64,000 nucleotides of DNA from positions 1,178,001 through 1,242,000 of the forward strand of contig NZ_JAVFVR010000001.1 in the NCBI RefSeq assembly GCF_030929595.1, given 5' to 3'. The stretch comes from Flavobacterium sp. LHD-85. GTDB taxonomy: Bacteria; Bacteroidota; Bacteroidia; Flavobacteriales; Flavobacteriaceae. The translations under genes were made by a program, and so were the position numbers. Below the pieces are notes generated by a model, which was given only the letters and a program-made list of their open reading frames with translations, was not told the DNA's origin and searched no databases. Below are positions 1 through 64,000 of the stretch, one piece after another. Within the stretch, counting starts at the first letter, position 1. Every line of letters starts with the position of its first letter.

Positions 1-281
1 ATCTGGATATTGCCAAAACGGGTTATACAACGCCAATTGTAAAATCGACTTGCGAACATAAATTGTCTTTGCGTTATGGAGATGTGGTAACAATAGAAAC
101 AACTGTTGTCGATACTCCAGCCGCGAAAATGATTTACCGCTTTAAAATAATTGATGACAAAGGAGAAGTGGCCTGTACAGGCGAAACCACTCAGGTTTTT
201 TTAGATAAAGACGGAAATTTAATGCTGACAAATCCTCCTTTTTATGAGGAATGGAAACGAAAAGTGGGGTTATTGAAGTAG
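1..281 (+). CDS. Acyl-CoA thioesterase-like protein (hot-dog fold), 5' truncated
   Basis: The reading frame is open from position 3 and ends with TAG at 279-281, so only about the last 92 residues are visible and the start lies outside the window. The remnant (SLRYGDVVTIETTV, then YRFKIIDDKGEVACTGETTQVF) looks like the C-terminal half of a 4-hydroxybenzoyl-CoA thioesterase-type hot-dog domain. Such thioesterases are regular members of flexirubin and aryl polyene clusters, where they are thought to hydrolyse or edit acyl thioesters. The TTG at 63 could be read as a start, but the homologous-looking frame runs through it, so I treat it as internal. The function rests on the fold-like sequence and on the neighbouring ketosynthases. 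Confidence 0.7.
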   Translation, partial: LDIAKTGYTTPIVKSTCEHKLSLRYGDVVTIETTVVDTPAAKMIYRFKIIDDKGEVACTGETTQVFLDKDGNLMLTNPPFYEEWKRKVGLLK

Positions 282-336
282 AACACGGATTTCACGAATT
301 TTCACGAATTAAAAATAAAATAATCTGAATCTATTT

Positions 337-525
337 CCTGCAAGGTTTCCAAAACCTTGTAGGTATAAAAATAAAATCTGCTCAAATCTGCAAAATCTGC
401 GTGAAACCTTTTTCCAGATAAGGCTTTAAAAATAAAATCTGCTCAAATCTGCAAAATCTGCGTGAAACCATTTTTCAGATAAAGCTTTAAAATAAATACC
501 TACAAGGTTTCCAAAACCTTGCAGG
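337..525. repeat. Two hairpin palindromes flanking a 61-bp tandem duplication
   Basis: Palindromes of the form CCTGCAAGGTTT...AAACCTTGTAGG occur at 337-363 and 499-525. Between them a 61-bp unit is present twice, at 367-427 and 428-488, with a few substitutions. There is no open frame. Dispersed hairpins of this kind are common between genes in Flavobacterium and may act as transcription terminators or REP-like sequences; that role is inference. The second palindrome ends only 17 bases before the ketosynthase ATG. Confidence 0.8.
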
Positions 526-542
526 AGAAATCGAAATATAAA

Positions 543-1694
543 ATGTTAAGAGAAATATACATTACAGAAACGAATTGTATCACGCCTTTAGGTTTTGATG
601 TTGAATCTAATATCAGCGCCATTCTTAGCGGTGATTCTGGAATTCAACTTCATAACGATGTTTCTTTGATGCCGAATCCGTTTTATGCTTCGATTATTTC
701 TAATGAAAAAATAAACAGTGCTTTTTCAAAAATCAGCACTGAAACCAAATATTCCCGTTTAGAGAAAATGATGATTTTGGCTTTAGAACCTATTATCAAA
801 AACTCAAACGTAGAATTAAATTCAAAAACCGCTTTTATACTTTCTACCACAAAAGGAAATGTAACCGCTTTAGCAAATGATTCTGGCGACAATTTCAACA
901 ACGCACATTTAGATGTTCTAGCTAAAAACGTTGCCAATTTCTTCGGATTCCAAACACAACCCATTGTAGTTTCAAATGCCTGTGTTTCTGGAATTTTGGC
1001 TGTTTCAGTTGCTAAAAGAATGATTCAGTCTGAACTTTATGACAGCGTTTTTGTGGTGGCTGGAGATGAAGTTTCAGAATTTGTTTTGTCTGGTTTTAAT
1101 GCTTTTCAGGCGATGAGCGAACTACCTTGCAAACCCTATTCTAAAAACAGAACTGGAGTAAGTTTAGGCGAAGCGGCAGCAGCAGTTTTAGTTTCGGCGG
1201 AAGCCAAAAACGCTAAAATAAAAGTAATTGGCGACAGTTCTATAAACGATGCCAATCATATTTCTGGGCCTTCAAGAACAGGTGAAGGTTTGTTTAGAAG
1301 TATTCAAAATGCTTTGAAAGAAGCTCAAATTGAAGCTCAAAAATTAGATTATATTTCAGCACACGGAACCGCAACTCCTTATAATGACGAAATGGAAGCG
1401 ATTGCCTTAACTCGTTTAGATTTACAAAATGTTCCAGTAAATAGTTTAAAAGGATTTTACGGTCATACACTTGGCGCTTCGGGATTATTGGAAACCGTAA
1501 TTGCAATAGAATCTGCCAATCAAAATAAACTTTTTGAATCCAAAGGTTTTGATGAAATTGGAGTTAGTGAAAATATTAATGTGATTGAAAAAAATGGAGA
1601 AAAAAATATTGAATATTTTCTAAAAACGGCTTCTGGATTTGGAGGTTGTAATACGGCTGTGGTTTTTGAGAAAGTGAAACACAAATTACACTAA
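543..1694 (+). CDS. Beta-ketoacyl-ACP synthase (flexirubin/aryl polyene cluster)
   Basis: A 383-residue KAS I/II-type condensing enzyme that would extend an acyl chain by decarboxylative Claisen condensation. The full catalytic triad is visible: Cys147 in SNACVSG, His274 in SAHGTATP and His308 in FYGHTLGAS. The C-terminal ASGFGGCNTAVVF loop is also typical. I chose ATG at 543 rather than an in-frame TTG at 519, because the TTG lies inside the hairpin repeat and the family motif begins directly after the ATG (EIYITETNCITPLG). This ketosynthase stands alone, separate from the ketosynthase/chain-length-factor pair downstream. It may be a priming or branch-specific enzyme; that division of labour is inferred. 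Confidence 0.88.
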   Translation: MLREIYITETNCITPLGFDVESNISAILSGDSGIQLHNDVSLMPNPFYASIISNEKINSAFSKISTETKYSRLEKMMILALEPIIKNSNVELNSKTAFILSTTKGNVTALANDSGDNFNNAHLDVLAKNVANFFGFQTQPIVVSNACVSGILAVSVAKRMIQSELYDSVFVVAGDEVSEFVLSGFNAFQAMSELPCKPYSKNRTGVSLGEAAAAVLVSAEAKNAKIKVIGDSSINDANHISGPSRTGEGLFRSIQNALKEAQIEAQKLDYISAHGTATPYNDEMEAIALTRLDLQNVPVNSLKGFYGHTLGASGLLETVIAIESANQNKLFESKGFDEIGVSENINVIEKNGEKNIEYFLKTASGFGGCNTAVVFEKVKHKLH

Positions 1695-1759
1695 TTTTCA
1701 CGAATTAATTAGTGTCATTTAAACCCAATCAAAATCTGTGTTAATTCGTGAAATTAGTG
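1689..1759. repeat. Inverted repeat overlapping the ketosynthase stop codon
   Basis: Arms at 1689-1708 (CACTAATTTTCACGAATTAA) and 1741-1759 pair with a single bulged base around a 32-base loop. The left arm includes the last codons of the upstream gene. Similar TTCACGAATT strings occur at 291-310 and 5900-5930. It probably forms a transcript-end hairpin. Confidence 0.6.
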
Positions 1760-1773
1760 TTTAAATTAAAACA

Positions 1774-2391
1774 ATGACTCAAAACAAAACCTACATACAA
1801 TCCTACATCACCATCCAAAACAACGAAATTGTTTTGAACGGAACTTCTGTATTCAAAATTGAACCGACCGATTTTGCTGATTTCTCGAAACAAGTGTATC
1901 GTAATTTTGAAATGCAATATCCAAAGTTTTTCAAAATGGATGCTTTGAGCAAACTGGCTTTTTTAGGATCAGAATTGCTTTTGAGTCCGATAACCTCAAC
2001 GGAACAAGAAAATAATATTGCTTTGGTTTTGGCCAATAAATCGTCGAGTTTGGATACCGATGTAAAATATCAGGAATCTATTTCAGACAAAGAAAACTAT
2101 TATCCGAGTCCGGCGGTCTTTGTTTATACACTGCCAAATATTTGTTTGGGCGAAATAAGTATCCGTCATCAGCTGAAAAGTGAAAATTCTTTCTTTATAT
2201 TTGACACTTTTAACACCGAATTTATGTCTAATTATTCGAATATTCTTCTGAATACGAATAAAGCAGATGTAGTTCTATGCGGTTGGGTAGAATATTTTAA
2301 CGACAATTATAAAGCTTTTTTATGTACAATTAGTACAGAAGAAAATGCAAAATATACAAACGAGACTATCAATACATTATACAATAAATAA
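1774..2391 (+). CDS. Beta-ketoacyl synthase N-terminal-like protein (Ketoacyl-synt_2 type)
   Basis: A 205-residue protein with the segment KFFKMDALSKLAFLGSELLL, which resembles the stand-alone ketoacyl synthase N-terminal domain (Pfam Ketoacyl-synt_2) found in flexirubin and aryl polyene clusters. It is about half the length of a ketosynthase and shows no NACxSG-type cysteine or HGT histidine, so it should not condense chains by itself. Three bases separate its stop from the ACP gene, so the two are very likely co-transcribed. A scaffold or partner role with the ACP or ketosynthases is plausible but unproven. There is no signal peptide or membrane segment. Confidence 0.65.
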   Translation: MTQNKTYIQSYITIQNNEIVLNGTSVFKIEPTDFADFSKQVYRNFEMQYPKFFKMDALSKLAFLGSELLLSPITSTEQENNIALVLANKSSSLDTDVKYQESISDKENYYPSPAVFVYTLPNICLGEISIRHQLKSENSFFIFDTFNTEFMSNYSNILLNTNKADVVLCGWVEYFNDNYKAFLCTISTEENAKYTNETINTLYNK

Positions 2392-2393
2392 TC

Positions 2394-2651
2394 ATGGAAG
2401 CATTAAAAGAAGAATTAAAAAATAAAATCATAACAACTTTAAACCTTGAAGATATTGCAGTAGAAGATATTGCTGATAATGATCCTTTGTTTGGAGATGG
2501 TTTAGGTTTAGACTCGATTGATGCACTTGAATTGATCGTGATTTTAGATAAAGATTACGGAATTAAATTAGTAGATCCGAAAGAAGGAAAATCTATTTTC
2601 CAGTCTATCGAAACTATGGCAGCTTACATCAGCGCAAATAGAACGAAATAA
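2394..2651 (+). CDS. Acyl carrier protein
   Basis: An 85-residue acidic helical protein with the phosphopantetheine attachment motif GLDSIDALE, the modified serine being Ser41. This is a normal ACP length. It follows the preceding gene by two bases and precedes the ketosynthase pair, so it is the likely dedicated carrier for polyene chain growth in this cluster rather than the fatty-acid ACP. It is expected in the cytoplasm. Confidence 0.93.
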   Translation: MEALKEELKNKIITTLNLEDIAVEDIADNDPLFGDGLGLDSIDALELIVILDKDYGIKLVDPKEGKSIFQSIETMAAYISANRTK

Positions 2652-2680
2652 TCGAAAGAAATTTTGTCAAAGATTGCTAA

Positions 2681-2773
2681 AACTTAGCGACTCTGCGACT
2701 TTGCGAGATTAAATTTATAAGCTTTGTTTCTTAGCTGAGAAATATGCTCGCAAAGACGCGAAGACGCAAAGTT
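2681..2773. repeat. Imperfect inverted repeat in the ACP-ketosynthase gap
   Basis: Arms at 2681-2707 and 2747-2773 match at about 22 of 27 positions when one is reverse-complemented; both carry GCGACTTTGCGAG-like sequence. The loop is 39 bases. There is no coding potential. It is probably a dispersed intergenic repeat. Confidence 0.6.
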
Positions 2774-2802
2774 AATCTACAATCATAAATCTAAAATCTA
2801 AA

Positions 2803-4002
2803 ATGGCAAGAGGTGTTGCAATAACGGGAATGGGAATTATCTCTGCGATTGGTAATTCGGTTGAGGAAAACTACATTTCCTTGATTGAAAACAAAATCGG
2901 TGTTTCTCGTATTCAAAATATTTCGACTGTTCATGCAGATGTTATCAAAGTTGGCGAAATCAAAAAAACCAACGAAGATCTTGTTGATGAACTGAAATTA
3001 AATGAGGATAATAATTTCTCCAGAACCGCTATGATTGGCACTTTGGCAGCCAAACAAGCTGTTGAAAATGCTGGCATTACCGATATAAATGAATTTAGAA
3101 CGGGACTTATTTCGGCTACAAGCGTTGGCGGAATGGACATGACGGAAAGACATTATTACGATTATTTCGAAAAACCAGAATTGACCAAATACATCACTTG
3201 CCACGATGGCGGCGATGTTGCCGAAAAAATTGCTGAAGAATTAGGTTTAAAAGGAATGGTTACAACCATAAGTACCGCTTGTTCGTCTGCTGCCAATTCG
3301 ATTATGTTGGGAGCAAGATTGATCAAAACGGGAAAATTGGATCGCGTAATTGTGGGCGGAGCAGATGCTTTGGCAAAATTCACCATCAACGGATTCAAGA
3401 CTTTGATGATTTTGTCTGACGATTACAACAAACCTTTTGACAACACCAGAAAAGGATTGAATCTTGGAGAAGCTGCCGCTTTTTTGGTTTTAGAATCGGA
3501 TGAAATTGTAGCAAAACAAAACAAAAAAGTATTGGCTAGAGTTTCGGGTTACGGAAATGCAAACGACGCTTTTCATCAAACTGCTTCTTCAGAAAATGGA
3601 GACGGCGCTTATTTGGCGATGAAAAAAGCATTTGAAGTTTCGGGCTTAAAACCTTCTGAAATTGACTATATCAACGTGCACGGAACGGCAACTCCAAACA
3701 ACGATTTATCTGAAGGAAGAGCTTTAAAAAGAATTTACGAAAATAAAAAAGTTCCAGATTTCAGTTCTACAAAACCTTTTACGGGACATACTTTAGCGGC
3801 TGCAGCTGCGATTGAAGCCGTTTATAGTGTTTTAGCAATTCAGAACAATGTGGTTTATCCAAATTTGAATTTTGAAGTTCCGATGGAAGAATTCGATTTG
3901 AAACCACAGACAACTTTAAAGAATAAAACTATCGAGCACGTTTTATCCAACTCTTTTGGTTTTGGTGGAAACTGTTCAACTCTTATATTTTCAAAAAGCT
4001 AA
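2803..4002 (+). CDS. Beta-ketoacyl-ACP synthase II-like, KS subunit of a KS/CLF pair
   Basis: A 399-residue FabF-like condensing enzyme with an intact triad: Cys160 in STACSSA, His293 in NVHGTATP and His329 in FTGHTLAA. The C-terminal loop SNSFGFGGNCSTL is typical. Its stop overlaps the next start by one base (TAATG). That next gene encodes a ketosynthase-like protein without the catalytic cysteine, so the two probably form a KS-chain-length-factor heterodimer as in aryl polyene and type II polyketide systems. It would extend the polyene chain on the ACP at 2394. The assignment to pigment rather than fatty-acid synthesis comes from context. Confidence 0.9.
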   Translation: MARGVAITGMGIISAIGNSVEENYISLIENKIGVSRIQNISTVHADVIKVGEIKKTNEDLVDELKLNEDNNFSRTAMIGTLAAKQAVENAGITDINEFRTGLISATSVGGMDMTERHYYDYFEKPELTKYITCHDGGDVAEKIAEELGLKGMVTTISTACSSAANSIMLGARLIKTGKLDRVIVGGADALAKFTINGFKTLMILSDDYNKPFDNTRKGLNLGEAAAFLVLESDEIVAKQNKKVLARVSGYGNANDAFHQTASSENGDGAYLAMKKAFEVSGLKPSEIDYINVHGTATPNNDLSEGRALKRIYENKKVPDFSSTKPFTGHTLAAAAAIEAVYSVLAIQNNVVYPNLNFEVPMEEFDLKPQTTLKNKTIEHVLSNSFGFGGNCSTLIFSKS

Positions 4003-5063
4003 TGAAGAAGACATATATAAATGGAGTAGGCTGTATTTCGACTCAAAAAACATTTGATACTGTTTTTTTAGAAGAAGCTGTTGTAAATCATGAAGAAAAT
4101 GTATTGGCAATTGTTCCGCCAGCATACAAAGAATATATTTCGCCTGCTGCCAGCCGAAGAATGGCAAAAGGTGTAAAAAATGGAATCGTTGCTTCGGCAT
4201 TAGCCATGAAAGATGCTAATATTGAAAATGTCGATGCGATTATTACCGGAACTGGTTTAGGATGCATCGAAGATTCTGAAAAATTTCTAAAAAGCATTTT
4301 AGATAATAATGAAGAATTTTTAACTCCAACTTCTTTTATTCAATCTACTCACAATACCGTTGGAGCGCAGATTGCACTTTTACAGCAATGTAAAGGTTAT
4401 AATTTTACGTATGTAAATGGCGCTGTTTCTTTTGAATCAGCTCTTATTGACGCTAAAATGCAAATTGAAGAAGACGAAGCTAACTCAATTTTAGTGGGTG
4501 GCGTTGATGAAAATGGCGATTATACTACTTCGCTTTTTAAACTCAACGGACGAATTAAAGCAGACAATTCTGCTCCGTACGACGTTTTAAATTCTACAAC
4601 AAGCGGTGCTGTTTATGGCGAAGGTGCGAGTTTTTTTGTTTTAGAAAACGAAAAAAAAGAAAATACTTATGCCGAACTTTTGGATGTTTCTATCATAAAT
4701 ACTTTGGAAGAAAATGAAGTTGAAACAGCTATTCAATCATTTTTAAAATATAATAATTTAGAAATTTCAGATGTTGATGCTCTTGTTTTAGGTTTTGACG
4801 GAAATGTCGATTTTGAGAATTATTATAGAAATCTTGCTGATAATGCATTTGCTCAAACTCCTATTTTATATTACAAACATTTGAGCGGAGAATACGATAC
4901 AGCTTCGGCTTTTGCTTTTTGGATGGCTTCTAAAATTTTGAAAACTCAGGAAATTCCTGAAATTGCAAAAGTAAATGCTGTCGAAAAATCAGACTACAAA
5001 ACGATTTTATTATACAATCAATTAAACGGAAAAAACCATAGTTTTACGCTGCTGTCAAAATGA
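4002..5063 (+). CDS. Ketosynthase-like chain-length factor lacking catalytic Cys
   Basis: A 353-residue ketosynthase homologue, shorter than an active enzyme. In the place of the active-site cysteine motif it has VNGAVSF, with Ala141 where Cys is expected. The HGT motif is replaced by FDGNVDF, while one His is kept in YYKHLSGEYDTAS. It is therefore unlikely to condense and is best read as a chain-length-factor subunit of the preceding ketosynthase, to which it is coupled by a one-base overlap. The gene end overlaps the next gene by four bases (ATGA), indicating a tight operon. Confidence 0.82.
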   Translation: MKKTYINGVGCISTQKTFDTVFLEEAVVNHEENVLAIVPPAYKEYISPAASRRMAKGVKNGIVASALAMKDANIENVDAIITGTGLGCIEDSEKFLKSILDNNEEFLTPTSFIQSTHNTVGAQIALLQQCKGYNFTYVNGAVSFESALIDAKMQIEEDEANSILVGGVDENGDYTTSLFKLNGRIKADNSAPYDVLNSTTSGAVYGEGASFFVLENEKKENTYAELLDVSIINTLEENEVETAIQSFLKYNNLEISDVDALVLGFDGNVDFENYYRNLADNAFAQTPILYYKHLSGEYDTASAFAFWMASKILKTQEIPEIAKVNAVEKSDYKTILLYNQLNGKNHSFTLLSK

Positions 5064-5845
5064 TAACGCACAAAAACATATCACTGTTTTTTATCTTTTT
5101 ATTGCTTTTATTGTTTCTCCTGAATCTGTATAATGCAATTCATTTTCTGTGGTTTGTACTTATAATTCTAGTTTGGTTGGGAATAAACGCTTTTGGTTCT
5201 GCTCGAATTTCTTCCAATTATCATGTAAAAGCATTTTGCAGTAATCCGCTAGAAACAGAAAAAAAAATCGCACTTACTTTTGATGACGGTCCTAGCATTT
5301 ATACTTTGGAAGTTTTGGAACTCCTGAAAAAATACAATGCCAAAGCGACTTTTTTCTGCATCGGAAAAAACATCGAAACACATCCTGAAATTCTCCAAAA
5401 AGTAATTGACGATGGGCATTTAGTTGGAAATCATTCTTATTCACATTCTAAGTTTTTTGATTTTTATAATGCTAAAAAAATAACCGAAGAACTTCAGAAA
5501 ACAGATGCCCTTCTGGAAAAATTCACTTCTAGAAAAATCAACTTTTTTCGTCCGCCTTATGGAGTTACGACGCCTTCGATTAGAAGAGCTTTAAAAATAA
5601 CCGGACATAAAACAATTGGCTGGAATATTCGTTCTCTTGACGGAGGAACTCAAAATCAGGAATTAATTTTCAATCGGTTAATTCAACATATATCTCCCGG
5701 CGGAATTGTACTTTTGCACGACACAGGCAAACATTCTGTTTTGGTACTGGAACAGTTTTTGCAATTTTTACAGCAAAATAATTATGAAGTGATTTCTATT
5801 GAAGAATTACTGAAACTTAATGCTTATGAAATTGGACGCGGATAA
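5060..5845 (+). CDS. Polysaccharide deacetylase family protein (NodB domain)
   Basis: A 261-residue protein with two hydrophobic N-terminal segments (about residues 6-22 and 29-45) and then a NodB homology domain. The metal and catalytic motifs are intact: LTFDDGP (about residue 74), GNHSYSHS, RPPYG and VLLHDTG. Family members remove acetyl groups from amino sugars or other acyl amides. In this cluster the substrate is unknown; similar genes occur in flexirubin clusters. The start overlaps the upstream gene by four bases, so translation is probably coupled. It is likely anchored in the inner membrane with the catalytic domain outside. Confidence 0.87.
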   Translation: MITHKNISLFFIFLLLLLFLLNLYNAIHFLWFVLIILVWLGINAFGSARISSNYHVKAFCSNPLETEKKIALTFDDGPSIYTLEVLELLKKYNAKATFFCIGKNIETHPEILQKVIDDGHLVGNHSYSHSKFFDFYNAKKITEELQKTDALLEKFTSRKINFFRPPYGVTTPSIRRALKITGHKTIGWNIRSLDGGTQNQELIFNRLIQHISPGGIVLLHDTGKHSVLVLEQFLQFLQQNNYEVISIEELLKLNAYEIGRG

Positions 5846-5853
5846 AACAGATT

Positions 5854-5869
5854 CGCTTTCGCGAAAGCG
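5854..5869. repeat. Perfect 16-bp palindrome CGCTTTCGCGAAAGCG
   Basis: A fully self-complementary 16-mer sits 8 bases after the deacetylase stop codon. It is GC-rich against an AT-rich background. It could be a transcript-end hairpin or a protein-binding palindrome. Confidence 0.6.
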
Positions 5870-5956
5870 CAGATAAAAACGGATTCTTGTTAAATCAAAA
5901 ATTCGTGGTTTTTCGTGTAATTCGTGGCAAAAACATTAAGCACAATATTATAAAAT

Positions 5957-6583
5957 ATGAAAACTAAAATAGCACTACTCATTCTATTTATTTCAGGCAA
6001 TTTGTTCGCGCAGGAACAAAAAATGACCGATGCCGAAATTGCTTCTTTTAAACAAGATGTAAATGTTGTGGCTAAAAAAATCAAAACTTTAAGTACCGAT
6101 TTTGTTCAGTATAAACATTTAGATTTTTTATCGAAAGACATTGAAACTTCGGGAAAAATGGTTTTTAAAGAACCTGCTTTGCTTCAATGGCAATATAAAA
6201 AACCGTACAATTACAGCATCACTTTCAAAAACGGAAAAATTCTGATTAACGATGAAGGAAAGAAAAGTGCGGTTGATATTGGAAACAGTAAAATCTTTGC
6301 AAGAATAAATAAATTAATTATTGGAAGCGTAAGCGGAAATATGTTTGATGATAAAGAATTTACGATTTCGTATTTTAAATTGAAAGGTCAGAATCTGGCG
6401 AAATTTATTCCGAAAGATGCGACGCTGAAAAAATATATCAAGCAAATTGAACTGACTTTTGACAAAGAAGAAGCAACAGTTGTTCAAGTAAAATTATTAG
6501 AATCATCTGAAGATTACACTCGAATTGTACTTAAAAATAAAGTGATCAATGCAAAAATCGACGATTCAGTTTTTACTAATTAA
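5957..6583 (+). CDS. Outer-membrane lipoprotein carrier (LolA)-like protein
   Basis: A 208-residue protein with a clear signal peptide (MKTKIALLILFISGNLFAQ) followed by a LolA-like beta domain (STDFVQYKHLDFLSKDIETS, GKMVFKEPALLQWQYKKP). LolA proteins carry hydrophobic acyl groups across the periplasm. Cluster-located LolA homologues in aryl polyene and flexirubin loci are thought to carry the pigment lipid toward the outer membrane, and the MMPL exporter at 10082 fits this. It is not necessarily the general lipoprotein chaperone. The 3' end overlaps the next gene by 35 bases. Confidence 0.8.
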   Translation: MKTKIALLILFISGNLFAQEQKMTDAEIASFKQDVNVVAKKIKTLSTDFVQYKHLDFLSKDIETSGKMVFKEPALLQWQYKKPYNYSITFKNGKILINDEGKKSAVDIGNSKIFARINKLIIGSVSGNMFDDKEFTISYFKLKGQNLAKFIPKDATLKKYIKQIELTFDKEEATVVQVKLLESSEDYTRIVLKNKVINAKIDDSVFTN

Positions 6584-7184
6584 TTGCTTTCTGGCAATTG
6601 TTTTAATTTCTTGTGGCTCGATCATAAAAAATTATACGCCAAAAAAATTAGACAAAACGTCTTATACGGTTCCTTATTTCACAGATTCAAAAACCGATTA
6701 TGTTTATAAAACAAACATCAGTGTTTACGGAAATGAATTGTCTGGAATTTTCATTGCCAAGAAAATAAACGACACTACGCACCGAATTGTTTTTACAACT
6801 GAATTCGGAAACAAATTAATGGATTTTGAAATCTCAGAAACCGATTTTAAAGTCAATTCTATTGTTTCAGAATTAGATCGAAAAATATTGATTAATACTT
6901 TAAAAGAAGATTTTAGACTGCTTTTAAAAAAGGAGTATTTGATTCAAGAGCAATTTGAAAACTCTTCAAATGACATTTATAAATCGGCAGATGGCAAACG
7001 CGACAATTATATTTTTATCTCCAAAAAAGATCAGAAATTAGAAAAGATCGTTCATTCATCTAAAACAAAAGAAAAATTTACACTGCTTTTCAATTCAGAA
7101 AACAATATTTTTGCTGATAAAATCCAAATAATTCATCAAAACATAAAGCTGAAAATCGTTTTACAGCAGCTGAAATCAGAATAA
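6549..7184 (+). CDS. Predicted lipoprotein of unknown function
   Basis: A 211-residue protein with a lipoprotein signal: a hydrophobic stretch (residues 7-21) and lipobox LISC, giving Cys22. No family motif is recognised. The body is charged and beta-strand-like, with short repeats of Lys and Asp/Asn. The ATG at 6549 lies 35 bases inside the LolA-like gene, and starting later would remove the signal peptide, so this start is favoured. Its position between a LolA-like carrier and a beta-barrel protein suggests an outer-membrane partner, perhaps LolB-like in role. That is inference from order only. Confidence 0.7.
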   Translation: MQKSTIQFLLINCFLAIVLISCGSIIKNYTPKKLDKTSYTVPYFTDSKTDYVYKTNISVYGNELSGIFIAKKINDTTHRIVFTTEFGNKLMDFEISETDFKVNSIVSELDRKILINTLKEDFRLLLKKEYLIQEQFENSSNDIYKSADGKRDNYIFISKKDQKLEKIVHSSKTKEKFTLLFNSENNIFADKIQIIHQNIKLKIVLQQLKSE

Positions 7185-7221
7185 AAAATTAAACTAATCC
7201 TAAACTTTAAATCAATTAGAA

Positions 7222-7821
7222 ATGAGAAATTTTGTTGTACTTGCATTTGTTTTATTAATCGGAATCGGATCAAGTAATGCACAGGTAAAAGCTAGTCCAG
7301 GACTTAGAGGCGGTTTGAATGTATCAACATTAACGAATATTGATGATAATAGTTCTAAAACTGATTTCTATATTGGTGGATTGGTAAATATTAAATTCAA
7401 TAAATATTTCTCGGTTCAACCAGAGATAAATTATTCAAGACAAGGTGATGAAGGAAGATATTTTGAAAATGGCCGTTATTATACTGAAAAGTACGAGTTG
7501 AATTATGTAACACTGGGAGCGGTTGCAAAATTTAACTTTGGAGGTGGAGGATTTCATCTATTGGCAGGCCCTTCTTTAGATTTAAAAGTTAGTGACAATT
7601 ATATAAATACGAATCCCGAAGATTTTGATCTTTCATTTGTTGGAGGTGTTGGTTATACTTTGCCAAATGGTTTAACTTTTGAAGCTCGACTTAAACAAGG
7701 ATTAATTGATATTTATGGTTATAACGGATATGATTATGACAATGACGGATATTACTATAATGATGTAATCTTAAATCAAGTTTTCCAGCTTGGTATTAGC
7801 TATACATTCAAGACAAAATAA
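7222..7821 (+). CDS. Outer membrane beta-barrel protein (PorT-type family)
   Basis: A 199-residue protein with signal peptide MRNFVVLAFVLLIGIGSSNAQ, then alternating strands ending in an aromatic C-terminal strand (VFQLGISYTF). The GLRGGLNVSTL and FSVQPEINYSRQG segments are typical of the 'outer membrane beta-barrel' family of Bacteroidota. It probably forms a small barrel of about 8 strands. A Tyr/Asp-rich loop (YGYNGYDYDNDGYYY) precedes the last strand. Its part in pigment localisation is unknown. It has its own ATG 37 bases after the upstream stop. Confidence 0.8.
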   Translation: MRNFVVLAFVLLIGIGSSNAQVKASPGLRGGLNVSTLTNIDDNSSKTDFYIGGLVNIKFNKYFSVQPEINYSRQGDEGRYFENGRYYTEKYELNYVTLGAVAKFNFGGGGFHLLAGPSLDLKVSDNYINTNPEDFDLSFVGGVGYTLPNGLTFEARLKQGLIDIYGYNGYDYDNDGYYYNDVILNQVFQLGISYTFKTK

Positions 7822-7861
7822 TAATTTTAGGAGTTTCCTATTTACTTGGAAAATAAAAAAT

Positions 7862-8233
7862 ATGATTTTACAAGATTTCTATAAAATACTATCAGAAGAA
7901 AAAGTATCTGATTCGAAATATACAATTACAATTTTAGTCAATGAAAAACATGAGGTTTTTAAAGGACATTTCCCTGGAAATCCTATTATGCCTGGTGTCT
8001 GCATGATTCAGATTATCAAAGAACTTACAGAATCTATTACGAAAAGTTCGCTGATGATCCAGTCTTTGGCAAATGTAAAATTCATGGCGCTGATTAATCC
8101 GGAGGTAACTCCAGAATTACGATTGGAACTGGATGTTACAACAACTGAAGACGGTTTGGTAAAAGTGAAAAACACGACTTACTTTAACGACACTACTGCT
8201 CTTAAATTGAGTAATGTGTACAAAAAAATATAA
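7862..8233 (+). CDS. 3-hydroxyacyl-ACP dehydratase-like hot-dog protein
   Basis: A 123-residue protein with the FabZ/FabA signature GHFPGNPIMPGV. I start at ATG 7862; an in-frame upstream start at 7790 would overlap the beta-barrel gene and add a non-homologous leader. In FabZ the catalytic Glu follows as GVLxxE; here the aligned string is GVCMIQ, so Gln stands in that position while His is kept. Either catalysis uses another residue or the protein is a non-canonical member. In the cluster it would dehydrate 3-hydroxyacyl-ACP during polyene synthesis. Two bases separate it from the next gene. Confidence 0.8.
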   Translation: MILQDFYKILSEEKVSDSKYTITILVNEKHEVFKGHFPGNPIMPGVCMIQIIKELTESITKSSLMIQSLANVKFMALINPEVTPELRLELDVTTTEDGLVKVKNTTYFNDTTALKLSNVYKKI

Positions 8234-8235
8234 TT

Positions 8236-8721
8236 ATGAAACTGTTCCTGACATTACTTTTATGGGTGAATTTTGCTGGGGTGCCAGATTTGGCTTCGAT
8301 CCGCAAAATGTATTCTGATGTAGCAAAATCAGAAAGCAATGCTAAAGAGTTTGCAACAAAACTTTCTGGAGTTTCAAATAATGACGATAAGATTTTAGTA
8401 GCCTACAAAGCGGCTTCTATTTTAGTAGATTCTAAATTTGAAAAAAAATTAAGCCAGAAAATGGATCGTTTTAAAGAAGGTGCAAAATTACTTGAAGCAA
8501 CAATAAAAGGTGATCCAAGTAATATCGAAATGCGAATGATCAGACTGAGCGTTCAAGAAGATGTTCCTGCTATTACGGGCTACAAGAAAAACATTAAAGA
8601 AGATAAAAAATTCATAACAACATATTATGCAGCGCAAGGTGCGGCTTTGAAAGATTATCTTAAAGACTTCGTTTTACAATCTAAAAGTTTCTCTGAAAAA
8701 GAGAAGCAATTTGTGAAGTAA
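8236..8721 (+). CDS. Hypothetical secreted protein of the pigment cluster
   Basis: A 161-residue protein with a short hydrophobic N-terminus (MKLFLTLLLWVNFAGVP) that could be a signal peptide, then a mostly alpha-helical, Lys-rich body. No catalytic motif or named domain is recognised. The segment GAKLLEATIKGDPSNIEMRMIRLSVQ looks like a helical-repeat pair. It is translationally packed between the dehydratase-like gene and the glycosyltransferase. Function unknown. Confidence 0.7.
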   Translation: MKLFLTLLLWVNFAGVPDLASIRKMYSDVAKSESNAKEFATKLSGVSNNDDKILVAYKAASILVDSKFEKKLSQKMDRFKEGAKLLEATIKGDPSNIEMRMIRLSVQEDVPAITGYKKNIKEDKKFITTYYAAQGAALKDYLKDFVLQSKSFSEKEKQFVK

Positions 8722-8737
8722 GCTCAAAAAACACCTC

Positions 8738-9913
8738 ATGAAATCACAGCAAGAATTACTCAGTTCGACTAACTTTTGCGTTATTGTACCCACTTACAAT
8801 AACCAAAAAACACTGAAAAAAGTACTGGATTCTATTTTAGATTTCACCACAAATGTCATTATTATCAATGACGGTTCAACTGATTCTACAAGCGAAATTC
8901 TAAAATCGTATTCGGAATTAACTCAAATTCACCATCCTAAAAACTTAGGAAAAGGACGAGCGCTGAGAAACGGATTTAGAAAAGCGCTTGAACTAAATTT
9001 TGAATACGCCATTACAATCGATTCTGACGGTCAGCATTTTGCAGCAGATATTCCAATTTTCTTAGAAGCAATTCAAGAAGAACCAAGCGCTCTTTTGATT
9101 GGAAGCCGAAATATGACTCAGGAAAATGTTCCGAAGAAAAGCAGTTTTGGAAACAAGTTTTCTAATTTCTGGTTCAAGTTTGAAACCGGAATTAAACTCG
9201 ACGATACCCAATCTGGTTTTAGATTATATCCACTTCGACTGCTTCCAAAACGTTTTTATACCAATAAATTTGAATTTGAAATTGAAGTTATCGTACGTGC
9301 GGCTTGGAAAGGAATTGTGGTAAAAAATATTCCGATTCAAGTTTTGTATGATCCTGCCGAAAGAGTTTCGCATTTCCGTCCGTTTCAAGATTTTACCCGA
9401 ATTAGTATTTTAAATACGGTTTTGGTTTCTAATGCTTTGCTGTACATAAAACCGAGAGATTTTTTTAGAAGAGCAAAAAAAAAAGGTTTTAAAAAATTCT
9501 TTCTCGAAGATATTTTAGAAAGCAACGATTCTAATTTCAAAAAATCGGCCGCAATCGCGCTCGGTATTTTTATCGGACTTTCGCCTTTTTGGGGATTTCA
9601 AACCATATTGCTTTTTACTTTTGCTGCCTTGTTCAGACTCAACAAAGTCATTGCTTATCTTACTTCAAATGTAAGTTTTCCGCCTTTTATTCCGTTTATT
9701 ATTTTTGCTTCGCTTCAAGTTGGGAGTGTTTTTGTAACCAGTGACACACCGCTGGTTTTAGACAGTTCGATTACGCTCGATGATATTCAAAAAAATGCTA
9801 CACAATATATCGTAGGAAGTCTTATTTTAGCATCCGTTTCAGCGCTATCAGTTGGCTTTATAAGTTATTTGCTTTTAACGGCTTTTAGTTCTAAAAAACA
9901 AATCGAAAATTAA
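8738..9913 (+). CDS. Glycosyltransferase family 2 fused to DUF2062 membrane domain
   Basis: A 391-residue protein. Residues 1-230 are a GT-A fold: VPTYNNQKTLKKVL, the NDGSTDST loop and the TIDSDGQH metal-binding motif, similar to dolichyl-phosphate-mannose-synthase-like enzymes. Residues 265-385 are a DUF2062 membrane domain (ALGIFIGLSPFWGFQ, then three hydrophobic segments). This fusion is known from aryl polyene and flexirubin clusters. It may transfer a sugar or related group to a lipid at the membrane; the acceptor is unknown. It is 16 bases after the upstream stop and is followed by a REP-like hairpin, so the transcript may end or attenuate there. Confidence 0.85.
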   Translation: MKSQQELLSSTNFCVIVPTYNNQKTLKKVLDSILDFTTNVIIINDGSTDSTSEILKSYSELTQIHHPKNLGKGRALRNGFRKALELNFEYAITIDSDGQHFAADIPIFLEAIQEEPSALLIGSRNMTQENVPKKSSFGNKFSNFWFKFETGIKLDDTQSGFRLYPLRLLPKRFYTNKFEFEIEVIVRAAWKGIVVKNIPIQVLYDPAERVSHFRPFQDFTRISILNTVLVSNALLYIKPRDFFRRAKKKGFKKFFLEDILESNDSNFKKSAAIALGIFIGLSPFWGFQTILLFTFAALFRLNKVIAYLTSNVSFPPFIPFIIFASLQVGSVFVTSDTPLVLDSSITLDDIQKNATQYIVGSLILASVSALSVGFISYLLLTAFSSKKQIEN

Positions 9914-9970
9914 ATTAAGTTTGCCACAGATTAAAAGGATTAAAATGATTTTTACATCCAGTTTGTCAGG

Positions 9971-10023
9971 CTGAGCGAAGTCGAAGCCCACGTCCAATTG
10001 GAACGCCCTTCGACTTCGCTCAG
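9971..10023. repeat. REP-like hairpin with 16-bp perfect stem
   Basis: CTGAGCGAAGTCGAAG at 9971-9986 is perfectly reverse-complementary to 10008-10023, with a 21-base loop. The element is GC-rich against an AT-rich surround and lies between the glycosyltransferase and MMPL genes. The sequence type is familiar from dispersed repeats in many Bacteroidota; copy number here cannot be judged from one window. Confidence 0.75.
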
Positions 10024-10081
10024 GGTAACAAACCAAAGCTAATCTTTTAATTCGTGGGGAAAAAAATTTTAAACCTAAACC

Positions 10082-13000
10082 ATGCATCAATACTTCTACG
10101 CCATTCATTTATTTGTAAACCGAAGAAAATCTCTTTCGGTTTTTTTGGCTGTTCTGATGCTTTTGGTTTTTGGATTTTTCGCCTCAAGATTAAAATTTGA
10201 AGAAGATATCACCAAACTTATTCCAACAAACGATAAAACCGATGTTACCGCCAAAGTCTTAAAACAATTAAACTTTGCCGATAAAACCACCGTAATTTTT
10301 AGCTTAGATAAAAATGGTTCTGCCGAGGATTTAAAAGAAATGGCAACTATTTTTTCAGACAGTGTTTCTAAATCCTGCAAACCGTATATAACGGGAATTC
10401 AAGGAAAAATAGACGAAGAAAACATTCAGGAAACCATAGATTTTGTTTACAATAATTTACCGCTTTTTCTAGATGATAACGATTATGCTGCTATCGAGAA
10501 GAAACTTCAAAAAGACAGTATTGCAGCAACCGTTCAAGGAAATTACAAATCGATTATTTCTCCGTCTGGATTTATTACCAAAGATTTTATTCTGCAAGAT
10601 CCGTTTGGGATTTCTTTTATTGCTTTAAAAAAATTACAGCAATTAAACATTGGCGACGATTTTACGCTCGAAAATGGTTTTGTAATGACAAAGGATAAAA
10701 AGAAATTATTGCTTTTTATAACATCGAATATTCCATCAAGCGAAACAGAAAAAAATACGGTTTTTGCTGAAAAGCTGAAATCCATTCAGGAAAATCTCAA
10801 TCAGAAATTTAAAGGAAAAACGTCGATCAGTTATTTTGGTTCTGCATTAATTGCCGTTGCAAATGCCAATCAGATAAAAGGAGATATTATTTTGACAACA
10901 TCCATCGCGATGTTTACTTTAATGCTGATTCTGATTTTATTTTATAGAAAAATATTAATTCCCCTTATTATTTTTCTGCCAACGGTTTTTGGCGGTTTAT
11001 TTGCTATTGCATTTTTATATTTCGTTAGAGAACAGATTTCGGCAATTTCTTTAGGAATTGGTTCTATTTTATTGGGAATCACAATCGATTATTCTATTCA
11101 TATTCTCACGCATTACAAACACAACAGCGATGTAAAGACATTGTACAAAGACATTACAATGCCAGTAATTATGAGCAGTTCTACAACTGCGGTTGCGTTT
11201 TTATGTCTGCTTTTTGTAAAGTCAGATGCCCTGAATGATCTCGGAATTTTCGCTGCTGTTATCGTTATGGCTTCAGCTATTTTCTCGCTTTTGATTGTTC
11301 CTCATTTATATAAACCAAAAGAAAATCCAGCAGAACACAAAAAGAATGTGATCGATAAAATGGCTCACTTTTCTTTTCACAACAATAAAATCTTAATCGG
11401 ACTCTGTGTTATCATTACCATAATCTGCTGTTTTACTTATAATGATGTTAGTTTTAATAATGATTTATCACAGCTGAATTTTATTCCGAAAGAAATTAAA
11501 GCTGCCGAAAAACAACTGGAAGAAAGCACGAGTTTAACTTCCAAAACGATTTATGTCGCTTCTTACGGAAAAACGATGGAAGAAGCTTTGCAACATAATA
11601 GCAAACTTTTTGATGATTTATCTGCAGAAAAAAAACAGGATAAAATTTTAAATTTCAGCTCGGTTGGCGAGATTGTGCTTTCGCAAAAGGAACAATTGCA
11701 AAAAATTGAAAAGTGGGATTCGTTTTGGAATTCGCAGAAAAAACAATTTGTAAAATCTGAATTAATCTCAGAAGGTTCTAAACTTGGTTTTAAACCAACA
11801 ACATACACTTTATTTTTTGATCATTTAGACTTTGATTTTAAACCCGTTTCTGCGGATGAATTTTTAAAAATTAAAGCGCTTCAGTTACAAGAATTCATCA
11901 CAGAGAAAAATGGTTTTTACACCGTTTCCACTTTAGTAAAAGTTGCTCCAGAACAGCGAGATGCTTTTGTAAAATCGGCTTCCGCAAAAGAAAACATAAT
12001 TGCAATCGATCGCCAGCAGATGAACGAAACGTTTTTCAGCACTTTAAAAACCGATTTTAATTCGCTTGTAAATTATTCATTTGTAGCCGTAGTTTTAATT
12101 CTGTTTTTCTTTTTCCGAAGAATCGAATTGGTAATCATAAGCTGTATTCCAATTGCGTTGACGGGGATTGTGACCGCAGGAATTATGGGTATTTTTGGCA
12201 TTCAGATGAACATTTTCAGTATGATTGTCTGCACGTTGATTTTTGGTCACGGAGTCGATTTTAGCATTTTCATGACCAGTGCCTTGCAAAAAGAATATAC
12301 AAATGGCGTTAACGAAATTGCCATTTACAGAACCTCAATTATTCTGGCAGTTATCACGACAATCTTAGGAATCGGCGCGATGATTTTTGCTAAACATCCT
12401 GCTCTTACTTCCATTTCACTGGTTTCGTTAATTGGGGTTTTTGCGGCACTGATTATTACGTTTATTTTCTACCCGATTTTATTCAAACTGTTTTTATCCA
12501 ATCGTCCGAAAAAAGGAAATCCGCCTTTTCAATTACGAACTTTTGTTCATGGTGTAATTTCATTTGCTTATTATGGTTTGGGAGGAATCGTAATGTCGGT
12601 TTTCAGTTTTACTATCATGCCAATTTTGCCTTTTAGCAAAAAATCAAAAATGAAAGCTTTCCGATATGTGGTTTCAAAATTCATGAAATCGGTGTTGTAT
12701 TCAAATCCTTTTATTCGCAAAAAAGTAGTTAATAATTTCAATGAAACATTTGAGAAACCAGCTGTAATTATTGCCAATCATTCTTCTTTTCTGGATATTT
12801 TGGCAATCGGAATGCTAAGTCCGAAAATCATTTTCTTGGTGAGCGACTGGGTTTACAACTCTCCTATTTTTGGCGGTGTTGTGAGAAAAGCAGGTTTTTA
12901 TCCTGTTTCTGAAGGTCTTGAAGGAGGAGTTGAACATTTACGCAAAAAAGTAAACGAAGGATATTCTCTGATGGTTTTTCCAGAAGGAACCCGATCAGAA

Positions 13001-13759
13001 AACAATGTTATAAAGAGATTCCATAAAGGCGCATTTTTCCTTGCCGAAGAATTTAAAATAGATATTCTTCCTGTGGTCATTCATGGCGCTTCAGAACTAA
13101 TTCCGAAAGGCGATTTTGTTATTCATCACGGAAAATTGACGGTTACCATCTTAGAAAGAATTGCTCCAGACGATCTTACATTTGGAACTAATTATACCGA
13201 AAGAACCAAACAAATAAGTACTTTCTTTAAAGCTGAATTCCGCAAAATAAGACAAGAACTTGAAAGTCCAGATTATTTCAAAACAATGCTGATTAACAGT
13301 TACGATTATAAAGAAATCGAAGTTGGAAATAGCGTCAAAAAAGATTTGAAACAAAATCTCGAAACTTATTACAACTTAAATAAATACATGCAACCAAAAG
13401 CGAAAATCCTTCATTTAGGAAATGATTATGGCCAGTTGGATGTATTGATGGCCTTACAGGAACCGCAACGAAAAATATTTTCTTTTATAAATGATGAAGA
13501 AAAACTGCTGGTTGCCAAAACGAATTATATCGTTACAAAGAGAAAAATAGTTTATCTGGAGAATCTAGAATCTGCACTTGAAAATCATTATGACATTCTC
13601 TTAATTTCTGACGAAAGTTATCATGATGAAATTGAAAAAGCAATTTCGAATGTTGCTTCTATAATTTTAATGAATTGTTCCCGTTTAAAAAATCAGTTTG
13701 AAGATTTTGAAATTATTTCTGAAGAAAATGCTTTACTAGTTTTAAAGAAAAAAGGATGA
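10082..13759 (+). CDS. MMPL/RND-type exporter fused to 1-acylglycerol-phosphate acyltransferase-like domain
   Basis: A 1225-residue protein. Residues 1-820 form an MMPL/RND transporter with two membrane clusters (about 265-410 and 665-815), each with its RND-like motif (GITIDYSIHILTH and FGHGVDFSIF). Residues about 890-1070 are a PlsC-type acyltransferase with the HX4D motif NHSSFLD and FPEGTRS. The last ~130 residues resemble a degenerate Rossmann/methyltransferase-like fold (ILHLGNDYGQLDVLMAL). It is expected in the inner membrane, where it could acylate the pigment or its glycerol/resorcinol partner and export it toward the LolA-like carrier. The 3' end overlaps the next gene by four bases. 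Confidence 0.88.
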   Translation: MHQYFYAIHLFVNRRKSLSVFLAVLMLLVFGFFASRLKFEEDITKLIPTNDKTDVTAKVLKQLNFADKTTVIFSLDKNGSAEDLKEMATIFSDSVSKSCKPYITGIQGKIDEENIQETIDFVYNNLPLFLDDNDYAAIEKKLQKDSIAATVQGNYKSIISPSGFITKDFILQDPFGISFIALKKLQQLNIGDDFTLENGFVMTKDKKKLLLFITSNIPSSETEKNTVFAEKLKSIQENLNQKFKGKTSISYFGSALIAVANANQIKGDIILTTSIAMFTLMLILILFYRKILIPLIIFLPTVFGGLFAIAFLYFVREQISAISLGIGSILLGITIDYSIHILTHYKHNSDVKTLYKDITMPVIMSSSTTAVAFLCLLFVKSDALNDLGIFAAVIVMASAIFSLLIVPHLYKPKENPAEHKKNVIDKMAHFSFHNNKILIGLCVIITIICCFTYNDVSFNNDLSQLNFIPKEIKAAEKQLEESTSLTSKTIYVASYGKTMEEALQHNSKLFDDLSAEKKQDKILNFSSVGEIVLSQKEQLQKIEKWDSFWNSQKKQFVKSELISEGSKLGFKPTTYTLFFDHLDFDFKPVSADEFLKIKALQLQEFITEKNGFYTVSTLVKVAPEQRDAFVKSASAKENIIAIDRQQMNETFFSTLKTDFNSLVNYSFVAVVLILFFFFRRIELVIISCIPIALTGIVTAGIMGIFGIQMNIFSMIVCTLIFGHGVDFSIFMTSALQKEYTNGVNEIAIYRTSIILAVITTILGIGAMIFAKHPALTSISLVSLIGVFAALIITFIFYPILFKLFLSNRPKKGNPPFQLRTFVHGVISFAYYGLGGIVMSVFSFTIMPILPFSKKSKMKAFRYVVSKFMKSVLYSNPFIRKKVVNNFNETFEKPAVIIANHSSFLDILAIGMLSPKIIFLVSDWVYNSPIFGGVVRKAGFYPVSEGLEGGVEHLRKKVNEGYSLMVFPEGTRSENNVIKRFHKGAFFLAEEFKIDILPVVIHGASELIPKGDFVIHHGKLTVTILERIAPDDLTFGTNYTERTKQISTFFKAEFRKIRQELESPDYFKTMLINSYDYKEIEVGNSVKKDLKQNLETYYNLNKYMQPKAKILHLGNDYGQLDVLMALQEPQRKIFSFINDEEKLLVAKTNYIVTKRKIVYLENLESALENHYDILLISDESYHDEIEKAISNVASIILMNCSRLKNQFEDFEIISEENALLVLKKKG

Positions 13760-15273
13760 AAAAACAGTACGATGTAGTGATAATTGGCAGCGGTTTAGGC
13801 GGATTGGTTTCTGCTGTTATTCTGGCAAAAGAAGGCTACAGCGTTTGTGTACTCGAAAAAAACAATCAATACGGGGGAAATCTACAGACTTTCGTAAGAG
13901 ACAAAACCATTTTTGATACAGGAATTCATTACATCGGAGGTTTAGGCGAAGGCCAAAATCTTCACCAGTATTTCAAATATATCGGAATAATGGATCATTT
14001 GAATCTAAAAAAAATGGATGAAGATGGTTTTGATATTATTTCTTTTGTTAACGATAAAACCGAATATCCGCATGCGCAGGGTTTTGAAAATTTCATTGAA
14101 AAACTAACTCAATATTTTCCTGAAGAAAAAGAAAATCTAGAACAATATTGCCAAAAAATAAAAGCCGTCTGCAAAGCATTTCCGCTTTACAATCTAGAAT
14201 CTGAGGGAAAATATGACGATGAAATTTTAACGCTTAACGCGAAAGAAACAATCGATTCTTTTACTGAAAATGAAAAACTGAAAGCCGTTTTGGCAGGATC
14301 TAATTTTCTATATGCTGGAATTCCAGATAAATCTCCTTTTTACGTCCATGCGCTTGTCGTAAACTCGTATATCGAAAGTTCATGGCGTTGCGTAAATGGC
14401 GGAAGTCAGATTACGAAACAGCTTTTGAAACAATTGAAAAAATACGGTGGCGAGTTTTTCAAACATAAAGAAGTCACCAAAATTGAAGTTGAAAACCACA
14501 AGGTGAATTCGGTACAAATGAAAGATGGAACCGAAGTTTCTGGAACGTATTTTATTTCGAACATCGAGCCTAAAACGACTTTGAAAATGGCGGGACAGGA
14601 AAACTTTAGAAAACCATTTTTCAATAGAATTCAGAATTTAGAAAACGTACTTTCTGCTTTCAGTTTGTATATCGTTTTTAAACCCAAAACTTTCAAATAC
14701 ATTAATCACAATTATTATCATTTTAAAAGTGCAAATGATGTTTGGACCGCTTATGAATACGATGAAAATTCATGGCCTAAAACCTTTATGGCTTCTATGA
14801 GTCCGTCAAAGAAAGATGAAGAATGGGCAGACGGAATGACGTTTTTGACTTATATGAAATACGATGATGTTAAAACTTGGGAAAACACTTTCAATACCAC
14901 TTTTGAAGAAAATGATCGAGGAGAAAGTTATGAAGAATTCAAAACCAAAAAAGCCGCGAAATTTTTAATAGAAATCGAAAAGAAATTCCCTGGAATAAAA
15001 GAATGTATTAAATCAGTTCATACTTCCACACCGCTTTCATATCGCGATTACATTGGCGGAGACGGCGGAAATATGTACGGATATGTTAAAGATTCAAATA
15101 ATCCGATGAAAACTATGATTCCTACTAAAACTAAGGTAGAAAATCTTTATCTTACAGGCCAAAGTATCAACATGCATGGTGTCTTGGGAGTTACGGTTGG
15201 AGCGGTTATAACCTGCTCTGAAATTGTAGGAAAAGAATATCTGCTCGAAAAAATTAAAAAAGCATCTGAATAG
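13756..15273 (+). CDS. Phytoene desaturase/retinol saturase-like FAD oxidoreductase
   Basis: A 505-residue CrtI-like flavoprotein. An N-terminal dinucleotide-binding fold (VVIIGSGLGGLVSAVILAKE, ending in VCVLEKN at the beta2 Glu) is followed by GGNLQTF, and the C-terminal FAD motif LYLTGQSINMHGVLGVT is intact. Members desaturate or saturate conjugated isoprenoid or polyene chains. Such a gene is frequent in flexirubin clusters, where it may modify the polyene. The start ATG overlaps the upstream stop (ATGA), supporting co-translation. The exact reaction is not shown by the sequence. Confidence 0.85.
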   Translation: MKKQYDVVIIGSGLGGLVSAVILAKEGYSVCVLEKNNQYGGNLQTFVRDKTIFDTGIHYIGGLGEGQNLHQYFKYIGIMDHLNLKKMDEDGFDIISFVNDKTEYPHAQGFENFIEKLTQYFPEEKENLEQYCQKIKAVCKAFPLYNLESEGKYDDEILTLNAKETIDSFTENEKLKAVLAGSNFLYAGIPDKSPFYVHALVVNSYIESSWRCVNGGSQITKQLLKQLKKYGGEFFKHKEVTKIEVENHKVNSVQMKDGTEVSGTYFISNIEPKTTLKMAGQENFRKPFFNRIQNLENVLSAFSLYIVFKPKTFKYINHNYYHFKSANDVWTAYEYDENSWPKTFMASMSPSKKDEEWADGMTFLTYMKYDDVKTWENTFNTTFEENDRGESYEEFKTKKAAKFLIEIEKKFPGIKECIKSVHTSTPLSYRDYIGGDGGNMYGYVKDSNNPMKTMIPTKTKVENLYLTGQSINMHGVLGVTVGAVITCSEIVGKEYLLEKIKKASE

Positions 15274-15280
15274 TCTCATT

Positions 15281-16945
15281 ATGAAAAACCGAATTCTTTA
15301 TATTTTCCTCATCGGTTTTTTAAGTTTGATGGTTTCCTGCGGTACTTCAAAATCAAAAAAACACACGCCAGACCTTACAGGTTTAAACGATACAAAACCT
15401 GTTGTCACCAAATTGTCTGATAGTATTTTTATTTCTGGAAAAAACTCACTTTTAAAAAATAAACAAGGTCTTTGGGAATTGTACGTAGAAGGCGATCCAC
15501 TCGAAATAGGTCTTTCAACTGGTGCTTTGACCGATTCGCTTTTGCACAAACAGCAACGCATTTTCTTTTCTAAAATTACCGATTTAATTCCTTCAAAATT
15601 TCAGCAGAAAATGCTTCGTCAGTTTTTAAAATGGTACAATCGAAAATTGTATCTGAATGTTCCTGACGAATATCAAACGGAGATTTATGGCGTTTCTCAA
15701 TATACTTCGAACGACTTTGATAATATCGCGCCGCAATACCAGCGTGGTCTATATCTGCATGCTGCGCATGATATTGGACACGCTTTACAGGATTTAGCTT
15801 TAGTTGGCTGTTCTTCTTTTGCGGCTTGGAATGAAAAATCGGAAGATGGAAATTTAATTCTGGCTCGAAATTTTGATTTTTATGTGAATGACGCTTTCGC
15901 GGAAAATAAAATCGCCGCTTTTATCAAACCAAAAGAAGGTTATCCGTTTATGATGGTAACTTGGCCCGGAATGATTGGTGCCGTTTCTGGAATGAATTAT
16001 GAAGGGTTGACTATAACGATAAATGCTTCGAAATCTAAAATTCCGCTTAGCGCGAAAACTCCAATTTCGATTTTGACTCGTGAAATTTTACAGCACGCCA
16101 AAAATTTAGATGAAGCAGTTGCTATTGCAAAAAAAAGAAAAGTCTTTGTTTCTGAATCGATTATGGTTGGAAGTGCAACTGACAACAAAGCGATTTTAAT
16201 TGAAGTTTCTCCAAATAAAATGGACGTTTATGATGTTCCTAATAGTAATCAATTAATTTGTTCCAATCATTTTCAAGGTGAAGCATTTGCAGCCGATAAA
16301 CGAAATCTGGAACAAATTGCCAACAGCCATTCTGAATACCGTTACGAAAGAATGGAGGAATTGCTATCTGAAACTCCAAAAGTAAATCCTGAAATTGCTT
16401 CGGAAATTCTTCGCAACAAAGAAGGTTTAAAAGATATTTCTCTAGGATATGGAAACGAGAAAGCGCTCAATCAATTGCTTGCGCATCATGGAATTATCTT
16501 TAAACCAAAAGAAAAACTGGTTTGGCTTTCGGCAAATCCGTATCAAATGGGCGAATTTGTCTGCTATGATTTAAATGTGATTTTTGGTGAAAACAGAAAT
16601 GCAGCAAAATCTTTTCAAAAAGAAAACCTGAATATTGCCAAAGATCCTTTCTTAGAAACAACCACTTTTCAGAATTTTAAAAATTTCAAAATTGAAGATC
16701 ATAAAATAGATTCGATTATAAAAAAGAAAGAAACTATTTCTCCAGAATTTCTTGAGCAATATCAGGCATTAAACCCTAATTATTGGGTTGTATATTATAA
16801 GGTAGGGTTGTACTTTTACCAAAAAAAGGAATTTCTTCAGGCAAAGCTTAATTTTGAAAAAGCTTTAAGTCACGAAATCACTACAGTTCCTCAAAAAGAA
16901 GAAATTGAAAAATATTTAAAAAAAGTCAAAAGAAAATTACAATGA
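15281..16945 (+). CDS. C45-family (acyltransferase/NTN-hydrolase-like) lipoprotein
   Basis: A 554-residue protein with a lipoprotein signal (hydrophobic residues 5-17, lipobox MVSC, Cys20). The middle is an NTN-hydrolase fold of the isopenicillin-N acyltransferase (peptidase C45) type. Candidate nucleophile Cys177 is in VGCSSFAAW, followed by LARNFDFYVN and GMNYEGLTITINASKS. The C-terminus (about 495-550) carries a TPR-like pair. If the cysteine is exposed by autoproteolysis as in family members, the lipidated enzyme could form or cleave an acyl ester or amide of the pigment outside the cell membrane. It overlaps the next gene by four bases. Confidence 0.8.
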   Translation: MKNRILYIFLIGFLSLMVSCGTSKSKKHTPDLTGLNDTKPVVTKLSDSIFISGKNSLLKNKQGLWELYVEGDPLEIGLSTGALTDSLLHKQQRIFFSKITDLIPSKFQQKMLRQFLKWYNRKLYLNVPDEYQTEIYGVSQYTSNDFDNIAPQYQRGLYLHAAHDIGHALQDLALVGCSSFAAWNEKSEDGNLILARNFDFYVNDAFAENKIAAFIKPKEGYPFMMVTWPGMIGAVSGMNYEGLTITINASKSKIPLSAKTPISILTREILQHAKNLDEAVAIAKKRKVFVSESIMVGSATDNKAILIEVSPNKMDVYDVPNSNQLICSNHFQGEAFAADKRNLEQIANSHSEYRYERMEELLSETPKVNPEIASEILRNKEGLKDISLGYGNEKALNQLLAHHGIIFKPKEKLVWLSANPYQMGEFVCYDLNVIFGENRNAAKSFQKENLNIAKDPFLETTTFQNFKNFKIEDHKIDSIIKKKETISPEFLEQYQALNPNYWVVYYKVGLYFYQKKEFLQAKLNFEKALSHEITTVPQKEEIEKYLKKVKRKLQ

Positions 16946-18234
16946 TTCCAGCAATAGAAAAAGATTCTTTAGAAGAGATTAAAATTTTTCAAGAAAAAAA
17001 ATTAGCCGAACTTTTAGCTTACATCAGCGAGAATTCTCCTTTTTATAAAAGACTTTTTGCAGGACAGAATATTGATATTTCGAAAGTAAAAACACTGGAA
17101 GATTTACAACATTTACCTGTTACAACCAAAGAAGATTTACAGCAATATAACGATGATTTTTTGTGTGTTCCGCAGCATAAAATCATTGATTATGCTTCTA
17201 CTTCAGGGACTTTAGGCGATCCTGTAACTTTTGGTTTAACCGATTCTGACTTAGATCGACTGGCATATAATGAAGCAATTTCATTTGCCTGCGCCGGAAT
17301 TGCAGAAGGCGATGTTGTACAGTTAATGACCACAATTGACAGAAAATTTATGGCAGGTCTTGCTTATTTTCTTGGTCTTCGAAAACTGAAAGTTGGCGTA
17401 ATTCGCGTTGGAGCAGGAATTCCAGAAATGCAATGGGATTCAATTTTAAAATACAATCCGAGTTATTTGATTACGGTTCCTTCTTTCCTTTTGAAATTAA
17501 TCGAATACGCCGAAATGCACGGAATCGATTATAATAATTCGAGCATAAAAGGTGCTATTTGTATTGGAGAATCTTTGAGAGAACAAGATTTTTCAATGAA
17601 TATTCTATCTAAAAAAATCACTGATAAATGGAATATTAAGTTGTTTTCGACTTATGCTTCTACCGAAATGAGTACCGCATTTACAGAATGCGAACACGGA
17701 AAAGGCGGACATCATCATCCGGAATTGATCATTGTAGAAGTTTTAGATGAAAATAATCAGCCTGTAAAAAATGGAGAAACGGGCGAGCTGACTTTTACTA
17801 CTTTAGGAATTGAAGCAATGCCTTTACTGCGTTTCAAAACTGGAGATATGGTTCAGTTTCACGACGAGCCTTGCGCTTGCGGAAGAAATACTTTGCGCGT
17901 TGGTCCAGTTGTCGGCCGTAAAAAACAAATGATCAAATATAAAGGAACAACACTTTATCCTCCAGCGATGAACGATGTTTTGAGCAGTTTTGATAATATC
18001 GAAAACCATTTGATTGAAATCTCTACAAACGATTTAGGCACAGATGAAATCCTGATTAAAATTGCCGTCAAAAATCAAACTCCAGAATTTTTACAGGAAA
18101 TAAAAGATCACTTTAGAGCAAAATTAAGAGTAACTCCAAAAATAGAATTTGCGTCAAAAGAAATTTTAAACCCTCTGGTTTTTAACCCAATGAGCCGAAA
18201 ACCAATTCGATTTTTTGACTACAGAAACATATAA
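16942..18234 (+). CDS. Phenylacetate-CoA ligase (PaaK)-like AMP-forming ligase
   Basis: A 430-residue adenylate-forming enzyme. Visible motifs are the P-loop-like YASTSGTLGDPVTFG, the adenine-site STYASTEMSTAFTE and the FKTGDMV Asp. Family members activate aryl or phenylacetic acids as acyl adenylates or CoA thioesters. In a flexirubin cluster the likely substrate is the aromatic starter (a cinnamate- or hydroxybenzoate-type acid), but substrate choice cannot be read here. The ATG lies within the upstream stop (ATGA overlap). It is the last gene of the cluster, and a long hairpin follows the stop. Confidence 0.87.
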   Translation: MIPAIEKDSLEEIKIFQEKKLAELLAYISENSPFYKRLFAGQNIDISKVKTLEDLQHLPVTTKEDLQQYNDDFLCVPQHKIIDYASTSGTLGDPVTFGLTDSDLDRLAYNEAISFACAGIAEGDVVQLMTTIDRKFMAGLAYFLGLRKLKVGVIRVGAGIPEMQWDSILKYNPSYLITVPSFLLKLIEYAEMHGIDYNNSSIKGAICIGESLREQDFSMNILSKKITDKWNIKLFSTYASTEMSTAFTECEHGKGGHHHPELIIVEVLDENNQPVKNGETGELTFTTLGIEAMPLLRFKTGDMVQFHDEPCACGRNTLRVGPVVGRKKQMIKYKGTTLYPPAMNDVLSSFDNIENHLIEISTNDLGTDEILIKIAVKNQTPEFLQEIKDHFRAKLRVTPKIEFASKEILNPLVFNPMSRKPIRFFDYRNI

Positions 18235-18244
18235 AAATTTTCCA

Positions 18245-18324
18245 CCATGTAAGTGATATAAGTTCATTTAAAAAGATTGCGTATAACAATACTACAATTA
18301 AATGAACTTATATCACTTATATGG
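18245..18324. repeat. Long inverted repeat, 26-bp arms, end of pigment cluster
   Basis: Arms at 18245-18270 and 18299-18324 are complementary at 25 of 26 positions around a 28-base loop. It begins 11 bases after the ligase stop codon. It may terminate the cluster transcript; it may also be a MITE-like dispersed repeat, since the arms are longer than a terminator needs and no U tract follows. Confidence 0.75.
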
Positions 18325-18347
18325 TTTAATTTCAGCTTCTTAAATGT

Positions 18348-18381
18348 TTTGCTGTGAATTGAACTAAATGTTGTAATTTTG
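18348..18381 (+). promoter_or_regulatory. Candidate promoter for dus
   Basis: TTTG at 18348-18351 and TAATTTTG at 18374-18381 match the Bacteroidota TTTG/TAnnTTTG promoter pattern with a 22-base spacer. The start codon at 18397 follows 16 bases later, which favours that ATG over the TTG at 18379. Confidence 0.55.
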
Positions 18382-18396
18382 CAAAAAATTACGAAG

Positions 18397-19389
18397 ATGG
18401 TCAAGATTGGCAACATAGAATTACCCGAATTTCCTTTATTACTAGCACCGATGGAAGATGTTAGCGATCCGCCGTTTCGCAGATTATGCAAAACGCATGG
18501 CGCGGACATGATGTATTCTGAATTTATTTCATCGGAAGGATTAATTCGTGACGCTATAAAAAGCCGCATGAAACTGGATATTTTTGATTACGAACGTCCT
18601 GTTGGAATTCAGATTTTTGGTGGTGATGAAGAAGCAATGGAAATGTCTTCTAAAATTGTTTCTACTGTAAAACCTGACTTAGTGGATATCAACTTTGGAT
18701 GTCCAGTAAAAAAAGTGGTTTGCCGTGGTGCTGGAGCAGGAGTTTTAAAAGATGTGGATTTGATGGTTCGTTTAACGAAAGCGGTTATCAAAGGAACAGA
18801 TTTGCCTGTTACAGTAAAGACCCGTTTAGGCTGGGATGATAGCTCAATTAATATTGATGAAGTTGCAGAAAGACTTCAAGATATTGGTGTTCAAGCTTTA
18901 ACTATTCATGCTAGAACTCGCGCACAAATGTACAAAGGCCATTCTGACTGGTCGCATATTGCGCGTGTAAAAAATAACCCAAGAATTACGATGCCTATTT
19001 TCGGAAATGGCGATATCGACAGTCCTGAAAAAGCATTAAAATATAAAAACGAATACGGAATTGACGGTATTATGATTGGCCGAGCGGCGATTGGTTATCC
19101 GTGGATTTTTAACGAAATCAAACACTATTTCAAAACCGGTGAACACTTACCTGCTCCAACGGTTATTGATCGTGTAGAAGCCGCTAGAAACCACTTAAAA
19201 TGGTCAATGGAATGGAAAGGTGAGCGTCTTGGAATTGTAGAAATGCGCCGTCATTATACGAACTATTTTAAAGGAATTCATTCGTTTAAAGAATTCAAAC
19301 AAAAATTAGTTACCACAGATGCTCCTGAAGATTTGTTCGCTATTATGAAAGAGATTGAAGAAGTTTATGCTGGTTATGAGTTTGTTTAA
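18397..19389 (+). CDS. dusB: tRNA-dihydrouridine synthase
   Basis: A 330-residue Dus enzyme that reduces uridine to dihydrouridine in tRNA D-loops using FMN and NADPH. Motifs are APMEDVSDPPFRRL, VDINFGCPVKKV, the catalytic Cys in CRGAGAGVL, and the FMN-binding region (VKTRLGWDD, IHARTRAQMYKG, GIMIGRAAIGYP). I start at ATG 18397, just downstream of a TAnnTTTG box, rather than the TTG at 18379 that forms part of that box. The gene is monocistronic and converges on the MATE gene. The DusB assignment is the usual one for single bacterial Dus proteins of this kind. Confidence 0.92.
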   Translation: MVKIGNIELPEFPLLLAPMEDVSDPPFRRLCKTHGADMMYSEFISSEGLIRDAIKSRMKLDIFDYERPVGIQIFGGDEEAMEMSSKIVSTVKPDLVDINFGCPVKKVVCRGAGAGVLKDVDLMVRLTKAVIKGTDLPVTVKTRLGWDDSSINIDEVAERLQDIGVQALTIHARTRAQMYKGHSDWSHIARVKNNPRITMPIFGNGDIDSPEKALKYKNEYGIDGIMIGRAAIGYPWIFNEIKHYFKTGEHLPAPTVIDRVEAARNHLKWSMEWKGERLGIVEMRRHYTNYFKGIHSFKEFKQKLVTTDAPEDLFAIMKEIEEVYAGYEFV

Positions 19390-19406
19390 AATCTCATAAC
19401 AAAAGT

Positions 19407-19475
19407 CTAATCTTTGTCGAGCTTCTTGTGGAGATTTCTCCTTCGTCGAAATGACAAAAAATACGCAAAGATTAG
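19407..19475. repeat. Nested hairpin repeat between dus and MATE genes
   Basis: The outer arms CTAATCTTTG (19407-19416) and CAAAGATTAG (19466-19475) are perfectly complementary. Inside, TTTGTC/GACAAA and a GGAGATTTCTCC palindrome (19430-19441) form an inner stem. It resembles the dispersed hairpins of the pigment cluster in style but not in sequence. Confidence 0.65.
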
Positions 19476-19496
19476 CTTTGACAAAAAATATTGATA

Positions 19497-19529
19497 AAAA
19501 AAGACCTTCAAAATTTGAAGGTCTTTTTT
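19497..19529. terminator. Bidirectional intrinsic terminator
   Basis: A 16-bp stem (AAAAAAGACCTTCAAA with its complement) has A and T runs on either side, so it can end both the dus transcript and the convergent MATE transcript. Confidence 0.85.
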
Positions 19530-19534
19530 GTTTA

Positions 19535-20962
19535 TTAAACTTGAACTCGTTTCCACTTTCCTCTTTTATAGAAAAATATCCCCGTTAAAGTGATTGCAGT
19601 TTCAGCAACAGGAATCGCAATAAAAACTCCTGTTGGTCCCATATTGAAATGTTTGGCTAAAACAAAAGCAAGCGGAATTTGAAAGAGCCAAAATCCAAAG
19701 AAGTTAATTCCGGTTGGCGTCCAAGTATCTCCTGCTCCATTGAAAGTATTGATTAAAACCATTCCGATTCCGTAGAAAATAAATCCGATGCTCATAATTT
19801 GCAATGCCTCAATTGCAATGCTTTTGACTTGTAGATCATTCGTAAAAAACGAAATAATATATTGTCCAAAAACCAATGTAATAATCATAATCGAAGCCAT
19901 GAAAATTACATTATATCTGGCGGTTGTATAAACCGATTTTTCTGCGCGTTCAATTTGTTTGGCTCCTAAATTCTGCCCTACTAAAGTGGCAGCCGCATTA
20001 CTCAATCCCCATGCTGGAAGTATAAAAAACATCATTATTCTTAAAGCCGTTTGGTAACCTGCAGAACCGTGATCGCCTCCTGTTGTCGCAACTAATTGTG
20101 CCAAGAAAATCCAACTGCAGGAAGCAATTACAAATTGCAGAATTCCAGGTGCGGCAATTTTTACTAAAGCTTGTATCTGTTTAAAATCGGGAGCAAAATA
20201 TGGAATCTTAATTTTTAAAACTCCATTTCCAAAAAACAAATGATATACTTGATACAAAACTCCAATACTTCTTCCTATAGTTGTTGCCAACGCCGCGCCG
20301 ACTAATCCAAAAGCGGGAACTGGTCCAAAACCATTAATTAAAATCGGACATAAAATGATATTGCAAATATTGGCAATCCAAAGGCTTTTCATAGCAATAG
20401 CTGCATTTCCTGCTCCACGGAAAATTCCATTTATTAAAAACAAAAGCATAATGCACAAACTAGAACCAATCATAATCTGAGTAAATTGGAAACCATGTTC
20501 GGCAGATTCTACAGAAGAACCCATTAAGATCAAAATATCTTTTGCGTATATAATTCCAAGAATACTCATTACACTATTAATAGCAAATGCTACAATAATG
20601 GCTTGCATTCCAGCTTTGGCTGCAGCGACCGGATCTTTTTCTCCTATTCTTCGTGCAACAACTGCAGTCGCGGCCATACTCATTCCGATTGCAAGAGAAT
20701 AAATTACTGTCAATACAGATTCGGTCAAACCAACGGTCTGAATGGCAAAACTGCTATGTTCTAAATGTCCAACAAAATATAAATCGACTAGAGCAAAAAC
20801 CGATTCCATCATCATTTCTAAAACCATCGGAATGGCCAATAGAATTACGGCTTTTTTAATGCTTCCAGAAGTATAATCAAAAGATTCGTCGCCTTTTAAG
20901 GCTTGTTTAATTGTGGTAAAAATTTTAGAAAATAAACTTTTCTTTATAGATGTTTCTGTCAT
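19535..20962 (-). CDS. MATE-family multidrug efflux protein
   Basis: A 475-residue membrane protein with about 12 hydrophobic segments and two MatE repeats. The first starts at AVILLAIPMVLEMMMESVFALVDLYFVG (about residues 28-55). Family members export cationic drugs or metabolites in exchange for Na+ or H+. The AMSMAATAVVARRIGEKD-like segment between helices is typical. It is preceded by ~170 bases in which I see no other feature. The substrate is not predictable. Confidence 0.9.
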   Translation of the reverse strand: MTETSIKKSLFSKIFTTIKQALKGDESFDYTSGSIKKAVILLAIPMVLEMMMESVFALVDLYFVGHLEHSSFAIQTVGLTESVLTVIYSLAIGMSMAATAVVARRIGEKDPVAAAKAGMQAIIVAFAINSVMSILGIIYAKDILILMGSSVESAEHGFQFTQIMIGSSLCIMLLFLINGIFRGAGNAAIAMKSLWIANICNIILCPILINGFGPVPAFGLVGAALATTIGRSIGVLYQVYHLFFGNGVLKIKIPYFAPDFKQIQALVKIAAPGILQFVIASCSWIFLAQLVATTGGDHGSAGYQTALRIMMFFILPAWGLSNAAATLVGQNLGAKQIERAEKSVYTTARYNVIFMASIMIITLVFGQYIISFFTNDLQVKSIAIEALQIMSIGFIFYGIGMVLINTFNGAGDTWTPTGINFFGFWLFQIPLAFVLAKHFNMGPTGVFIAIPVAETAITLTGIFFYKRGKWKRVQV

Positions 20963-21135
20963 GATATTTTAGAATAAAAATGATAAAGTTGGTCCAGATG
21001 TATCTTAATCTGAACTAAAAAAAGTAAACGTAAGTATCCTAATTATTCTAAAAAATAAAATAGGATTAGGCAGAAACAATCATATGCTGTAGATTTTCAA
21101 AGCAGTAAATATAAGTAATATTTCTAAAGAAGAAA

Positions 21136-22335
21136 TTAATCGAGTAATTTTTTACTTACTCGGCTGCTTGCAATTAATGAAGCAACAAATCCTAATGAAA
21201 TTATTGTTGCCATCACGATTAGAACATTTTCTACTGTAAAAACAACAGGATAAGCCAACGTTGGCGTGATCATGATAAGTTCAAATTTCTGTTGTAATAT
21301 TACTAAGATTATGCCTAAAACAAGTCCGATTAAGCCACCAAAAACGCTTAATAAAGTTCCTTGTAACAAAAATATTTTTCGAAGATCACCGATATCTGAT
21401 CCTAAATTGAAAAGCGTTTTAAGATTTCCCTTCTTTTCTAAAATCATCATAATCAGTGCACCGATCAGATTAAAAAGTGCCACGATGATAACTAAGGTAA
21501 AAATAAGGTAAACCGCTATGTTTTCGGTATTGAGCATTTTGTACAGCGACTCATTTAATTGTGCTCTATTTTTTAAAGTAATTTTATTTTTAAAAATAGA
21601 ATTAAGCTGTGTCTTTATTGCGCCTTCGTCTGCGTTTTCTTTTAATTTAAATTCTAATCCTGAGATTTGATTGTGTTTGTACATTAACAATTCTTGTACT
21701 AAACCTAAATCTGCAAATACATATTTTGAATCTAAATCTTCGCTGATGGAGTAAATTCCAACAGGCATAACATCAGTTTTATTGAACGCTTCTTCAGGAT
21801 TTTCTATTCCCCCTTTTCCTGGTTTTGGAGCAAAAATCTGGAGCGGGTTTTCAAAATCCAAAATTCCCATGGAGAAATTTTGAGCTAAGCCATAACCAAT
21901 TACGACCTGAAAAGTATCTGGTTTCAGCCATTGCCCATTAAAAAGTTTTTTCTTGATATCGTTAACAACTGGATATAAGCTGTCAGTGCCTTTCAAATAT
22001 GTAACTTGCTGTTTGTCTTTGAATAAAAACAGAACGCGCTCTTCTATGATTTTTGTGTAAGAAGCAACACCGTTGATTTTCTTAATCTGATTTTCCTGAT
22101 CGGGTGTAATTAAAAAAGACTTTCCGTATGTACTTGTCAATTTTAAATCAGGATCAATTTCGTTTGTAAACGAAAGACTGAAGACCTTTAATCCGCTGAA
22201 AACAGATAAAACAACAAACAAAGCCATTGTACCAACAATGATTCCCATGCTGGCAATACGATTGATAATATTAATAGCATTGTTTTTACTGCTGCTAAAA
22301 ATATAACGTTTGGCTATGTATAAAGGGAAATTCAA
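21136..22335 (-). CDS. ABC transporter permease, LolC/LolE-like (FtsX domain)
   Basis: A 399-residue protein with one N-terminal membrane helix (about 25-50), a large periplasmic domain and three C-terminal helices (about 275-390), the layout of LolC/LolE-type permeases. The N-terminus (FPLYIAKRYIFSSSKNNAINIINRIA) is characteristic of the lipoprotein-releasing family. It would extract lipoproteins from the inner membrane together with a LolD ATPase, which is not nearby. The gene starts one base after the rbfA stop, so the two are co-transcribed. Confidence 0.88.
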   Translation of the reverse strand: MNFPLYIAKRYIFSSSKNNAINIINRIASMGIIVGTMALFVVLSVFSGLKVFSLSFTNEIDPDLKLTSTYGKSFLITPDQENQIKKINGVASYTKIIEERVLFLFKDKQQVTYLKGTDSLYPVVNDIKKKLFNGQWLKPDTFQVVIGYGLAQNFSMGILDFENPLQIFAPKPGKGGIENPEEAFNKTDVMPVGIYSISEDLDSKYVFADLGLVQELLMYKHNQISGLEFKLKENADEGAIKTQLNSIFKNKITLKNRAQLNESLYKMLNTENIAVYLIFTLVIIVALFNLIGALIMMILEKKGNLKTLFNLGSDIGDLRKIFLLQGTLLSVFGGLIGLVLGIILVILQQKFELIMITPTLAYPVVFTVENVLIVMATIISLGFVASLIASSRVSKKLLD

Positions 22336-22336
22336 A

Positions 22337-22729
22337 TTATGACTTTCTTCTTTTTTCTAAAAGATCACGATTTTCTATAGGGTTTTCTTTTCCTGCAAGT
22401 GCATTGTCAATTTTCTCTATATAATCTAAAGAGTCGTCGATAAAGAATACTAAATTTGGAACACGACGCAATTGCAAACGAACACGTTGTGATAAATCAT
22501 GTTTGATTAATGTTGTATTGGTTTTAATTGCTTCTAAAGTTTCTTTGGCTTTTTCTTGCGGAAAAATACTTAGATACACTGTTGCCACAGACAAATCTGT
22601 AGTCACACTTACTTTGGATACTGAAATTACCAAGTTTGTAATTCCGTTTTTTCTCACTTCACCTTGCAAAATGTCAACCAGATCTTTCTGAAGAACACCG
22701 CCTATTTTTTTCTGTCTATTTGTTTCCAT
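22337..22729 (-). CDS. rbfA: Ribosome-binding factor A
   Basis: A 130-residue RbfA with the KH-like fold. ETNRQKKIGGVLQKDLVDIL at the N-terminus, VTTDLSVATVYLSIFP in the middle and the RRVPNLVFFIDDSLDY motif are all typical. It assists 30S maturation near the 5' end of 16S rRNA. It heads a two-gene unit with the LolC/E-like permease. A TATTTTTG box on the minus strand at 22734-22741 lies 4 bases upstream of the ATG and may be its -7 element, although such a short leader is unusual and no TTG was found at the proper spacing. Confidence 0.93.
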   Translation of the reverse strand: METNRQKKIGGVLQKDLVDILQGEVRKNGITNLVISVSKVSVTTDLSVATVYLSIFPQEKAKETLEAIKTNTTLIKHDLSQRVRLQLRRVPNLVFFIDDSLDYIEKIDNALAGKENPIENRDLLEKRRKS

Positions 22730-22853
22730 ACTGCAAAAATACTAAAATTTAGTCGTATTACATGTTCTTTTAATTGTTTTAAAAGCTGATAAAGATCATA
22801 GCGTTTGAGAGAATTATTCTACATATTTGATGTAAATATAAAACTAATCTATC

Positions 22854-23273
22854 ATGAAAAAAAGAGAACCAATCAGTCATATTATGACAAAAACTGTAGT
22901 TACTGCAAACGAAAAAGATGATTTAAAAACTGTAGTCGAAAAATTAAAAGCAAACACAATTCGCCATATTCCGATCGTAAAAGGTAAAGAAGTAATCGGA
23001 ATAATTAGCCGAACTGATATTAACCGATTAACTTTTGGCGCTTTGTTTGAAGGTCAGGACAATGCTGATGAAGCTATATTAGAAATGCTAACTGTTCCTC
23101 AGGTAATGACTTCGAAGCCAAAAACTGTTTCGTCTGATACCATAATCAGAGATTTAGCTGAAATTTTTGTGAAAGAAGATTTTCATGCCCTTCCTGTTGT
23201 TGATAAAGGTGAACTTAAAGGAATTGTAACAACTACCGATGTTGTAAAATATTTTTTAGAGCAATACGATTAA
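22854..23273 (+). CDS. CBS-domain pair protein
   Basis: A 139-residue protein made only of two CBS motifs (about residues 7-62 and 78-137: PISHIMTKTVVTANEKDDLK and VPQVMTSKPKTVSSDTIIRD). Paired CBS motifs form a Bateman module that binds adenosyl ligands such as AMP, ATP or S-adenosylmethionine. There is no attached enzyme domain. It is transcribed divergently from rbfA and ends at a shared terminator. Target unknown. Confidence 0.88.
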   Translation: MKKREPISHIMTKTVVTANEKDDLKTVVEKLKANTIRHIPIVKGKEVIGIISRTDINRLTFGALFEGQDNADEAILEMLTVPQVMTSKPKTVSSDTIIRDLAEIFVKEDFHALPVVDKGELKGIVTTTDVVKYFLEQYD

Positions 23274-23291
23274 ATATATAATTGAATAAAA

Positions 23292-23312
23292 AAGGGAGCT
23301 AAATGCTCCCTT
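23292..23312. terminator. Bidirectional intrinsic terminator
   Basis: AAGGGAGC (23292-23299) pairs with GCTCCCTT (23305-23312) around a five-base loop, with A-rich and T-rich flanks. It serves the convergent CBS and EnvC-like genes. Confidence 0.85.
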
Positions 23313-23317
23313 AAATT

Positions 23318-24571
23318 TTATCTGCTTTGCAACCATCCTTCCGGATTATTGTTTGATGTATTTTGTAGAATCAAGAATTTAATAATGGTTTTTCCAGTAT
23401 CGCCACTTGTTCTCACTCTTCCGATGTTTTGCTTAATTGTCACTTTATCCCCTTGACTTACAGAAACAGAACTTAAGTTTTGATAGACGGTAAAAAAGTC
23501 TCCATGCTGGATTACAACTGCTTTATTTACTGGAGACAAAACGATAACCTTAGAAACTTCTCCAGCAAATACTGCTCTAGCGCTTGCGCCATCTTCTGTT
23601 GTAATTTCAACTCCGGAATTATGAACTGTAATTGACGGATGCAATGGGTGTGGCTGATCTCCATAACCTAGAGAAATAAATCCTTTCTCTACTGGCCAAG
23701 GCAATCTTCCTCGGTTCGCTTTAAAGTCAGCAGCTAAAATTTTATCTTCTGGCGTCAATGCAATTTTAGAAGAAGAAACTGGTGCTTTTGCTTCACTAGA
23801 ACCTGGATTTGCTTTTGCTCTTTCTGCAGCTGCTTTTCTATTGGCTTCGGCAATTGCTTCACGAATTAAACGATCAATTTGTCTGTCAATTCTCTTAGCT
23901 TCACTTTGTTTTGATCGAATATCCGCGGCTATTTTATTTTTATCTTTTTTAAGAGCATTAACTAATTTTTGCTGTTCTTTTTTCTCTGCTTCCAGAGTAA
24001 CTTTTTCTTTCTGGTTTTCAGCAATTACCTTCTTTTTTATTTGTCTTTGACCGTCCAGTTTAGCATTAAAATCTACCAACTGAGCAGTTTTGGACTGAAT
24101 TTCTAGACCTTGGTTTTTTCTGAAAGCAGTATATTGCTTTAAATATTGTGCTCTTTTATAAGCTTGCAAAAAACTTTCAGAAGACAAAATGAACATAGCA
24201 CGGCTTTGCTCAGAACGGCTTTTGTACGATTTTAAAATCATCTCCGCATAATCTTCTTTTAGAACTTTTAGTTCTTTTTTAAGCTTATTTACCTGAACTT
24301 GATTAATATACATGTCATTACTAAGCAGCCTTTCTTGTTTTGCCGTAGTATTAATTAATTTCTCTTTAAGTTTGATTTTATTCGCCTGAATTAAATATTC
24401 ATTCACAGCAGATTTCTCTTTTTTTCGAACAGACTGAAGCATCTTTTCGTTATCTCTGATTTCCTGCTGAATTTGAGCTTTACGCTGTTCCAGTTTTTCT
24501 TGCTGAGAATCTTGCGCCCATACAAATGTAGTGGCACAAATTAAAACTAGACTTAGGAGAAATTTTGGCAT
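23318..24571 (-). CDS. Murein hydrolase activator EnvC-like (degenerate M23 peptidase)
   Basis: A 417-residue protein: signal peptide (residues 1-19, ending VWAQ), long coiled coil rich in Lys/Glu/Gln (about 20-250), then a LytM/M23 domain (about 290-415). The zinc-site motifs are altered: VHNSGVEITT has Glu for the usual Asp, and the HxH segment is IQHGDFFTVYQNL, lacking the second His. This pattern fits a non-catalytic activator of cell-wall amidases, as in EnvC, rather than an active endopeptidase. It is followed by genes for a DUF4292 lipoprotein and a TPR protein in the same direction, a conserved arrangement in Bacteroidota. Confidence 0.87.
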   Translation of the reverse strand: MPKFLLSLVLICATTFVWAQDSQQEKLEQRKAQIQQEIRDNEKMLQSVRKKEKSAVNEYLIQANKIKLKEKLINTTAKQERLLSNDMYINQVQVNKLKKELKVLKEDYAEMILKSYKSRSEQSRAMFILSSESFLQAYKRAQYLKQYTAFRKNQGLEIQSKTAQLVDFNAKLDGQRQIKKKVIAENQKEKVTLEAEKKEQQKLVNALKKDKNKIAADIRSKQSEAKRIDRQIDRLIREAIAEANRKAAAERAKANPGSSEAKAPVSSSKIALTPEDKILAADFKANRGRLPWPVEKGFISLGYGDQPHPLHPSITVHNSGVEITTEDGASARAVFAGEVSKVIVLSPVNKAVVIQHGDFFTVYQNLSSVSVSQGDKVTIKQNIGRVRTSGDTGKTIIKFLILQNTSNNNPEGWLQSR

Positions 24572-24595
24572 GTTTCTGTTTTTATTTTTGCAAAT

Positions 24596-25375
24596 TTACT
24601 TAATTGTGACTTTTTTATAACCGCTTGGAACGCTATACGGAAAAGAAAGTTCTTCATTAAATGAAATATTGTTGTAATTTAAGTTAATACTTGTTTTACC
24701 TTTTGGCTGAACGGCATTGATTTCTATACTTGTTGGTAATATTCCCTGATCAAAAACTTTAGTGTCTGAATAAGCGATTTGCAACGTTCTATTTTCAGAT
24801 GGCTGCGAAATCTCTTCTTTCTGAATCAAGTATTTTTCTCCATCTAAGAAAAAAGTTTTCTTTAAATTGGCATCTTTTTCTTCGTCCAATCTAAAAAGAT
24901 TATCTACAATAGTCTGAGTATATTTTCCTTTTCTTAAATCGTCAAAAGCTTCTCCAACCAATAGATTTTGAACTTTAGAATAATCTAAATCTGTTCCAAG
25001 CCATTTGCTTAAACTTGTAAAATCGCCTTCATAATAAGTCCCGTTCATTTTTTCATAATAACTTACTGCAGAAGGTGTTATTAAAGCTTTAGCCATTGTA
25101 ATTCCTAAGAAACGAACGCTAATTAAAATCTGCTTGTCTTTTTCGATTCTAATTTCGGCAGTAACATTTTGGCTTTGTTTTTCATCAGTATATCTTGCGC
25201 TCGCTTTTATGTACAAAGTCGAAAAATCTAACTTGTTATCGTAATGTTTTTCAATTACTTTTTTGTCTTCTTTTGGTGCAATTGTCTGGCTTGTATTTCC
25301 TTGCACCGCTACTGCTTTCGATTTACATGAAATTACAGCAATAGACAATACTAGTATTGATATATATTTTTTCAT
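24596..25375 (-). CDS. DUF4292 lipoprotein
   Basis: A 259-residue protein with a lipoprotein signal (MKKYISILVLSIAVISC, Cys17). The body matches the DUF4292 pattern, a beta-rich fold of the LolA/LolB-like superfamily: KHYDNKLDFSTLYIKASARY, then ITMAKALITPSAVSYYEKM, then YYEGDFTSLSKWLG. A role in outer-membrane lipid or lipoprotein handling is possible but unproven. It lies 13 bases from the TPR gene upstream and 24 bases from the EnvC-like gene downstream, so one operon is likely. Confidence 0.83.
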   Translation of the reverse strand: MKKYISILVLSIAVISCKSKAVAVQGNTSQTIAPKEDKKVIEKHYDNKLDFSTLYIKASARYTDEKQSQNVTAEIRIEKDKQILISVRFLGITMAKALITPSAVSYYEKMNGTYYEGDFTSLSKWLGTDLDYSKVQNLLVGEAFDDLRKGKYTQTIVDNLFRLDEEKDANLKKTFFLDGEKYLIQKEEISQPSENRTLQIAYSDTKVFDQGILPTSIEINAVQPKGKTSINLNYNNISFNEELSFPYSVPSGYKKVTIK

Positions 25376-25388
25376 TTAAGTTCTCTTT

Positions 25389-26741
25389 TTATTTTTTCTT
25401 TTTTAATACTTCATTTGCCTTCAAAAAGTATTCCTCTTTTTTCTTTGCATCTCCTAGTCCATTGTATGCCTCTCCTAACTGAATATTAAAATTCGATTCT
25501 AATTTTACGTCATCCACTACATAATCAAGACCCATTTCTAAGACGGTTTTTGCATTTTTAAATTGTTTCAGCTGATTGCTTCCTAAACCAGCATAATAGT
25601 AAAACTGAGCCTGACTCGGATAAACTTCAATCAGCATCATGGCTCTTTTGGTCATTGGCTCGTATTGTTTTGCCTGTGCATACGCTTCCAGCAATAACAT
25701 ATTGGTCTCAAGATTAGTATCTGAATTGGCGCTTAAATCTTTTTCATAATATTTAATGGCATTTTCAAATTGTCCTTTGCTATGATAAAATTTTCCAATT
25801 TCTTTAGCAACATCAACATTCTTATCATTATCAAAATAGGAAATGGCTTTTTCTAAATCGGCAGAATACTGTGGATTTTTATTTACATAAATCAAAAATT
25901 CATTCAAAGTTCTGTGTTTGATTTTTGAATCGATTTTTGAACTTGCTAAAATCACATTCATCGATTTTATAGCTTTATCCGCCTGATTGGCATCCAAATA
26001 AGTTTTAAACAAACTCACCTGTCCCCATTCTGAATTTGGAATTTCTTTAGCCAGCTGTTTTGCTACTTCAAGTGATTTCTCATTTTCATTGTTTTTTGAA
26101 TACAATAAAATAAGATTCAAATAATTTGATTCTTCTTTCGGATCTTTTTTAATTTGCTGAACTAAATTATCAATTTCAGCATTTTGATATTTTCCCTGAG
26201 ATAAAATCTGAGCCTTATAAATCTCGCGATCCGAGGATTTTCCGAACTTATCGTTCATTTCATTAATCGCTGTCAATGCCTTGTCATACTGATTGGTAAT
26301 CATGTACAGCGAAATCAAATCATCTTTATATTCTTCGTCAAAAACAATTATTTTTTGAATAATATCAATTGCCAGAGGATAATTTTTGGTCTCATAACTT
26401 ACATCGTAAATTCCGAGCCAGAACCATTTGTTTTTAGGATCAAGCTGTGTGGCTTTTTCAAAAGCGGTCTGTGCGTTCTGATATTCTTTAAGCGCAAAAT
26501 AGTTTTTTCCTAATTCAAAATAAGCAACTGCATCATTGGGTTTAAGTTTGATACATTTCTCCAATGATACAATAGCTTTATCATAATTTTCAATTCCTTT
26601 TTGTTTTAATGATTCATAAAACGAGTCTTGATATTCATCTGTTGTCATAGCAATGTCTTCGGGTTCTGTCTGAGCAAAAACCGAAAATGATGTGCTGAAT
26701 AACGCAAAAACCAATAATGCAAAAACTCTTTTTTTAATCAT
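25389..26741 (-). CDS. Tetratricopeptide-repeat protein, secreted
   Basis: A 450-residue protein with a signal peptide (about residues 1-23, ending SVFAQ) and many TPR helices, for example AVAYFELGKNYFALKEYQNA (about 73-92) and AIKYYEKDLSANSDTN. There is no enzyme motif. It is expected in the periplasm as a protein-interaction scaffold, in operon with DUF4292 and the EnvC-like factor, which suggests work at the cell envelope. The upstream NTP-transferase and dut genes run in the same direction with gaps of 48 to 63 bases. Confidence 0.85.
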   Translation of the reverse strand: MIKKRVFALLVFALFSTSFSVFAQTEPEDIAMTTDEYQDSFYESLKQKGIENYDKAIVSLEKCIKLKPNDAVAYFELGKNYFALKEYQNAQTAFEKATQLDPKNKWFWLGIYDVSYETKNYPLAIDIIQKIIVFDEEYKDDLISLYMITNQYDKALTAINEMNDKFGKSSDREIYKAQILSQGKYQNAEIDNLVQQIKKDPKEESNYLNLILLYSKNNENEKSLEVAKQLAKEIPNSEWGQVSLFKTYLDANQADKAIKSMNVILASSKIDSKIKHRTLNEFLIYVNKNPQYSADLEKAISYFDNDKNVDVAKEIGKFYHSKGQFENAIKYYEKDLSANSDTNLETNMLLLEAYAQAKQYEPMTKRAMMLIEVYPSQAQFYYYAGLGSNQLKQFKNAKTVLEMGLDYVVDDVKLESNFNIQLGEAYNGLGDAKKKEEYFLKANEVLKKKK

Positions 26742-26789
26742 TTCTAAAAATTACATTTTAAACAAAACGAAACTTTCTTAATTTTTATT

Positions 26790-27806
26790 TTATTCTAAAA
26801 CAGCGTAATCTCCAATGCTGATGCTTTTAAATTTACCATCGTAACTTACATGATTTCCAATCATTGCATTATCTAAAGCAGCGTTTTTAATTTGAGAATA
26901 AGTCTGAATCAAACTGTTTTTGATTGTACTGTCTGTTACATGACAACCATTTCCAAGCGAAACATTTGGGCCGATTGTAGTGTTTTTCAAAACAACATTT
27001 TCTCCAATATAACAAGGAGGAATAATAGTTGAATTTTCTAAAGTTACTCCATAATCTACTAAATGTTCTCCGTCATTGTGTAGAAAACCTAACATTCTTG
27101 TATTGGTTTCAACCGTAACATCTTTATTACCGCAGTCCATCCACTCGTCTACACTTCCAGTTTTGAAAACTTTTCCGTTTGCCATCATCGCTTTTATACC
27201 ATCATTAATCTGGTATTCTCCGCCATTCTGAATATTATTATCCAAAACATTCTGAAGTTCATTTCTTAAAATTCCAACTTCTTTAAAATAATAAATTCCG
27301 ATAACGGCTAAATCGCTAACAAACTCTTTTGGTTTCTCAACCAATTCTATAATTTCATTATTTTGGTTTAGTTTTACCACACCAAAAGCTTCTGGTTGCT
27401 CTACTTGTTTTACCCAGATTACAGCATCTGCTTCTGGATCTAATTCGAAATCTGCTCTAATTAAAGTATCTGCGTAAGCAATTACAGCTGGTCCAGAAAG
27501 AGATTCTTTAGCACACATAATAGCATGCCCTGTTCCTAGCGGCTGATCTTGACGATAAATTGAGGCTTTTGCTCCTAATCCTTTTGCCAAATCTTCTAAA
27601 CTTGCTACAACATCATCTCCAAAAAAGGCTTCATCTCCTAAAATAAAAGCAACTTCTTCAATTGGTTCTTTTAATATTTTGGCAATATCTTCAACTAAAC
27701 GGTGTACAATCGATTTTCCGGCAACTGGAATTAACGGTTTAGGAACCGTTAATGTATGTGGCCTCAATCTTGATCCGCGGCCTGCCATTGGCACAATTAT
27801 TTTCAT
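26790..27806 (-). CDS. Sugar-phosphate nucleotidyltransferase
   Basis: A 338-residue NDP-sugar pyrophosphorylase. The N-terminal Rossmann-like domain begins with KIIVPMAGRGSRLRPHTLTVPKPLIPVAGK, containing the GxGxRxxPxTxxxPKPxxP signature. The C-terminus (about 245-335) has hexapeptide left-handed beta-helix repeats (CYIGENVVLKNTTIGPNVSLG). It would join a sugar 1-phosphate and an NTP to give an NDP-sugar for glycan synthesis. Substrate is not determined; glucose-1-phosphate type enzymes are closest in look. The flippase-like gene at 28332 lies just upstream in the same direction. Confidence 0.87.
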   Translation of the reverse strand: MKIIVPMAGRGSRLRPHTLTVPKPLIPVAGKSIVHRLVEDIAKILKEPIEEVAFILGDEAFFGDDVVASLEDLAKGLGAKASIYRQDQPLGTGHAIMCAKESLSGPAVIAYADTLIRADFELDPEADAVIWVKQVEQPEAFGVVKLNQNNEIIELVEKPKEFVSDLAVIGIYYFKEVGILRNELQNVLDNNIQNGGEYQINDGIKAMMANGKVFKTGSVDEWMDCGNKDVTVETNTRMLGFLHNDGEHLVDYGVTLENSTIIPPCYIGENVVLKNTTIGPNVSLGNGCHVTDSTIKNSLIQTYSQIKNAALDNAMIGNHVSYDGKFKSISIGDYAVLE

Positions 27807-27869
27807 TCTTTATTTGATTTTATGGGAAGATCTCTCAAGATCTTCATTGGGTTTGGTCTTTCTTTTTTA

Positions 27870-28304
27870 TTATTTCACGCCAGTGCTTCCAAAGCCTCCT
27901 TCACCTCTGGATGTTTCAGAAAGTGTTTCAACTTCTATCCACTCAGCTCTTTCGTGTTTTGCAATAATCAGCTGTGCAATTCGTTCTCCATTTTCGATTA
28001 CAAAATCATCATTAGATAAATTTACTAAAATTACTCCGATTTCTCCTCTGTAATCTGCATCAACAGTTCCTGGCGAATTTAAAACAGTCACTCCTTTTTT
28101 TGCAGCCAGACCGCTTCTTGGTCTTACTTGTGCTTCATAACCAATTGGTAACTCAATAAAAAGTCCTGTTTTTACAATTGTTCTTTCTAAAGGTTTTAAC
28201 GTAATAGGTTCGATAATATTGGCACGCAAATCCATTCCAGCAGAAGCAATCGTTTCGTAATTTGGTAAATCGTGCTGTGATTTATTGATAATTTGAATTT
28301 TCAT
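27870..28304 (-). CDS. dut: Deoxyuridine 5'-triphosphate nucleotidohydrolase
   Basis: A 144-residue trimeric dUTPase with all five motifs: [39 protein letters not shown] and the glycine-rich [10 protein letters not shown] tail. It hydrolyses dUTP to dUMP, keeping uracil out of DNA and supplying thymidylate synthesis. It sits within an operon-like row between the sugar nucleotidyltransferase and the flippase-like gene, an order often kept in flavobacteria. Confidence 0.96.
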
Positions 28305-28331
28305 TTTTGAATATAATTTTCTTAAAACGTC

Positions 28332-29789
28332 TTATTTTTTCATTATTCCTTTAATGGTATCTTTTTCAAAATGGTAAACCATATACATAAAGATTAAAAG
28401 AAGTGGAATTCCAACATAATATTTTTCTCTAAATCCGTAAAAAGAAATAATTGAAAACAATATGGAAACCCCTAAATAAGCACCAATCTTGTTCATATCA
28501 TAAGGAATTGGATAATATTTATTCCCCAAAACATAAGAAATAAGCATCATACTTCCGTAGGCTGAAATGGTTGCAATTGCAGAACCATAATAACTATACT
28601 TCGGAATTAAAAGATAATTTAAAATTAAGGTTACAATCGCACCAACAATAGAAATGTAAGCCCCGATTTTTGTTTTATCAGTAAGTTTATACCAAACTGA
28701 TAAATTATTGTAAATGCCTAGAAAGAAATTCGCTAAAATAATAAGCGGTACAACTTTCATTGCTTCCCAATACGATTTGTTGTCTAATAACAGGTATTTT
28801 AAAACATCTGCAAAAACAATTACACCTAATAAAATCAATGATCCTAAAATCACAAAATATTTGGTGATAACGGCATAAGTCTGTGGAGCATTTTCATTTT
28901 TAGCATGACTAAAAAAGAAAGGTTCAATTCCTAATCTGAAAGCTGTAGCAAAAAGAACCATAAATAATCCTAATTTGTAACAAGCAGAATACGCACCAAC
29001 TTCAGATTTTGCTAAGTTTTCAGGAAGCAAATAGCCTAATAGAATTTTATCGAAATGTTCATTTACAGCAAAAGCCAATCCGGCAACCAAAATAGGAAGT
29101 CCGTATTTCATCATTTTTTTCCAAAGTACAGGATCAAACTTTCGCCCAAGCGAAAGATAATTAGGAGAAAGCACAATAAATGTTGCTAAACTTGCTAGAA
29201 GGTTTGCAATGAAAATATAAGCAATCTGGAAATTTTGCACATACAAATTATCCCAAACAGAATTCGGGTTTGCCTCTGCCAATTTTGGAAGATAAATCAA
29301 GAAGAATATATTCAGCAATAAGTTTATTACAACATTTCCAATCTTAATCGCCGCATAAACCATTGGTCGTTGATTGGCTCTAAGTTTTGAAAACGGAATT
29401 AAGACCAGTGCGTCTAAAACTAAAATCCAAATAGTATAGGTAATATACTGAACATCTACTTCGGCTAAGTTTGCCAATGTGTTTCTAAAAATCAATCCAG
29501 CGAAAAGAAAAATTATCGACGTCCAAAATATTGAAATAGTAGATGTTGCGATTACATTTTTCTTATCCTCTTCGGCACTATAAAATCTAAAAAATGCAGT
29601 TTCCATTCCGTATGAAAGAACCACATTAAAGAAAACCATCCAAGACAATACGATCGAAACTTCGCCATACTCTGCTGTAGGCAAAATTCCTGTATACAAT
29701 CTCACTAATAAAAAACTCAGCATTCTTGGTAAAACTGTAGCCAGTCCGTAAATTGCCGTTTGCTTGAATAGATTTTTATATAATCCCAA
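28332..29789 (-). CDS. Polysaccharide biosynthesis (flippase-like) membrane protein
   Basis: A 485-residue integral membrane protein with about 14 hydrophobic segments and the N-terminal pattern of Wzx/MviN-superfamily exporters (QTAIYGLATVLPRMLSFLLV). It probably flips lipid-linked glycans. The start is read as TTG at 29787-29789, because an in-frame TAG occurs four codons upstream and no ATG precedes the conserved helix. It heads the minus-strand row flippase-dut-nucleotidyltransferase-TPR-DUF4292-EnvC. Confidence 0.85.
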   Translation of the reverse strand: MGLYKNLFKQTAIYGLATVLPRMLSFLLVRLYTGILPTAEYGEVSIVLSWMVFFNVVLSYGMETAFFRFYSAEEDKKNVIATSTISIFWTSIIFLFAGLIFRNTLANLAEVDVQYITYTIWILVLDALVLIPFSKLRANQRPMVYAAIKIGNVVINLLLNIFFLIYLPKLAEANPNSVWDNLYVQNFQIAYIFIANLLASLATFIVLSPNYLSLGRKFDPVLWKKMMKYGLPILVAGLAFAVNEHFDKILLGYLLPENLAKSEVGAYSACYKLGLFMVLFATAFRLGIEPFFFSHAKNENAPQTYAVITKYFVILGSLILLGVIVFADVLKYLLLDNKSYWEAMKVVPLIILANFFLGIYNNLSVWYKLTDKTKIGAYISIVGAIVTLILNYLLIPKYSYYGSAIATISAYGSMMLISYVLGNKYYPIPYDMNKIGAYLGVSILFSIISFYGFREKYYVGIPLLLIFMYMVYHFEKDTIKGIMKK

Positions 29790-29884
29790 AATATAATTCT
29801 AATAATGTTTGTAAGACAAAAATAACCATTTCTTTTGTTTAATGGTGCTTTTGTTGATGCAATAAAGAAAACTTCTAACTGTTT

Positions 29885-30331
29885 TTAAACCGTTAATTTC
29901 TTTTCGTCCAAAATTTTTACAAAATGAAATCCTTTTGGTGCATAACCCTGATTATAATAAAATCTATGGGCTCCAAAATTTCCTGTAAACGCATCCAAAA
30001 CGATACTACTGCAATTCAACTCTATTGCTTTTTTCTCTACATATTCCGTAAGCATTTTTCCAATTCCTTTGGATCTGTATTCAGGATTTACAACAAAATT
30101 ATCTATCTCCAGATATTTTCCTGTCCAAAGTTTTGTTGCCGACCAACATCCCGTTAGACCAAGACAAGCCTCTCCTTCAAATACCGCAATTTGAATATAA
30201 TTATGAGAAAGCATTTCAAAGAGAAATCCGTGATACTTCTCTAGGGATATATTTGGATATAAAAATCGAATCGTATTTATTTGAGCTGTCATATCTTCAA
30301 TGGTCGTGAGCTCTCTTATTTGTAAAGTCAT
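29885..30331 (-). CDS. GNAT-family N-acetyltransferase
   Basis: A 148-residue acetyltransferase. The acetyl-CoA pyrophosphate loop is in VVNPEYRSKGIGKMLTEYVEKKA, and the C-terminal NFGAHRFYYNQGYAPKGFHFVK is typical of GNAT motif B. I start at ATG 30331 (TLQIRELTTIED follows); a longer frame to 30415 adds a non-homologous hydrophobic leader and would include the promoter seen at 30352-30381. Substrate unknown; homologues acetylate small amines or protein N-termini. Confidence 0.85.
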   Translation of the reverse strand: MTLQIRELTTIEDMTAQINTIRFLYPNISLEKYHGFLFEMLSHNYIQIAVFEGEACLGLTGCWSATKLWTGKYLEIDNFVVNPEYRSKGIGKMLTEYVEKKAIELNCSSIVLDAFTGNFGAHRFYYNQGYAPKGFHFVKILDEKKLTV

Positions 30332-30551
30332 GTTATAAACGAAATAGAATTCAAAAATACTTAAAATATAAGGCAAGCCAAGATGAATTAAACTTTGAAA
30401 AATAAATTTTAACAAAAAAAGAAGAATTATTGTACAAAGTAATCTTAAAATACTTATCTTTAACTAATTATAACACGTTTTTTTAACAGAACATGTGAAA
30501 TATATAAAATTTAGTTAAAAATTATGTAACATTTTTTTTACAGTCTTTGAT
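30332..30551. other. AT-rich spacer upstream of the RNA array
   Basis: No gene is seen here. It holds the GNAT promoter near its left end and A/T-rich sequence including a T8 run at about 30532-30539, just before the candidate promoter of the hairpin array. Confidence 0.5.
30352..30381 (-). promoter_or_regulatory. Promoter for the GNAT gene
   Basis: On the minus strand TTG (30379-30381) and TATTTTTG (30352-30359) are separated by 19 bases, matching the Bacteroidota consensus. The transcript would start about 14 bases before the ATG at 30331, which supports that start. Confidence 0.65.
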
Positions 30552-30559
30552 TAAATTTG
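30552..30559 (+). promoter_or_regulatory. Candidate -7 box for the hairpin-array RNA
   Basis: TAAATTTG fits TAnnTTTG. A transcript starting about seven bases later would begin at the first stem-loop of the array. No clear TTG lies at the expected -33 position; a T run is there instead, so the promoter is tentative. Confidence 0.45.
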
Positions 30560-30563
30560 TTTC

Positions 30564-30910
30564 AAAGGGAATGAGAAAGCTAGATACAACCCTTTTAAAA
30601 AAAGAAGCACTGGGACTAATAAAGCTTGTTTGTTCCCATAAAAGACAAAGCACAAGGGATTGATTCAGCTGTAATGTAACCCTAATAAAAACAGAGCACT
30701 GGGACTAATAAAGCTTGTTTGTTCCCATAAAAGACAAAGCACAAGGGATTGATTCTGCTGTATTGTAACCCTTAAAAAAACAGAGCATTGGGATTAATAA
30801 AGCTAGTTTGTTCCCATGAAAGACAAAGCACACAGAGTTATCTGTCTATTTTTATAAAATGGTAGTGATTCTCAACTTAACTGTAATTTGAGAATCACCA
30901 TTTTATAAAA
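30564..30910 (+). ncRNA. Tandem stem-loop array, candidate structured non-coding RNA
   Basis: Six stem-loops lie in tandem at 30564-30595, 30611-30638, 30655-30683, 30700-30727, 30744-30772 and 30789-30816. Two types alternate: A (AGGGATTGATTC...GTAACCCT) and B (TGGGACTAATAAAGC...GTTCCCA). The A+B unit repeats with an exact 89-base period (units start at 30607, 30696 and 30785). A and B are themselves diverged copies, sharing GCAC-GGGA-T-AT-AGCT-GT-CCC. Stop codons in the repeats rule out a useful ORF. A TAAATTTG box precedes the array and a long hairpin ends it. Strand choice follows those signals. Function is unknown; it may be a regulatory RNA or a repeat of another kind. Confidence 0.65.
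30853..30907 (+). terminator. Strong hairpin at the end of the array
   Basis: The left arm 30853-30875 pairs with 30888-30907 over 20 base pairs with a short bulge, around a 12-base loop. T-rich sequence follows. It is the likely 3' end of the array RNA. Confidence 0.7.
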
Positions 30911-30945
30911 ATATTTTTAAAAAAGAATAAAACTTCCAATAAAAA

Positions 30946-30970
30946 GAAAAGCCAGCGTTAGCTGGCTTTC
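30946..30970 (-). terminator. Terminator of the ATP synthase operon
   Basis: GAAAGCCAGC and its complement form a stem with a four-base loop. On the minus strand it is followed by TTTTCTTTTT. It lies 22 bases after the atpG stop. Confidence 0.85.
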
Positions 30971-30991
30971 TTTTGTTTATTATAGAATAGA

Positions 30992-31852
30992 TTATCCATT
31001 CAAAGCTTCTGCTCCACCAACAATTTCCAAAATCTCACTTGTAATTGCAGCCTGACGAGCTTTGTTATAAGTTAATTTCAATTGGTTTCTTAAAGCAGTT
31101 GCGTTATCTGTTGCTTTGTGCATTGCTGTCATACGCGCTCCATGCTCAGAAGCAAATGAATCACGAATACCTTTGTACAATTGTGTTTTTAAAGACTTCG
31201 GAATTAAAGCCAATACGATTTCTTCTTTTCCTGGCTCAAAAATGTAATCTCCAGAAACTGCAGCTGCATCGGTATTAATAGGCGCTAACGGTAAAAACTG
31301 CTCTACTTGAACAATTTGAGTCGCAGCGTTTTTAAACTGATTGTAAACTAACTCAATTCTGTCGTATTCTCCAGTTAAAAACTTTTGTGTTAAATCATCT
31401 GCAATTCCAGCAACATTTTCAAATGTCAAATTATCAAAAATTGCATTATGATGACCGTGGATTTTATGCGTTTTAATTAAAGCATCTCCACCTTTTTTAC
31501 CAATGGCAAAAACGTCAACTTGCTTTCCAGCATAAAAATCAGTACGATTCTTAATCTCTTTAATAATATTTGAATTGAAAGCACCACATAAACCTCTGTT
31601 TGAAGTTACAGCAACTAACAATACTTTTTTTACTTCACGTTGTGTAGTGTAATCTCCTCCTATTTCACCTTCTAGTGTAGCAGAAAGATCTTGCAATAAC
31701 TCCGTTAATTTCTCGGCATAAGGACGCATTGCAGTGATTGCATCTTGTGCTTTCTTCAGCTTTGCAGCAGAAACCATTTTCATAGCCGATGTAATCTGCA
31801 TCGTCGATGAAACGGAAGTAATTCTATTACGGATTTCCTTTAAATTTGCCAT
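30992..31852 (-). CDS. atpG: F0F1 ATP synthase subunit gamma
   Basis: A 286-residue gamma subunit, the central rotor shaft that couples the c ring to the F1 head. Both terminal helices are intact: ANLKEIRNRITSVSSTMQIT at the N-terminus and TLTYNKARQAAITSEILEIVGGA-like sequence at the C-terminus. The NRGLCGAFNSN motif is present. It is the last gene of the cluster, 88 bases after atpA, and a terminator follows, so beta (atpD) and epsilon (atpC) are encoded elsewhere. Confidence 0.97.
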   Translation of the reverse strand: MANLKEIRNRITSVSSTMQITSAMKMVSAAKLKKAQDAITAMRPYAEKLTELLQDLSATLEGEIGGDYTTQREVKKVLLVAVTSNRGLCGAFNSNIIKEIKNRTDFYAGKQVDVFAIGKKGGDALIKTHKIHGHHNAIFDNLTFENVAGIADDLTQKFLTGEYDRIELVYNQFKNAATQIVQVEQFLPLAPINTDAAAVSGDYIFEPGKEEIVLALIPKSLKTQLYKGIRDSFASEHGARMTAMHKATDNATALRNQLKLTYNKARQAAITSEILEIVGGAEALNG

Positions 31853-31940
31853 CTATTAATTAGAAAATGTGACAATTTTAAAATTAGATAATTAGAAAAA
31901 TGCTTACCATTCTCTAATTATCTAATTTACAATTATCTTA

Positions 31941-33518
31941 TTAGTTATATTTTGCTGAAACTTCTTTTGCTGCTTTTTCGATAACATCTGTAATTGCGTC
32001 ATCTAATTTACCAGCTTTCAAAGCATTAAGTGTATCTTTATGTTTGCTGTTTAAGTAAGCTAAGAAATCTGCTTCAAATTCTTTTACTTTATTTACAGGA
32101 ACATTTTTTAATAAGTTTTTAGAACCAGCATAGATAATAGCTACCTGGTTTTCAACTGTATAAGGATCATTTAAACCTTGTTTCAAGATCTCAACGTTTC
32201 TTTTTCCTTTTTCAATTACGTTTAAAGTAACAGAATCTAAGTCAGAACCAAATTTAGCGAAAGCTTCTAATTCACGGAATTGAGCTTGGTCTAATTTTAA
32301 AGTTCCAGAAACTTTCTTCATTGATTTAATTTGAGCATTACCTCCAACACGAGATACAGAGATACCTACGTTAATTGCAGGACGAACCCCAGAGTTGAAC
32401 AAATCCCCATCAAGGAAAATCTGACCATCTGTAATAGAGATTACGTTTGTTGGGATATATGCAGAAACGTCACCAGCTTGAGTTTCGATAATTGGTAATG
32501 CAGTTAATGAACCACCACCTTTTACGATAGATTTGATAGAATCTGGTAAATCGTTCATGTTTTTAGCAATACCATCATCAGCGATTACTTTACAAGCACG
32601 CTCTAATAAACGAGAGTGTAAGTAGAAAACGTCTCCAGGATAAGCCTCACGTCCCGGTGGTCTTCTTAATAAAAGAGAAACCTCACGGTAAGCAACAGCT
32701 TGTTTAGATAAATCATCATAAACGATAAGAGCTGGACGACCAGAATCTCTGAAGTATTCTCCAATTGCAGCACCAGCGAATGGAGCATAAACTTGCATTG
32801 GAGCTGGATCAGAAGCGTTAGCAGCAACGATAACTGTATAAGCCATTGCTCCTTTTTCTTCTAACATTTTTGCAATTCCTGCTACAGTTGAAGCTTTTTG
32901 TCCAATTGCAACATATATACAGAATACAGGTTTTCCTGCATCGTAAAATTCTTTTTGGTTTAAGATTGTGTCGATACAAACAGTTGATTTACCTGTTTGA
33001 CGGTCACCAATAACAAGCTCACGTTGTCCACGACCAACTGGGATCATAGCATCAACAGCTTTTACACCTGTTTGCAATGGCTCAGTTACTGGCTGACGGA
33101 AGATAACACCAGGTGCTTTTCTTTCTAAAGGCATTTCGTATAAGTCACCACCGATTGGTCCTTTTCCATCAATTGGAAAACCAAGAGTGTTAACAACACG
33201 TCCTACCATTTGCTCACCAACTTTAAGAGAAGCAATACGTTGAGTTCTTTTTGCTGTAGATCCTTCTTTAATACCAGTTGATGGTCCTAATAATACAACC
33301 CCAACATTATCCTCCTCAAGATTTAATACGATACCTTCCATACCGTTATCAAATTCCACTAACTCTCCATATTGTACATTAGACAGCCCGTAAACACGAG
33401 CAATACCGTCTCCAACTTGAAGTACTGATCCTACTTCCTCTAGTGTAGCACCAGATTCAAAACCTTCTACTTGCTTTCTTAATATTGCTGAAATTTCAGC
33501 AGGTTTGATTTCCGCCAT
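31941..33518 (-). CDS. atpA: F0F1 ATP synthase subunit alpha
   Basis: A 525-residue alpha subunit with a Walker A motif ([11 protein letters not shown], about residue 170), [11 protein letters not shown] for Walker B and the [14 protein letters not shown] signature near residue 375. Alpha subunits form the hexameric F1 head with beta and hold non-catalytic nucleotide sites. The length is normal. It is 37 bases downstream of atpH and belongs to the atpB-E-F-H-A-G operon. Confidence 0.98.
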
Positions 33519-33555
33519 CTTAATTTATAATTTAGACACTTTTTGTGTTATAAAA

Positions 33556-34089
33556 CTAATTACTTAACTCTCTTTTTAATACTTGTAATCTGTTAGCAAC
33601 TGAAGCGTTGTACTGATTATCTCCTATTCTCAAAATAAATCCACCAATAATTGAAGGATCTACTACATTTTCTATTGTAATCTTTTTATCTGATAAAGTT
33701 GCAACTTTTGCTAAAACTTTAGCTTCTAAAGCAGCATCCATTGGGATAGCTGTAGTAACTTTTGCTACTTCAACTCCATTGTTTTCATCAAATAATTTAT
33801 TGTATTCTAATGCAATTGCATCTAGAATTTCAAATCTTTTGTTTTCGAATAATAAACGGAACAAACCTTTAGTTACTCCATTTACATTTGCAAAAACTTC
33901 TAAAAGAGCACTTTCTTTAACTTCAACAGTAGTTGTTGGGTTTTGAATAAATGTGCTCAACTCTTGATTCGTCTCAATTGCATTTGCAATTGATTTCATA
34001 TCGTTATTGACAGCTTCGGCAACACCTTTAGAGTTTGCTAAGTCTAGAATTGCTTTTGCATAACGAATTGCTGCTCTTGTACTTGCCAT
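33556..34089 (-). CDS. atpH: F0F1 ATP synthase subunit delta
   Basis: A 177-residue OSCP/delta subunit that links the peripheral stalk to the top of F1. The N-terminus RAAIRYAKAILDLANSKG and the C-terminal GGFILRIGDNQYNASVANRL segment are characteristic. It starts four bases after the atpF stop, so translation is probably coupled. Confidence 0.96.
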   Translation of the reverse strand: MASTRAAIRYAKAILDLANSKGVAEAVNNDMKSIANAIETNQELSTFIQNPTTTVEVKESALLEVFANVNGVTKGLFRLLFENKRFEILDAIALEYNKLFDENNGVEVAKVTTAIPMDAALEAKVLAKVATLSDKKITIENVVDPSIIGGFILRIGDNQYNASVANRLQVLKRELSN

Positions 34090-34093
34090 AATC

Positions 34094-34594
34094 TTAGTTT
34101 AACTTTACGTCACCTAATAATTTCTCTACTAATTTAGTTTGAGATTCTTTATTAGATAATTCTTCTTTCAATAATTTTTCAGCAATACTCAAAGATAGAG
34201 TTGAAACTTGAGATTTCAATTCTGCCATTGCAGCATTCTTTTCGCTTTCGATAGCTGCTTTAGCTTGATCAATCATTTTTTGACCTGCTTCTTGCGCTTC
34301 GTTTTTAGAATCAGCAATCATTTTCTCTTTCATTTCGCGAGCTTCTTTTAACATCGCGTCACGTTCAGCACGAGCTTCATTCAAAATTCTTTGATTGTCA
34401 GCTTGTAAGTTTTCCATTTCTCTCTTTGCGTTTTCAGCAGAAAGCAATGCATTTTTAATACCTTCTTCTCTAGCAGTAATAGATTCCATAATTGGTTTCC
34501 AAGCAAATTTTACTAAAAGTAAAATCAAAACTACCAAGATTAAAGCTTGCCAGAAGAATAATCCGAATGAAAAATCGTTAATTAACTTATCCAT
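34094..34594 (-). CDS. atpF: F0F1 ATP synthase subunit b
   Basis: A 166-residue b subunit of the peripheral stalk: a single N-terminal membrane helix (about residues 9-28) followed by a long Ala/Glu/Lys-rich coiled coil (AKREMENLQADNQRILNEAR). It dimerises and contacts delta. The gap to atpE upstream is about 90 bases and AT-rich. Confidence 0.96.
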   Translation of the reverse strand: MDKLINDFSFGLFFWQALILVVLILLLVKFAWKPIMESITAREEGIKNALLSAENAKREMENLQADNQRILNEARAERDAMLKEAREMKEKMIADSKNEAQEAGQKMIDQAKAAIESEKNAAMAELKSQVSTLSLSIAEKLLKEELSNKESQTKLVEKLLGDVKLN

Positions 34595-34684
34595 TTTATA
34601 TAACTATATTAAATATTTAATTTCTTTTTTAAAAGTAACAACATCTTTAACCAACCGTTAAAGATGCTGTTATTTCTCTCTTTA

Positions 34685-34882
34685 TTATTTTCCTAAGATT
34701 AAAGCAGCAAATGCTAAACCTTCTAATAAAGCCGCGATAATAATCATCGCAGTTTGAATTTTACCAGCAGCTTCTGGCTGACGAGCAATAGCGTCCATAG
34801 CAGATCCACCGATTTTACCTAAACCTAAACCTGCACCGATTACTACTAAACCAGCACCTACTAAAGTTGGAATTGTTCCCAT
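34685..34882 (-). CDS. atpE: F0F1 ATP synthase subunit c
   Basis: A 65-residue proteolipid of the rotor ring with two membrane helices joined by the polar loop ARQPEAAGKIQ. The ion-binding Glu is in ALLEGLAFAAL of helix 2. The Gln and Thr/Ser ligands typical of sodium-type c subunits are not evident, so proton coupling is more likely. The spacing of 34 bases to atpB fits one operon. Confidence 0.96.
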   Translation of the reverse strand: MGTIPTLVGAGLVVIGAGLGLGKIGGSAMDAIARQPEAAGKIQTAMIIIAALLEGLAFAALILGK

Positions 34883-34916
34883 AACTATTTATATATATAA
34901 AATTAAACTTCTAAAA

Positions 34917-36092
34917 TTAAATAATCGCAGTTTCGTCTTCATGGTGGTGAGCGTGATCATGATCTTGAACAGCCATACCAATAAACAATGATGATAACAT
35001 TGTGAAGATAAACGCTTGTAAAAATGCAACCAAAATTTCAATAACAGAGATAAACAAAGTTAATCCTAATGAGATTGGTAAATCTGCTGCTAAATTTTTT
35101 CCAACAAAGATCATTGCAATTAAACTCATAATTACTACGTGACCTGCAGTAATGTTTGCATACAAACGAATTAATAATGCGAATGGTTTTGTTAATGTTC
35201 CTAAAATCTCAATTGGAGCTAAGATAATTTTCATTGGAACTGGAACTCCTGGCATCCAGAAGATGTGTCCCCAATAATCTTTGTTTGCACTAAATTGAGT
35301 GATGATAAACGTAAATGCTGCTAAACAAACTGTAATAGCAATATTTCCTGTTACGTTGATTCCTAGTGGAGTCATTCCCAATAAATTTAAAATCCAAACA
35401 AAGAAAAATACAGTTAATAGGTAACCCATATATTTACGGTATTTTTTCTCTCCAATATTTGGAACTGCGATTTCGTCTCTAATGAAAATTACTAGTGGTT
35501 CTAAAACTCTACCAAATCCTGTTGGGATCGGTCCTTTTTTATATGATTTTGCTAAACCAGTAAACATGAAGAACAATAATACTGATACGAAAAGCATTGA
35601 AACAACATTTTTAGTAATTGAAAAGTCTAATGGTTTTTCGTTTGATGGATGACCGTGCTCATCAAGTGTAACTGTTCCGGCAGCATCTGTTTTGTAAATT
35701 TTACCATGAACTAATTTGTAGTAGCTACCATCAACTTCTGCAACTGTTTCTCCGAAGTGGAATTTTGAAGAAGAGAAAACTTTTAATCCACCATCAATTA
35801 AAATAACTGGTAATGAAAAACCGTAGTGCTTATTTTCTTTTTCATCTTGAAAGAAAACAAAGTCATGAGAATCTTGTAAGTGGTGATCAATAAATGCATC
35901 AACTTTTGCCTTAGGATCTAGAGCAACATGCTCTCCTTCTTCGTGAGCATTATGTGAAACTACTTTCTCTTCGTGAGTCGTTTCAGTTTGAACATGCGTC
36001 GAATCATTCTCTTGATTTGCAAAACCCATAATAGGTAGAGAAGCTACAAAAGCTGCAAGAATAAAGCTGAGTGGTTTGTTTGAAATCACCAT
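34917..36092 (-). CDS. atpB: F0F1 ATP synthase subunit a
   Basis: A 391-residue a subunit, longer than the usual ~270. Residues 1-150 form an extra N-terminal region beginning with a signal-like helix (ending in IMGFANQ) and an acidic/His-rich stretch. The membrane core follows with the essential Arg helix in TKPFALLIRLYANITAGHVV. The C-terminus ends in a His/Asp-rich tail (DHDHAHHHEDE). The extended N-terminus is common in Bacteroidota. A promoter (36135-36162) lies just upstream, so this gene probably heads the ATP synthase transcript. Confidence 0.95.
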   Translation of the reverse strand: MVISNKPLSFILAAFVASLPIMGFANQENDSTHVQTETTHEEKVVSHNAHEEGEHVALDPKAKVDAFIDHHLQDSHDFVFFQDEKENKHYGFSLPVILIDGGLKVFSSSKFHFGETVAEVDGSYYKLVHGKIYKTDAAGTVTLDEHGHPSNEKPLDFSITKNVVSMLFVSVLLFFMFTGLAKSYKKGPIPTGFGRVLEPLVIFIRDEIAVPNIGEKKYRKYMGYLLTVFFFVWILNLLGMTPLGINVTGNIAITVCLAAFTFIITQFSANKDYWGHIFWMPGVPVPMKIILAPIEILGTLTKPFALLIRLYANITAGHVVIMSLIAMIFVGKNLAADLPISLGLTLFISVIEILVAFLQAFIFTMLSSLFIGMAVQDHDHAHHHEDETAII

Positions 36093-36134
36093 ATCGTGGA
36101 AAATCTTATTTTTTTACGTTTCTAAAATTTGGTG

Positions 36135-36162
36135 CAAAGGTACATTTTTTATTAATATTCAA
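36135..36162 (-). promoter_or_regulatory. Promoter of the ATP synthase operon
   Basis: On the minus strand TTG (36160-36162) and TACCTTTG (36135-36142) are 17 bases apart, matching TTG/TAnnTTTG. The leader to the atpB ATG would be about 35 bases. Confidence 0.7.
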
Positions 36163-36210
36163 AAGGATATGAAAAATTATTTTTAAACCTTGTTTTAAAG
36201 AATTGTTATT

Positions 36211-36603
36211 TTAACGCTTTCCATTTAATAATCGGACAGTTAAAAGCGTCTGAAATAACAAAAACAGCACAAAAGTTATAAAAAAACTAACTTTTTCAAC
36301 ATCACTTTCTCCGGTTTTGTTTTTTAAGATTGGTTGAAGAGCTAAATAGGCTAATAACATTTGTGTAAAAGTTCCGAACAGAAATGCCATTCCGACAATT
36401 TCAAAATTCTTCTTTTTTACTACTAATAATATAAGGTATAATAAAGACGAAATTGCGAAGAAAGAAAAATACAGTAATTCTAAACTGTAATGAAAGTTCT
36501 CCATGCTAATTTCACTAAAGAAAAAAACTGCTTTATGAATAATATATGTTCCTAAAGCAAGACATAACAAATAAAAAAACGGTTTGTAATTTTTTGTAAG
36601 CAT
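36211..36603 (-). CDS. Four-helix membrane protein next to atpB (AtpI-like position)
   Basis: A 130-residue protein with four hydrophobic segments (about residues 9-28, 40-60, 68-88 and 103-123). I start at ATG 36603 rather than a TTG seven codons upstream. It lies between the AtpZ-like gene and atpB, where AtpI-type assembly factors occur, and may belong to a flavobacterial family of uncharacterised membrane proteins (DUF6168-like). No sequence motif proves a role. Assistance in c-ring assembly is a guess from position. Confidence 0.65.
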   Translation of the reverse strand: MLTKNYKPFFYLLCLALGTYIIHKAVFFFSEISMENFHYSLELLYFSFFAISSLLYLILLVVKKKNFEIVGMAFLFGTFTQMLLAYLALQPILKNKTGESDVEKVSFFITFVLFLLFQTLLTVRLLNGKR

Positions 36604-36662
36604 TCGAAATAATTTTTTGCACAAAGATGCAACTTTTATCTCAAGACGTTTTTATTTATAAA

Positions 36663-36890
36663 CTACTTTGTTTTATTGATATCATTTACTTGTCGGATTA
36701 CATTGTATAATGCAACTCCAACACCGGCTAATACAAAAATGGTGTTATAATATACTTTTGGACTTGGGTGTTTCTCGTCGAGCCAGGTTCCAAAATAGGA
36801 AAATACAAAAATGATTACTCCCATTTGAAAGGGAATATTAATAAATGCCAACCATTTATTTCTTCTATCATTATTCGGTTCCTTTTCCAT
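36663..36890 (-). CDS. AtpZ/AtpI-like F0F1-ATPase assembly protein
   Basis: A 75-residue protein with two membrane helices (about 14-33 and 45-64) and the family pattern LAFINIPFQMGVIIFVFSYF, GTWLDEKHPSPKVYYN. It matches the AtpZ type (putative F0F1-ATPase subunit, Ca2+/Mg2+ transporter-like) found at the start of many atp operons. Its 5' end overlaps the bactofilin gene by 20 bases, so the two are translationally linked. Longer AtpI is absent; the next gene may cover that role. Confidence 0.82.
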   Translation of the reverse strand: MEKEPNNDRRNKWLAFINIPFQMGVIIFVFSYFGTWLDEKHPSPKVYYNTIFVLAGVGVALYNVIRQVNDINKTK

Positions 36891-37269
36891 CTTCTAGCAT
36901 GATTACAGGATTTGAATGGGCAAGCATGGTACAGGTTGCTGTGAAGTCGGCTCCTGGTTCTATCGAAAGTTTTCCTACTGCCACTTCTCCGTGAATTTGA
37001 GCAGTCGATTTAATATTAAGGGTTTCCAGAACTTTTATCTTTCCGTGAAATTCTCCTTCAATATCAGCATTATTACAAATTATTTCTCCTTTAACGGCTC
37101 CTTTGGCCCCAATCACAATTTTGCCCTGAGAAGTAAAATTTCCAATCAATTCGCCGTCTAATCTAAAATCGGCTTTAGAGACTATATCTCCTACTATTGA
37201 TGTTCCTTCAACAATTCTATTTGTTTTTCCTAATTGTTCAGTTCCATTTTTTTTTACTTTTTCAAACAT
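36871..37269 (-). CDS. Bactofilin-type polymer-forming cytoskeletal protein
   Basis: A 132-residue protein with a bactofilin beta-helix core (about residues 20-115): TSIVGDIVSKADFRLDGELI, then regularly spaced turns such as GKIVIGAKGAVKGEIICNNA. Bactofilins polymerise without nucleotide and scaffold cell-shape or envelope enzymes. Here the gene lies between sprE and the ATP synthase genes and overlaps the AtpZ-like gene by 20 bases. Whether it scaffolds the gliding or secretion machinery is unknown. Confidence 0.88.
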   Translation of the reverse strand: MFEKVKKNGTEQLGKTNRIVEGTSIVGDIVSKADFRLDGELIGNFTSQGKIVIGAKGAVKGEIICNNADIEGEFHGKIKVLETLNIKSTAQIHGEVAVGKLSIEPGADFTATCTMLAHSNPVIMLEDGKGTE

Positions 37270-37281
37270 GGCGGTTAAGAT

Positions 37282-39894
37282 TTAAGGGGTTTTGGGGGCC
37301 AAGTATGCGTCCAAATTCTTTTTGATCTGAACGATCTTGTAATTATCATTTGATATTATTATTGCTTGATCTGGGATTTTATATTTCTTATCATCTCTGA
37401 AAACTCCTGCAATATCATTTGCATAAGCTTCAGATTTTAAACCATGAATAACTACAAAACTTTCTGTTTTATTGTATTTATCCAAAGATGTTGTCAATCT
37501 TTCGTAGTTTTCAACTAATAAAAACACTCTAATTGCTTCTTCGATTCTTTTAACCGCTTTTGTATCACTATTAGAAACACGATATGCAATTTTCCAATTT
37601 TTAGTGTCTGTCGTTGTAAAATTAAGTTTCTCTAAAACAGGAACTTGTTTCTCTAGAATTTCTCTAGCATTTCTACCTTCCTCACTATTCGGATAGTTGT
37701 CTGCCACATTCTCAAGTCCTTTTTTATAAGCATCTAAACCATATACTTTTCCTAACGTGTTCGCTTTTAGCAATTCGTATTTAGAAACAATATCATCGCC
37801 AGAATATTGGTTAATTAGATTGTCAATATTGGCTAAAACTTCATCAAATTTTTCTTCTTCAAAAAGTTTATACCATTTTTGATATTCTTTGTCCGGACTA
37901 GAATTTGAATTGTCTTCTTTATTATTTAAGATGTGGGCATATCTCGAATCTGGATATTTCGAAGAAATCTCTGCTTTCATGGCTTCTGCTTTTGCAGGAT
38001 CTGTAATTTGATAAATTTTATACAAATTATACATAGATGGCAATACCAGTTTTTCTTCAGGATTATTCTGAAGTAATTGTTCTAGTTTATCGCTGGCCAA
38101 ATTATATTCTTTAAACTTCTCCTTATATATAAGACCTAACTGGTAATATGAAAAATTACGTTCTTTACCAATACTGTCCATCGCTGCTTGCGAAGTTGGA
38201 AGCTGTTTTACATAATATTCTACAGTATATTTTTCTTGTACTATTGTATCATTCAATGCATTGGCAACTTCTTTGGTAGCAATTGTATCATTCATTGCAT
38301 CATTATTGGCTCCTTTTATTCCAGCCAATCTCCAGTTTCCACCCATAGTTCTGCTGCCCCACATTTTTTTAAACTGCAGTTTTCCATAAGCAACAGTTGT
38401 CGGATTATAAAAATAGAATGTACTTGCATTGTCATTTCCGCCTGGAGGCATTCCAATTCCTTCTGTTTCAACTGGTTTACCTAAAGAATTAGGATTAACT
38501 GCTTCGTTTCCTGAAATTTCCGACTGAGAATTTCGATCGATATTGGCTAATCGTTCTTTTTCTTTTTCCTCAAAAAGTCTTTTCGCTTCGTCTTTCTTTT
38601 TAAGTTCGGCTATATAATTTTCGAAATAATCTTTCTTTTCATTTGGCGGCAGATTGTATACTTTAATAATACTATCGTTGCGTTTTGCAATAGCTTCGTA
38701 TTTTATTACGTCATCAAGATTCTTTCTGTTTTTTTCTATAAAAGCAAATTCTCGAGTTTTAGGATCTAACTTTACCAAAGTACTGTCGTAATACTTCGCT
38801 GCCATCGAATAATCTGTGTTTTTAAAATACATGTTTCCAATGTTTCTGTAAGCAGAAGCCATCAAATATGGGTCTTTTGATTTTCTTCCTAACGATTTAT
38901 TGTAGAACAACAATGCATTTTCTTGGTCTTTATTTTTCTCAAAGAAAACTCCCATTTCATAAAACAAAAGGTCATAATATGGACGGTTCTCTCTATCTTC
39001 TACCAGTTTATTGTAGGCTTCAATAAACATATTCTTATCGCCATTTTCATAATCAAACATCTGTGCTTTTTTCGCGTAAGCGTGCATCATATACTTACGA
39101 TCTGCTTTTCTGTTTAAATCAATTACGGCATTATAAAAATAAATGGCGCTGTCACGCTGTCCTTCTGCCTGATACATCTGGCCAAGGATAAAACGATATC
39201 TCGCACGTTCTTCGTTACTTTTAGTAAATTGCTCCGCAACTTTAAGTTTAGTAACGGCGCTATCTTTTTGTTCTAAATTTAGATAAGCTTCTGCCAAAAG
39301 CGCATTTGCATCTGCATAAGTCTGCTTATCTAAATCTGTTTTTTTAAGTAATATTTTTATGTTTTTAAGAGCAATTGCATCATTACCTAAACGCATATTG
39401 GTTTTCTCGCGCCAGATTTTTGCTGTATAAATATTATTGCTTTCTGGATACTTGTATAAAATATAATTGAAAGCCTCAATTGCCGGAATAAAACGCTGAT
39501 CATAGTATCTTGCTTTCCCAAGCATAAGATACGCTTCATCCATCTGCCAGTTTCTTTCTCTTCCTCCAATATTCATAGAGTGCTTTTGAATGGCTTTTGT
39601 AGCTTTTGTTTCTGCCAGTTCAAAATCTGGGTTTTTAGCTTTTTCGCCTTCAGAAAAATTTTCATCAAACTGCATTTTTTCAATTGGCAGCAGTTTCCAA
39701 AAATTATCTTCATTATTGGCCTGAATAGATTTTAAGCCTTTATCTAGGCCAATTCCCCCATTATAAAGAATATTATATTTTGTCCCAATCGAGTGAGAAC
39801 TTCGAGCCAAAAAAGTATTTTTTTTGGTAGAACAAGCTATCAAAAAGAATAAAAAAATGGGAATAAAACTATATTTAAGAGTATTCTTTTTCAA
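37282..39894 (-). CDS. sprE: TPR lipoprotein SprE/PorW of gliding motility and type IX secretion
   Basis: An 870-residue lipoprotein (signal with lipobox LIAC, Cys21) filled with TPR units in residues 110-400 and 560-720. This composition, length and location beside the atp cluster agree with SprE of Flavobacterium johnsoniae and PorW of Porphyromonas gingivalis, which are required for type IX secretion and gliding. The start codon is TTG at 39892-39894: the frame has a stop five codons upstream and no ATG before the signal peptide. The downstream bactofilin gene follows by 12 bases. Confidence 0.82.
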   Translation of the reverse strand: MKKNTLKYSFIPIFLFFLIACSTKKNTFLARSSHSIGTKYNILYNGGIGLDKGLKSIQANNEDNFWKLLPIEKMQFDENFSEGEKAKNPDFELAETKATKAIQKHSMNIGGRERNWQMDEAYLMLGKARYYDQRFIPAIEAFNYILYKYPESNNIYTAKIWREKTNMRLGNDAIALKNIKILLKKTDLDKQTYADANALLAEAYLNLEQKDSAVTKLKVAEQFTKSNEERARYRFILGQMYQAEGQRDSAIYFYNAVIDLNRKADRKYMMHAYAKKAQMFDYENGDKNMFIEAYNKLVEDRENRPYYDLLFYEMGVFFEKNKDQENALLFYNKSLGRKSKDPYLMASAYRNIGNMYFKNTDYSMAAKYYDSTLVKLDPKTREFAFIEKNRKNLDDVIKYEAIAKRNDSIIKVYNLPPNEKKDYFENYIAELKKKDEAKRLFEEKEKERLANIDRNSQSEISGNEAVNPNSLGKPVETEGIGMPPGGNDNASTFYFYNPTTVAYGKLQFKKMWGSRTMGGNWRLAGIKGANNDAMNDTIATKEVANALNDTIVQEKYTVEYYVKQLPTSQAAMDSIGKERNFSYYQLGLIYKEKFKEYNLASDKLEQLLQNNPEEKLVLPSMYNLYKIYQITDPAKAEAMKAEISSKYPDSRYAHILNNKEDNSNSSPDKEYQKWYKLFEEEKFDEVLANIDNLINQYSGDDIVSKYELLKANTLGKVYGLDAYKKGLENVADNYPNSEEGRNAREILEKQVPVLEKLNFTTTDTKNWKIAYRVSNSDTKAVKRIEEAIRVFLLVENYERLTTSLDKYNKTESFVVIHGLKSEAYANDIAGVFRDDKKYKIPDQAIIISNDNYKIVQIKKNLDAYLAPKTP

Positions 39895-39984
39895 TAGAAA
39901 AGAGTTTAAAACACATAACTACTAAAAACCAATTTTAGTATAATCACTTGTAAAAATACGCTTCTTTTTGAAATATAGAAATTC

Positions 39985-40680
39985 TTACACAGCAAAAAAT
40001 AATTCTAGTTCTTGTAAGGTCTCTTTTGAGGTCTGAATATCTTTAACAATTTCTCCTTTATTTAGAGCTACAATTCGATCACAAACCTCCACCGTATGCT
40101 GTAAATCGTGACTTGAGACCAAAACTGTTACATTTGGATCATCTGCTAATTCTCTGATTATTTTTTTTAATCGGCTAACTGTTGTTGGATCTAAATTTGC
40201 AAAAGGTTCGTCTAAAATTACAACTTCAGGATTACCAATAAGTGTGGCAATAATACCCACTTTTTTCTGATTTCCTTTAGAAAGGTCGCGAAGGTATTTT
40301 TTGTTCTTTAAAATTTCTCCGTTAAAAAACTCTTCGTGTTTTGCTAACAATGCATCAATATCTGCCTTGTTCTGATTGCGTAAATCGCCAATAAAATAAA
40401 AGTATTCTTCTGGAGTTAAATATCCGATAAGGAAATTTTCATCTAAAAATGATCCCGTGAAAGATTTCCAATTCTCACTTGCATTTACTTGAATATCATT
40501 ACTTTTTATATGTCCGGTTGAAGGTTGGATTAGATCTAAAAGCAAACTGAAGAAAGTTGTTTTTCCTGCTCCATTATTTCCTACCAACCCGAAACTTTGT
40601 CCTTTTGGAATTTCTAGATCACTAATATTTAAAACTGTTGTTCCGTTGTATGTTTTTGAAAGCTGATTTACTTGTATCAT
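39985..40680 (-). CDS. ABC transporter ATP-binding protein
   Basis: A 231-residue ABC ATPase with Walker A (GNNGAGKTTFF, about residue 34), signature-like LSKGNQKKVG, Walker B and D-loop (VVILDEPFANLDP) and the H-loop in VLVSSHDLQH. It pairs with the membrane protein encoded just upstream, 47 bases away. Substrate unknown; the pair type (CcmA-like ATPase plus DUF5687-like permease) is common in flavobacteria. Confidence 0.92.
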   Translation of the reverse strand: MIQVNQLSKTYNGTTVLNISDLEIPKGQSFGLVGNNGAGKTTFFSLLLDLIQPSTGHIKSNDIQVNASENWKSFTGSFLDENFLIGYLTPEEYFYFIGDLRNQNKADIDALLAKHEEFFNGEILKNKKYLRDLSKGNQKKVGIIATLIGNPEVVILDEPFANLDPTTVSRLKKIIRELADDPNVTVLVSSHDLQHTVEVCDRIVALNKGEIVKDIQTSKETLQELELFFAV

Positions 40681-40727
40681 GGTAATTGTTGATTTTAGAT
40701 TAATTATCTAATTGACTCCTTTTCTAA

Positions 40728-42188
40728 TTAATTCTTTTGTTTGTATGCACTAATCGTACTGTATTTCTCAATTTTGTATCTTTTTTCGATTAGAGAAAAT
40801 ACTTTTTCTTTGAAGATAAATCCTAAAATTCCTGCTCCGGCTACCAAGCTTAACGCCACGGTTTTATCTGCAAAATGTAATCCGAGCCAATACAATACTA
40901 AAGGCAGAAATATTTTTGGCAAAGACAAAAGCATCGAATTCACATTAAAGGCTTTTTTATCTCCAAAAGCTCCACCGGCGTTACTCAAATCAATTGGAGT
41001 TTTTGTAAAAGCTCCGCCTAAAAGCACCAAATGAGAATTGACTCCGATATTATAAATCGCTCCAACGACAATAGTTAAATATACTTCCCATCCATACAAA
41101 AGATAAAAAGAAGCCAAAATGGTAGAAATAAAAGTAGCAATTACAATAAGCCACCATTTTGCGGTAATGTAACCTCTATACGGAATATTTTGCGTCATCA
41201 TTAATTGATAATACGAACTGTCCCAGCTTGGCACAAACTGTCCAAAGACAAATAGAAATCCTCCTGAAACAAATATTCCAGCAAAAATTTGCATAGCAGG
41301 CGGCTGGTGCGTATTTCCGAAAAAAATCAATCCATAGAATAAAAAGATCACACTCATAACTATGGTGGTTTTTGACCTTTTGTTTCTTTTGATAAGTTTT
41401 ATGTCGTTTTTAAGAAAAGTCCCCAAAGTACCAAATTGATTCAGCCAAGTCAGATTTTCTGTTGACGCCACGTCATGTTTTATAGAAAGGCCTGCATCTA
41501 GGTATAAATTCTTTTCGAAGTATTTAAAAGTAAAAATATAAAGTCCGATTAATATTAAAATCGGAATTAAAAACACTCCGTCAATATCATAGAAATTTTG
41601 AAAAAGTGGAGTTGTGAATAGAGTAATATCAAATAACTTATAATATTGTGCACCTCCTAAAACTACTATCAATACTACAAATACAGCAAATAATCTGTCA
41701 ATATTGCTCAAGATAATATTCAGGAAATTATTAATGTATATCATGGCCATTATTCCTAAATGCCAGAAAATAATTTCAACAACATCATATCCGTTCAAAA
41801 TTAATACAACAGAAAACGGAATAAAAAATAAAGCATGTACCCAGTTAAAAAAAGACAAAGCCGTTTTGCCCAAAGAAAAATGAACAATTGTTGGTTTCTT
41901 AAAAGGGAGAACCAATAACGGTTTAATATTTAAAACAGGTATTGACTGCAATAACAATCGAATTATTAAATCTAAAAGAAAATAGTAAAAAAGAAACTTA
42001 TTGACTGTTACTAATGGTTCCAATTTCATATCCTTTAGAACATAAAATGCCCCAACGCCCATTGCGACAAAAATTAATGAAAAATAGATCATCAAAAAAC
42101 CTATTATAATTTTCATTGTCAGGTTTTTACCGAATGATGCCGACCTAATAAAAGCCTTCCATTCGAGGTAAATAAACTTCTTAATCAT
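40728..42188 (-). CDS. ABC-type membrane component (DUF5687-like)
   Basis: A 486-residue protein with about 12 hydrophobic segments, starting IKKFIYLEWKAFIRSASFGK. It resembles the DUF5687 family, permease partners of an ATPase like the one encoded downstream. The segment QFVPSWDSSYYQLMMTQNI lies between helices. An efflux or lipid-related role is usual for the superfamily, but nothing in the sequence fixes the cargo. Confidence 0.8.
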   Translation of the reverse strand: MIKKFIYLEWKAFIRSASFGKNLTMKIIIGFLMIYFSLIFVAMGVGAFYVLKDMKLEPLVTVNKFLFYYFLLDLIIRLLLQSIPVLNIKPLLVLPFKKPTIVHFSLGKTALSFFNWVHALFFIPFSVVLILNGYDVVEIIFWHLGIMAMIYINNFLNIILSNIDRLFAVFVVLIVVLGGAQYYKLFDITLFTTPLFQNFYDIDGVFLIPILILIGLYIFTFKYFEKNLYLDAGLSIKHDVASTENLTWLNQFGTLGTFLKNDIKLIKRNKRSKTTIVMSVIFLFYGLIFFGNTHQPPAMQIFAGIFVSGGFLFVFGQFVPSWDSSYYQLMMTQNIPYRGYITAKWWLIVIATFISTILASFYLLYGWEVYLTIVVGAIYNIGVNSHLVLLGGAFTKTPIDLSNAGGAFGDKKAFNVNSMLLSLPKIFLPLVLYWLGLHFADKTVALSLVAGAGILGFIFKEKVFSLIEKRYKIEKYSTISAYKQKN

Positions 42189-42222
42189 GGTTTATGGTTT
42201 TAATATTTTTGTAGTAAGAGAC

Positions 42223-42301
42223 CAAATGTAGGAAAACGTTACAAAAAAAGTTAAAAAAAATAATTTCGTGCTAAACTTTTAATAGTGGTTTGCTACTTTT
42301 G
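42223..42301. promoter_or_regulatory. Divergent promoter boxes, ABC permease and reductase
   Basis: A minus-strand TACATTTG (42223-42230) precedes the permease gene and a plus-strand TACTTTTG (42294-42301) precedes the reductase ATG at 42317. Neither has a clean TTG at the -33 distance, so only the -7 boxes are supported. Confidence 0.4.
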
Positions 42302-42316
42302 CATAAAAATTCTATC

Positions 42317-43369
42317 ATGCCTTCATTCTTAAAACTTATAATTAAAGAGGTTAAACGTGAGACTGCAGATGCTGTTTCTATTCTTTTTAATGTTCCCGAA
42401 GAACTAAAATCTGACTATAATTTTATAGCAGGTCAATATATAAATTTAAAGCTAACTCTTGATAACCAAGAAATTAGACGTGCTTATTCTATTTGCTCTG
42501 CACCAGACAGTGGCGAATTAAGAATTGCCGTAAAAGCCGTAAAAAATGGTCTTTTTTCTCAGTTTGCCAATACGACACTAAAAGCAGGAGATGTTCTTGA
42601 AGTAGGTCATCCAGAAGGTAAATTTACTTTTGAACCAGATGCTGAAAGACAAAAAAACTACGCTGCATTTGCTGCAGGAAGCGGAATTACTCCAGTTCTT
42701 TCTATTATAAAGTCGGTTTTAAAAAATGAACCAAAAAGTTCATTTGTATTGGTTTACGGAAACAAAACTCCTGAAAGTACAATCTTTCATCAGGAACTTC
42801 ACGATTTACAATTACAATATGTAGGCAGATTTTTTGTGCATAATGTGTACAGCCAGGCAAAAGCTGAAAATGCTTTATTTGGAAGAATTGAAAAGTCGGC
42901 TGTAAATTTTGTTTTAAACAACAAACACAAAGAACTTCAATTTGATAAGTTTTTCCTTTGCGGACCAGAAGACATGATCAATACAGTTTCTAATGTTTTG
43001 AAAGAGAAAAATGTAAAAGAATCTGCTATCAAATTTGAGTTGTTTACCTCTTCTTCTGAAGAACATGCAATTCAGGGTTCGCAGGAAGGCCATACAAAAA
43101 TTACTGTTTTGGTAGACGATGAAGAAACTACTTTTGAGATGTCTAAAAAACAAACAATTCTAGATGCTGCTCTAAAACAAGGCGTGGATGCTCCTTATTC
43201 TTGCCAAGGCGGAATTTGCAGCAGCTGTTTAGGACGCGTTACAAAAGGAACTGCCGAAATGACGAAAAATTCTATTTTAACAGACAGCGAAATTGCTGAA
43301 GGTTTAATTTTAACTTGTCAGGCGCATCCAACATCAGAAACTATTTATATTGATTACGACGACGTCTAG
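42317..43369 (+). CDS. Ferredoxin-NADP reductase-like flavoprotein with 2Fe-2S domain (PaaE-like)
   Basis: A 350-residue three-domain oxidoreductase. FAD-binding domain (RAYSICSAP, about residue 55), NAD(P)-binding domain (FAAGSGITPVLSII, about 115, and FLCGPEDMI, about 215) and a C-terminal plant-type ferredoxin domain with PYSCQGGICSSCLGRV and LTCQAHP supplying four cysteines. This is the layout of PaaE and related hydroxylase reductases. I start at ATG 42317; an upstream start at 42290 would fall in the TAnnTTTG box. No oxygenase genes are adjacent, so its electron acceptor is open. Confidence 0.9.
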   Translation: MPSFLKLIIKEVKRETADAVSILFNVPEELKSDYNFIAGQYINLKLTLDNQEIRRAYSICSAPDSGELRIAVKAVKNGLFSQFANTTLKAGDVLEVGHPEGKFTFEPDAERQKNYAAFAAGSGITPVLSIIKSVLKNEPKSSFVLVYGNKTPESTIFHQELHDLQLQYVGRFFVHNVYSQAKAENALFGRIEKSAVNFVLNNKHKELQFDKFFLCGPEDMINTVSNVLKEKNVKESAIKFELFTSSSEEHAIQGSQEGHTKITVLVDDEETTFEMSKKQTILDAALKQGVDAPYSCQGGICSSCLGRVTKGTAEMTKNSILTDSEIAEGLILTCQAHPTSETIYIDYDDV

Positions 43370-43390
43370 TCTATAAAATTCCAATATCAA

Positions 43391-43435
43391 AAATTCCAAA
43401 TTCCAACCTAACAATTGGTGTTTGGAATTTTTTTT
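43391..43435 (+). terminator. Intrinsic terminator of the reductase gene
   Basis: AAATTCCAAA (43391-43400) pairs perfectly with TTTGGAATTT (43421-43430), followed by TTTTTG. The same GGAATTT string recurs at 43490-43505. Confidence 0.75.
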
Positions 43436-43528
43436 GTTTAATTGCATTTCTGCTCTTTGTTAAAATTTAAAACTTTGACAAAGATGTAACTTGGAATTTG
43501 GAATTTAAAAATTGAAAATTAATTGTTT

Positions 43529-43837
43529 ATGAAATCTGTACGAGAAATTTTTAGAAACAAAGAATATCTTCTGGACGAACCAGAAGTTATGAAGCTGGTT
43601 GATTACTGTGAAGAACTTCAAGACGAAATTGTTGAATTTAAATTTCAAAAAACGGACAATAAAGAACTTGCTTTACTTGATATGATCAAAGAAGTTATAA
43701 AAGGATGTGATGCCATTGAAAGAGAACAAATGGAACATGAACGATATGGTTATGACGCACCCAATTACCAAGAAACCATCGCAAATCTAAAAAGCTATAT
43801 TTATCGTCGCTGCCGTGATGAGAAGATTTGGCTGTAA
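43529..43837 (+). CDS. Conserved hypothetical small acidic protein
   Basis: A 102-residue soluble protein, rich in Glu and Lys, predicted mostly helical (VMKLVDYCEELQDEIVEFKF, then LDMIKEVIKGCDAIEREQME), ending YIYRRCRDEKIWL. I start at ATG 43529 and not the TTG two codons earlier. No domain is recognised, but the composition is that of a real gene and the frame is well used. Function unknown. Confidence 0.7.
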   Translation: MKSVREIFRNKEYLLDEPEVMKLVDYCEELQDEIVEFKFQKTDNKELALLDMIKEVIKGCDAIEREQMEHERYGYDAPNYQETIANLKSYIYRRCRDEKIWL

Positions 43838-43977
43838 TTGAAATAAAAGCAAAAATTTATCGAAATATTGCCGATTTTTCATTAAATTAGAGGTATGATT
43901 ATAGTAATCTCAATCTCATCGCTTGAGAATTTGCAGAGCTAAATCAAATTTGTCAAACATTTAAAACATTAAATATC

Positions 43978-44412
43978 ATGACAGCTCACGTACAGCACTT
44001 TCATTTATATCTAATCATTATGTTGGTTGTAACTGCCTCGCTATGCGTTCTGGCAGTTGTTATAAAAATGAAAAACAAAAAAGGTCCCAAGTTGCTCGAA
44101 AGAGAAAAATACAATTCGACTTTGACCGAAAAAATGGTAGAAGTAAAAAAAACAGATTCGAATATCTTCAATATCTGGCCTTATGTAAGTAAACTTAAGT
44201 CGGCTAGAATTTTATCTAAAAAAATTAAAGACAACGACTTAATTTATAAAATTTACAGAGATTCATCCGATAAATTCGAACATATTCTATTGTCAACCGA
44301 AGACAAAAATAACTTTGTCTCCATTATAGTAAACAAAAAAAGAAAAAAAACTATCGGATATTCTTTTCTCGACGCTAATGAAAGATATGTTTTAAATAAA
44401 AATATTGCTTAA
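43978..44412 (+). CDS. Hypothetical membrane-anchored protein
   Basis: A 144-residue protein with one N-terminal membrane helix (about residues 9-30, LYLIIMLVVTASLCVLAVVI) and a basic cytoplasmic-type tail. No family is recognised. It stands alone between two terminator-like hairpins, so it is probably its own transcript. Confidence 0.65.
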   Translation: MTAHVQHFHLYLIIMLVVTASLCVLAVVIKMKNKKGPKLLEREKYNSTLTEKMVEVKKTDSNIFNIWPYVSKLKSARILSKKIKDNDLIYKIYRDSSDKFEHILLSTEDKNNFVSIIVNKKRKKTIGYSFLDANERYVLNKNIA

Positions 44413-44476
44413 AGATTTTTATTAGCAAATATCCCGGCGGGGATAAAATATTTATAGAATCTCAATAAAACTAATG

Positions 44477-44535
44477 AAAAAAGCTCCGGCGGAGCGACAT
44501 ATTATAAAAAAACATGTCGCTCCGCCGGAGCTTTT
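44477..44535. repeat. GC-rich long hairpin (repeat or terminator)
   Basis: The arm at 44477-44500 (core GCTCCGGCGGAGCGACAT) pairs with 44514-44535 over about 22 base pairs; A and T runs flank the stem, so it could end transcription from both sides. The arm itself contains the palindrome CTCCGGCGGAG. A related CCCGGCGGGG string lies at 44432-44441. Confidence 0.8.
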
Positions 44536-44611
44536 ATTTTGTGGATACATTCTTTGTTATAAATATCTCGCTTCTCCGAAGCTTACAAAAAAGCTCTTTT
44601 TTAGTCTTTCA

Positions 44612-45658
44612 TTAAAGCTGCTCTACAACTTTGTCAACAACCTGTTGCGGTAAAATTGTCCTCATAGCATCCTCATAACCTTCAACAACTTTATTGCCAT
44701 AAACGGAAGTCGGTAATTTTGGATATTGATTTCGGTCTGAAGTCAGTGCATTTTCTAAACTTTGGTTGAATGGCAAAAATCCAGCGTACGGATGTGTTGC
44801 ACCCCAAAGCGTAATGACTTTTACGCCAAGCATTGCTGCAATATGCGCGTTTCCAGAATCCATAGAAAGCATGACATCAAGATTGCTTATCAATTGTAAT
44901 TCCTGCTGAAATTTGATTTTTCCAGCCATATTTATTACATTTTCAAAAGGCTCAGAAATTGAATCCAAAATTTCAATTTCTTTCTTTCCTCCGCCAAAAA
45001 GCAAAATTTTATATGATGAATTTTCAGCCAATTTTGCAATTACTTCTTTCATCAAATCCAGAGGATAAACCTTAGAATCGTATTGAGCAAAAGGAGCAAT
45101 TCCTATAAGTTTTTGATTTTCATTTCCGATAATTTGTACAATATCAGAACTTAAAACTGCTTTTTCAGGGAATGTTGAATTCGATAAATTTAACGGAAAA
45201 CCAAGTTCTTCAAATACTTTTACGTGTCTTTCGAACATCGTTGGCAATTGTTTGAAAATCTTGTTCTCTTCACGCGTTAATTCTTTTTTTCCTTCTCTTC
45301 CTTTATCTACGGTTGCTCTTTTTTTTCCGCTTAAAGCGAAAAGCAAACCCACAACTTTAGATCGTAAAACATTATGAAGATCGGCAAAAGCATCAATCTT
45401 CAGTTTTTTTACATCTTTAAACAAGCGTAAAAGCCCCGCAAATCCTTTATGTCTTTCTTTTTCATCAAAAGCAAAAAAATCCAAATTCGGAATTCCGTCA
45501 AAAAAGGGTTTGAAAAATGGACGAGAAATCACGGTTAGTTTTACCGTTGGATATTGTTTTACAAAAACGCGTAAAACAGGAACCGTCATGGCGACATCTC
45601 CCATTGCGGATAGTCTCATGACGGCTATATGCTTAATTTTGCTAGACAAGTCTGCCAA
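44612..45658 (-). CDS. Glycosyltransferase family 9 (heptosyltransferase-like)
   Basis: A 348-residue GT-B enzyme. HIAVMRLSAMGDVAMTVPVLR at the N-terminus and SMDSGNAHIAAMLGVKVITLWGATHP at the C-terminus are the family hallmarks. It would add a heptose or related sugar to lipopolysaccharide core or another surface glycan from an activated donor. It follows the DUF4254 gene by four bases, a pairing conserved in Bacteroidota. Confidence 0.9.
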   Translation of the reverse strand: MADLSSKIKHIAVMRLSAMGDVAMTVPVLRVFVKQYPTVKLTVISRPFFKPFFDGIPNLDFFAFDEKERHKGFAGLLRLFKDVKKLKIDAFADLHNVLRSKVVGLLFALSGKKRATVDKGREGKKELTREENKIFKQLPTMFERHVKVFEELGFPLNLSNSTFPEKAVLSSDIVQIIGNENQKLIGIAPFAQYDSKVYPLDLMKEVIAKLAENSSYKILLFGGGKKEIEILDSISEPFENVINMAGKIKFQQELQLISNLDVMLSMDSGNAHIAAMLGVKVITLWGATHPYAGFLPFNQSLENALTSDRNQYPKLPTSVYGNKVVEGYEDAMRTILPQQVVDKVVEQL

Positions 45659-45662
45659 ATTA

Positions 45663-46268
45663 TTATTTTTTATTTTGATATAAAACTGGATTCAAATCAT
45701 CATCATTGTACATTTTCATTTGTTTGTACACTTTCATGAATTTATCTCCATTTTCGATATCTGTCAATAATTCTTCAATTGCTGTAGATAAGTCTGTTCT
45801 TTGCTCTAAAAGAATATTTAATTTTTCCTGACATTTATCTCTGTGTTCCTGAGAAGCTTCAGCACGATTTGCTTCTTCATGCATATGATAAATTTTTAAA
45901 GCCAAGATTGACAATCTATCAAAAGCCCATGCTGGACTTTCAGAATTGATTTTTGCTCCGTCTTTTACTTTTACATTACTGTATTTTTGTAAAAAGTAGC
46001 TATCTATATATTCCACCATATCAGTACGTTCCTGATTTGATGCGTCAATTCTTCTTTTTAAAGTTAATGCCGCAACTGGATCAATCTGTGGATCACGAAT
46101 AATATCTTCAAAATGCCATTGAACAGTATCAATCCAATTTTTTAGATATAACAAATGCTCGAACTTATCTTTTGGATAAGGATTATTGATCGGCTGATCT
46201 ACATTATCAAACTGATGATAATCTTTAATGCTTTGCTCGAAAACAGAATATGCTAATTTTGAAAACAT
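45663..46268 (-). CDS. DUF4254 protein
   Basis: A 201-residue soluble helical protein beginning FSKLAYSVFEQSIKDYHQFD with the conserved HFEDIIRDP motif at about residue 53, matching the DUF4254 family. It is regularly coupled to a family 9 glycosyltransferase, as here. Function unknown; a role in lipopolysaccharide core synthesis is suggested only by this neighbourhood. Confidence 0.82.
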   Translation of the reverse strand: MFSKLAYSVFEQSIKDYHQFDNVDQPINNPYPKDKFEHLLYLKNWIDTVQWHFEDIIRDPQIDPVAALTLKRRIDASNQERTDMVEYIDSYFLQKYSNVKVKDGAKINSESPAWAFDRLSILALKIYHMHEEANRAEASQEHRDKCQEKLNILLEQRTDLSTAIEELLTDIENGDKFMKVYKQMKMYNDDDLNPVLYQNKK

Positions 46269-46289
46269 GTCTTTATTTTTTTATAGATA

Positions 46290-46297
46290 CAAAGATA
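46290..46297 (-). promoter_or_regulatory. Candidate -7 box for the DUF4254-GT9 unit
   Basis: TATCTTTG on the minus strand lies 21 bases before the ATG at 46268. The -33 TTG is not evident. Confidence 0.4.
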
Positions 46298-46378
46298 CTT
46301 TTTATACTTTTATGCTGCGAAGAAAAGGAATTATTTTTCGTTTCATCATTATATCTCTAAATAAATTACAATTTCATC

Positions 46379-47032
46379 ATGAAAATTCATTATATCTCTG
46401 AAAATAACAGCGTTTTAAATCATTTCTTAGGACAAATTAGAAATGTAAATGTTCAAAATGACAGTATGCGTTTTCGTAGAAATATTGAACGCATTGGAGA
46501 AATTATGGCTTATGAGCTGAGCAAAATTTTACCTTATAAAAAGGTTGATATCCAAACCCCTCTTGGAATTAAGAAGACTACAGAAATTGACACGGATTTG
46601 GTCTTATGTCCTATTTTACGGGCTGGATTACCGCTTCATAATGGTTTTTTAAATTATTTTGATCATGCCGAAAACAGCTTTGTTTCTGCCTGCAGATTTC
46701 ACCCAAATAATGATGACGAATTTGAAATTCGTGTTGAATATCAAGCTATTTCAGATCTAAATAATAAAACTGTTTTGCTTCTTGACCCGATGCTAGCTAC
46801 AGGACAATCAATTGTAGCTGTTCATAAAAAGCTAATCGAGAATGCTACTCCAAAAGAAATACACATTGTTGTTGTTATCGCTGCTCCTGAAGGAATAGCT
46901 TATCTTGACAAAAATCTTCCTGAAAACTGTCATTTATGGGTAGCGTCTCTAGACGAAAAACTAAATGAGAAAAACTACATCGTTCCTGGTCTTGGCGATG
47001 CTGGTGATCTTGCTTACGGAAGCAAATTATAA
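46379..47032 (+). CDS. upp: Uracil phosphoribosyltransferase
   Basis: A 217-residue salvage enzyme that converts uracil and PRPP to UMP. The PRPP-binding loop is LLLDPMLATGQSIV (about residues 130-143), and the uracil-binding region is PGLGDAGDLAYG near the C-terminus. The length is typical. The stop overlaps the convergent DUF6427-like gene by six bases. Confidence 0.95.
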   Translation: MKIHYISENNSVLNHFLGQIRNVNVQNDSMRFRRNIERIGEIMAYELSKILPYKKVDIQTPLGIKKTTEIDTDLVLCPILRAGLPLHNGFLNYFDHAENSFVSACRFHPNNDDEFEIRVEYQAISDLNNKTVLLLDPMLATGQSIVAVHKKLIENATPKEIHIVVVIAAPEGIAYLDKNLPENCHLWVASLDEKLNEKNYIVPGLGDAGDLAYGSKL

Positions 47033-47956
47033 CTGAGAGAAAAAAGTAAATAAACTACACACAATCAGCGTATAATAAACAATTTCGTTATTAAGTTTCT
47101 GTTGCATATATTCTACATGGCTCGTTGCCATAATACTTAATGGTGCAATACTAAACAATAATAAATCGTTGCTTTTGTTTGGCGAAATGATGAAAACAAA
47201 GACTGCTATAAAAAAACAAGCTACTACTTTCTTATATGAAGAATGTACAATTTGAGGTCTGTTTGACAAGGTCATTAACATCGAAGTAACAAAAAACAAG
47301 GCTACTGCTGTATATATCGAAAGTGCGGCATTTTCGTAATTATTCTTAAAATAATCAATTCTAAAATCGATTACAGCTCTTTCCTGAATAAAAGCTACTG
47401 CATCAAAATTTAAAATTAATGATGTCATATAGAATAAAATTGTTACGGCCAAAAGTGCTATAAATGGCAAAACCCAGTTTCTATAATCTCTTGAAACGTG
47501 AAAAACAATAGATATGTAAACCAATATTAAGAAGAGAATACTCCAAAATTGAAATAAAGAAGCTACAAAAATCCAAAACGCAGCATCAAATATTTTTTCT
47601 TTTGAAGCTTTTAGAGATTGCAGTGAAATTAATCTTCGAAGTGCCAATAAAATGAAAAAATTGGCATAGATAATATTTGAGTTATTAAATATGGTCGGAA
47701 AAAATAAAATAAACAACAAGTAAAAAAGTATCGCGTAACCATTGTCTTTACTGAGTCCATTCTTTTTTACAATGAAATTAATCATAAAAAAAGAGGCCAA
47801 AATAAAGCATAACAAACTTACTTTTTGAAAAGCCAAAAAATAAGAAGTAACCCAAGAAGGGTCTTTAATTTGGAACATAAAAAAGAAAACCAGTATTAAA
47901 ATTACAACCAATGAATAATTTAATGGCGTAGATTTTTTAAAAACACTTGTTATCAT
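47027..47956 (-). CDS. Multi-pass membrane protein (DUF6427-like)
   Basis: A 309-residue protein with about 9-10 hydrophobic segments and no catalytic motif recognised. A charge-poor N-terminus (TSVFKKSTPLNYSLVVILIL) and the central segment RDYRNWVLPFIALLA fit the flavobacterial DUF6427 family. It is transcribed toward upp. Function unknown. Confidence 0.75.
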   Translation of the reverse strand: MITSVFKKSTPLNYSLVVILILVFFFMFQIKDPSWVTSYFLAFQKVSLLCFILASFFMINFIVKKNGLSKDNGYAILFYLLFILFFPTIFNNSNIIYANFFILLALRRLISLQSLKASKEKIFDAAFWIFVASLFQFWSILFLILVYISIVFHVSRDYRNWVLPFIALLAVTILFYMTSLILNFDAVAFIQERAVIDFRIDYFKNNYENAALSIYTAVALFFVTSMLMTLSNRPQIVHSSYKKVVACFFIAVFVFIISPNKSNDLLLFSIAPLSIMATSHVEYMQQKLNNEIVYYTLIVCSLFTFFSQL

Positions 47957-47976
47957 AAGGATATTTTATACTTTTG
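47947..47976 (+). promoter_or_regulatory. Promoter for the small protein at 48098
   Basis: TTG (47947-47949) and TACTTTTG (47969-47976) are 19 bases apart. The -33 element lies inside the first codons of the divergent membrane-protein gene, and the leader is about 115 bases. Confidence 0.6.
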
Positions 47977-48097
47977 TGATTGTAAAGATAATACTTGTTT
48001 AAAAGGAAAAACCTAACAAGTAGAAAAAAGATTTGGTTTACCGAATTTTATCTTCAAGGCATTACACAACAATAAATAACATATAATTTTTAAAATT

Positions 48098-48328
48098 ATG
48101 ACAGCTTTTTTTGAAGGAATTCAATACCTATTTGTTAACATTTTGTTTGCTCCTCTTGACTTCTTACGTCGTTTGGAATTAATTACATGGTTTGGTGCAA
48201 ACACTATTAACTGGATTTTCATGATCATCTGCTCATGCGCAATCGTTTATTGGATTAAACAATTACGTATTTTTGATGACGCTGGAACAGAAAACCAAGA
48301 TACAACGGCTCATTCATTTTTAAAATAA
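48098..48328 (+). CDS. Small membrane protein (DUF6341-like)
   Basis: A 76-residue protein with one or two hydrophobic segments (about residues 5-22 and 36-55, TINWIFMIICSCAIVYWIKQ). Its start, TAFFEGIQYLFVNILFAPLD, resembles a small conserved flavobacterial family (DUF6341). It has its own promoter and a terminator after it. Function unknown. Confidence 0.72.
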   Translation: MTAFFEGIQYLFVNILFAPLDFLRRLELITWFGANTINWIFMIICSCAIVYWIKQLRIFDDAGTENQDTTAHSFLK

Positions 48329-48337
48329 AAAATCAAA

Positions 48338-48355
48338 CCCTTTAATTAAAAAGGG
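48338..48355. terminator. Short terminator between convergent genes
   Basis: CCCTTT (48338-48343) pairs with AAAGGG (48350-48355) between the small membrane protein gene and purD, with A-rich sequence on the left and a weaker T run on the right. Confidence 0.5.
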
Positions 48356-48370
48356 CTTGTGAATTTATTT

Positions 48371-49645
48371 TTAGATTAAATCGAAACCGATATCTTTTCT
48401 AAAATACATCTTATCAAAGCTTAGTTTATCTATGTTTTGGTAAGATTTTTTTATAGCCTCTTGGAAATTATCTCCATAAGAAGTTACAGCAATTACACGT
48501 CCTCCATTAGTAACGACATTTCCGTTATCTAATTTTGTTCCTGCATGAAAAACTATAGAATCCTCAATATTTTCTAAGCCAGAAATTACTTTTCCTTTTT
48601 CAAAATCTTCAGGATATCCGCCAGAAACAACCATTACAGTCGTAGCGCTTCTTGGATCAACTTCTAAATTAAAGTCTCCTAATTTTTGATCAGCAACAGA
48701 CAAGAACAATTCTACTAAATCTGATTTCAATCTAGGAACCACAACTTCTGTTTCAGGATCTCCCATTCTAACATTATATTCAATAACTATTGGTTCTCCT
48801 TTTACATTGATTAAACCGATAAATACGAAACCTTTGTATTCGATTCCGTCTTTTTGGAAACCTTCGATTGTTGGTTTTACGATACGAGTTTCAATTTTTT
48901 CCATCAAAACTGCATCTACATAAGGAACTGGAGAAACCGCTCCCATTCCGCCTGTATTTAAACCTGTATCTCCTTCTCCAATTCTTTTATAATCTTTTGC
49001 AGTTGGAAGAATTTTATAACTTTTTCCGTCTGTTAAAACAAAACAGCTTAATTCTATTCCGTCCAAGAATTCTTCAATAACCACTTTTGCACTTGCTGTT
49101 CCGAATTTTGCATGAACTAGCATGTTTCTTAATTCTGTTTTTGCTTCTTCAAGATCCTGAATAATCAAAACACCTTTTCCTGCTGCTAAACCGTCTGCTT
49201 TTAAAACGTATGGAGGTTGTAGCGTTTCAAGAAACTTACATCCTTCTTCAACTGTTTCGGCAGTAAAACTGTCATAAGCTGCTGTTGGAATATTATGTTT
49301 CATCAAGAATTCTTTTGCAAATTCTTTACTTCCTTCCAATTGCGCACCTAATTTTGATGGTCCGATAACTGGAATATCTTTTAAACTTTCGTCGTTTTTA
49401 AAATAATCATAAATACCTTTTACCAACGGATCTTCAGGTCCTACGACTACTAAACTTATTTTTTCTTTAAGTACTAATGCTTTTACTGCTTCAAAATCTG
49501 TTGCAGATATTGCCACGTTTTCAGCAATTGCAGCCGTTCCTGCATTTCCAGGCACTACGAAAAGTTTTTCGCAAAGTGGACTTTGAGTCATTTTCCATGC
49601 AAAAGCATGCTCTCTTCCGCCTGATCCCAATAGTAAAATTGTCAT
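48371..49645 (-). CDS. purD: Phosphoribosylamine-glycine ligase
   Basis: A 424-residue ATP-grasp enzyme that makes glycinamide ribonucleotide in purine synthesis. Motifs are ILLLGSGGREHAFAWKM (N-domain), LKADGLAAGKGVLI (ATP-grasp) and NVRMGDPETEVVVPRLKSDL. The length is typical. The gene converges on 48098 and is divergent from the CapK-like ligase gene, with about 135 bases between the two starts. Confidence 0.97.
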   Translation of the reverse strand: MTILLLGSGGREHAFAWKMTQSPLCEKLFVVPGNAGTAAIAENVAISATDFEAVKALVLKEKISLVVVGPEDPLVKGIYDYFKNDESLKDIPVIGPSKLGAQLEGSKEFAKEFLMKHNIPTAAYDSFTAETVEEGCKFLETLQPPYVLKADGLAAGKGVLIIQDLEEAKTELRNMLVHAKFGTASAKVVIEEFLDGIELSCFVLTDGKSYKILPTAKDYKRIGEGDTGLNTGGMGAVSPVPYVDAVLMEKIETRIVKPTIEGFQKDGIEYKGFVFIGLINVKGEPIVIEYNVRMGDPETEVVVPRLKSDLVELFLSVADQKLGDFNLEVDPRSATTVMVVSGGYPEDFEKGKVISGLENIEDSIVFHAGTKLDNGNVVTNGGRVIAVTSYGDNFQEAIKKSYQNIDKLSFDKMYFRKDIGFDLI

Positions 49646-49732
49646 GTGTTGTTGTATTATTAGTTGTGATGCAAAAATAATTGCTTTTGAACGTAAAAAA
49701 TAATTAATTCTTAAAAACTTCGTGATTCTTGA

Positions 49733-49761
49733 TTGTTAGTAATTGGTAAATATTATTTTTG
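49733..49761 (+). promoter_or_regulatory. Promoter of the CapK-like ligase gene
   Basis: TTG (49733-49735) and TATTTTTG (49754-49761) are 18 bases apart. The ATG at 49781 follows at a distance of about 20 bases. Confidence 0.65.
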
Positions 49762-49780
49762 ACGAAAATTATACCAAAAA

Positions 49781-51091
49781 ATGATTCGTCTTTTTGATCT
49801 TTCGCTCAAACTAAACGGTTTTCCAATTAAGGAAGCCAAAGCCGAATTGGATCAAATTGTTCATTTTTCTGAAGAAGAATTTGCTTTGTTTCTTCAAAAC
49901 AAAAAAACAGAAATTGTTGATTTTCATTTAAAAAACAACTCATTTTATAAAGAGTTAGCAGGAAATGCGATCGCACAAAATTGGGAAAATCTTCCTATTT
50001 TAAATAAACATAATTTACAAAAACCATTAGAAGAAAGACTTTCAAAAGGTTATACAAAAAAATCTGTTTACCTCAACAAAACGTCTGGATCTAGCGGAAC
50101 TCCTTTTGTTTTTGCAAAAGACAAATATTCTCATGCTTTAACTTGGGCTTCCAATATTATGCGTTTTGGTTGGTTTGGAATTGATTTTAATCATTCGTAT
50201 CAAGCACGTTTTTATGGTATTCCGATGGATTTTATTGGATACCAAAAAGAACGTTTAAAAGATTTTTTGAGTCATCGTTTTCGTTTTCCAGTCTTTGATT
50301 TGTCTGATAACGTTTTAGAAAAATTTCTGAAAAAATTCAAAACTAAAAAATTTGCTTACATTAACGGATACACAAGCTCAATTGTGCTTTTCGCTAAGTT
50401 TTTAGAACATAAAAATATCATTTTAAAAGAAGTCTGTCCGACTTTAAAAGCTTGTTTTGTTACTTCGGAAATGCTTTTTGAAACAGATAAAAAACTCTTA
50501 GAAAAACAATTCGGAATTCCAATTATCAGCGAATATGGTGCATCTGAATTGGATTTAATTGCCTTTGAAAATCCGCAAGGTGAATGGCAAGTGAATTCTG
50601 AAACCCTTTTTGTAGAAATTTTAGATGAAAATAATAATCCTGTTCCACATGGAACAGAGGGAAAAATTGTGATTACTTCCTTATTCAATAAAGCAAATCC
50701 TTTTATAAGGTATGAAATTGGCGACATTGGTATTATAGACGAAAAAAGCACTCCGCAAAAACCAATTCTTAAAAAGTTGATTGGTAGAACAAATGACGTT
50801 GCAATTCTTCCAAGCGGAAAAAAATCACCAGGTTTGACCTTTTATTATGTAACCAAAAGTATTATTGAAGATGATGGAAACGTAAAAGAATTTATCATCA
50901 AACAAACCAAAATTGATACTTTTGAAATTGAATATGTTGCTGAAAAAGAATTAGTTTCAGAACAAATTCAAAAAATAAAAGAAGCCATCGATTTGTATTT
51001 AGAACCGAATTTAAACTTCACTTTTACAAGAAAAACCGTTTTAGAAAGAACCAATCGCGGGAAACTAAAACAATTTAAATCGTATTTATAA
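49781..51091 (+). CDS. AMP-forming ligase of the PaaK/CapK type
   Basis: A 436-residue protein with the adenylate-forming motifs NKTSGSSGTPFVFAKD (P-loop, about residue 103), ISEYGASELDLIAFE and RYEIGDIG. This arrangement is that of the phenylacetate-CoA ligase-like family that includes CapK proteins of capsule loci. The family ligases often act on carboxylic groups of a glycan or lipid. It is just upstream of the polysaccharide locus, although the ORF6N gene lies between. Substrate unknown. Confidence 0.84.
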   Translation: MIRLFDLSLKLNGFPIKEAKAELDQIVHFSEEEFALFLQNKKTEIVDFHLKNNSFYKELAGNAIAQNWENLPILNKHNLQKPLEERLSKGYTKKSVYLNKTSGSSGTPFVFAKDKYSHALTWASNIMRFGWFGIDFNHSYQARFYGIPMDFIGYQKERLKDFLSHRFRFPVFDLSDNVLEKFLKKFKTKKFAYINGYTSSIVLFAKFLEHKNIILKEVCPTLKACFVTSEMLFETDKKLLEKQFGIPIISEYGASELDLIAFENPQGEWQVNSETLFVEILDENNNPVPHGTEGKIVITSLFNKANPFIRYEIGDIGIIDEKSTPQKPILKKLIGRTNDVAILPSGKKSPGLTFYYVTKSIIEDDGNVKEFIIKQTKIDTFEIEYVAEKELVSEQIQKIKEAIDLYLEPNLNFTFTRKTVLERTNRGKLKQFKSYL

Positions 51092-51134
51092 ATATGAATA
51101 AAATCTTACATTTGTTTTTTTCAATTAAAAACTT

Positions 51135-51662
51135 ATGACAGATCAATCTTTACTTTCTGAAGAAACAATTTCTAATAAAATATATTTTATTCGCGGTCAA
51201 AAAGTGATGCTGGATCGTGATTTGGCAATTCTGTATGGAATAGAAACTAAAGTTCTAAAACAATCTGTAAAAAGAAATTTGTCTAGATTTCCTGAAGATT
51301 TTATGTTTGAACTGGATAAATCAGAGTTTGAAAATTGGAGGTCACAATTTGTGACCTCCAATTCTGATAAGATTGGTTTACGATATGCACCAATGGCTTT
51401 TACTGAACATGGTGTTATGATGCTTTCAAGTGTTCTAAAAAGCGACAAAGCTATTCAAACCAATATTCAAATCATGCGTATTTTCACGAAAGTGAGGCAA
51501 ATGCTTTTAGATACAACCGAAATTAAAGTTGATATTATGCAGATTCAGAAGAAATTAGAAAATCATGATAAAAATATTGAATTGGTATTTTCTTATTTAG
51601 ATGAATTGACCGAGAAGAAAGAAAATGAATCTGAAAGAGTGAAGATTGGCTATAAAAAATAG
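51135..51662 (+). CDS. ORF6N-domain protein
   Basis: A 175-residue protein with an N-terminal ORF6N domain (about residues 8-95: IYFIRGQKVMLDRDLAILYG, then PEDFMFELDKSEFENWRSQF, YAPMAFTEHGVMMLSSVLKS) and a helical C-terminus. ORF6N proteins, related to phage KilA-N/Bro types, are presumed DNA-binding. Residues 67-77 are encoded by a 31-bp perfect palindrome, and copies of its core lie just downstream (51672-51936). No mobility gene is seen beside it. Origin by transfer from a phage is possible. Confidence 0.85.
   Translation: MTDQSLLSEETISNKIYFIRGQKVMLDRDLAILYGIETKVLKQSVKRNLSRFPEDFMFELDKSEFENWRSQFVTSNSDKIGLRYAPMAFTEHGVMMLSSVLKSDKAIQTNIQIMRIFTKVRQMLLDTTEIKVDIMQIQKKLENHDKNIELVFSYLDELTEKKENESERVKIGYKK
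51333..51363. repeat. 31-bp palindrome inside the ORF6N gene
   Basis: AATTGGAGGTCACAA, one base, and its perfect reverse complement. It lies within codons 67-77 of the ORF6N gene and shares the GTCACAA-TTGTGAC core with palindromes downstream. Confidence 0.9.
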
Positions 51663-51671
51663 CTTTCTAAG

Positions 51672-51936
51672 GTCACAAATTGTGACATCGAGTTTGTGAT
51701 TAACTTTTAGAATAAGGCTTGAAAATTAGATTAAAATTGTCAAAAACATAGCCAGTGGTTTCAACCACTCGACACCATAAATTTCCGCAATACGTTTCCC
51801 ACGGTTGAAACCGTGGGCTATGTTTTGAATAAGATATAGATAAAATTAGAGGTCACAAATTGTGACCTCCAATTCTAAACGAAATTCTTTAAGGTCGCAA
51901 TTTGCGACCTTGAAACTTGAAGTCGCAATTTGCGAC
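51672..51936. repeat. Cluster of four palindromes downstream of the ORF6N gene
   Basis: GTCACAA-A-TTGTGAC occurs at 51672-51686 and in a longer form (21 bp, GAGGTCACAAA centred) at 51849-51869. Variants with C/G in place of A/T in the arm, AAGGTCGCAA-T-TTGCGACCTT, are at 51891-51911 and 51922-51936 (short form). The arms show matched substitutions (TCACAA to TCGCAA, with TTGTGA to TTGCGA), so the symmetry is kept. They occupy the 287-base gap before the glycosyltransferase, which has no gene. Confidence 0.85.
51743..51826. repeat. Three-stem hairpin element in the ORF6N downstream gap
   Basis: An outer 11-bp stem (51743-51753 with 51816-51826, AAAACATAGCC/GGCTATGTTTT) encloses two inner hairpins: AGTGGTT-TC-AACCACT at 51754-51769 and CCCACGGTT-GA-AACCGTGGG at 51798-51817; the last overlaps the outer stem by two bases. 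It is a compact, folded repeat with no coding sense. Confidence 0.7.
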
Positions 51937-51949
51937 ATCAAGTTGAATT

Positions 51950-52717
51950 TTAAACCTTCTTTATAAATTTTGGTTTGATAATCAATTGAGTAAACAAAAA
52001 CCTCATCATTAATAAAACAGAAAAAACTAAATTATATCCATGAAAATCGCGATAAACTCCAAAATTATGTTTGATCAATTTAAACTTTGAAGAGGAAATA
52101 GAATCTTTTCTGATTCTATAAAAAGCGAGACTTTCTGGAACTGCTTTTGCCGTTTGTATTTGTTTTAGAATTGTAAGCCATATTCTCCAATCTTGCCTTT
52201 TCTCAGAAGATTCTAATTTGATTTTTCCGAAATATTCTGCATCATAAATAGCAGTAAGATTACCCACGTAATTGCAAAAAAACAATTCTTTATACGTTAA
52301 AGGATTTGGAGATTCGACTCTTCTGTTTAAGCTATTTCCTTCTTCATCAATCGAATCGTAATAACTAAAAGTAAATGGCTGATTATTTGCTTTTAAAAAC
52401 TGAATCTGTTTTTCCAATTTATCCGAAAACCATACGTCATCAGCATCGAGATAGGCAATGTATTTTCCGGAAGCTTTTTCTAAAGCTTCATTTCGGGCAA
52501 AACCATTTCCGCAATTTTTGGATAGTTTGAATAATTTTATTCTGCTATCATCTTGGGCAAATTCTTCTATAATAGAAACTGTTCCATCTGTAGAAGCATC
52601 ATCAACCAAAATCATTTCCCAGTTTTGATAGGTCTGATTTTGAACTGATTCTATAGTTGCTCTAATGAACGTTTCAGTATTGTATGTTGGTGTTAAAATA
52701 GATACTAAATCGTTCAT
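51950..52717 (-). CDS. Glycosyltransferase family 2
   Basis: A 255-residue GT-A enzyme with VSILTPTYNTETFIRATIES at the N-terminus, LVDDASTDGTV and the DxD-like LDADDVW (about residue 93). It would add a sugar from a nucleotide donor to the growing repeat unit. There is no membrane helix apart from a hydrophobic stretch near the C-terminus (LVFSVLLMMRFLFTQLII). It is the downstream end of the polysaccharide row, with 29 bases to the UXS gene. Confidence 0.88.
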   Translation of the reverse strand: MNDLVSILTPTYNTETFIRATIESVQNQTYQNWEMILVDDASTDGTVSIIEEFAQDDSRIKLFKLSKNCGNGFARNEALEKASGKYIAYLDADDVWFSDKLEKQIQFLKANNQPFTFSYYDSIDEEGNSLNRRVESPNPLTYKELFFCNYVGNLTAIYDAEYFGKIKLESSEKRQDWRIWLTILKQIQTAKAVPESLAFYRIRKDSISSSKFKLIKHNFGVYRDFHGYNLVFSVLLMMRFLFTQLIIKPKFIKKV

Positions 52718-52746
52718 TAGATTTATTATTCTTTCAGAATCTTAAT

Positions 52747-53730
52747 TTATTTTATATAGCTTGAAAAATCTTTGTGTTCTTCTTTAGCCAGTTCTTCAGG
52801 AGATAAAGATTTGAAATACTCATATGTGATTTTCATTCCTTCTGCACGGTTAACTTTTGCTTCCCATCCTAACAATTCTTTTGCCTTTGTAGTATCTGGC
52901 TGACGCTGTAAAGGATCGTTTATTGGCAATGGATGATAAACCACTTTCTGGTTTGTTCCTGTCAATTTAATGATTTCTTCCGCAAAATCTTTAATCGTGA
53001 TTTCGTCTGGATTTCCAATGTTTACTGGATAAACGTAATCTGAATGCAACAATCTGTAAATCCCCTCAACTTGATCGTCTACATAACAAAAAGAGCGCGT
53101 CTGCATTCCATCACCAAAAATCGTTAAATCTTCGCCACGTAAAGCCTGACCAATAAAAGCAGGAATTACACGTCCGTCGTTCAGTCGCATTCTTGGTCCG
53201 TAAGTATTAAAAATACGCACGATTCTGGTTTCTACGCCGTGAAAAGTATGGTAAGCCATTGTGATCGATTCCTGAAAACGCTTTGCTTCGTCGTAAACAC
53301 CACGTGGACCAATTGTATTTACGTTTCCGTAATATTCTTCGGTCTGAGGATGCACTAAAGGATCTCCGTAAACCTCAGAAGTCGATGCAATCAAAATTCT
53401 TGCTTTTTTAACTCTCGCTAATCCTAATAAATTGTGTGTTCCTAAAGAACCTACTTTTAAAGTCTGGATTGGAATTTTTAAATAATCAATCGGACTTGCC
53501 GGCGAGGCAAAATGCAATATATAATCCAAATCGCCCGGAACATGTACAAATTTGGTAATATCATGATGATAAAACTCGAAATTTTCAAGTTTGAATAAAT
53601 GTTCAATATTCTTAAGATCTCCCGTGATTAAGTTATCCATTCCGATTACAAAGTAACCTTCTTTGATAAATCTATCACATAAGTGTGATCCTAAAAATCC
53701 TGCCGCTCCAGTTATAAGTATTCTTTTCAT
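52747..53730 (-). CDS. UDP-glucuronate decarboxylase-like NAD-dependent epimerase/dehydratase
   Basis: A 327-residue short-chain dehydrogenase fold protein that would convert UDP-glucuronate to UDP-xylose. [17 protein letters not shown] binds [12 protein letters not shown] and YDEAK hold the catalytic Ser/Thr-Tyr-Lys set; [20 protein letters not shown] and [15 protein letters not shown] are diagnostic of UDP-xylose synthases. No UDP-glucose dehydrogenase gene is in the window. It is in the same row as the flanking glycosyltransferases, implying a xylose or related pentose in the surface glycan. Confidence 0.9.
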
Positions 53731-53792
53731 GATATTTATTTAACATCGCAAATGTAACTGATTTGAAAATTATTTTCAGTTATCTTTCGTAT

Positions 53793-54917
53793 TTATGTTG
53801 CTTTTAAAGACTCTTGATGTTCCTTATATTTTATTTCTACAAATTCTTTCATTTCTTTTTCAAATCGCTGCTTTGAAAAAGAAATAGAATGTTTGCGTAT
53901 TATTTTGGGGTCAAAATTTTTAGTTCCAAAATGAATTACTGCTTCTTTAATTTTCTGAGCAGATTGTTCATCGAAGAAAATTCCTGTTTCGTTATCAACA
54001 ACAGTTTCCATCGTCCCTCCTTTGGATAAAGCAATAACAGGAGTTCCACAAGCTTGAGCTTCAACAGGTATTATACCGAAATCTTCTTCTGCGGCAAAAA
54101 CAAATGCTTTTGCTTTCTGCATTAAACTTCTCAGATTTTTATTATCAACAAAACCAACAAATTCTATATTGTTTTTGGCTATTTTTTGAAGTTTTTCTAA
54201 TTCTGGCCCGTCTCCAGCAACTATTAATTTTAAATTGGGCAGTTCATTAAAAGCTTCCACAATAAGCTGTGTTTTTTTATACGGAACCAGCCTTGAAGCT
54301 GTTAAATAATAATCTTCTTTAACTTCTTCTAAACTAAAAAAATCAACATCAACAGGCGGATAAATTACTGTCGATTCTTTCTTATATGATTTTTTAATTC
54401 GTTTGGCAATATGCTTCGAATTGGCAATAAAATAATCTACATTTTCTGAATTAGAAAGATCCCATTTCTGGATTTTATTTAAGACCGATTTTGCATACAA
54501 TCCTTTTAAACCTTTGGTTAATCCGGCATCTTTTAAATATTGCTCTCTTAGATCCCAAGCATAACGCATTGGCGAATGGCAATAACAAATATGAAGCTGA
54601 TTTTTTTCTACTTTTATCCCTTTTGCTACTGCAGATGAAGAACTGATTATCAGATCATAATCGCTTAAATCAAACTGTTCTATCGCAATTGGAAATAACT
54701 GTAAAAATTTACGATGGTTTTTCTTTACTGTAGGTAGTTTTTGAATAAAGCTGGTTTTGGCTTTTTTACCATTCAAAATAAACTTTCGATCTTCATCGTT
54801 CAAAAAGTCAATTAATGCAAAATGGTCAAAATCGTTCCAAATTGAGTTTATAGAATGAATCACTTTTTCGGCTCCTCCATTTACATAATACCAATCGCTA
54901 ATAAGGGCTTTTTTCAT
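53793..54917 (-). CDS. Glycosyltransferase family 4
   Basis: A 374-residue GT-B enzyme. The N-terminal GGAEKVIHSIN and the C-terminal ASRLVPYKKTQLIVEAF, FAAEEDFGIIPVEAQACGTPVIALSKGG (the EX7E region) are typical of GT4. I start at ATG 54917 (KKALISDWYYVNGG follows); the longer frame to 55010 would overlap the previous gene and is not supported. Donor and acceptor are not known. Confidence 0.88.
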   Translation of the reverse strand: MKKALISDWYYVNGGAEKVIHSINSIWNDFDHFALIDFLNDEDRKFILNGKKAKTSFIQKLPTVKKNHRKFLQLFPIAIEQFDLSDYDLIISSSSAVAKGIKVEKNQLHICYCHSPMRYAWDLREQYLKDAGLTKGLKGLYAKSVLNKIQKWDLSNSENVDYFIANSKHIAKRIKKSYKKESTVIYPPVDVDFFSLEEVKEDYYLTASRLVPYKKTQLIVEAFNELPNLKLIVAGDGPELEKLQKIAKNNIEFVGFVDNKNLRSLMQKAKAFVFAAEEDFGIIPVEAQACGTPVIALSKGGTMETVVDNETGIFFDEQSAQKIKEAVIHFGTKNFDPKIIRKHSISFSKQRFEKEMKEFVEIKYKEHQESLKAT

Positions 54918-54919
54918 TT

Positions 54920-55930
54920 TTATTGCATTATTTTTCTCGTAAGATAATACACGTAATAGGCATTTTTGCCAAAAGTGATATTTAAAAAATATAAAGTTTT
55001 CGGAATCCAATGATCGAACAAATCTAATTTTTTTAATTCAGATTTGAGCTCTTTTAAAGTTTCTTTCGAAACCCCGACATTCATTTCAAAAACATGAAAA
55101 GACTGTCTGACCATTAATTCTCTTCGCAATTCTTCACGAATTTCAATATTATATAAATTACCAACCTCTTTTCCGATGTCTAAAACTCCTTTCCACATGG
55201 AGGCTCTTCCTTTGGCAGAATAAGATCCAGGAATATGAAGATTTCCATCTTTTTCAGAATCTCCAAATAATGGTGGATTTCCTGCTCTCCCTCCCACTGA
55301 AGGATTTGCTAGATAACCAATTCCAGTCGTACAGAAAGCGTTTGCCGCAAGATAAATTTGGTAAAATAAAGTTCCATCGTATTTATCTGTAGCTAGTTTT
55401 TTTGCCCATTCTTTATTAATAACTAATCCTCCAACAAAACCACACATTCTGAAAATTAGTTTCGCAGAATCATTTTTTCCGATAATAGCTTCCGTTGACA
55501 AAATTCTAGAAATTCCGAGTGGTTTATTTATATCTTTTTCAAAACGAATGAACGGTCTCGAAATCATAGCAATTGATTCATTTCTTTTACAAAAATTGTC
55601 AATTTCATTTAAACCGTTTTTCAAAAATAAATCATCGTTACCAATTAATATCACCCATTTGCAAAGCGCTAAATCAATTAGTTTTCGAATATTTGCATCG
55701 TATCCTAAGTTTTTTTCATTTTCTATATAAGAAAGAATTACATTTTTGGTGTTAAAAATAGTATGATACTTTTCTACAATAGCCCGTATTGCATTTCTTT
55801 CTTTAGAAAAATCTTCGCAAATTATAATTTCGTTTGGCAGCATATCCATTTCATAAATAGATTCTAATAAATCTTTAAATTCATTTGGCCTGCCGTAAGC
55901 GGGAATTGCGATACTATATCCTTGCGTCAT
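54920..55930 (-). CDS. Glycosyltransferase family 2
   Basis: A 336-residue GT-A enzyme beginning TQGYSIAIPAYGRPNEFKDL with IICEDFSKERNAI in place of the usual DGS loop and VILIGNDDLFL as the DxD region. It is in the same direction as, and two bases from, the GT4 gene. I start at ATG 55930 rather than 55969, where extra residues precede the conserved strand. Substrate unknown. Confidence 0.82.
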   Translation of the reverse strand: MTQGYSIAIPAYGRPNEFKDLLESIYEMDMLPNEIIICEDFSKERNAIRAIVEKYHTIFNTKNVILSYIENEKNLGYDANIRKLIDLALCKWVILIGNDDLFLKNGLNEIDNFCKRNESIAMISRPFIRFEKDINKPLGISRILSTEAIIGKNDSAKLIFRMCGFVGGLVINKEWAKKLATDKYDGTLFYQIYLAANAFCTTGIGYLANPSVGGRAGNPPLFGDSEKDGNLHIPGSYSAKGRASMWKGVLDIGKEVGNLYNIEIREELRRELMVRQSFHVFEMNVGVSKETLKELKSELKKLDLFDHWIPKTLYFLNITFGKNAYYVYYLTRKIMQ

Positions 55931-56044
55931 TTTTATATTAAAAAAACTTACATTTTCTGATTTTATCAAAAATATAATTTTAATTTGTATTTGCTAGAAA
56001 TAAAAAATCAAGTTTCTGTGTAAAATTTAACAACAAACTATATA

Positions 56045-57283
56045 GTGCTTAAAAACATATCATTGAGCTTTGGAATAAATTTTATTAATTTATTATTTCC
56101 ATTGTTATTAATTCCATTTTACATCAAAACATTTGGAATTGATACTTACGGTTTAATTGCAATATCCATGGCATTCATTAATATAGTTTCTGTTTTATAT
56201 GATTATTCCTGGTATGCATTTGCGCCGATAGAGATTCAAAAAGTAAAAAACGAGCCCAGTTTAATCAATCAATATATTTCTAAAATCATTAATTGCAAGA
56301 TTGCGGTATTTCTGCCATCTGTATTTTTATTACTTGCTTTTATTTTATGTTCTGAAATAAAATACAATATGATTTTTTCATTTTCATTACTGGTATTTCT
56401 ATTTTCAAGATCTCAAAACAACCTCTGTTTCTTTATCGGATTGGATAAAGTTTTTCCTTATTTCATCATTAATACTATTGTAAAAATTGGTTGTATTGCC
56501 CTGATTTTTATAACTCTACTTGAAAAAACTGATTATCAGTTTGTTTTTTACTATCTGGGAATATCTGATATTCTAATTTTCATTCTTTCTACTTTATATT
56601 TAGTCAAAAAAAATGATTTTAAGTACCATTTTTCATCTATTTCAGAAATTTACGATGAACTTGTTTTTGGCCATAAATTGTTTTTAACCAACCTAACTAT
56701 TTGTGCTCTGATGAATTCGAGTACGATAATTTTAAGTGTCTTTTTTGACAATAGGATTGTAGGAATTTATAATGTCGCAGAGAAAATTATTATGCTTTGC
56801 AAACAATCAATCAGTGTATTATTTCAAGGTGTTTATTTTAAAGCTTGCGAAATTGGAATTTCAAAGATTAAACAGCTCAACCATTTCCTAAAATCAATTT
56901 TTTGGGCTTATTTTTTAATGTATGGCTTTGGAGGTCTTTTATTAATTGTTTTTCCCAATTTAATCATTAGTATTTTAAGTTCAGAATATACTATTAATTC
57001 CTCTCTATATTTAATTTACCTTGCTCCAATCCCGCTTATTAATGCATTGAACCAATCTGCTTACATGTCGTTATTACTGCATCATAAAAAAAGCATTTAT
57101 TTTAATGCGCATCTTTACGGACTGATTATTAATATTATTCTTTCTTTTGTTCTATGCTATTTTATGAAAGTTTATGGTATAATTTTATCTTTAATTTTAA
57201 CTGAAGTATTTATAACTGTTTATCTCAATTTTGCCATTGTCAAAAATGACGAGTTAAATTTTTTCAAGAACAAAACTGTCTAA
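56045..57283 (+). CDS. Wzx-like oligosaccharide flippase
   Basis: A 412-residue membrane protein with about 12 hydrophobic segments and the polysaccharide-exporter pattern FINLLFPLLLIPFYIKTFGI, then YDYSWYAFAPIEIQKVKN. The start is GTG at 56045; no ATG lies near with the same N-terminal helix. It is divergent from the glycosyltransferase row and one base from the polymerase-like gene. It is AT-rich compared with housekeeping neighbours, as is common in O-antigen loci. Confidence 0.83.
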   Translation: MLKNISLSFGINFINLLFPLLLIPFYIKTFGIDTYGLIAISMAFINIVSVLYDYSWYAFAPIEIQKVKNEPSLINQYISKIINCKIAVFLPSVFLLLAFILCSEIKYNMIFSFSLLVFLFSRSQNNLCFFIGLDKVFPYFIINTIVKIGCIALIFITLLEKTDYQFVFYYLGISDILIFILSTLYLVKKNDFKYHFSSISEIYDELVFGHKLFLTNLTICALMNSSTIILSVFFDNRIVGIYNVAEKIIMLCKQSISVLFQGVYFKACEIGISKIKQLNHFLKSIFWAYFLMYGFGGLLLIVFPNLIISILSSEYTINSSLYLIYLAPIPLINALNQSAYMSLLLHHKKSIYFNAHLYGLIINIILSFVLCYFMKVYGIILSLILTEVFITVYLNFAIVKNDELNFFKNKTV

Positions 57284-57284
57284 A

Positions 57285-58493
57285 ATGAATTTTTCAAAAA
57301 AGCTTATTAAACCAATACTTTATTTGCTTGTAGGTTCTTCTCTGATCTATTTTATAGAAGCTTTTCAATCTATTATGATGATTGTAACAGCTTTGTTATT
57401 AATAAGTTTTACTACGTTTGAAGATTTTAAAATTTCTAAAAAGAATGCTCCTTTTCTGCTTTCTTTCTTCATTTTAGCTTTTTATTACACCCTGTTTTTT
57501 AGTTCTAAAAGTCTCAAACTTATTGCCGAAAGTTTGCTGTTATTTGTTATTCCGCTCTTGAGCATTTATTTATATCAGTTAGAAACGTTTACAAAAGATC
57601 TAAAAAAAATACAATTTGCTTACAGTATTTCGTTGAGCTTACTATGTTTGTATTTTTTAGTTTTTTACATTTATGACATTCCTAATCATCACTTTGATTG
57701 GTATTTAGCGCGTTATAATCTAGAATTTTATAATAAAATACATGGCACTTACATTTGTTTATGGATTGCAATTGCTATTTTATTTCTAGCCGATCTCACC
57801 TCTGGATTTAAACAGTTTTCTTTGCCGAAAAAGGTTTTATTTAGTGTTATGTTTGCCCTTCTTTTTTCAGGATTAATTATTTACAATTCAAGAAATATTA
57901 TTGTTGGTCTTATTATAATTTCGAGTATTCGATTTCTGCTATTAAAAAAACGAAACAAAACGATTTCAAAAAAACTGCTTTTTCTGGTCTTATTTGCCGT
58001 TATCACTGTTATTTTGTTATCGCAACGTTATCTAGAAGATATTCAATTTTTATTTGAAAATTCGTTTAAAAATTCGACTCGATACGCGGCTTGGTCTTGT
58101 AGCGCTCAATTAATTTACGACTCCAATTTTTTGGGTATGGACTTTAATTTAATTCAGGAAAAATTAAACGAATGTTATGTTCCTTTTCACAGTTTGGAAC
58201 TAACAAAATTTAAAATTAATTCTCACAATCAATATCTTGATTTTTTATTAAAAGGTGGAATTTTAATGCTTTTGGCTTTTATTTCGATCTTGTTCGTAAA
58301 AGTAAAATACGCTCTTAAAAGCCACAATTACTTGTATTTATCAGTAACCATCTTGTTTGTTATTTCATTTATAACCGAAAATATTCTGGTAAGACAATAT
58401 GGAATTTACAGCTATTTTTTATGTGATGTTTTGTTTCTCGGTTCTATTCTTGGAAATAAAAATCATAGTAGATATGAAGTAAAAAAATACTAA
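57285..58493 (+). CDS. O-antigen ligase/polymerase-like membrane protein
   Basis: A 402-residue protein with about 11 hydrophobic segments and a periplasmic-type loop (residues about 255-305). That loop carries NSTRYAAWSCSAQL and SHNQYLDFLLKGG, the latter like the conserved HNxYL motif of the Wzy_C/WaaL family. It is paired with the Wzx-like gene directly upstream. The last 75 bases overlap the convergent polymerase-like gene. A role in polymerising or ligating the surface glycan is likely; which one is not clear. Confidence 0.8.
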   Translation: MNFSKKLIKPILYLLVGSSLIYFIEAFQSIMMIVTALLLISFTTFEDFKISKKNAPFLLSFFILAFYYTLFFSSKSLKLIAESLLLFVIPLLSIYLYQLETFTKDLKKIQFAYSISLSLLCLYFLVFYIYDIPNHHFDWYLARYNLEFYNKIHGTYICLWIAIAILFLADLTSGFKQFSLPKKVLFSVMFALLFSGLIIYNSRNIIVGLIIISSIRFLLLKKRNKTISKKLLFLVLFAVITVILLSQRYLEDIQFLFENSFKNSTRYAAWSCSAQLIYDSNFLGMDFNLIQEKLNECYVPFHSLELTKFKINSHNQYLDFLLKGGILMLLAFISILFVKVKYALKSHNYLYLSVTILFVISFITENILVRQYGIYSYFLCDVLFLGSILGNKNHSRYEVKKY

Positions 58494-59624
58494 TGTTGGT
58501 ATATATAGCATACATCCATCGCTACAGCAAACAAACAAATAAATCATACAGCCAACTAAATAGAGATAATTGTTGTTTTTGGTTGTAATGGCAATATAAA
58601 CCGGCATAAAAAAAGAAAAGCAAAACAGTAAAATTCCAACAAAACCAAGTTGTTTAAAAATAGACAAATACACAATTTCTTCAATAAACTTAAAAGTTTG
58701 GCTTCCAAAAAAGCTTAAACCACTTACTTGTCTAATCTGCTCGATTCTTCCTCCTAATTTTGAATCTAAAATAAACCCAGATAATGAGCCATATTGAAAA
58801 TAACGATTCATAAAAAATGTCCCGATAACAACCAGAATTAATCCCAGTAAAGCATAAATTCTTATCAGTCTGAAAATACTGTCTTTATAAATAAGCACAA
58901 AATAAAACAGTAATCCAAGCCAGACAGTTCTTGATAATGTAAGTATTAAAGCCAAAATTACTATCATCAATTTTATCTTAGAAGTATTTTTTTGATGAAA
59001 AATAGGAAATAGCATTAAAAGGCAAACTCCAAAAATGTTTCCATTATTGTAGGTAGAAATCAGCTTATAAAGCGAACCTCTCATATTGTATTTTCCTTCT
59101 AAAGTGCCCAAATCTCCTGCATTTACAGTCACATAAGGAATTTCAATATAATGCCCCGTAACTTGCTTGAAAATAAAAAGCAAAACGCCATACAAAGAAA
59201 CTAAAAATACTGCCTGAGTTATTTTTTCTTCTATGAAGTAATAATTTATTTTCTTTAAAAATGGACTTAAAAAAAGGTAAAAGAATAACGGAAGAAATGC
59301 AAAACTCACGTAGAAAGCCACAAGATTTCCAAGTGAACCTGAATATCCTCTAAAAATCAGATTTAACGAAAAATAAACAACAAATGGCAAAGTCGCCAAG
59401 TAACAAGTAAGATGTTTGGACTGTACTAAAAATGCCTTTTTTTCTAGCAGTATTATAATTAAAAGCAGAAAAATTAGCCCTAAATATAAATATCCCCAAG
59501 TGAAAGGTATTCCTGCAATTTTGAAGCCTCCTTTTGGCAGATAAACTAAAAATAGCAACGCAATAAAAAAAAGATACTCTCTAATTTTTTCGTTATTCAA
59601 AATAAGTTTAAAATTAAATCGCAT
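58419..59624 (-). CDS. Second O-antigen polymerase/ligase-like membrane protein
   Basis: A 401-residue protein with about 10-11 hydrophobic segments, starting RFNFKLILNNEKIREYLFFI. The segment SRTVWLGLLFYFVLIY and the loop GGRIEQIRQVSGLSFFG fit the Wzy_C-type family. It runs opposite to the previous polymerase-like gene and overlaps its 3' end by 75 bases. Upstream in the same direction are the lipoprotein and Wzz-like genes. Two such proteins suggest separate polymerase and ligase jobs, or two glycans. Confidence 0.77.
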   Translation of the reverse strand: MRFNFKLILNNEKIREYLFFIALLFLVYLPKGGFKIAGIPFTWGYLYLGLIFLLLIIILLEKKAFLVQSKHLTCYLATLPFVVYFSLNLIFRGYSGSLGNLVAFYVSFAFLPLFFYLFLSPFLKKINYYFIEEKITQAVFLVSLYGVLLFIFKQVTGHYIEIPYVTVNAGDLGTLEGKYNMRGSLYKLISTYNNGNIFGVCLLMLFPIFHQKNTSKIKLMIVILALILTLSRTVWLGLLFYFVLIYKDSIFRLIRIYALLGLILVVIGTFFMNRYFQYGSLSGFILDSKLGGRIEQIRQVSGLSFFGSQTFKFIEEIVYLSIFKQLGFVGILLFCFSFFMPVYIAITTKNNNYLYLVGCMIYLFVCCSDGCMLYIPTLVFFYFISTMIFISKNRTEKQNIT

Positions 59625-59655
59625 CTTTTTTTAACTATTTTTTACTTGTAAATAT

Positions 59656-60171
59656 TTAGTATTTAAGTCTTTGTAATTCGTCCATTAATTCTTTATTACC
59701 CATCAAAAAAGGATCATATTGATTATTAACCTGACTTAGTTTGTAACCGAAGTAGTTTGGATCCCAGGTAACAAATTCGTTACCATAAAAATATTTTTTG
59801 TAAGCTTCAAAATCTCCATCAATTACTTTCGAATTATGTTGTATAGAGATATTTTTGATAGTAACATTCTGCTGAGTAGTATTATAACCTAAATCTACTC
59901 GAATATTTTCAGGAAAAACTTTATCTGGAAAATTGACTACAATTTTTTGCATTTCGTTTGATGCATAAACTGGTCGAAAAACTGAGTTTTCATCTTTCCA
60001 TTCCCCGCCTTCCGGCAAATAAAAAATCTGTAGTTTATCATTTTTTGCAAAAACAGCTTCAATAGTAACGGTAAAAACATCTTTTTTTCTGGCTATGTTT
60101 TCTTCCTTTTTCCCACAAGATGATAGTAATAAAGCAATTAAAACGCAGGTCGAAATGACTTTAAATTTCAT
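59656..60171 (-). CDS. Predicted lipoprotein in the polysaccharide locus
   Basis: A 171-residue protein with lipobox LSSC (Cys19) after a hydrophobic stretch. The mature part is beta-rich (VTIEAVFAKNDKLQIFYLPE, then IRVDLGYNTTQQNVTIKNIS), like a carbohydrate-binding or jelly-roll segment, but no family is recognised. It lies between the Wzz-like and the polymerase-like genes, so it probably acts in the same glycan pathway. Confidence 0.7.
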   Translation of the reverse strand: MKFKVISTCVLIALLLSSCGKKEENIARKKDVFTVTIEAVFAKNDKLQIFYLPEGGEWKDENSVFRPVYASNEMQKIVVNFPDKVFPENIRVDLGYNTTQQNVTIKNISIQHNSKVIDGDFEAYKKYFYGNEFVTWDPNYFGYKLSQVNNQYDPFLMGNKELMDELQRLKY

Positions 60172-60186
60172 TTTAAAAAAATTATA

Positions 60187-61179
60187 TTATTTGTTTTTTT
60201 CTTTTTCTACAAGTAAAAGCTGCTTTTTGTAAAATGCCTTAAATGAATTAAGAAGCACAAAAAGTAAAATAAATAAAAACGGAAGATAAAACTTTAGCTT
60301 ACTATTTATCGATTTTTTGCTTTCTACATTAATTGTACTGCTTATTTCTTTGATTGTTTTATTGTAACTAATCAATTTAAGTCTATTTCTTCCTTGATCT
60401 TCAATTAATGTTTGTTTTGTTTTTATAAGATCATTCAGTTGCGTATTCTCGTTATAATAAACCAATTTGTCATTTCGAGTTCCTTTTGCAACATTAGAAA
60501 AATTACTTAAAACAGTATTAATCTGCTTGATAATCGAATCGTTTTGAACAATATTTGATTGTAAATTTTTTAATTCAATTTTCTGAATAGCATTAAAATA
60601 TTCTGAATTATTTAAAAAATTTAAAATCGGCGTCGCAAAATCTGAATCATTTCCTATTTTACTTGTAGTAAAAGAAATCGTGTGATATCTGTAGTTTTTA
60701 CTGGTTATGGTGTCTACCAATATTTTATTGATATCGCCATTTTCGGCCATAAGTTCCAATAATTGAAAATTACGCTCTTTGTTTTCTACAAACTTATAAG
60801 CTTCAACTATTGGCCTGATTAGAATTCTTTTAATCAATTTTGGCTTTTTAACACCAACAACATTTTTTAGAAAAACAGTATCATTTGAAATCAATTTTGA
60901 CTGCAGCAGATCAATTTTTGAATACAAATAATCTACACTTTCAAAATTTGGTTCTACAATAATTTGATTACTGTATGTTTTTCTTGTTGTATCTAAATAC
61001 CAGCCAATTGCAAAACCAGTTACGATCAATACTAAAACTATAATCCAGTTTCTTAGAAAGAATTGAATACTGTTAAAAATAGAACGATTGAGTCTCTCAA
61101 AAAAGTCACTAATTTTTTTTGAAATCTGAACTAAATCAATCTCCTGATCTTCCTGGTTCTGCGGTACTTTTGTACTCAT
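60187..61179 (-). CDS. Wzz-like chain-length/co-polymerase protein
   Basis: A 330-residue protein with two membrane helices (about 46-66 and 294-316) enclosing a charged, partly coiled-coil region, the layout of polysaccharide co-polymerases (Wzz/GumC-like). There is no tyrosine-kinase domain. It would set glycan chain length together with a Wzy-type polymerase. It starts six bases after the DUF6909-like gene, so a shared transcript is possible. Confidence 0.75.
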   Translation of the reverse strand: MSTKVPQNQEDQEIDLVQISKKISDFFERLNRSIFNSIQFFLRNWIIVLVLIVTGFAIGWYLDTTRKTYSNQIIVEPNFESVDYLYSKIDLLQSKLISNDTVFLKNVVGVKKPKLIKRILIRPIVEAYKFVENKERNFQLLELMAENGDINKILVDTITSKNYRYHTISFTTSKIGNDSDFATPILNFLNNSEYFNAIQKIELKNLQSNIVQNDSIIKQINTVLSNFSNVAKGTRNDKLVYYNENTQLNDLIKTKQTLIEDQGRNRLKLISYNKTIKEISSTINVESKKSINSKLKFYLPFLFILLFVLLNSFKAFYKKQLLLVEKEKNK

Positions 61180-61185
61180 TTACGA

Positions 61186-62865
61186 CTATTTAATATTGAA
61201 AATCTGTTCTAAAATTTTAATGGTAATCAAATATGTTGGTTTTACACCAGTTGTTCCCAATCCGCCAGAAGCCAAAGTACTTCCTGTCTCCAAAGGATTA
61301 TCTGAAGCATAATAAGCATAGCGAACTTTAATATCGTGTGGCACGCTTTTTCTAATTTTTGATGCCGACTGAATTGCTTTTTGGTAATAAGATCCTTCCA
61401 TTTCAAGACCAATTACACCCCAAGTAGATTCGTGGAAGAATTTCAATAAATCTCTGTTTTGCAATGAAGTTCCAAGAACGGTTACCATTGCGCCTTCATA
61501 AATGTCAATATCGTTTCCTTCGAACATTGCGCCTGTAAGTTCATTTTCGAAGAAATAATTATCTGCAGTTCCTTCATTTATATGTGCTGTTGGAATCATG
61601 ATATCTCCTTTTCCACCTTCTAGAATTCCAGCTTTACCCATAATAGAAACTGATTTTACGTTAAGTAAAGTTTCTTTTTTAAATGGCTTCAAAAGCTCGT
61701 CGATTGTTTCATAAGCCTGCTCTCCAAAAGCATAATCCATTACGATAATAACAGGTTTATCTTCACCAACATTAGCGTGTGAAAAAGCTGTTTTTGACCA
61801 GTCAATTTTAGCTGTGTCAAAAATTTGAACATCGATATTGGTTCCCGAACAATCTGGCAGCGAAACCATTCCGTTTTTTAAAGCCAAATCTTCTACTTGA
61901 GATCTGATTTCTTTTGAACCTGAGCTGCTTAATTCCTCATAAATAAAGAAATCTGTTTTTCCTTTATACTTTGTTTTCAGCAAAGGCGTTGCAAAAATCG
62001 AATTCATCACACTATGCATGTTAGCACTGATAACGTGAATTGGTCTTTTCAGTAAATTGTTTGCTTTTAAAACTTCCTTAATATTTGTCGCCCAGATTTC
62101 TCCATGAATATGGTGTCCTAATCTTTCACGTAAAACTGGACTAAAAGTAATTGTACGTTTGTTGTTTTCAACAATTTCTTCAATCGCCAGTTTTCCTAAC
62201 CAGTAAATAACGTGCAAGAAACGATCTGGCGCATTTTCTGAACCAAAAGCGTCATAAATATCTAAAACTTCCTCAAAAGTTCTCGCTAAAATATTGGCAA
62301 CATGCGAAATTGCTTTTTCTTTTTCTACCAAAGTAAGCTTTTTAGTCTGCATAACTGCTTGCTCTAGTTTCTGCCAATCGCGAGAAACCTCTCCTCCATC
62401 GTCTATTAAAACTCTGTTTTTGATTTTATGAGATTCGATGAAAATGAAAGTCAAATGCGTCAGGATATCATAAATATCTGAACGCCCGCGCGTGATTTCG
62501 ACATTCATTTGCTCTTCATCAATTCTATAGCAGTTTCTTCTTCTTTTTGGAGGAACAATCGGCTGAAAATGCGATTTAGAATAGCCTTCGTCCGAAGTTA
62601 AATTTATGAATCGACATTGCTCAATTCCAATTGGAAGACGCTCAATAACGTACAAAAGTCCGTTTAACTCTACTTTTTCTTCGGCAATATTTCCATAAAT
62701 TTCTGGGCGTAAAGCCAATAATGATTCGCGTAAGCTGTCACCAGAAACTCCCATTGGTTTGTAAAAACCTCGGTTGAATAAATGGCGCATTGTAATGTAC
62801 ATTTTTTCTATCGCGGCAGAAGATTCCTGCGCTCTTGATCTCGATATATGTTTAGTTTCTTTCAT
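61186..62865 (-). CDS. DUF6909-like protein with nucleoside-phosphorylase-type C-terminus
   Basis: A 559-residue soluble protein. The N-terminal part (HISRSRAQESSAAIEKMYIT, then NRGFYKPMGVSGDSL) matches a Bacteroidota family of unknown function (DUF6909). Near residue 480 it carries WGVIGLEMEGSYYQKA, and earlier PVIIVMDYAFGEQAYE and IMGKAGILEGGKGD; these recall nucleoside phosphorylase/AMP nucleosidase folds. An enzymatic role on nucleosides is thus possible but only inferred from the motif. It is unlikely to be part of glycan synthesis despite its closeness to the Wzz-like gene. Confidence 0.72.
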   Translation of the reverse strand: MKETKHISRSRAQESSAAIEKMYITMRHLFNRGFYKPMGVSGDSLRESLLALRPEIYGNIAEEKVELNGLLYVIERLPIGIEQCRFINLTSDEGYSKSHFQPIVPPKRRRNCYRIDEEQMNVEITRGRSDIYDILTHLTFIFIESHKIKNRVLIDDGGEVSRDWQKLEQAVMQTKKLTLVEKEKAISHVANILARTFEEVLDIYDAFGSENAPDRFLHVIYWLGKLAIEEIVENNKRTITFSPVLRERLGHHIHGEIWATNIKEVLKANNLLKRPIHVISANMHSVMNSIFATPLLKTKYKGKTDFFIYEELSSSGSKEIRSQVEDLALKNGMVSLPDCSGTNIDVQIFDTAKIDWSKTAFSHANVGEDKPVIIVMDYAFGEQAYETIDELLKPFKKETLLNVKSVSIMGKAGILEGGKGDIMIPTAHINEGTADNYFFENELTGAMFEGNDIDIYEGAMVTVLGTSLQNRDLLKFFHESTWGVIGLEMEGSYYQKAIQSASKIRKSVPHDIKVRYAYYASDNPLETGSTLASGGLGTTGVKPTYLITIKILEQIFNIK

Positions 62866-62989
62866 GTCTTTTTAATTTTAAAATCATCTTCATTTGTAAA
62901 GAAGATGTGAATATTTCAATAAACGAAAGTAGGAATTATATATACAACTTTAATGAATTTCCATTTAACAAATTGTTAGAAAGCCTAAA

Positions 62990-63595
62990 TCATTGATTTT
63001 CTTTGTATTCATTAAAAATTTTTACAATACCTGGATTTTGATTCGAATAAATAATTTTAATAGTATCGTTCACTCTAAAATAATCCGAACGAAAATTTAC
63101 TGAATACTTATCATTCCCATATTCAATAAAAATATAATTATTTCCTTTTATGTTTTTGTTTATTTTTTTTAAAACAATGTTTTCAATTACTCCATTTGTT
63201 GTCAATTCATTGTTTTCATAAATTTTTACAGAATATCTAAATAAAAAAATGGTTAAAAACAAAATTGGAAATCCAATAAAGGAAATTGCTCTCTTAAATC
63301 TTTCAGCTTTTTTTAAACCTATTTCCGAAACATAATATTCATTGCTGATTAAATCGAATGGAGAAATAAACTGATGATGATCGATATTAACTACTAAAAG
63401 TCTAATTATCATTATAGTAAGAAACAATATTCCGATCCAGCATATTCCGATAGAAAGTAATAAAATGATAGTACCTTTATTTAAACCTGAAAAAATTAAT
63501 GGATCTGTCCACCAATATTTAATCGCCAATAAAATACCTATTGCATTTAATATTAAATAAATCGATAAATATTTTATTTTTGTTTTTAGATTCAT
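62990..63595 (-). CDS. Small membrane protein, DUF3592-like
   Basis: A 201-residue protein with three hydrophobic segments (about 9-27, 43-72 and 105-127) and a C-terminal soluble part (about 135-201). The last part, ending DTIKIIYSNQNPGIVKIF, has the look of DUF3592 (VxVxYxPxNP). Function unknown. It is monocistronic by appearance, between the DUF6909-like and GH3-like genes. Confidence 0.68.
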   Translation of the reverse strand: MNLKTKIKYLSIYLILNAIGILLAIKYWWTDPLIFSGLNKGTIILLLSIGICWIGILFLTIMIIRLLVVNIDHHQFISPFDLISNEYYVSEIGLKKAERFKRAISFIGFPILFLTIFLFRYSVKIYENNELTTNGVIENIVLKKINKNIKGNNYIFIEYGNDKYSVNFRSDYFRVNDTIKIIYSNQNPGIVKIFNEYKENQ

Positions 63596-63632
63596 TCGAT
63601 TTTAATTTCAGACAATTATCAAATATATTTCT

Positions 63633-64000
63633 CTACCTCAAATTATCCGCAATATCTCTATTATTTGATAATCTCGGAATCTTATTCTGTCCGCCCAGTT
63701 TTCCTTGTGATTTCATATAATCTTGAAATCCGTTTTTAGAAACTTTCGTGATCACTACTTTTCTTAAAACATTTCCGGTAATTAAGTCATCGTAATAGAT
63801 ATTTTGCTTTCGCATCGAACTGTCAATCGTTTCAGCAAAAACTTCCATGTTTTCAGGCTCTTTTTCAAACTCAATCAGCCATTCATGATACGGAAGTCCG
63901 TTATCTGGATTAATCTGAGGTGCCACGGTAAATTCATTGATTACTATATTAGTTGAATTTACAGCTTCTTTCATCGCATTTTCGACTTCATTAGCAATAA
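63633..64000 (-). CDS. GH3-family protein, C-terminal fragment
   Basis: The frame is open to the window edge (IANEVENAMKEAVNSTNIVI near the edge), so only about the last 122 residues of a longer adenylating enzyme are visible. INEFTVAPQINPDNGLPYHE and LGGQNKIPRLSNNRDIADNL are typical of the C-terminal end of bacterial GH3 auxin-responsive promoter-type proteins. The family joins amino acids to carboxylic acids. An apparent ATG at 63974 is internal. Substrate in Bacteroidota is unknown. Confidence 0.82.
   Translation of the reverse strand, partial: IANEVENAMKEAVNSTNIVINEFTVAPQINPDNGLPYHEWLIEFEKEPENMEVFAETIDSSMRKQNIYYDDLITGNVLRKVVITKVSKNGFQDYMKSQGKLGGQNKIPRLSNNRDIADNLR

Follow-up and report, generated by a model that had tools for sequence, protein, structure and literature searches.

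An apparent, hitherto undescribed non-coding RNA gene in Flavobacterium: a tandem array of two alternating hairpin types beside atpG

Few RNA regulators are, to our knowledge, known in the Bacteroidota. Among RNAs built from repeats, those of the CsrB/RsmZ type carry many hairpin-borne copies of a motif, with GGA in the loops, in one stand-alone RNA and titrate CsrA/RsmA; type III toxin-antitoxin arrays (toxI) consist of a promoter, tandem RNA repeats and a hairpin, with a ToxN-like toxin gene downstream. The FopS RNAs of Bacteroides are 14 separate sRNAs of ~65-70 nt with a single-stranded 5' part and one terminator hairpin (PMC11697453), and Rfp18 of F. psychrophilum is reported as an sRNA with several stem-loops that is conserved in the genus (PMC9723704). 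Here we describe a Flavobacterium locus that resembles the titrating RNAs in layout, is a member of no family tested, and appears, with good support from comparison of relatives, to be a non-coding RNA gene that has not been described before.

The locus lies in a 64,000-nucleotide stretch of Flavobacterium sp. LHD-85 DNA (the window), where a first-pass annotation had picked out six alternating stem-loops with an 89-base period. These stem-loops are real: positions 30565-30831 hold six half-units in the order A-B-A-B-A-B with a period of exactly 89, the 89-base copies start at 30565, 30654 and 30743 (start-to-start distances of 89 and 89), and Tandem Repeats Finder gives the array a score of 411 at period 89. 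Each copy comprises one type A half-unit (approximately GGGATTGATTCAGCTGTAATGTAACCCTTAAAAAAACAGAGCA) and one type B half-unit (approximately GGGACTAATAAAGCTAGTTTGTTCCCATAAAAGACAAAGCA), the second and third copies being 80% and 78% identical to the first. With covariance models built from 31 type A units (R1) and 20 type B units (R2), all six are recovered on the plus strand: A1, a variant first unit, at 30567-30608 (R1, 51.6 bits), B1 at 30612-30652 (R2, E 4.9e-12), A2 at 30656-30698 (R1, 65.6 bits), B2 at 30701-30741 (R2, E 4.9e-12), A3 at 30745-30787 (R1, 66.5 bits) and B3 at 30790-30830 (R2, E 1.9e-12). The exact period holds for the window and is local to it, since half-unit spacings under 70 bases in 52 stand-alone loci of the genus (the setting is defined below) range from 31 to 50, with a mode of 45. 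The window contains another tandem repeat, at 366-496, with period 61, 2.2 copies and 94% matches.

On one side the array is flanked by a GNAT gene and a flippase-like gene and on the other by atpG, all three encoded on the minus strand; the plus strand has no gene downstream of the array. No ORF of 60 aa is present in the array, and the longest stop-to-stop runs at 30541-30920 are 40, 29 and 28 codons on the plus strand and 54, 42 and 29 on the minus strand, as expected from the earlier remark that no frame is open. Because neither the period nor the indels come in threes and there is no ORF, a coding origin was rejected; the array is the product neither of chance nor of coding.

Seven bases before the first GGG, at 30552-30559 on the plus strand, lies the box TAAATTTG, which had been noticed upstream of the stem-loops and which we take, from the Bacteroidetes consensus, to be a promoter -7-like box. 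The pattern TAnnTTTG is found in 46 of the 52 stand-alone loci, no more than 130 bases before the first detected unit, and its distance to the next GGG is 7 bases in 43 of these 46, 6 in two and 8 in one. Further upstream (30480-30551, plus strand) is a conserved promoter region with the A/T-rich boxes GAAATATATAAA and AAAATTATGTAA; such paired boxes match in 47 of 52 loci, which is weak evidence in DNA this rich in A/T because the pattern is too loose (one of its alternatives, moreover, could match nothing). Mean pairwise identity across 15 genomes, that of the window among them, is 0.39-0.54 at 30330-30479, rises to 0.78-0.84 at 30480-30554 and 0.90-0.97 over the array, and is 0.80-0.95 at 30830-30929, the low values at both far ends of this profile arising partly from indels and from the cut of the slices. 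The block of conservation thus begins at the promoter and spans promoter, array and closing hairpin. A conserved box CAC(T/C)AAAAGTGGGTATTG precedes the array promoter in loci L045, L046, L049, L050, L162, L175 and L279 (GTAGG in L279) and is possibly a regulator site of this lineage's arrays.

Two further structures follow the array on the plus strand. The first is a small stem, ACAGA/TCTGT, at 30832-30845, in whose place relatives carry other complementary pairs such as AGTGG/CCACT, GCGG/CCGC and GTAGCA/TGCTAC; 49 segments yielded 28 distinct best stems, and 10 of the 49 beat 95% of their own shuffles. The second is the closing hairpin (30847-30913), a probable 3' end or terminator. A hairpin had been annotated here with 20 bp, and it is present and longer: its outer arms, 30847-30863 and 30897-30913, form 17 bp with 100% complementarity, and an inner pair, 30865-30879 with 30884-30898, forms 15 bp with 93%. 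Across 31 aligned sequences, 97.4% of 587 cells are paired and 19 are changed on both sides against 5.0 after shuffling; the covariation score is reached by 0 of 500 shuffles and lies above slid controls, both of which controls can be inflated by kinship or by drawing the structure from the same sequences. Of the 52 stand-alone loci, 46 match a strict pattern for this hairpin and two more do so with one base different; the other four end instead in an intrinsic-terminator-like GAGCC...GGCTC plus T run.

Each unit hairpin combines a short closing stem, in which the G-run lies, with a loop centre (A/U)GCU and an A-rich linker that terminates in GCA. In an alignment of 53 units, the G-run, the AGCT at the loop centre and the GC(A) of the linker hardly vary; in 212 unit pieces chosen for such a centre, it is AGCT in 170 and TGCT in 39. 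The first-pass annotation held that differences fall mostly in loops while stems are kept. This is so between the window copies, in which the variable columns of type A number 12 of 21 in the interior, 7 of 17 in the linker and 1 of 6 in the stem, and those of type B 2 of 18, 1 of 16 and 0 of 8, respectively; in relatives, by contrast, the pairs beside GG/CC do change, and the changes are compensated. We tested this at fixed positions, in place of a weaker free-register test, on 203 of the 212 unique pieces, the nine others being dropped because they lacked a flanking base or a GG/CC run (one of them, AAAGAG...CTCTAC, can be seen by eye to pair). Outside GG/CC the pair is A-T in 109 pieces, T-A in 63, T-G in 3 and C-G in 2, with 26 unpaired, so that 177 are paired against 98.2 in shuffles; the third pair, inside GG/CC, is formed in 191 against 175.3; and in both cases 0 of 5000 shuffles reach the observed value, odds that are overstated because the units are related. 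With 27 representatives less than 80% alike, the third pair forms in 21 against 15.9 (3 of 10000 shuffles) and the outer pair in 19 against 13.7 (124 of 10000). Offsets -2, +3 and +4 show no excess pairing across all 203 pieces; there is a slight excess at +3 within each type (446 and 113 of 5000) and some at -2 among the 27 representatives (283 of 10000).

Smaller curated alignments agree: 96.0% of type A cells are paired against 92.5 when shuffled (1 of 500) and 89.2% of type B cells against 86.2 (0 of 500). A putative inner helix drawn for type B is 93% paired with no pair changed on both sides. In the free-register test, 81 of 2000 shuffles equalled or exceeded the observed value for 28 variant pieces (22 of 2000 for stems of at least 4 bp), a set that includes two truncated pieces unable to form the stem; the figures were 57 and 75 of 2000 for 18 pieces less than 85% alike, and 2 of 200 for 184 pieces with GGG and CCC. 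Folding energy is no evidence for the units: the array folds no better than its shuffles (z -0.55; reverse strand 0.44), single type A hairpins do no better either, type B hairpins reach z -1.87 at most, and the whole transcript reaches z -4.0 when the closing hairpin is counted in. The proposal that selection has acted on plus-strand RNA structure is therefore supported by covariation, which relatives display in the unit stems, the small stem and the closing hairpin, and by the block of conservation that begins at the promoter; folding of the array alone, which is unexceptional, lends it nothing.

Compensatory change of this kind would also keep a DNA palindrome, and the units are near-palindromic DNA with a central AGCT and few G-T pairs, as would suit an operator array, REP/BIME-like palindromes or a recombination site. 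We regard such a DNA-level role as very improbable, since the spacing and the GGG-to-CCC length vary, the adjacent small stem and closing hairpin covary as well, the spacing to the promoter box is fixed and the array occupies a single locus in its own genome. In that genome R1 matches this locus alone at E below 0.08, by which membership in REP/BIME repeats was rejected, and the array DNA has no other copy, the second match being the closing hairpin against itself. A CRISPR array was rejected because the 89-base copies are contiguous, without spacers, and 78-80% identical to the first. The locus thus matches neither of these known DNA-level repeats, a class of match that had been named as grounds for abandoning an RNA reading.

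Comparison with described RNAs was equally without a match, in keeping with the first impression that the array is unlike RNase P RNA, tmRNA or 6S RNA. Rfam 15 at gathering scores returned 0 matches in the 64-kb window, and the 31 sub-threshold matches (E up to 5) within 30400-31000 fall mostly on the closing hairpin or the stretch after it, with none coming close to its gathering score. Flavo-1 (RF01705), with which identity had been left open, is likewise a flavobacterial structured RNA, but Rfam does not find it in the array, and identity is excluded; in seven related loci it was the only Rfam match and lay away from the units. That match, at L175:7220-7297 (76.3 bits), sits between genes that by eye are flippase-like and dUTPase-like.

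The array shares with CsrB/RsmZ RNAs a repeated hairpin-borne motif, a single stand-alone RNA and a variable copy number, but its loop centre is (A/U)GCU with an A-rich linker, and its G-run is in the stem. Membership was rejected because there are no GGA loops, the G-run lies in the closing stem and the own genome lacks CsrA (PF02599 gave no match there and a control signal in 3 of 14 genomes). With toxI it has in common a promoter, tandem RNA repeats of similar size, a hairpin and, in the leaders described below, a small gene behind, but no toxin gene follows the window array and the leader genes look like secreted peptides; because the next gene is atpG on the opposite strand, type III toxin-antitoxin membership was rejected (the ToxN family, PF13958, had no match in the own genome, nor in any control genome). 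FopS is likewise a multicopy RNA family of the Bacteroidota, with an RRM protein (RbpB) in its system as in the present genome, but it consists of separate sRNAs rather than tandem hairpin units in one RNA (PMC11697453). Rfp18 is similar as a Flavobacterium sRNA with several stem-loops and conservation within the genus, a comparison made by description and not by its sequence (PMC9723704). Identity was rejected because R1 at E 0.1 finds nothing in the genome of F. psychrophilum DSM 3660 and R2 nothing in its 8.9-kb atpG locus. Titles and abstracts of the best-ranked open-licence papers, without supplements, hold no description of this RNA, which leaves its absence from print unproven.

A covariance-model search of flavobacterial genomes, suggested by the first-pass annotation, found units in 66 of 249 Flavobacterium genomes: at E 0.001, R1 matched 60 and R2 58, with 52 shared, under stricter filters that lose weak matches. 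A search at E 0.01 with the array DNA itself found matches in 57 of 199 genus genomes, the weakest of them close to that limit; in genome G136 the array lies at G136:C1:1204271-1204570 on the minus strand. In a family-wide sample of 299 genomes, R1 at 0.01 gave 5 matches, two of them Flavobacterium; the three in other genera (E 0.002-0.01) were rejected as being at chance level for that number of genomes. Among 80 named loci around atpG, 14 have units at E 0.01 by R1 or R2, a count that is blind to arrays lying over 4 kb away from atpG; among the named species with units are F. tagetis, F. sharifuzzamanii, F. tyrosinilyticum, F. collinsii, F. salmonis, F. oncorhynchi and F. fryxellicola. In ten whole genomes reached through named loci, R1 matched 6 at E 0.1 (F. 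succinicans only at 0.007) and found nothing in F. psychrophilum DSM 3660, F. branchiophilum, F. ammonificans or sp. A45, although the last has B-type units. The type A pattern had 0 matches in viral contigs, and the single type B match there was put down to chance, as it falls inside a long phage frame, capsid-like by eye, with no array around it; with no match in phages or plasmids, a viral or plasmid origin was rejected.

Units occur in two genomic settings, which we examined through fetched loci, not every match, in 63 of the 66 unit-bearing genomes (G150, G151 and G157 were left out). In 52 of the 63, a stand-alone array lies at the flippase/GNAT/atpG locus, on the opposite strand from whichever of these genes the fetched DNA includes, and has from 1 to 23 detected half-units, counts in which some first units are missed by the profile and two loci span two arrays far apart. 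In 10 of the 63, units lie in a transcript leader that is divergent from a gene for a TPR and AraC-type protein; one to seven units stand there, in most cases before small secreted-peptide-like genes, often with a GG leader. Genome G112 alone has intact units in both settings at the loci examined. The regulator matched HTH_18 above cut-off in two of three cases tested, the third being cut short, and TPR partly below cut-off. Genomes G061 and G149 have leader-like units with no TPR-AraC gene found in the fetched DNA, and with them the leader setting comprises 18 clusters across 12 genomes. Several leader peptides have a double-glycine leader, exporter or HlyD genes are nearby in some, and one peptide matches the bacteriocin IIc family weakly, below its cut-off (E 0.0035). 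In 61 genomes searched, a GG peptide was found in 8, all of them among the 15 with units (Fisher p 2e-6, not corrected for kinship). Genome G232 (L090, L091) has four single-unit leaders, each of which precedes small signal-peptide-like proteins and diverges from a TPR-AraC-like gene; one of these leaders is followed by Porph_ging and carboxypeptidase-regulatory-domain proteins.

In 17 of the 18 leader clusters, a same-strand frame of at least 45 aa opens no more than 450 bases away, not all of these being sure genes. The box TAGTTTTG is found 59-87 bases upstream of the leader units in 13 clusters and 216 in one, and TTCTCGAGAA occurs within 300 bases downstream, before the gene, in 9. Put-like hairpins are antitermination elements made of two hairpins, and the units might similarly be RNA-polymerase-modifying cis elements near the 5' end of leader and array transcripts alike. 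Their position close to a promoter-like box, at 7 bases in most arrays and at 59-87 bases in 13 of 18 leader clusters, and the TTCTCGAGAA element ahead of the gene would fit, but as many as 23 half-units go far beyond two hairpins and the window array has no downstream gene on its own strand, only atpG on the other, so that we consider this explanation improbable.

Synteny links the two settings, in that leaders with peptide genes lie 1.4-2.2 kb from atpG in G237, G233 and G200/F. fryxellicola, and in Flavobacterium sp. HJJ atpG and an exporter have the array between them. These positions, together with the absence of intact leader units from array-bearing genomes where leaders were seen, could mean that the array descends, as a relic or by exaptation, from a peptide leader that lost its peptide gene beside atpG, and acts in cis only, for example by insulating convergent transcription at the atpG 3' end. 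A relic of that kind is unlikely, given that conservation is higher in the array than in the upstream DNA, that the array has a promoter box of its own and reaches 23 detected half-units, and that genome G066 has a second array elsewhere with an intrinsic-terminator-like end. The latter, L279 (G066:C30:53500-58500), is likewise stand-alone, sits at an unrelated locus and shows five AAAGCT hairpins (counted by eye) together with a TGAAATTTG box and the end GAGCC...GGCTC with a T run.

The reading that we favour, tentatively, is a stand-alone RNA that offers many copies of a binding site and serves as a decoy for an RNA-binding factor; transcription, factor, titration and target are what we infer. 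Judged by the box 7 bases before the GGG, transcription would start just upstream of the first hairpin, run through the alternating A and B hairpins and end at the closing hairpin, giving an RNA of ~350 nt. Its many copies of one site would then titrate the factor from other RNAs with the same site, in principle as CsrB does, the site being the module that occurs once or a few times in the 5' leaders of secreted-peptide operons. Because array and leaders share this module, that regulon is the likeliest point of action or origin, and the range of half-unit number among stand-alone loci is as expected of a titrating array.

The strongest point against the decoy is that six peptide leaders in array-bearing genomes (G000, G015, G042, G052, G053 and G057) have no intact unit by eye, and in those genomes a decoy directed at the leaders would be left without its target. 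G015 and G057 have a unit remnant only, beside an otherwise similar leader, and none was seen in G042, G052 and G053; in the own genome, G000, the leader unit is degenerate, with AAAAGATTG...TGATTTT in place of AAGGGATTG...TAACCCT, a change that keeps pairing but could be A/T drift. That leader belongs to a bacteriocin-like locus (L129:1-6944, C1:190.5-200.5 kb) with genes named by eye as a GG-leader peptide, HlyD and a C39-type exporter, divergent from a TPR-AraC regulator; the unit is of type A. The near-exclusivity of the two settings, with G112 alone of 63 in both, also counts against the decoy, as do the lack of CsrA and the type A hairpins that fold like shuffles. The one RRM protein in the own genome (G000:C1:934163-934372) shows no connection to the array. 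The array may by now have other targets, may have taken the place of the cis units, may base-pair or may be a cis relic.

Base-pairing would make the array a source of trans-acting sRNA, perhaps cut at the linkers into ~44-nt units, whose loops or linkers pair with several mRNAs and whose repetition sets dosage. The near-invariant loop centre and linker speak for this, and multicopy sRNA families are known in the Bacteroidota, FopS being an example (PMC11697453), but no promoter or terminator is seen per unit and the occurrence of the same units in cis in leaders would be odd for an antisense seed; we think it somewhat unlikely. Returning to the decoy and its origin, we read the array RNA as derived from, or ancestral to, the leader module. 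It is a doubtful but attractive possibility that a cis leader module of secreted-peptide (bacteriocin-like) operons was released and amplified into a stand-alone, trans-acting array at a fixed chromosomal site, which would make it a new family of multivalent regulatory RNA with its own putative RNA-binding partner. Regulatory RNA may here be moving between cis and trans with both states in living species, and an array that shares its unit with secreted-peptide leaders would offer a handle on post-transcriptional control in Flavobacterium and a ready bait for its putative RNA-binding protein.

Arrays can also bracket other genes. At L037:2587-9439 and L039:2113-8954 (array-strand coordinates), a ~7 kb block of genes that are ABC-transporter-like by eye lies between two arrays, which together flank the block and the GNAT gene.
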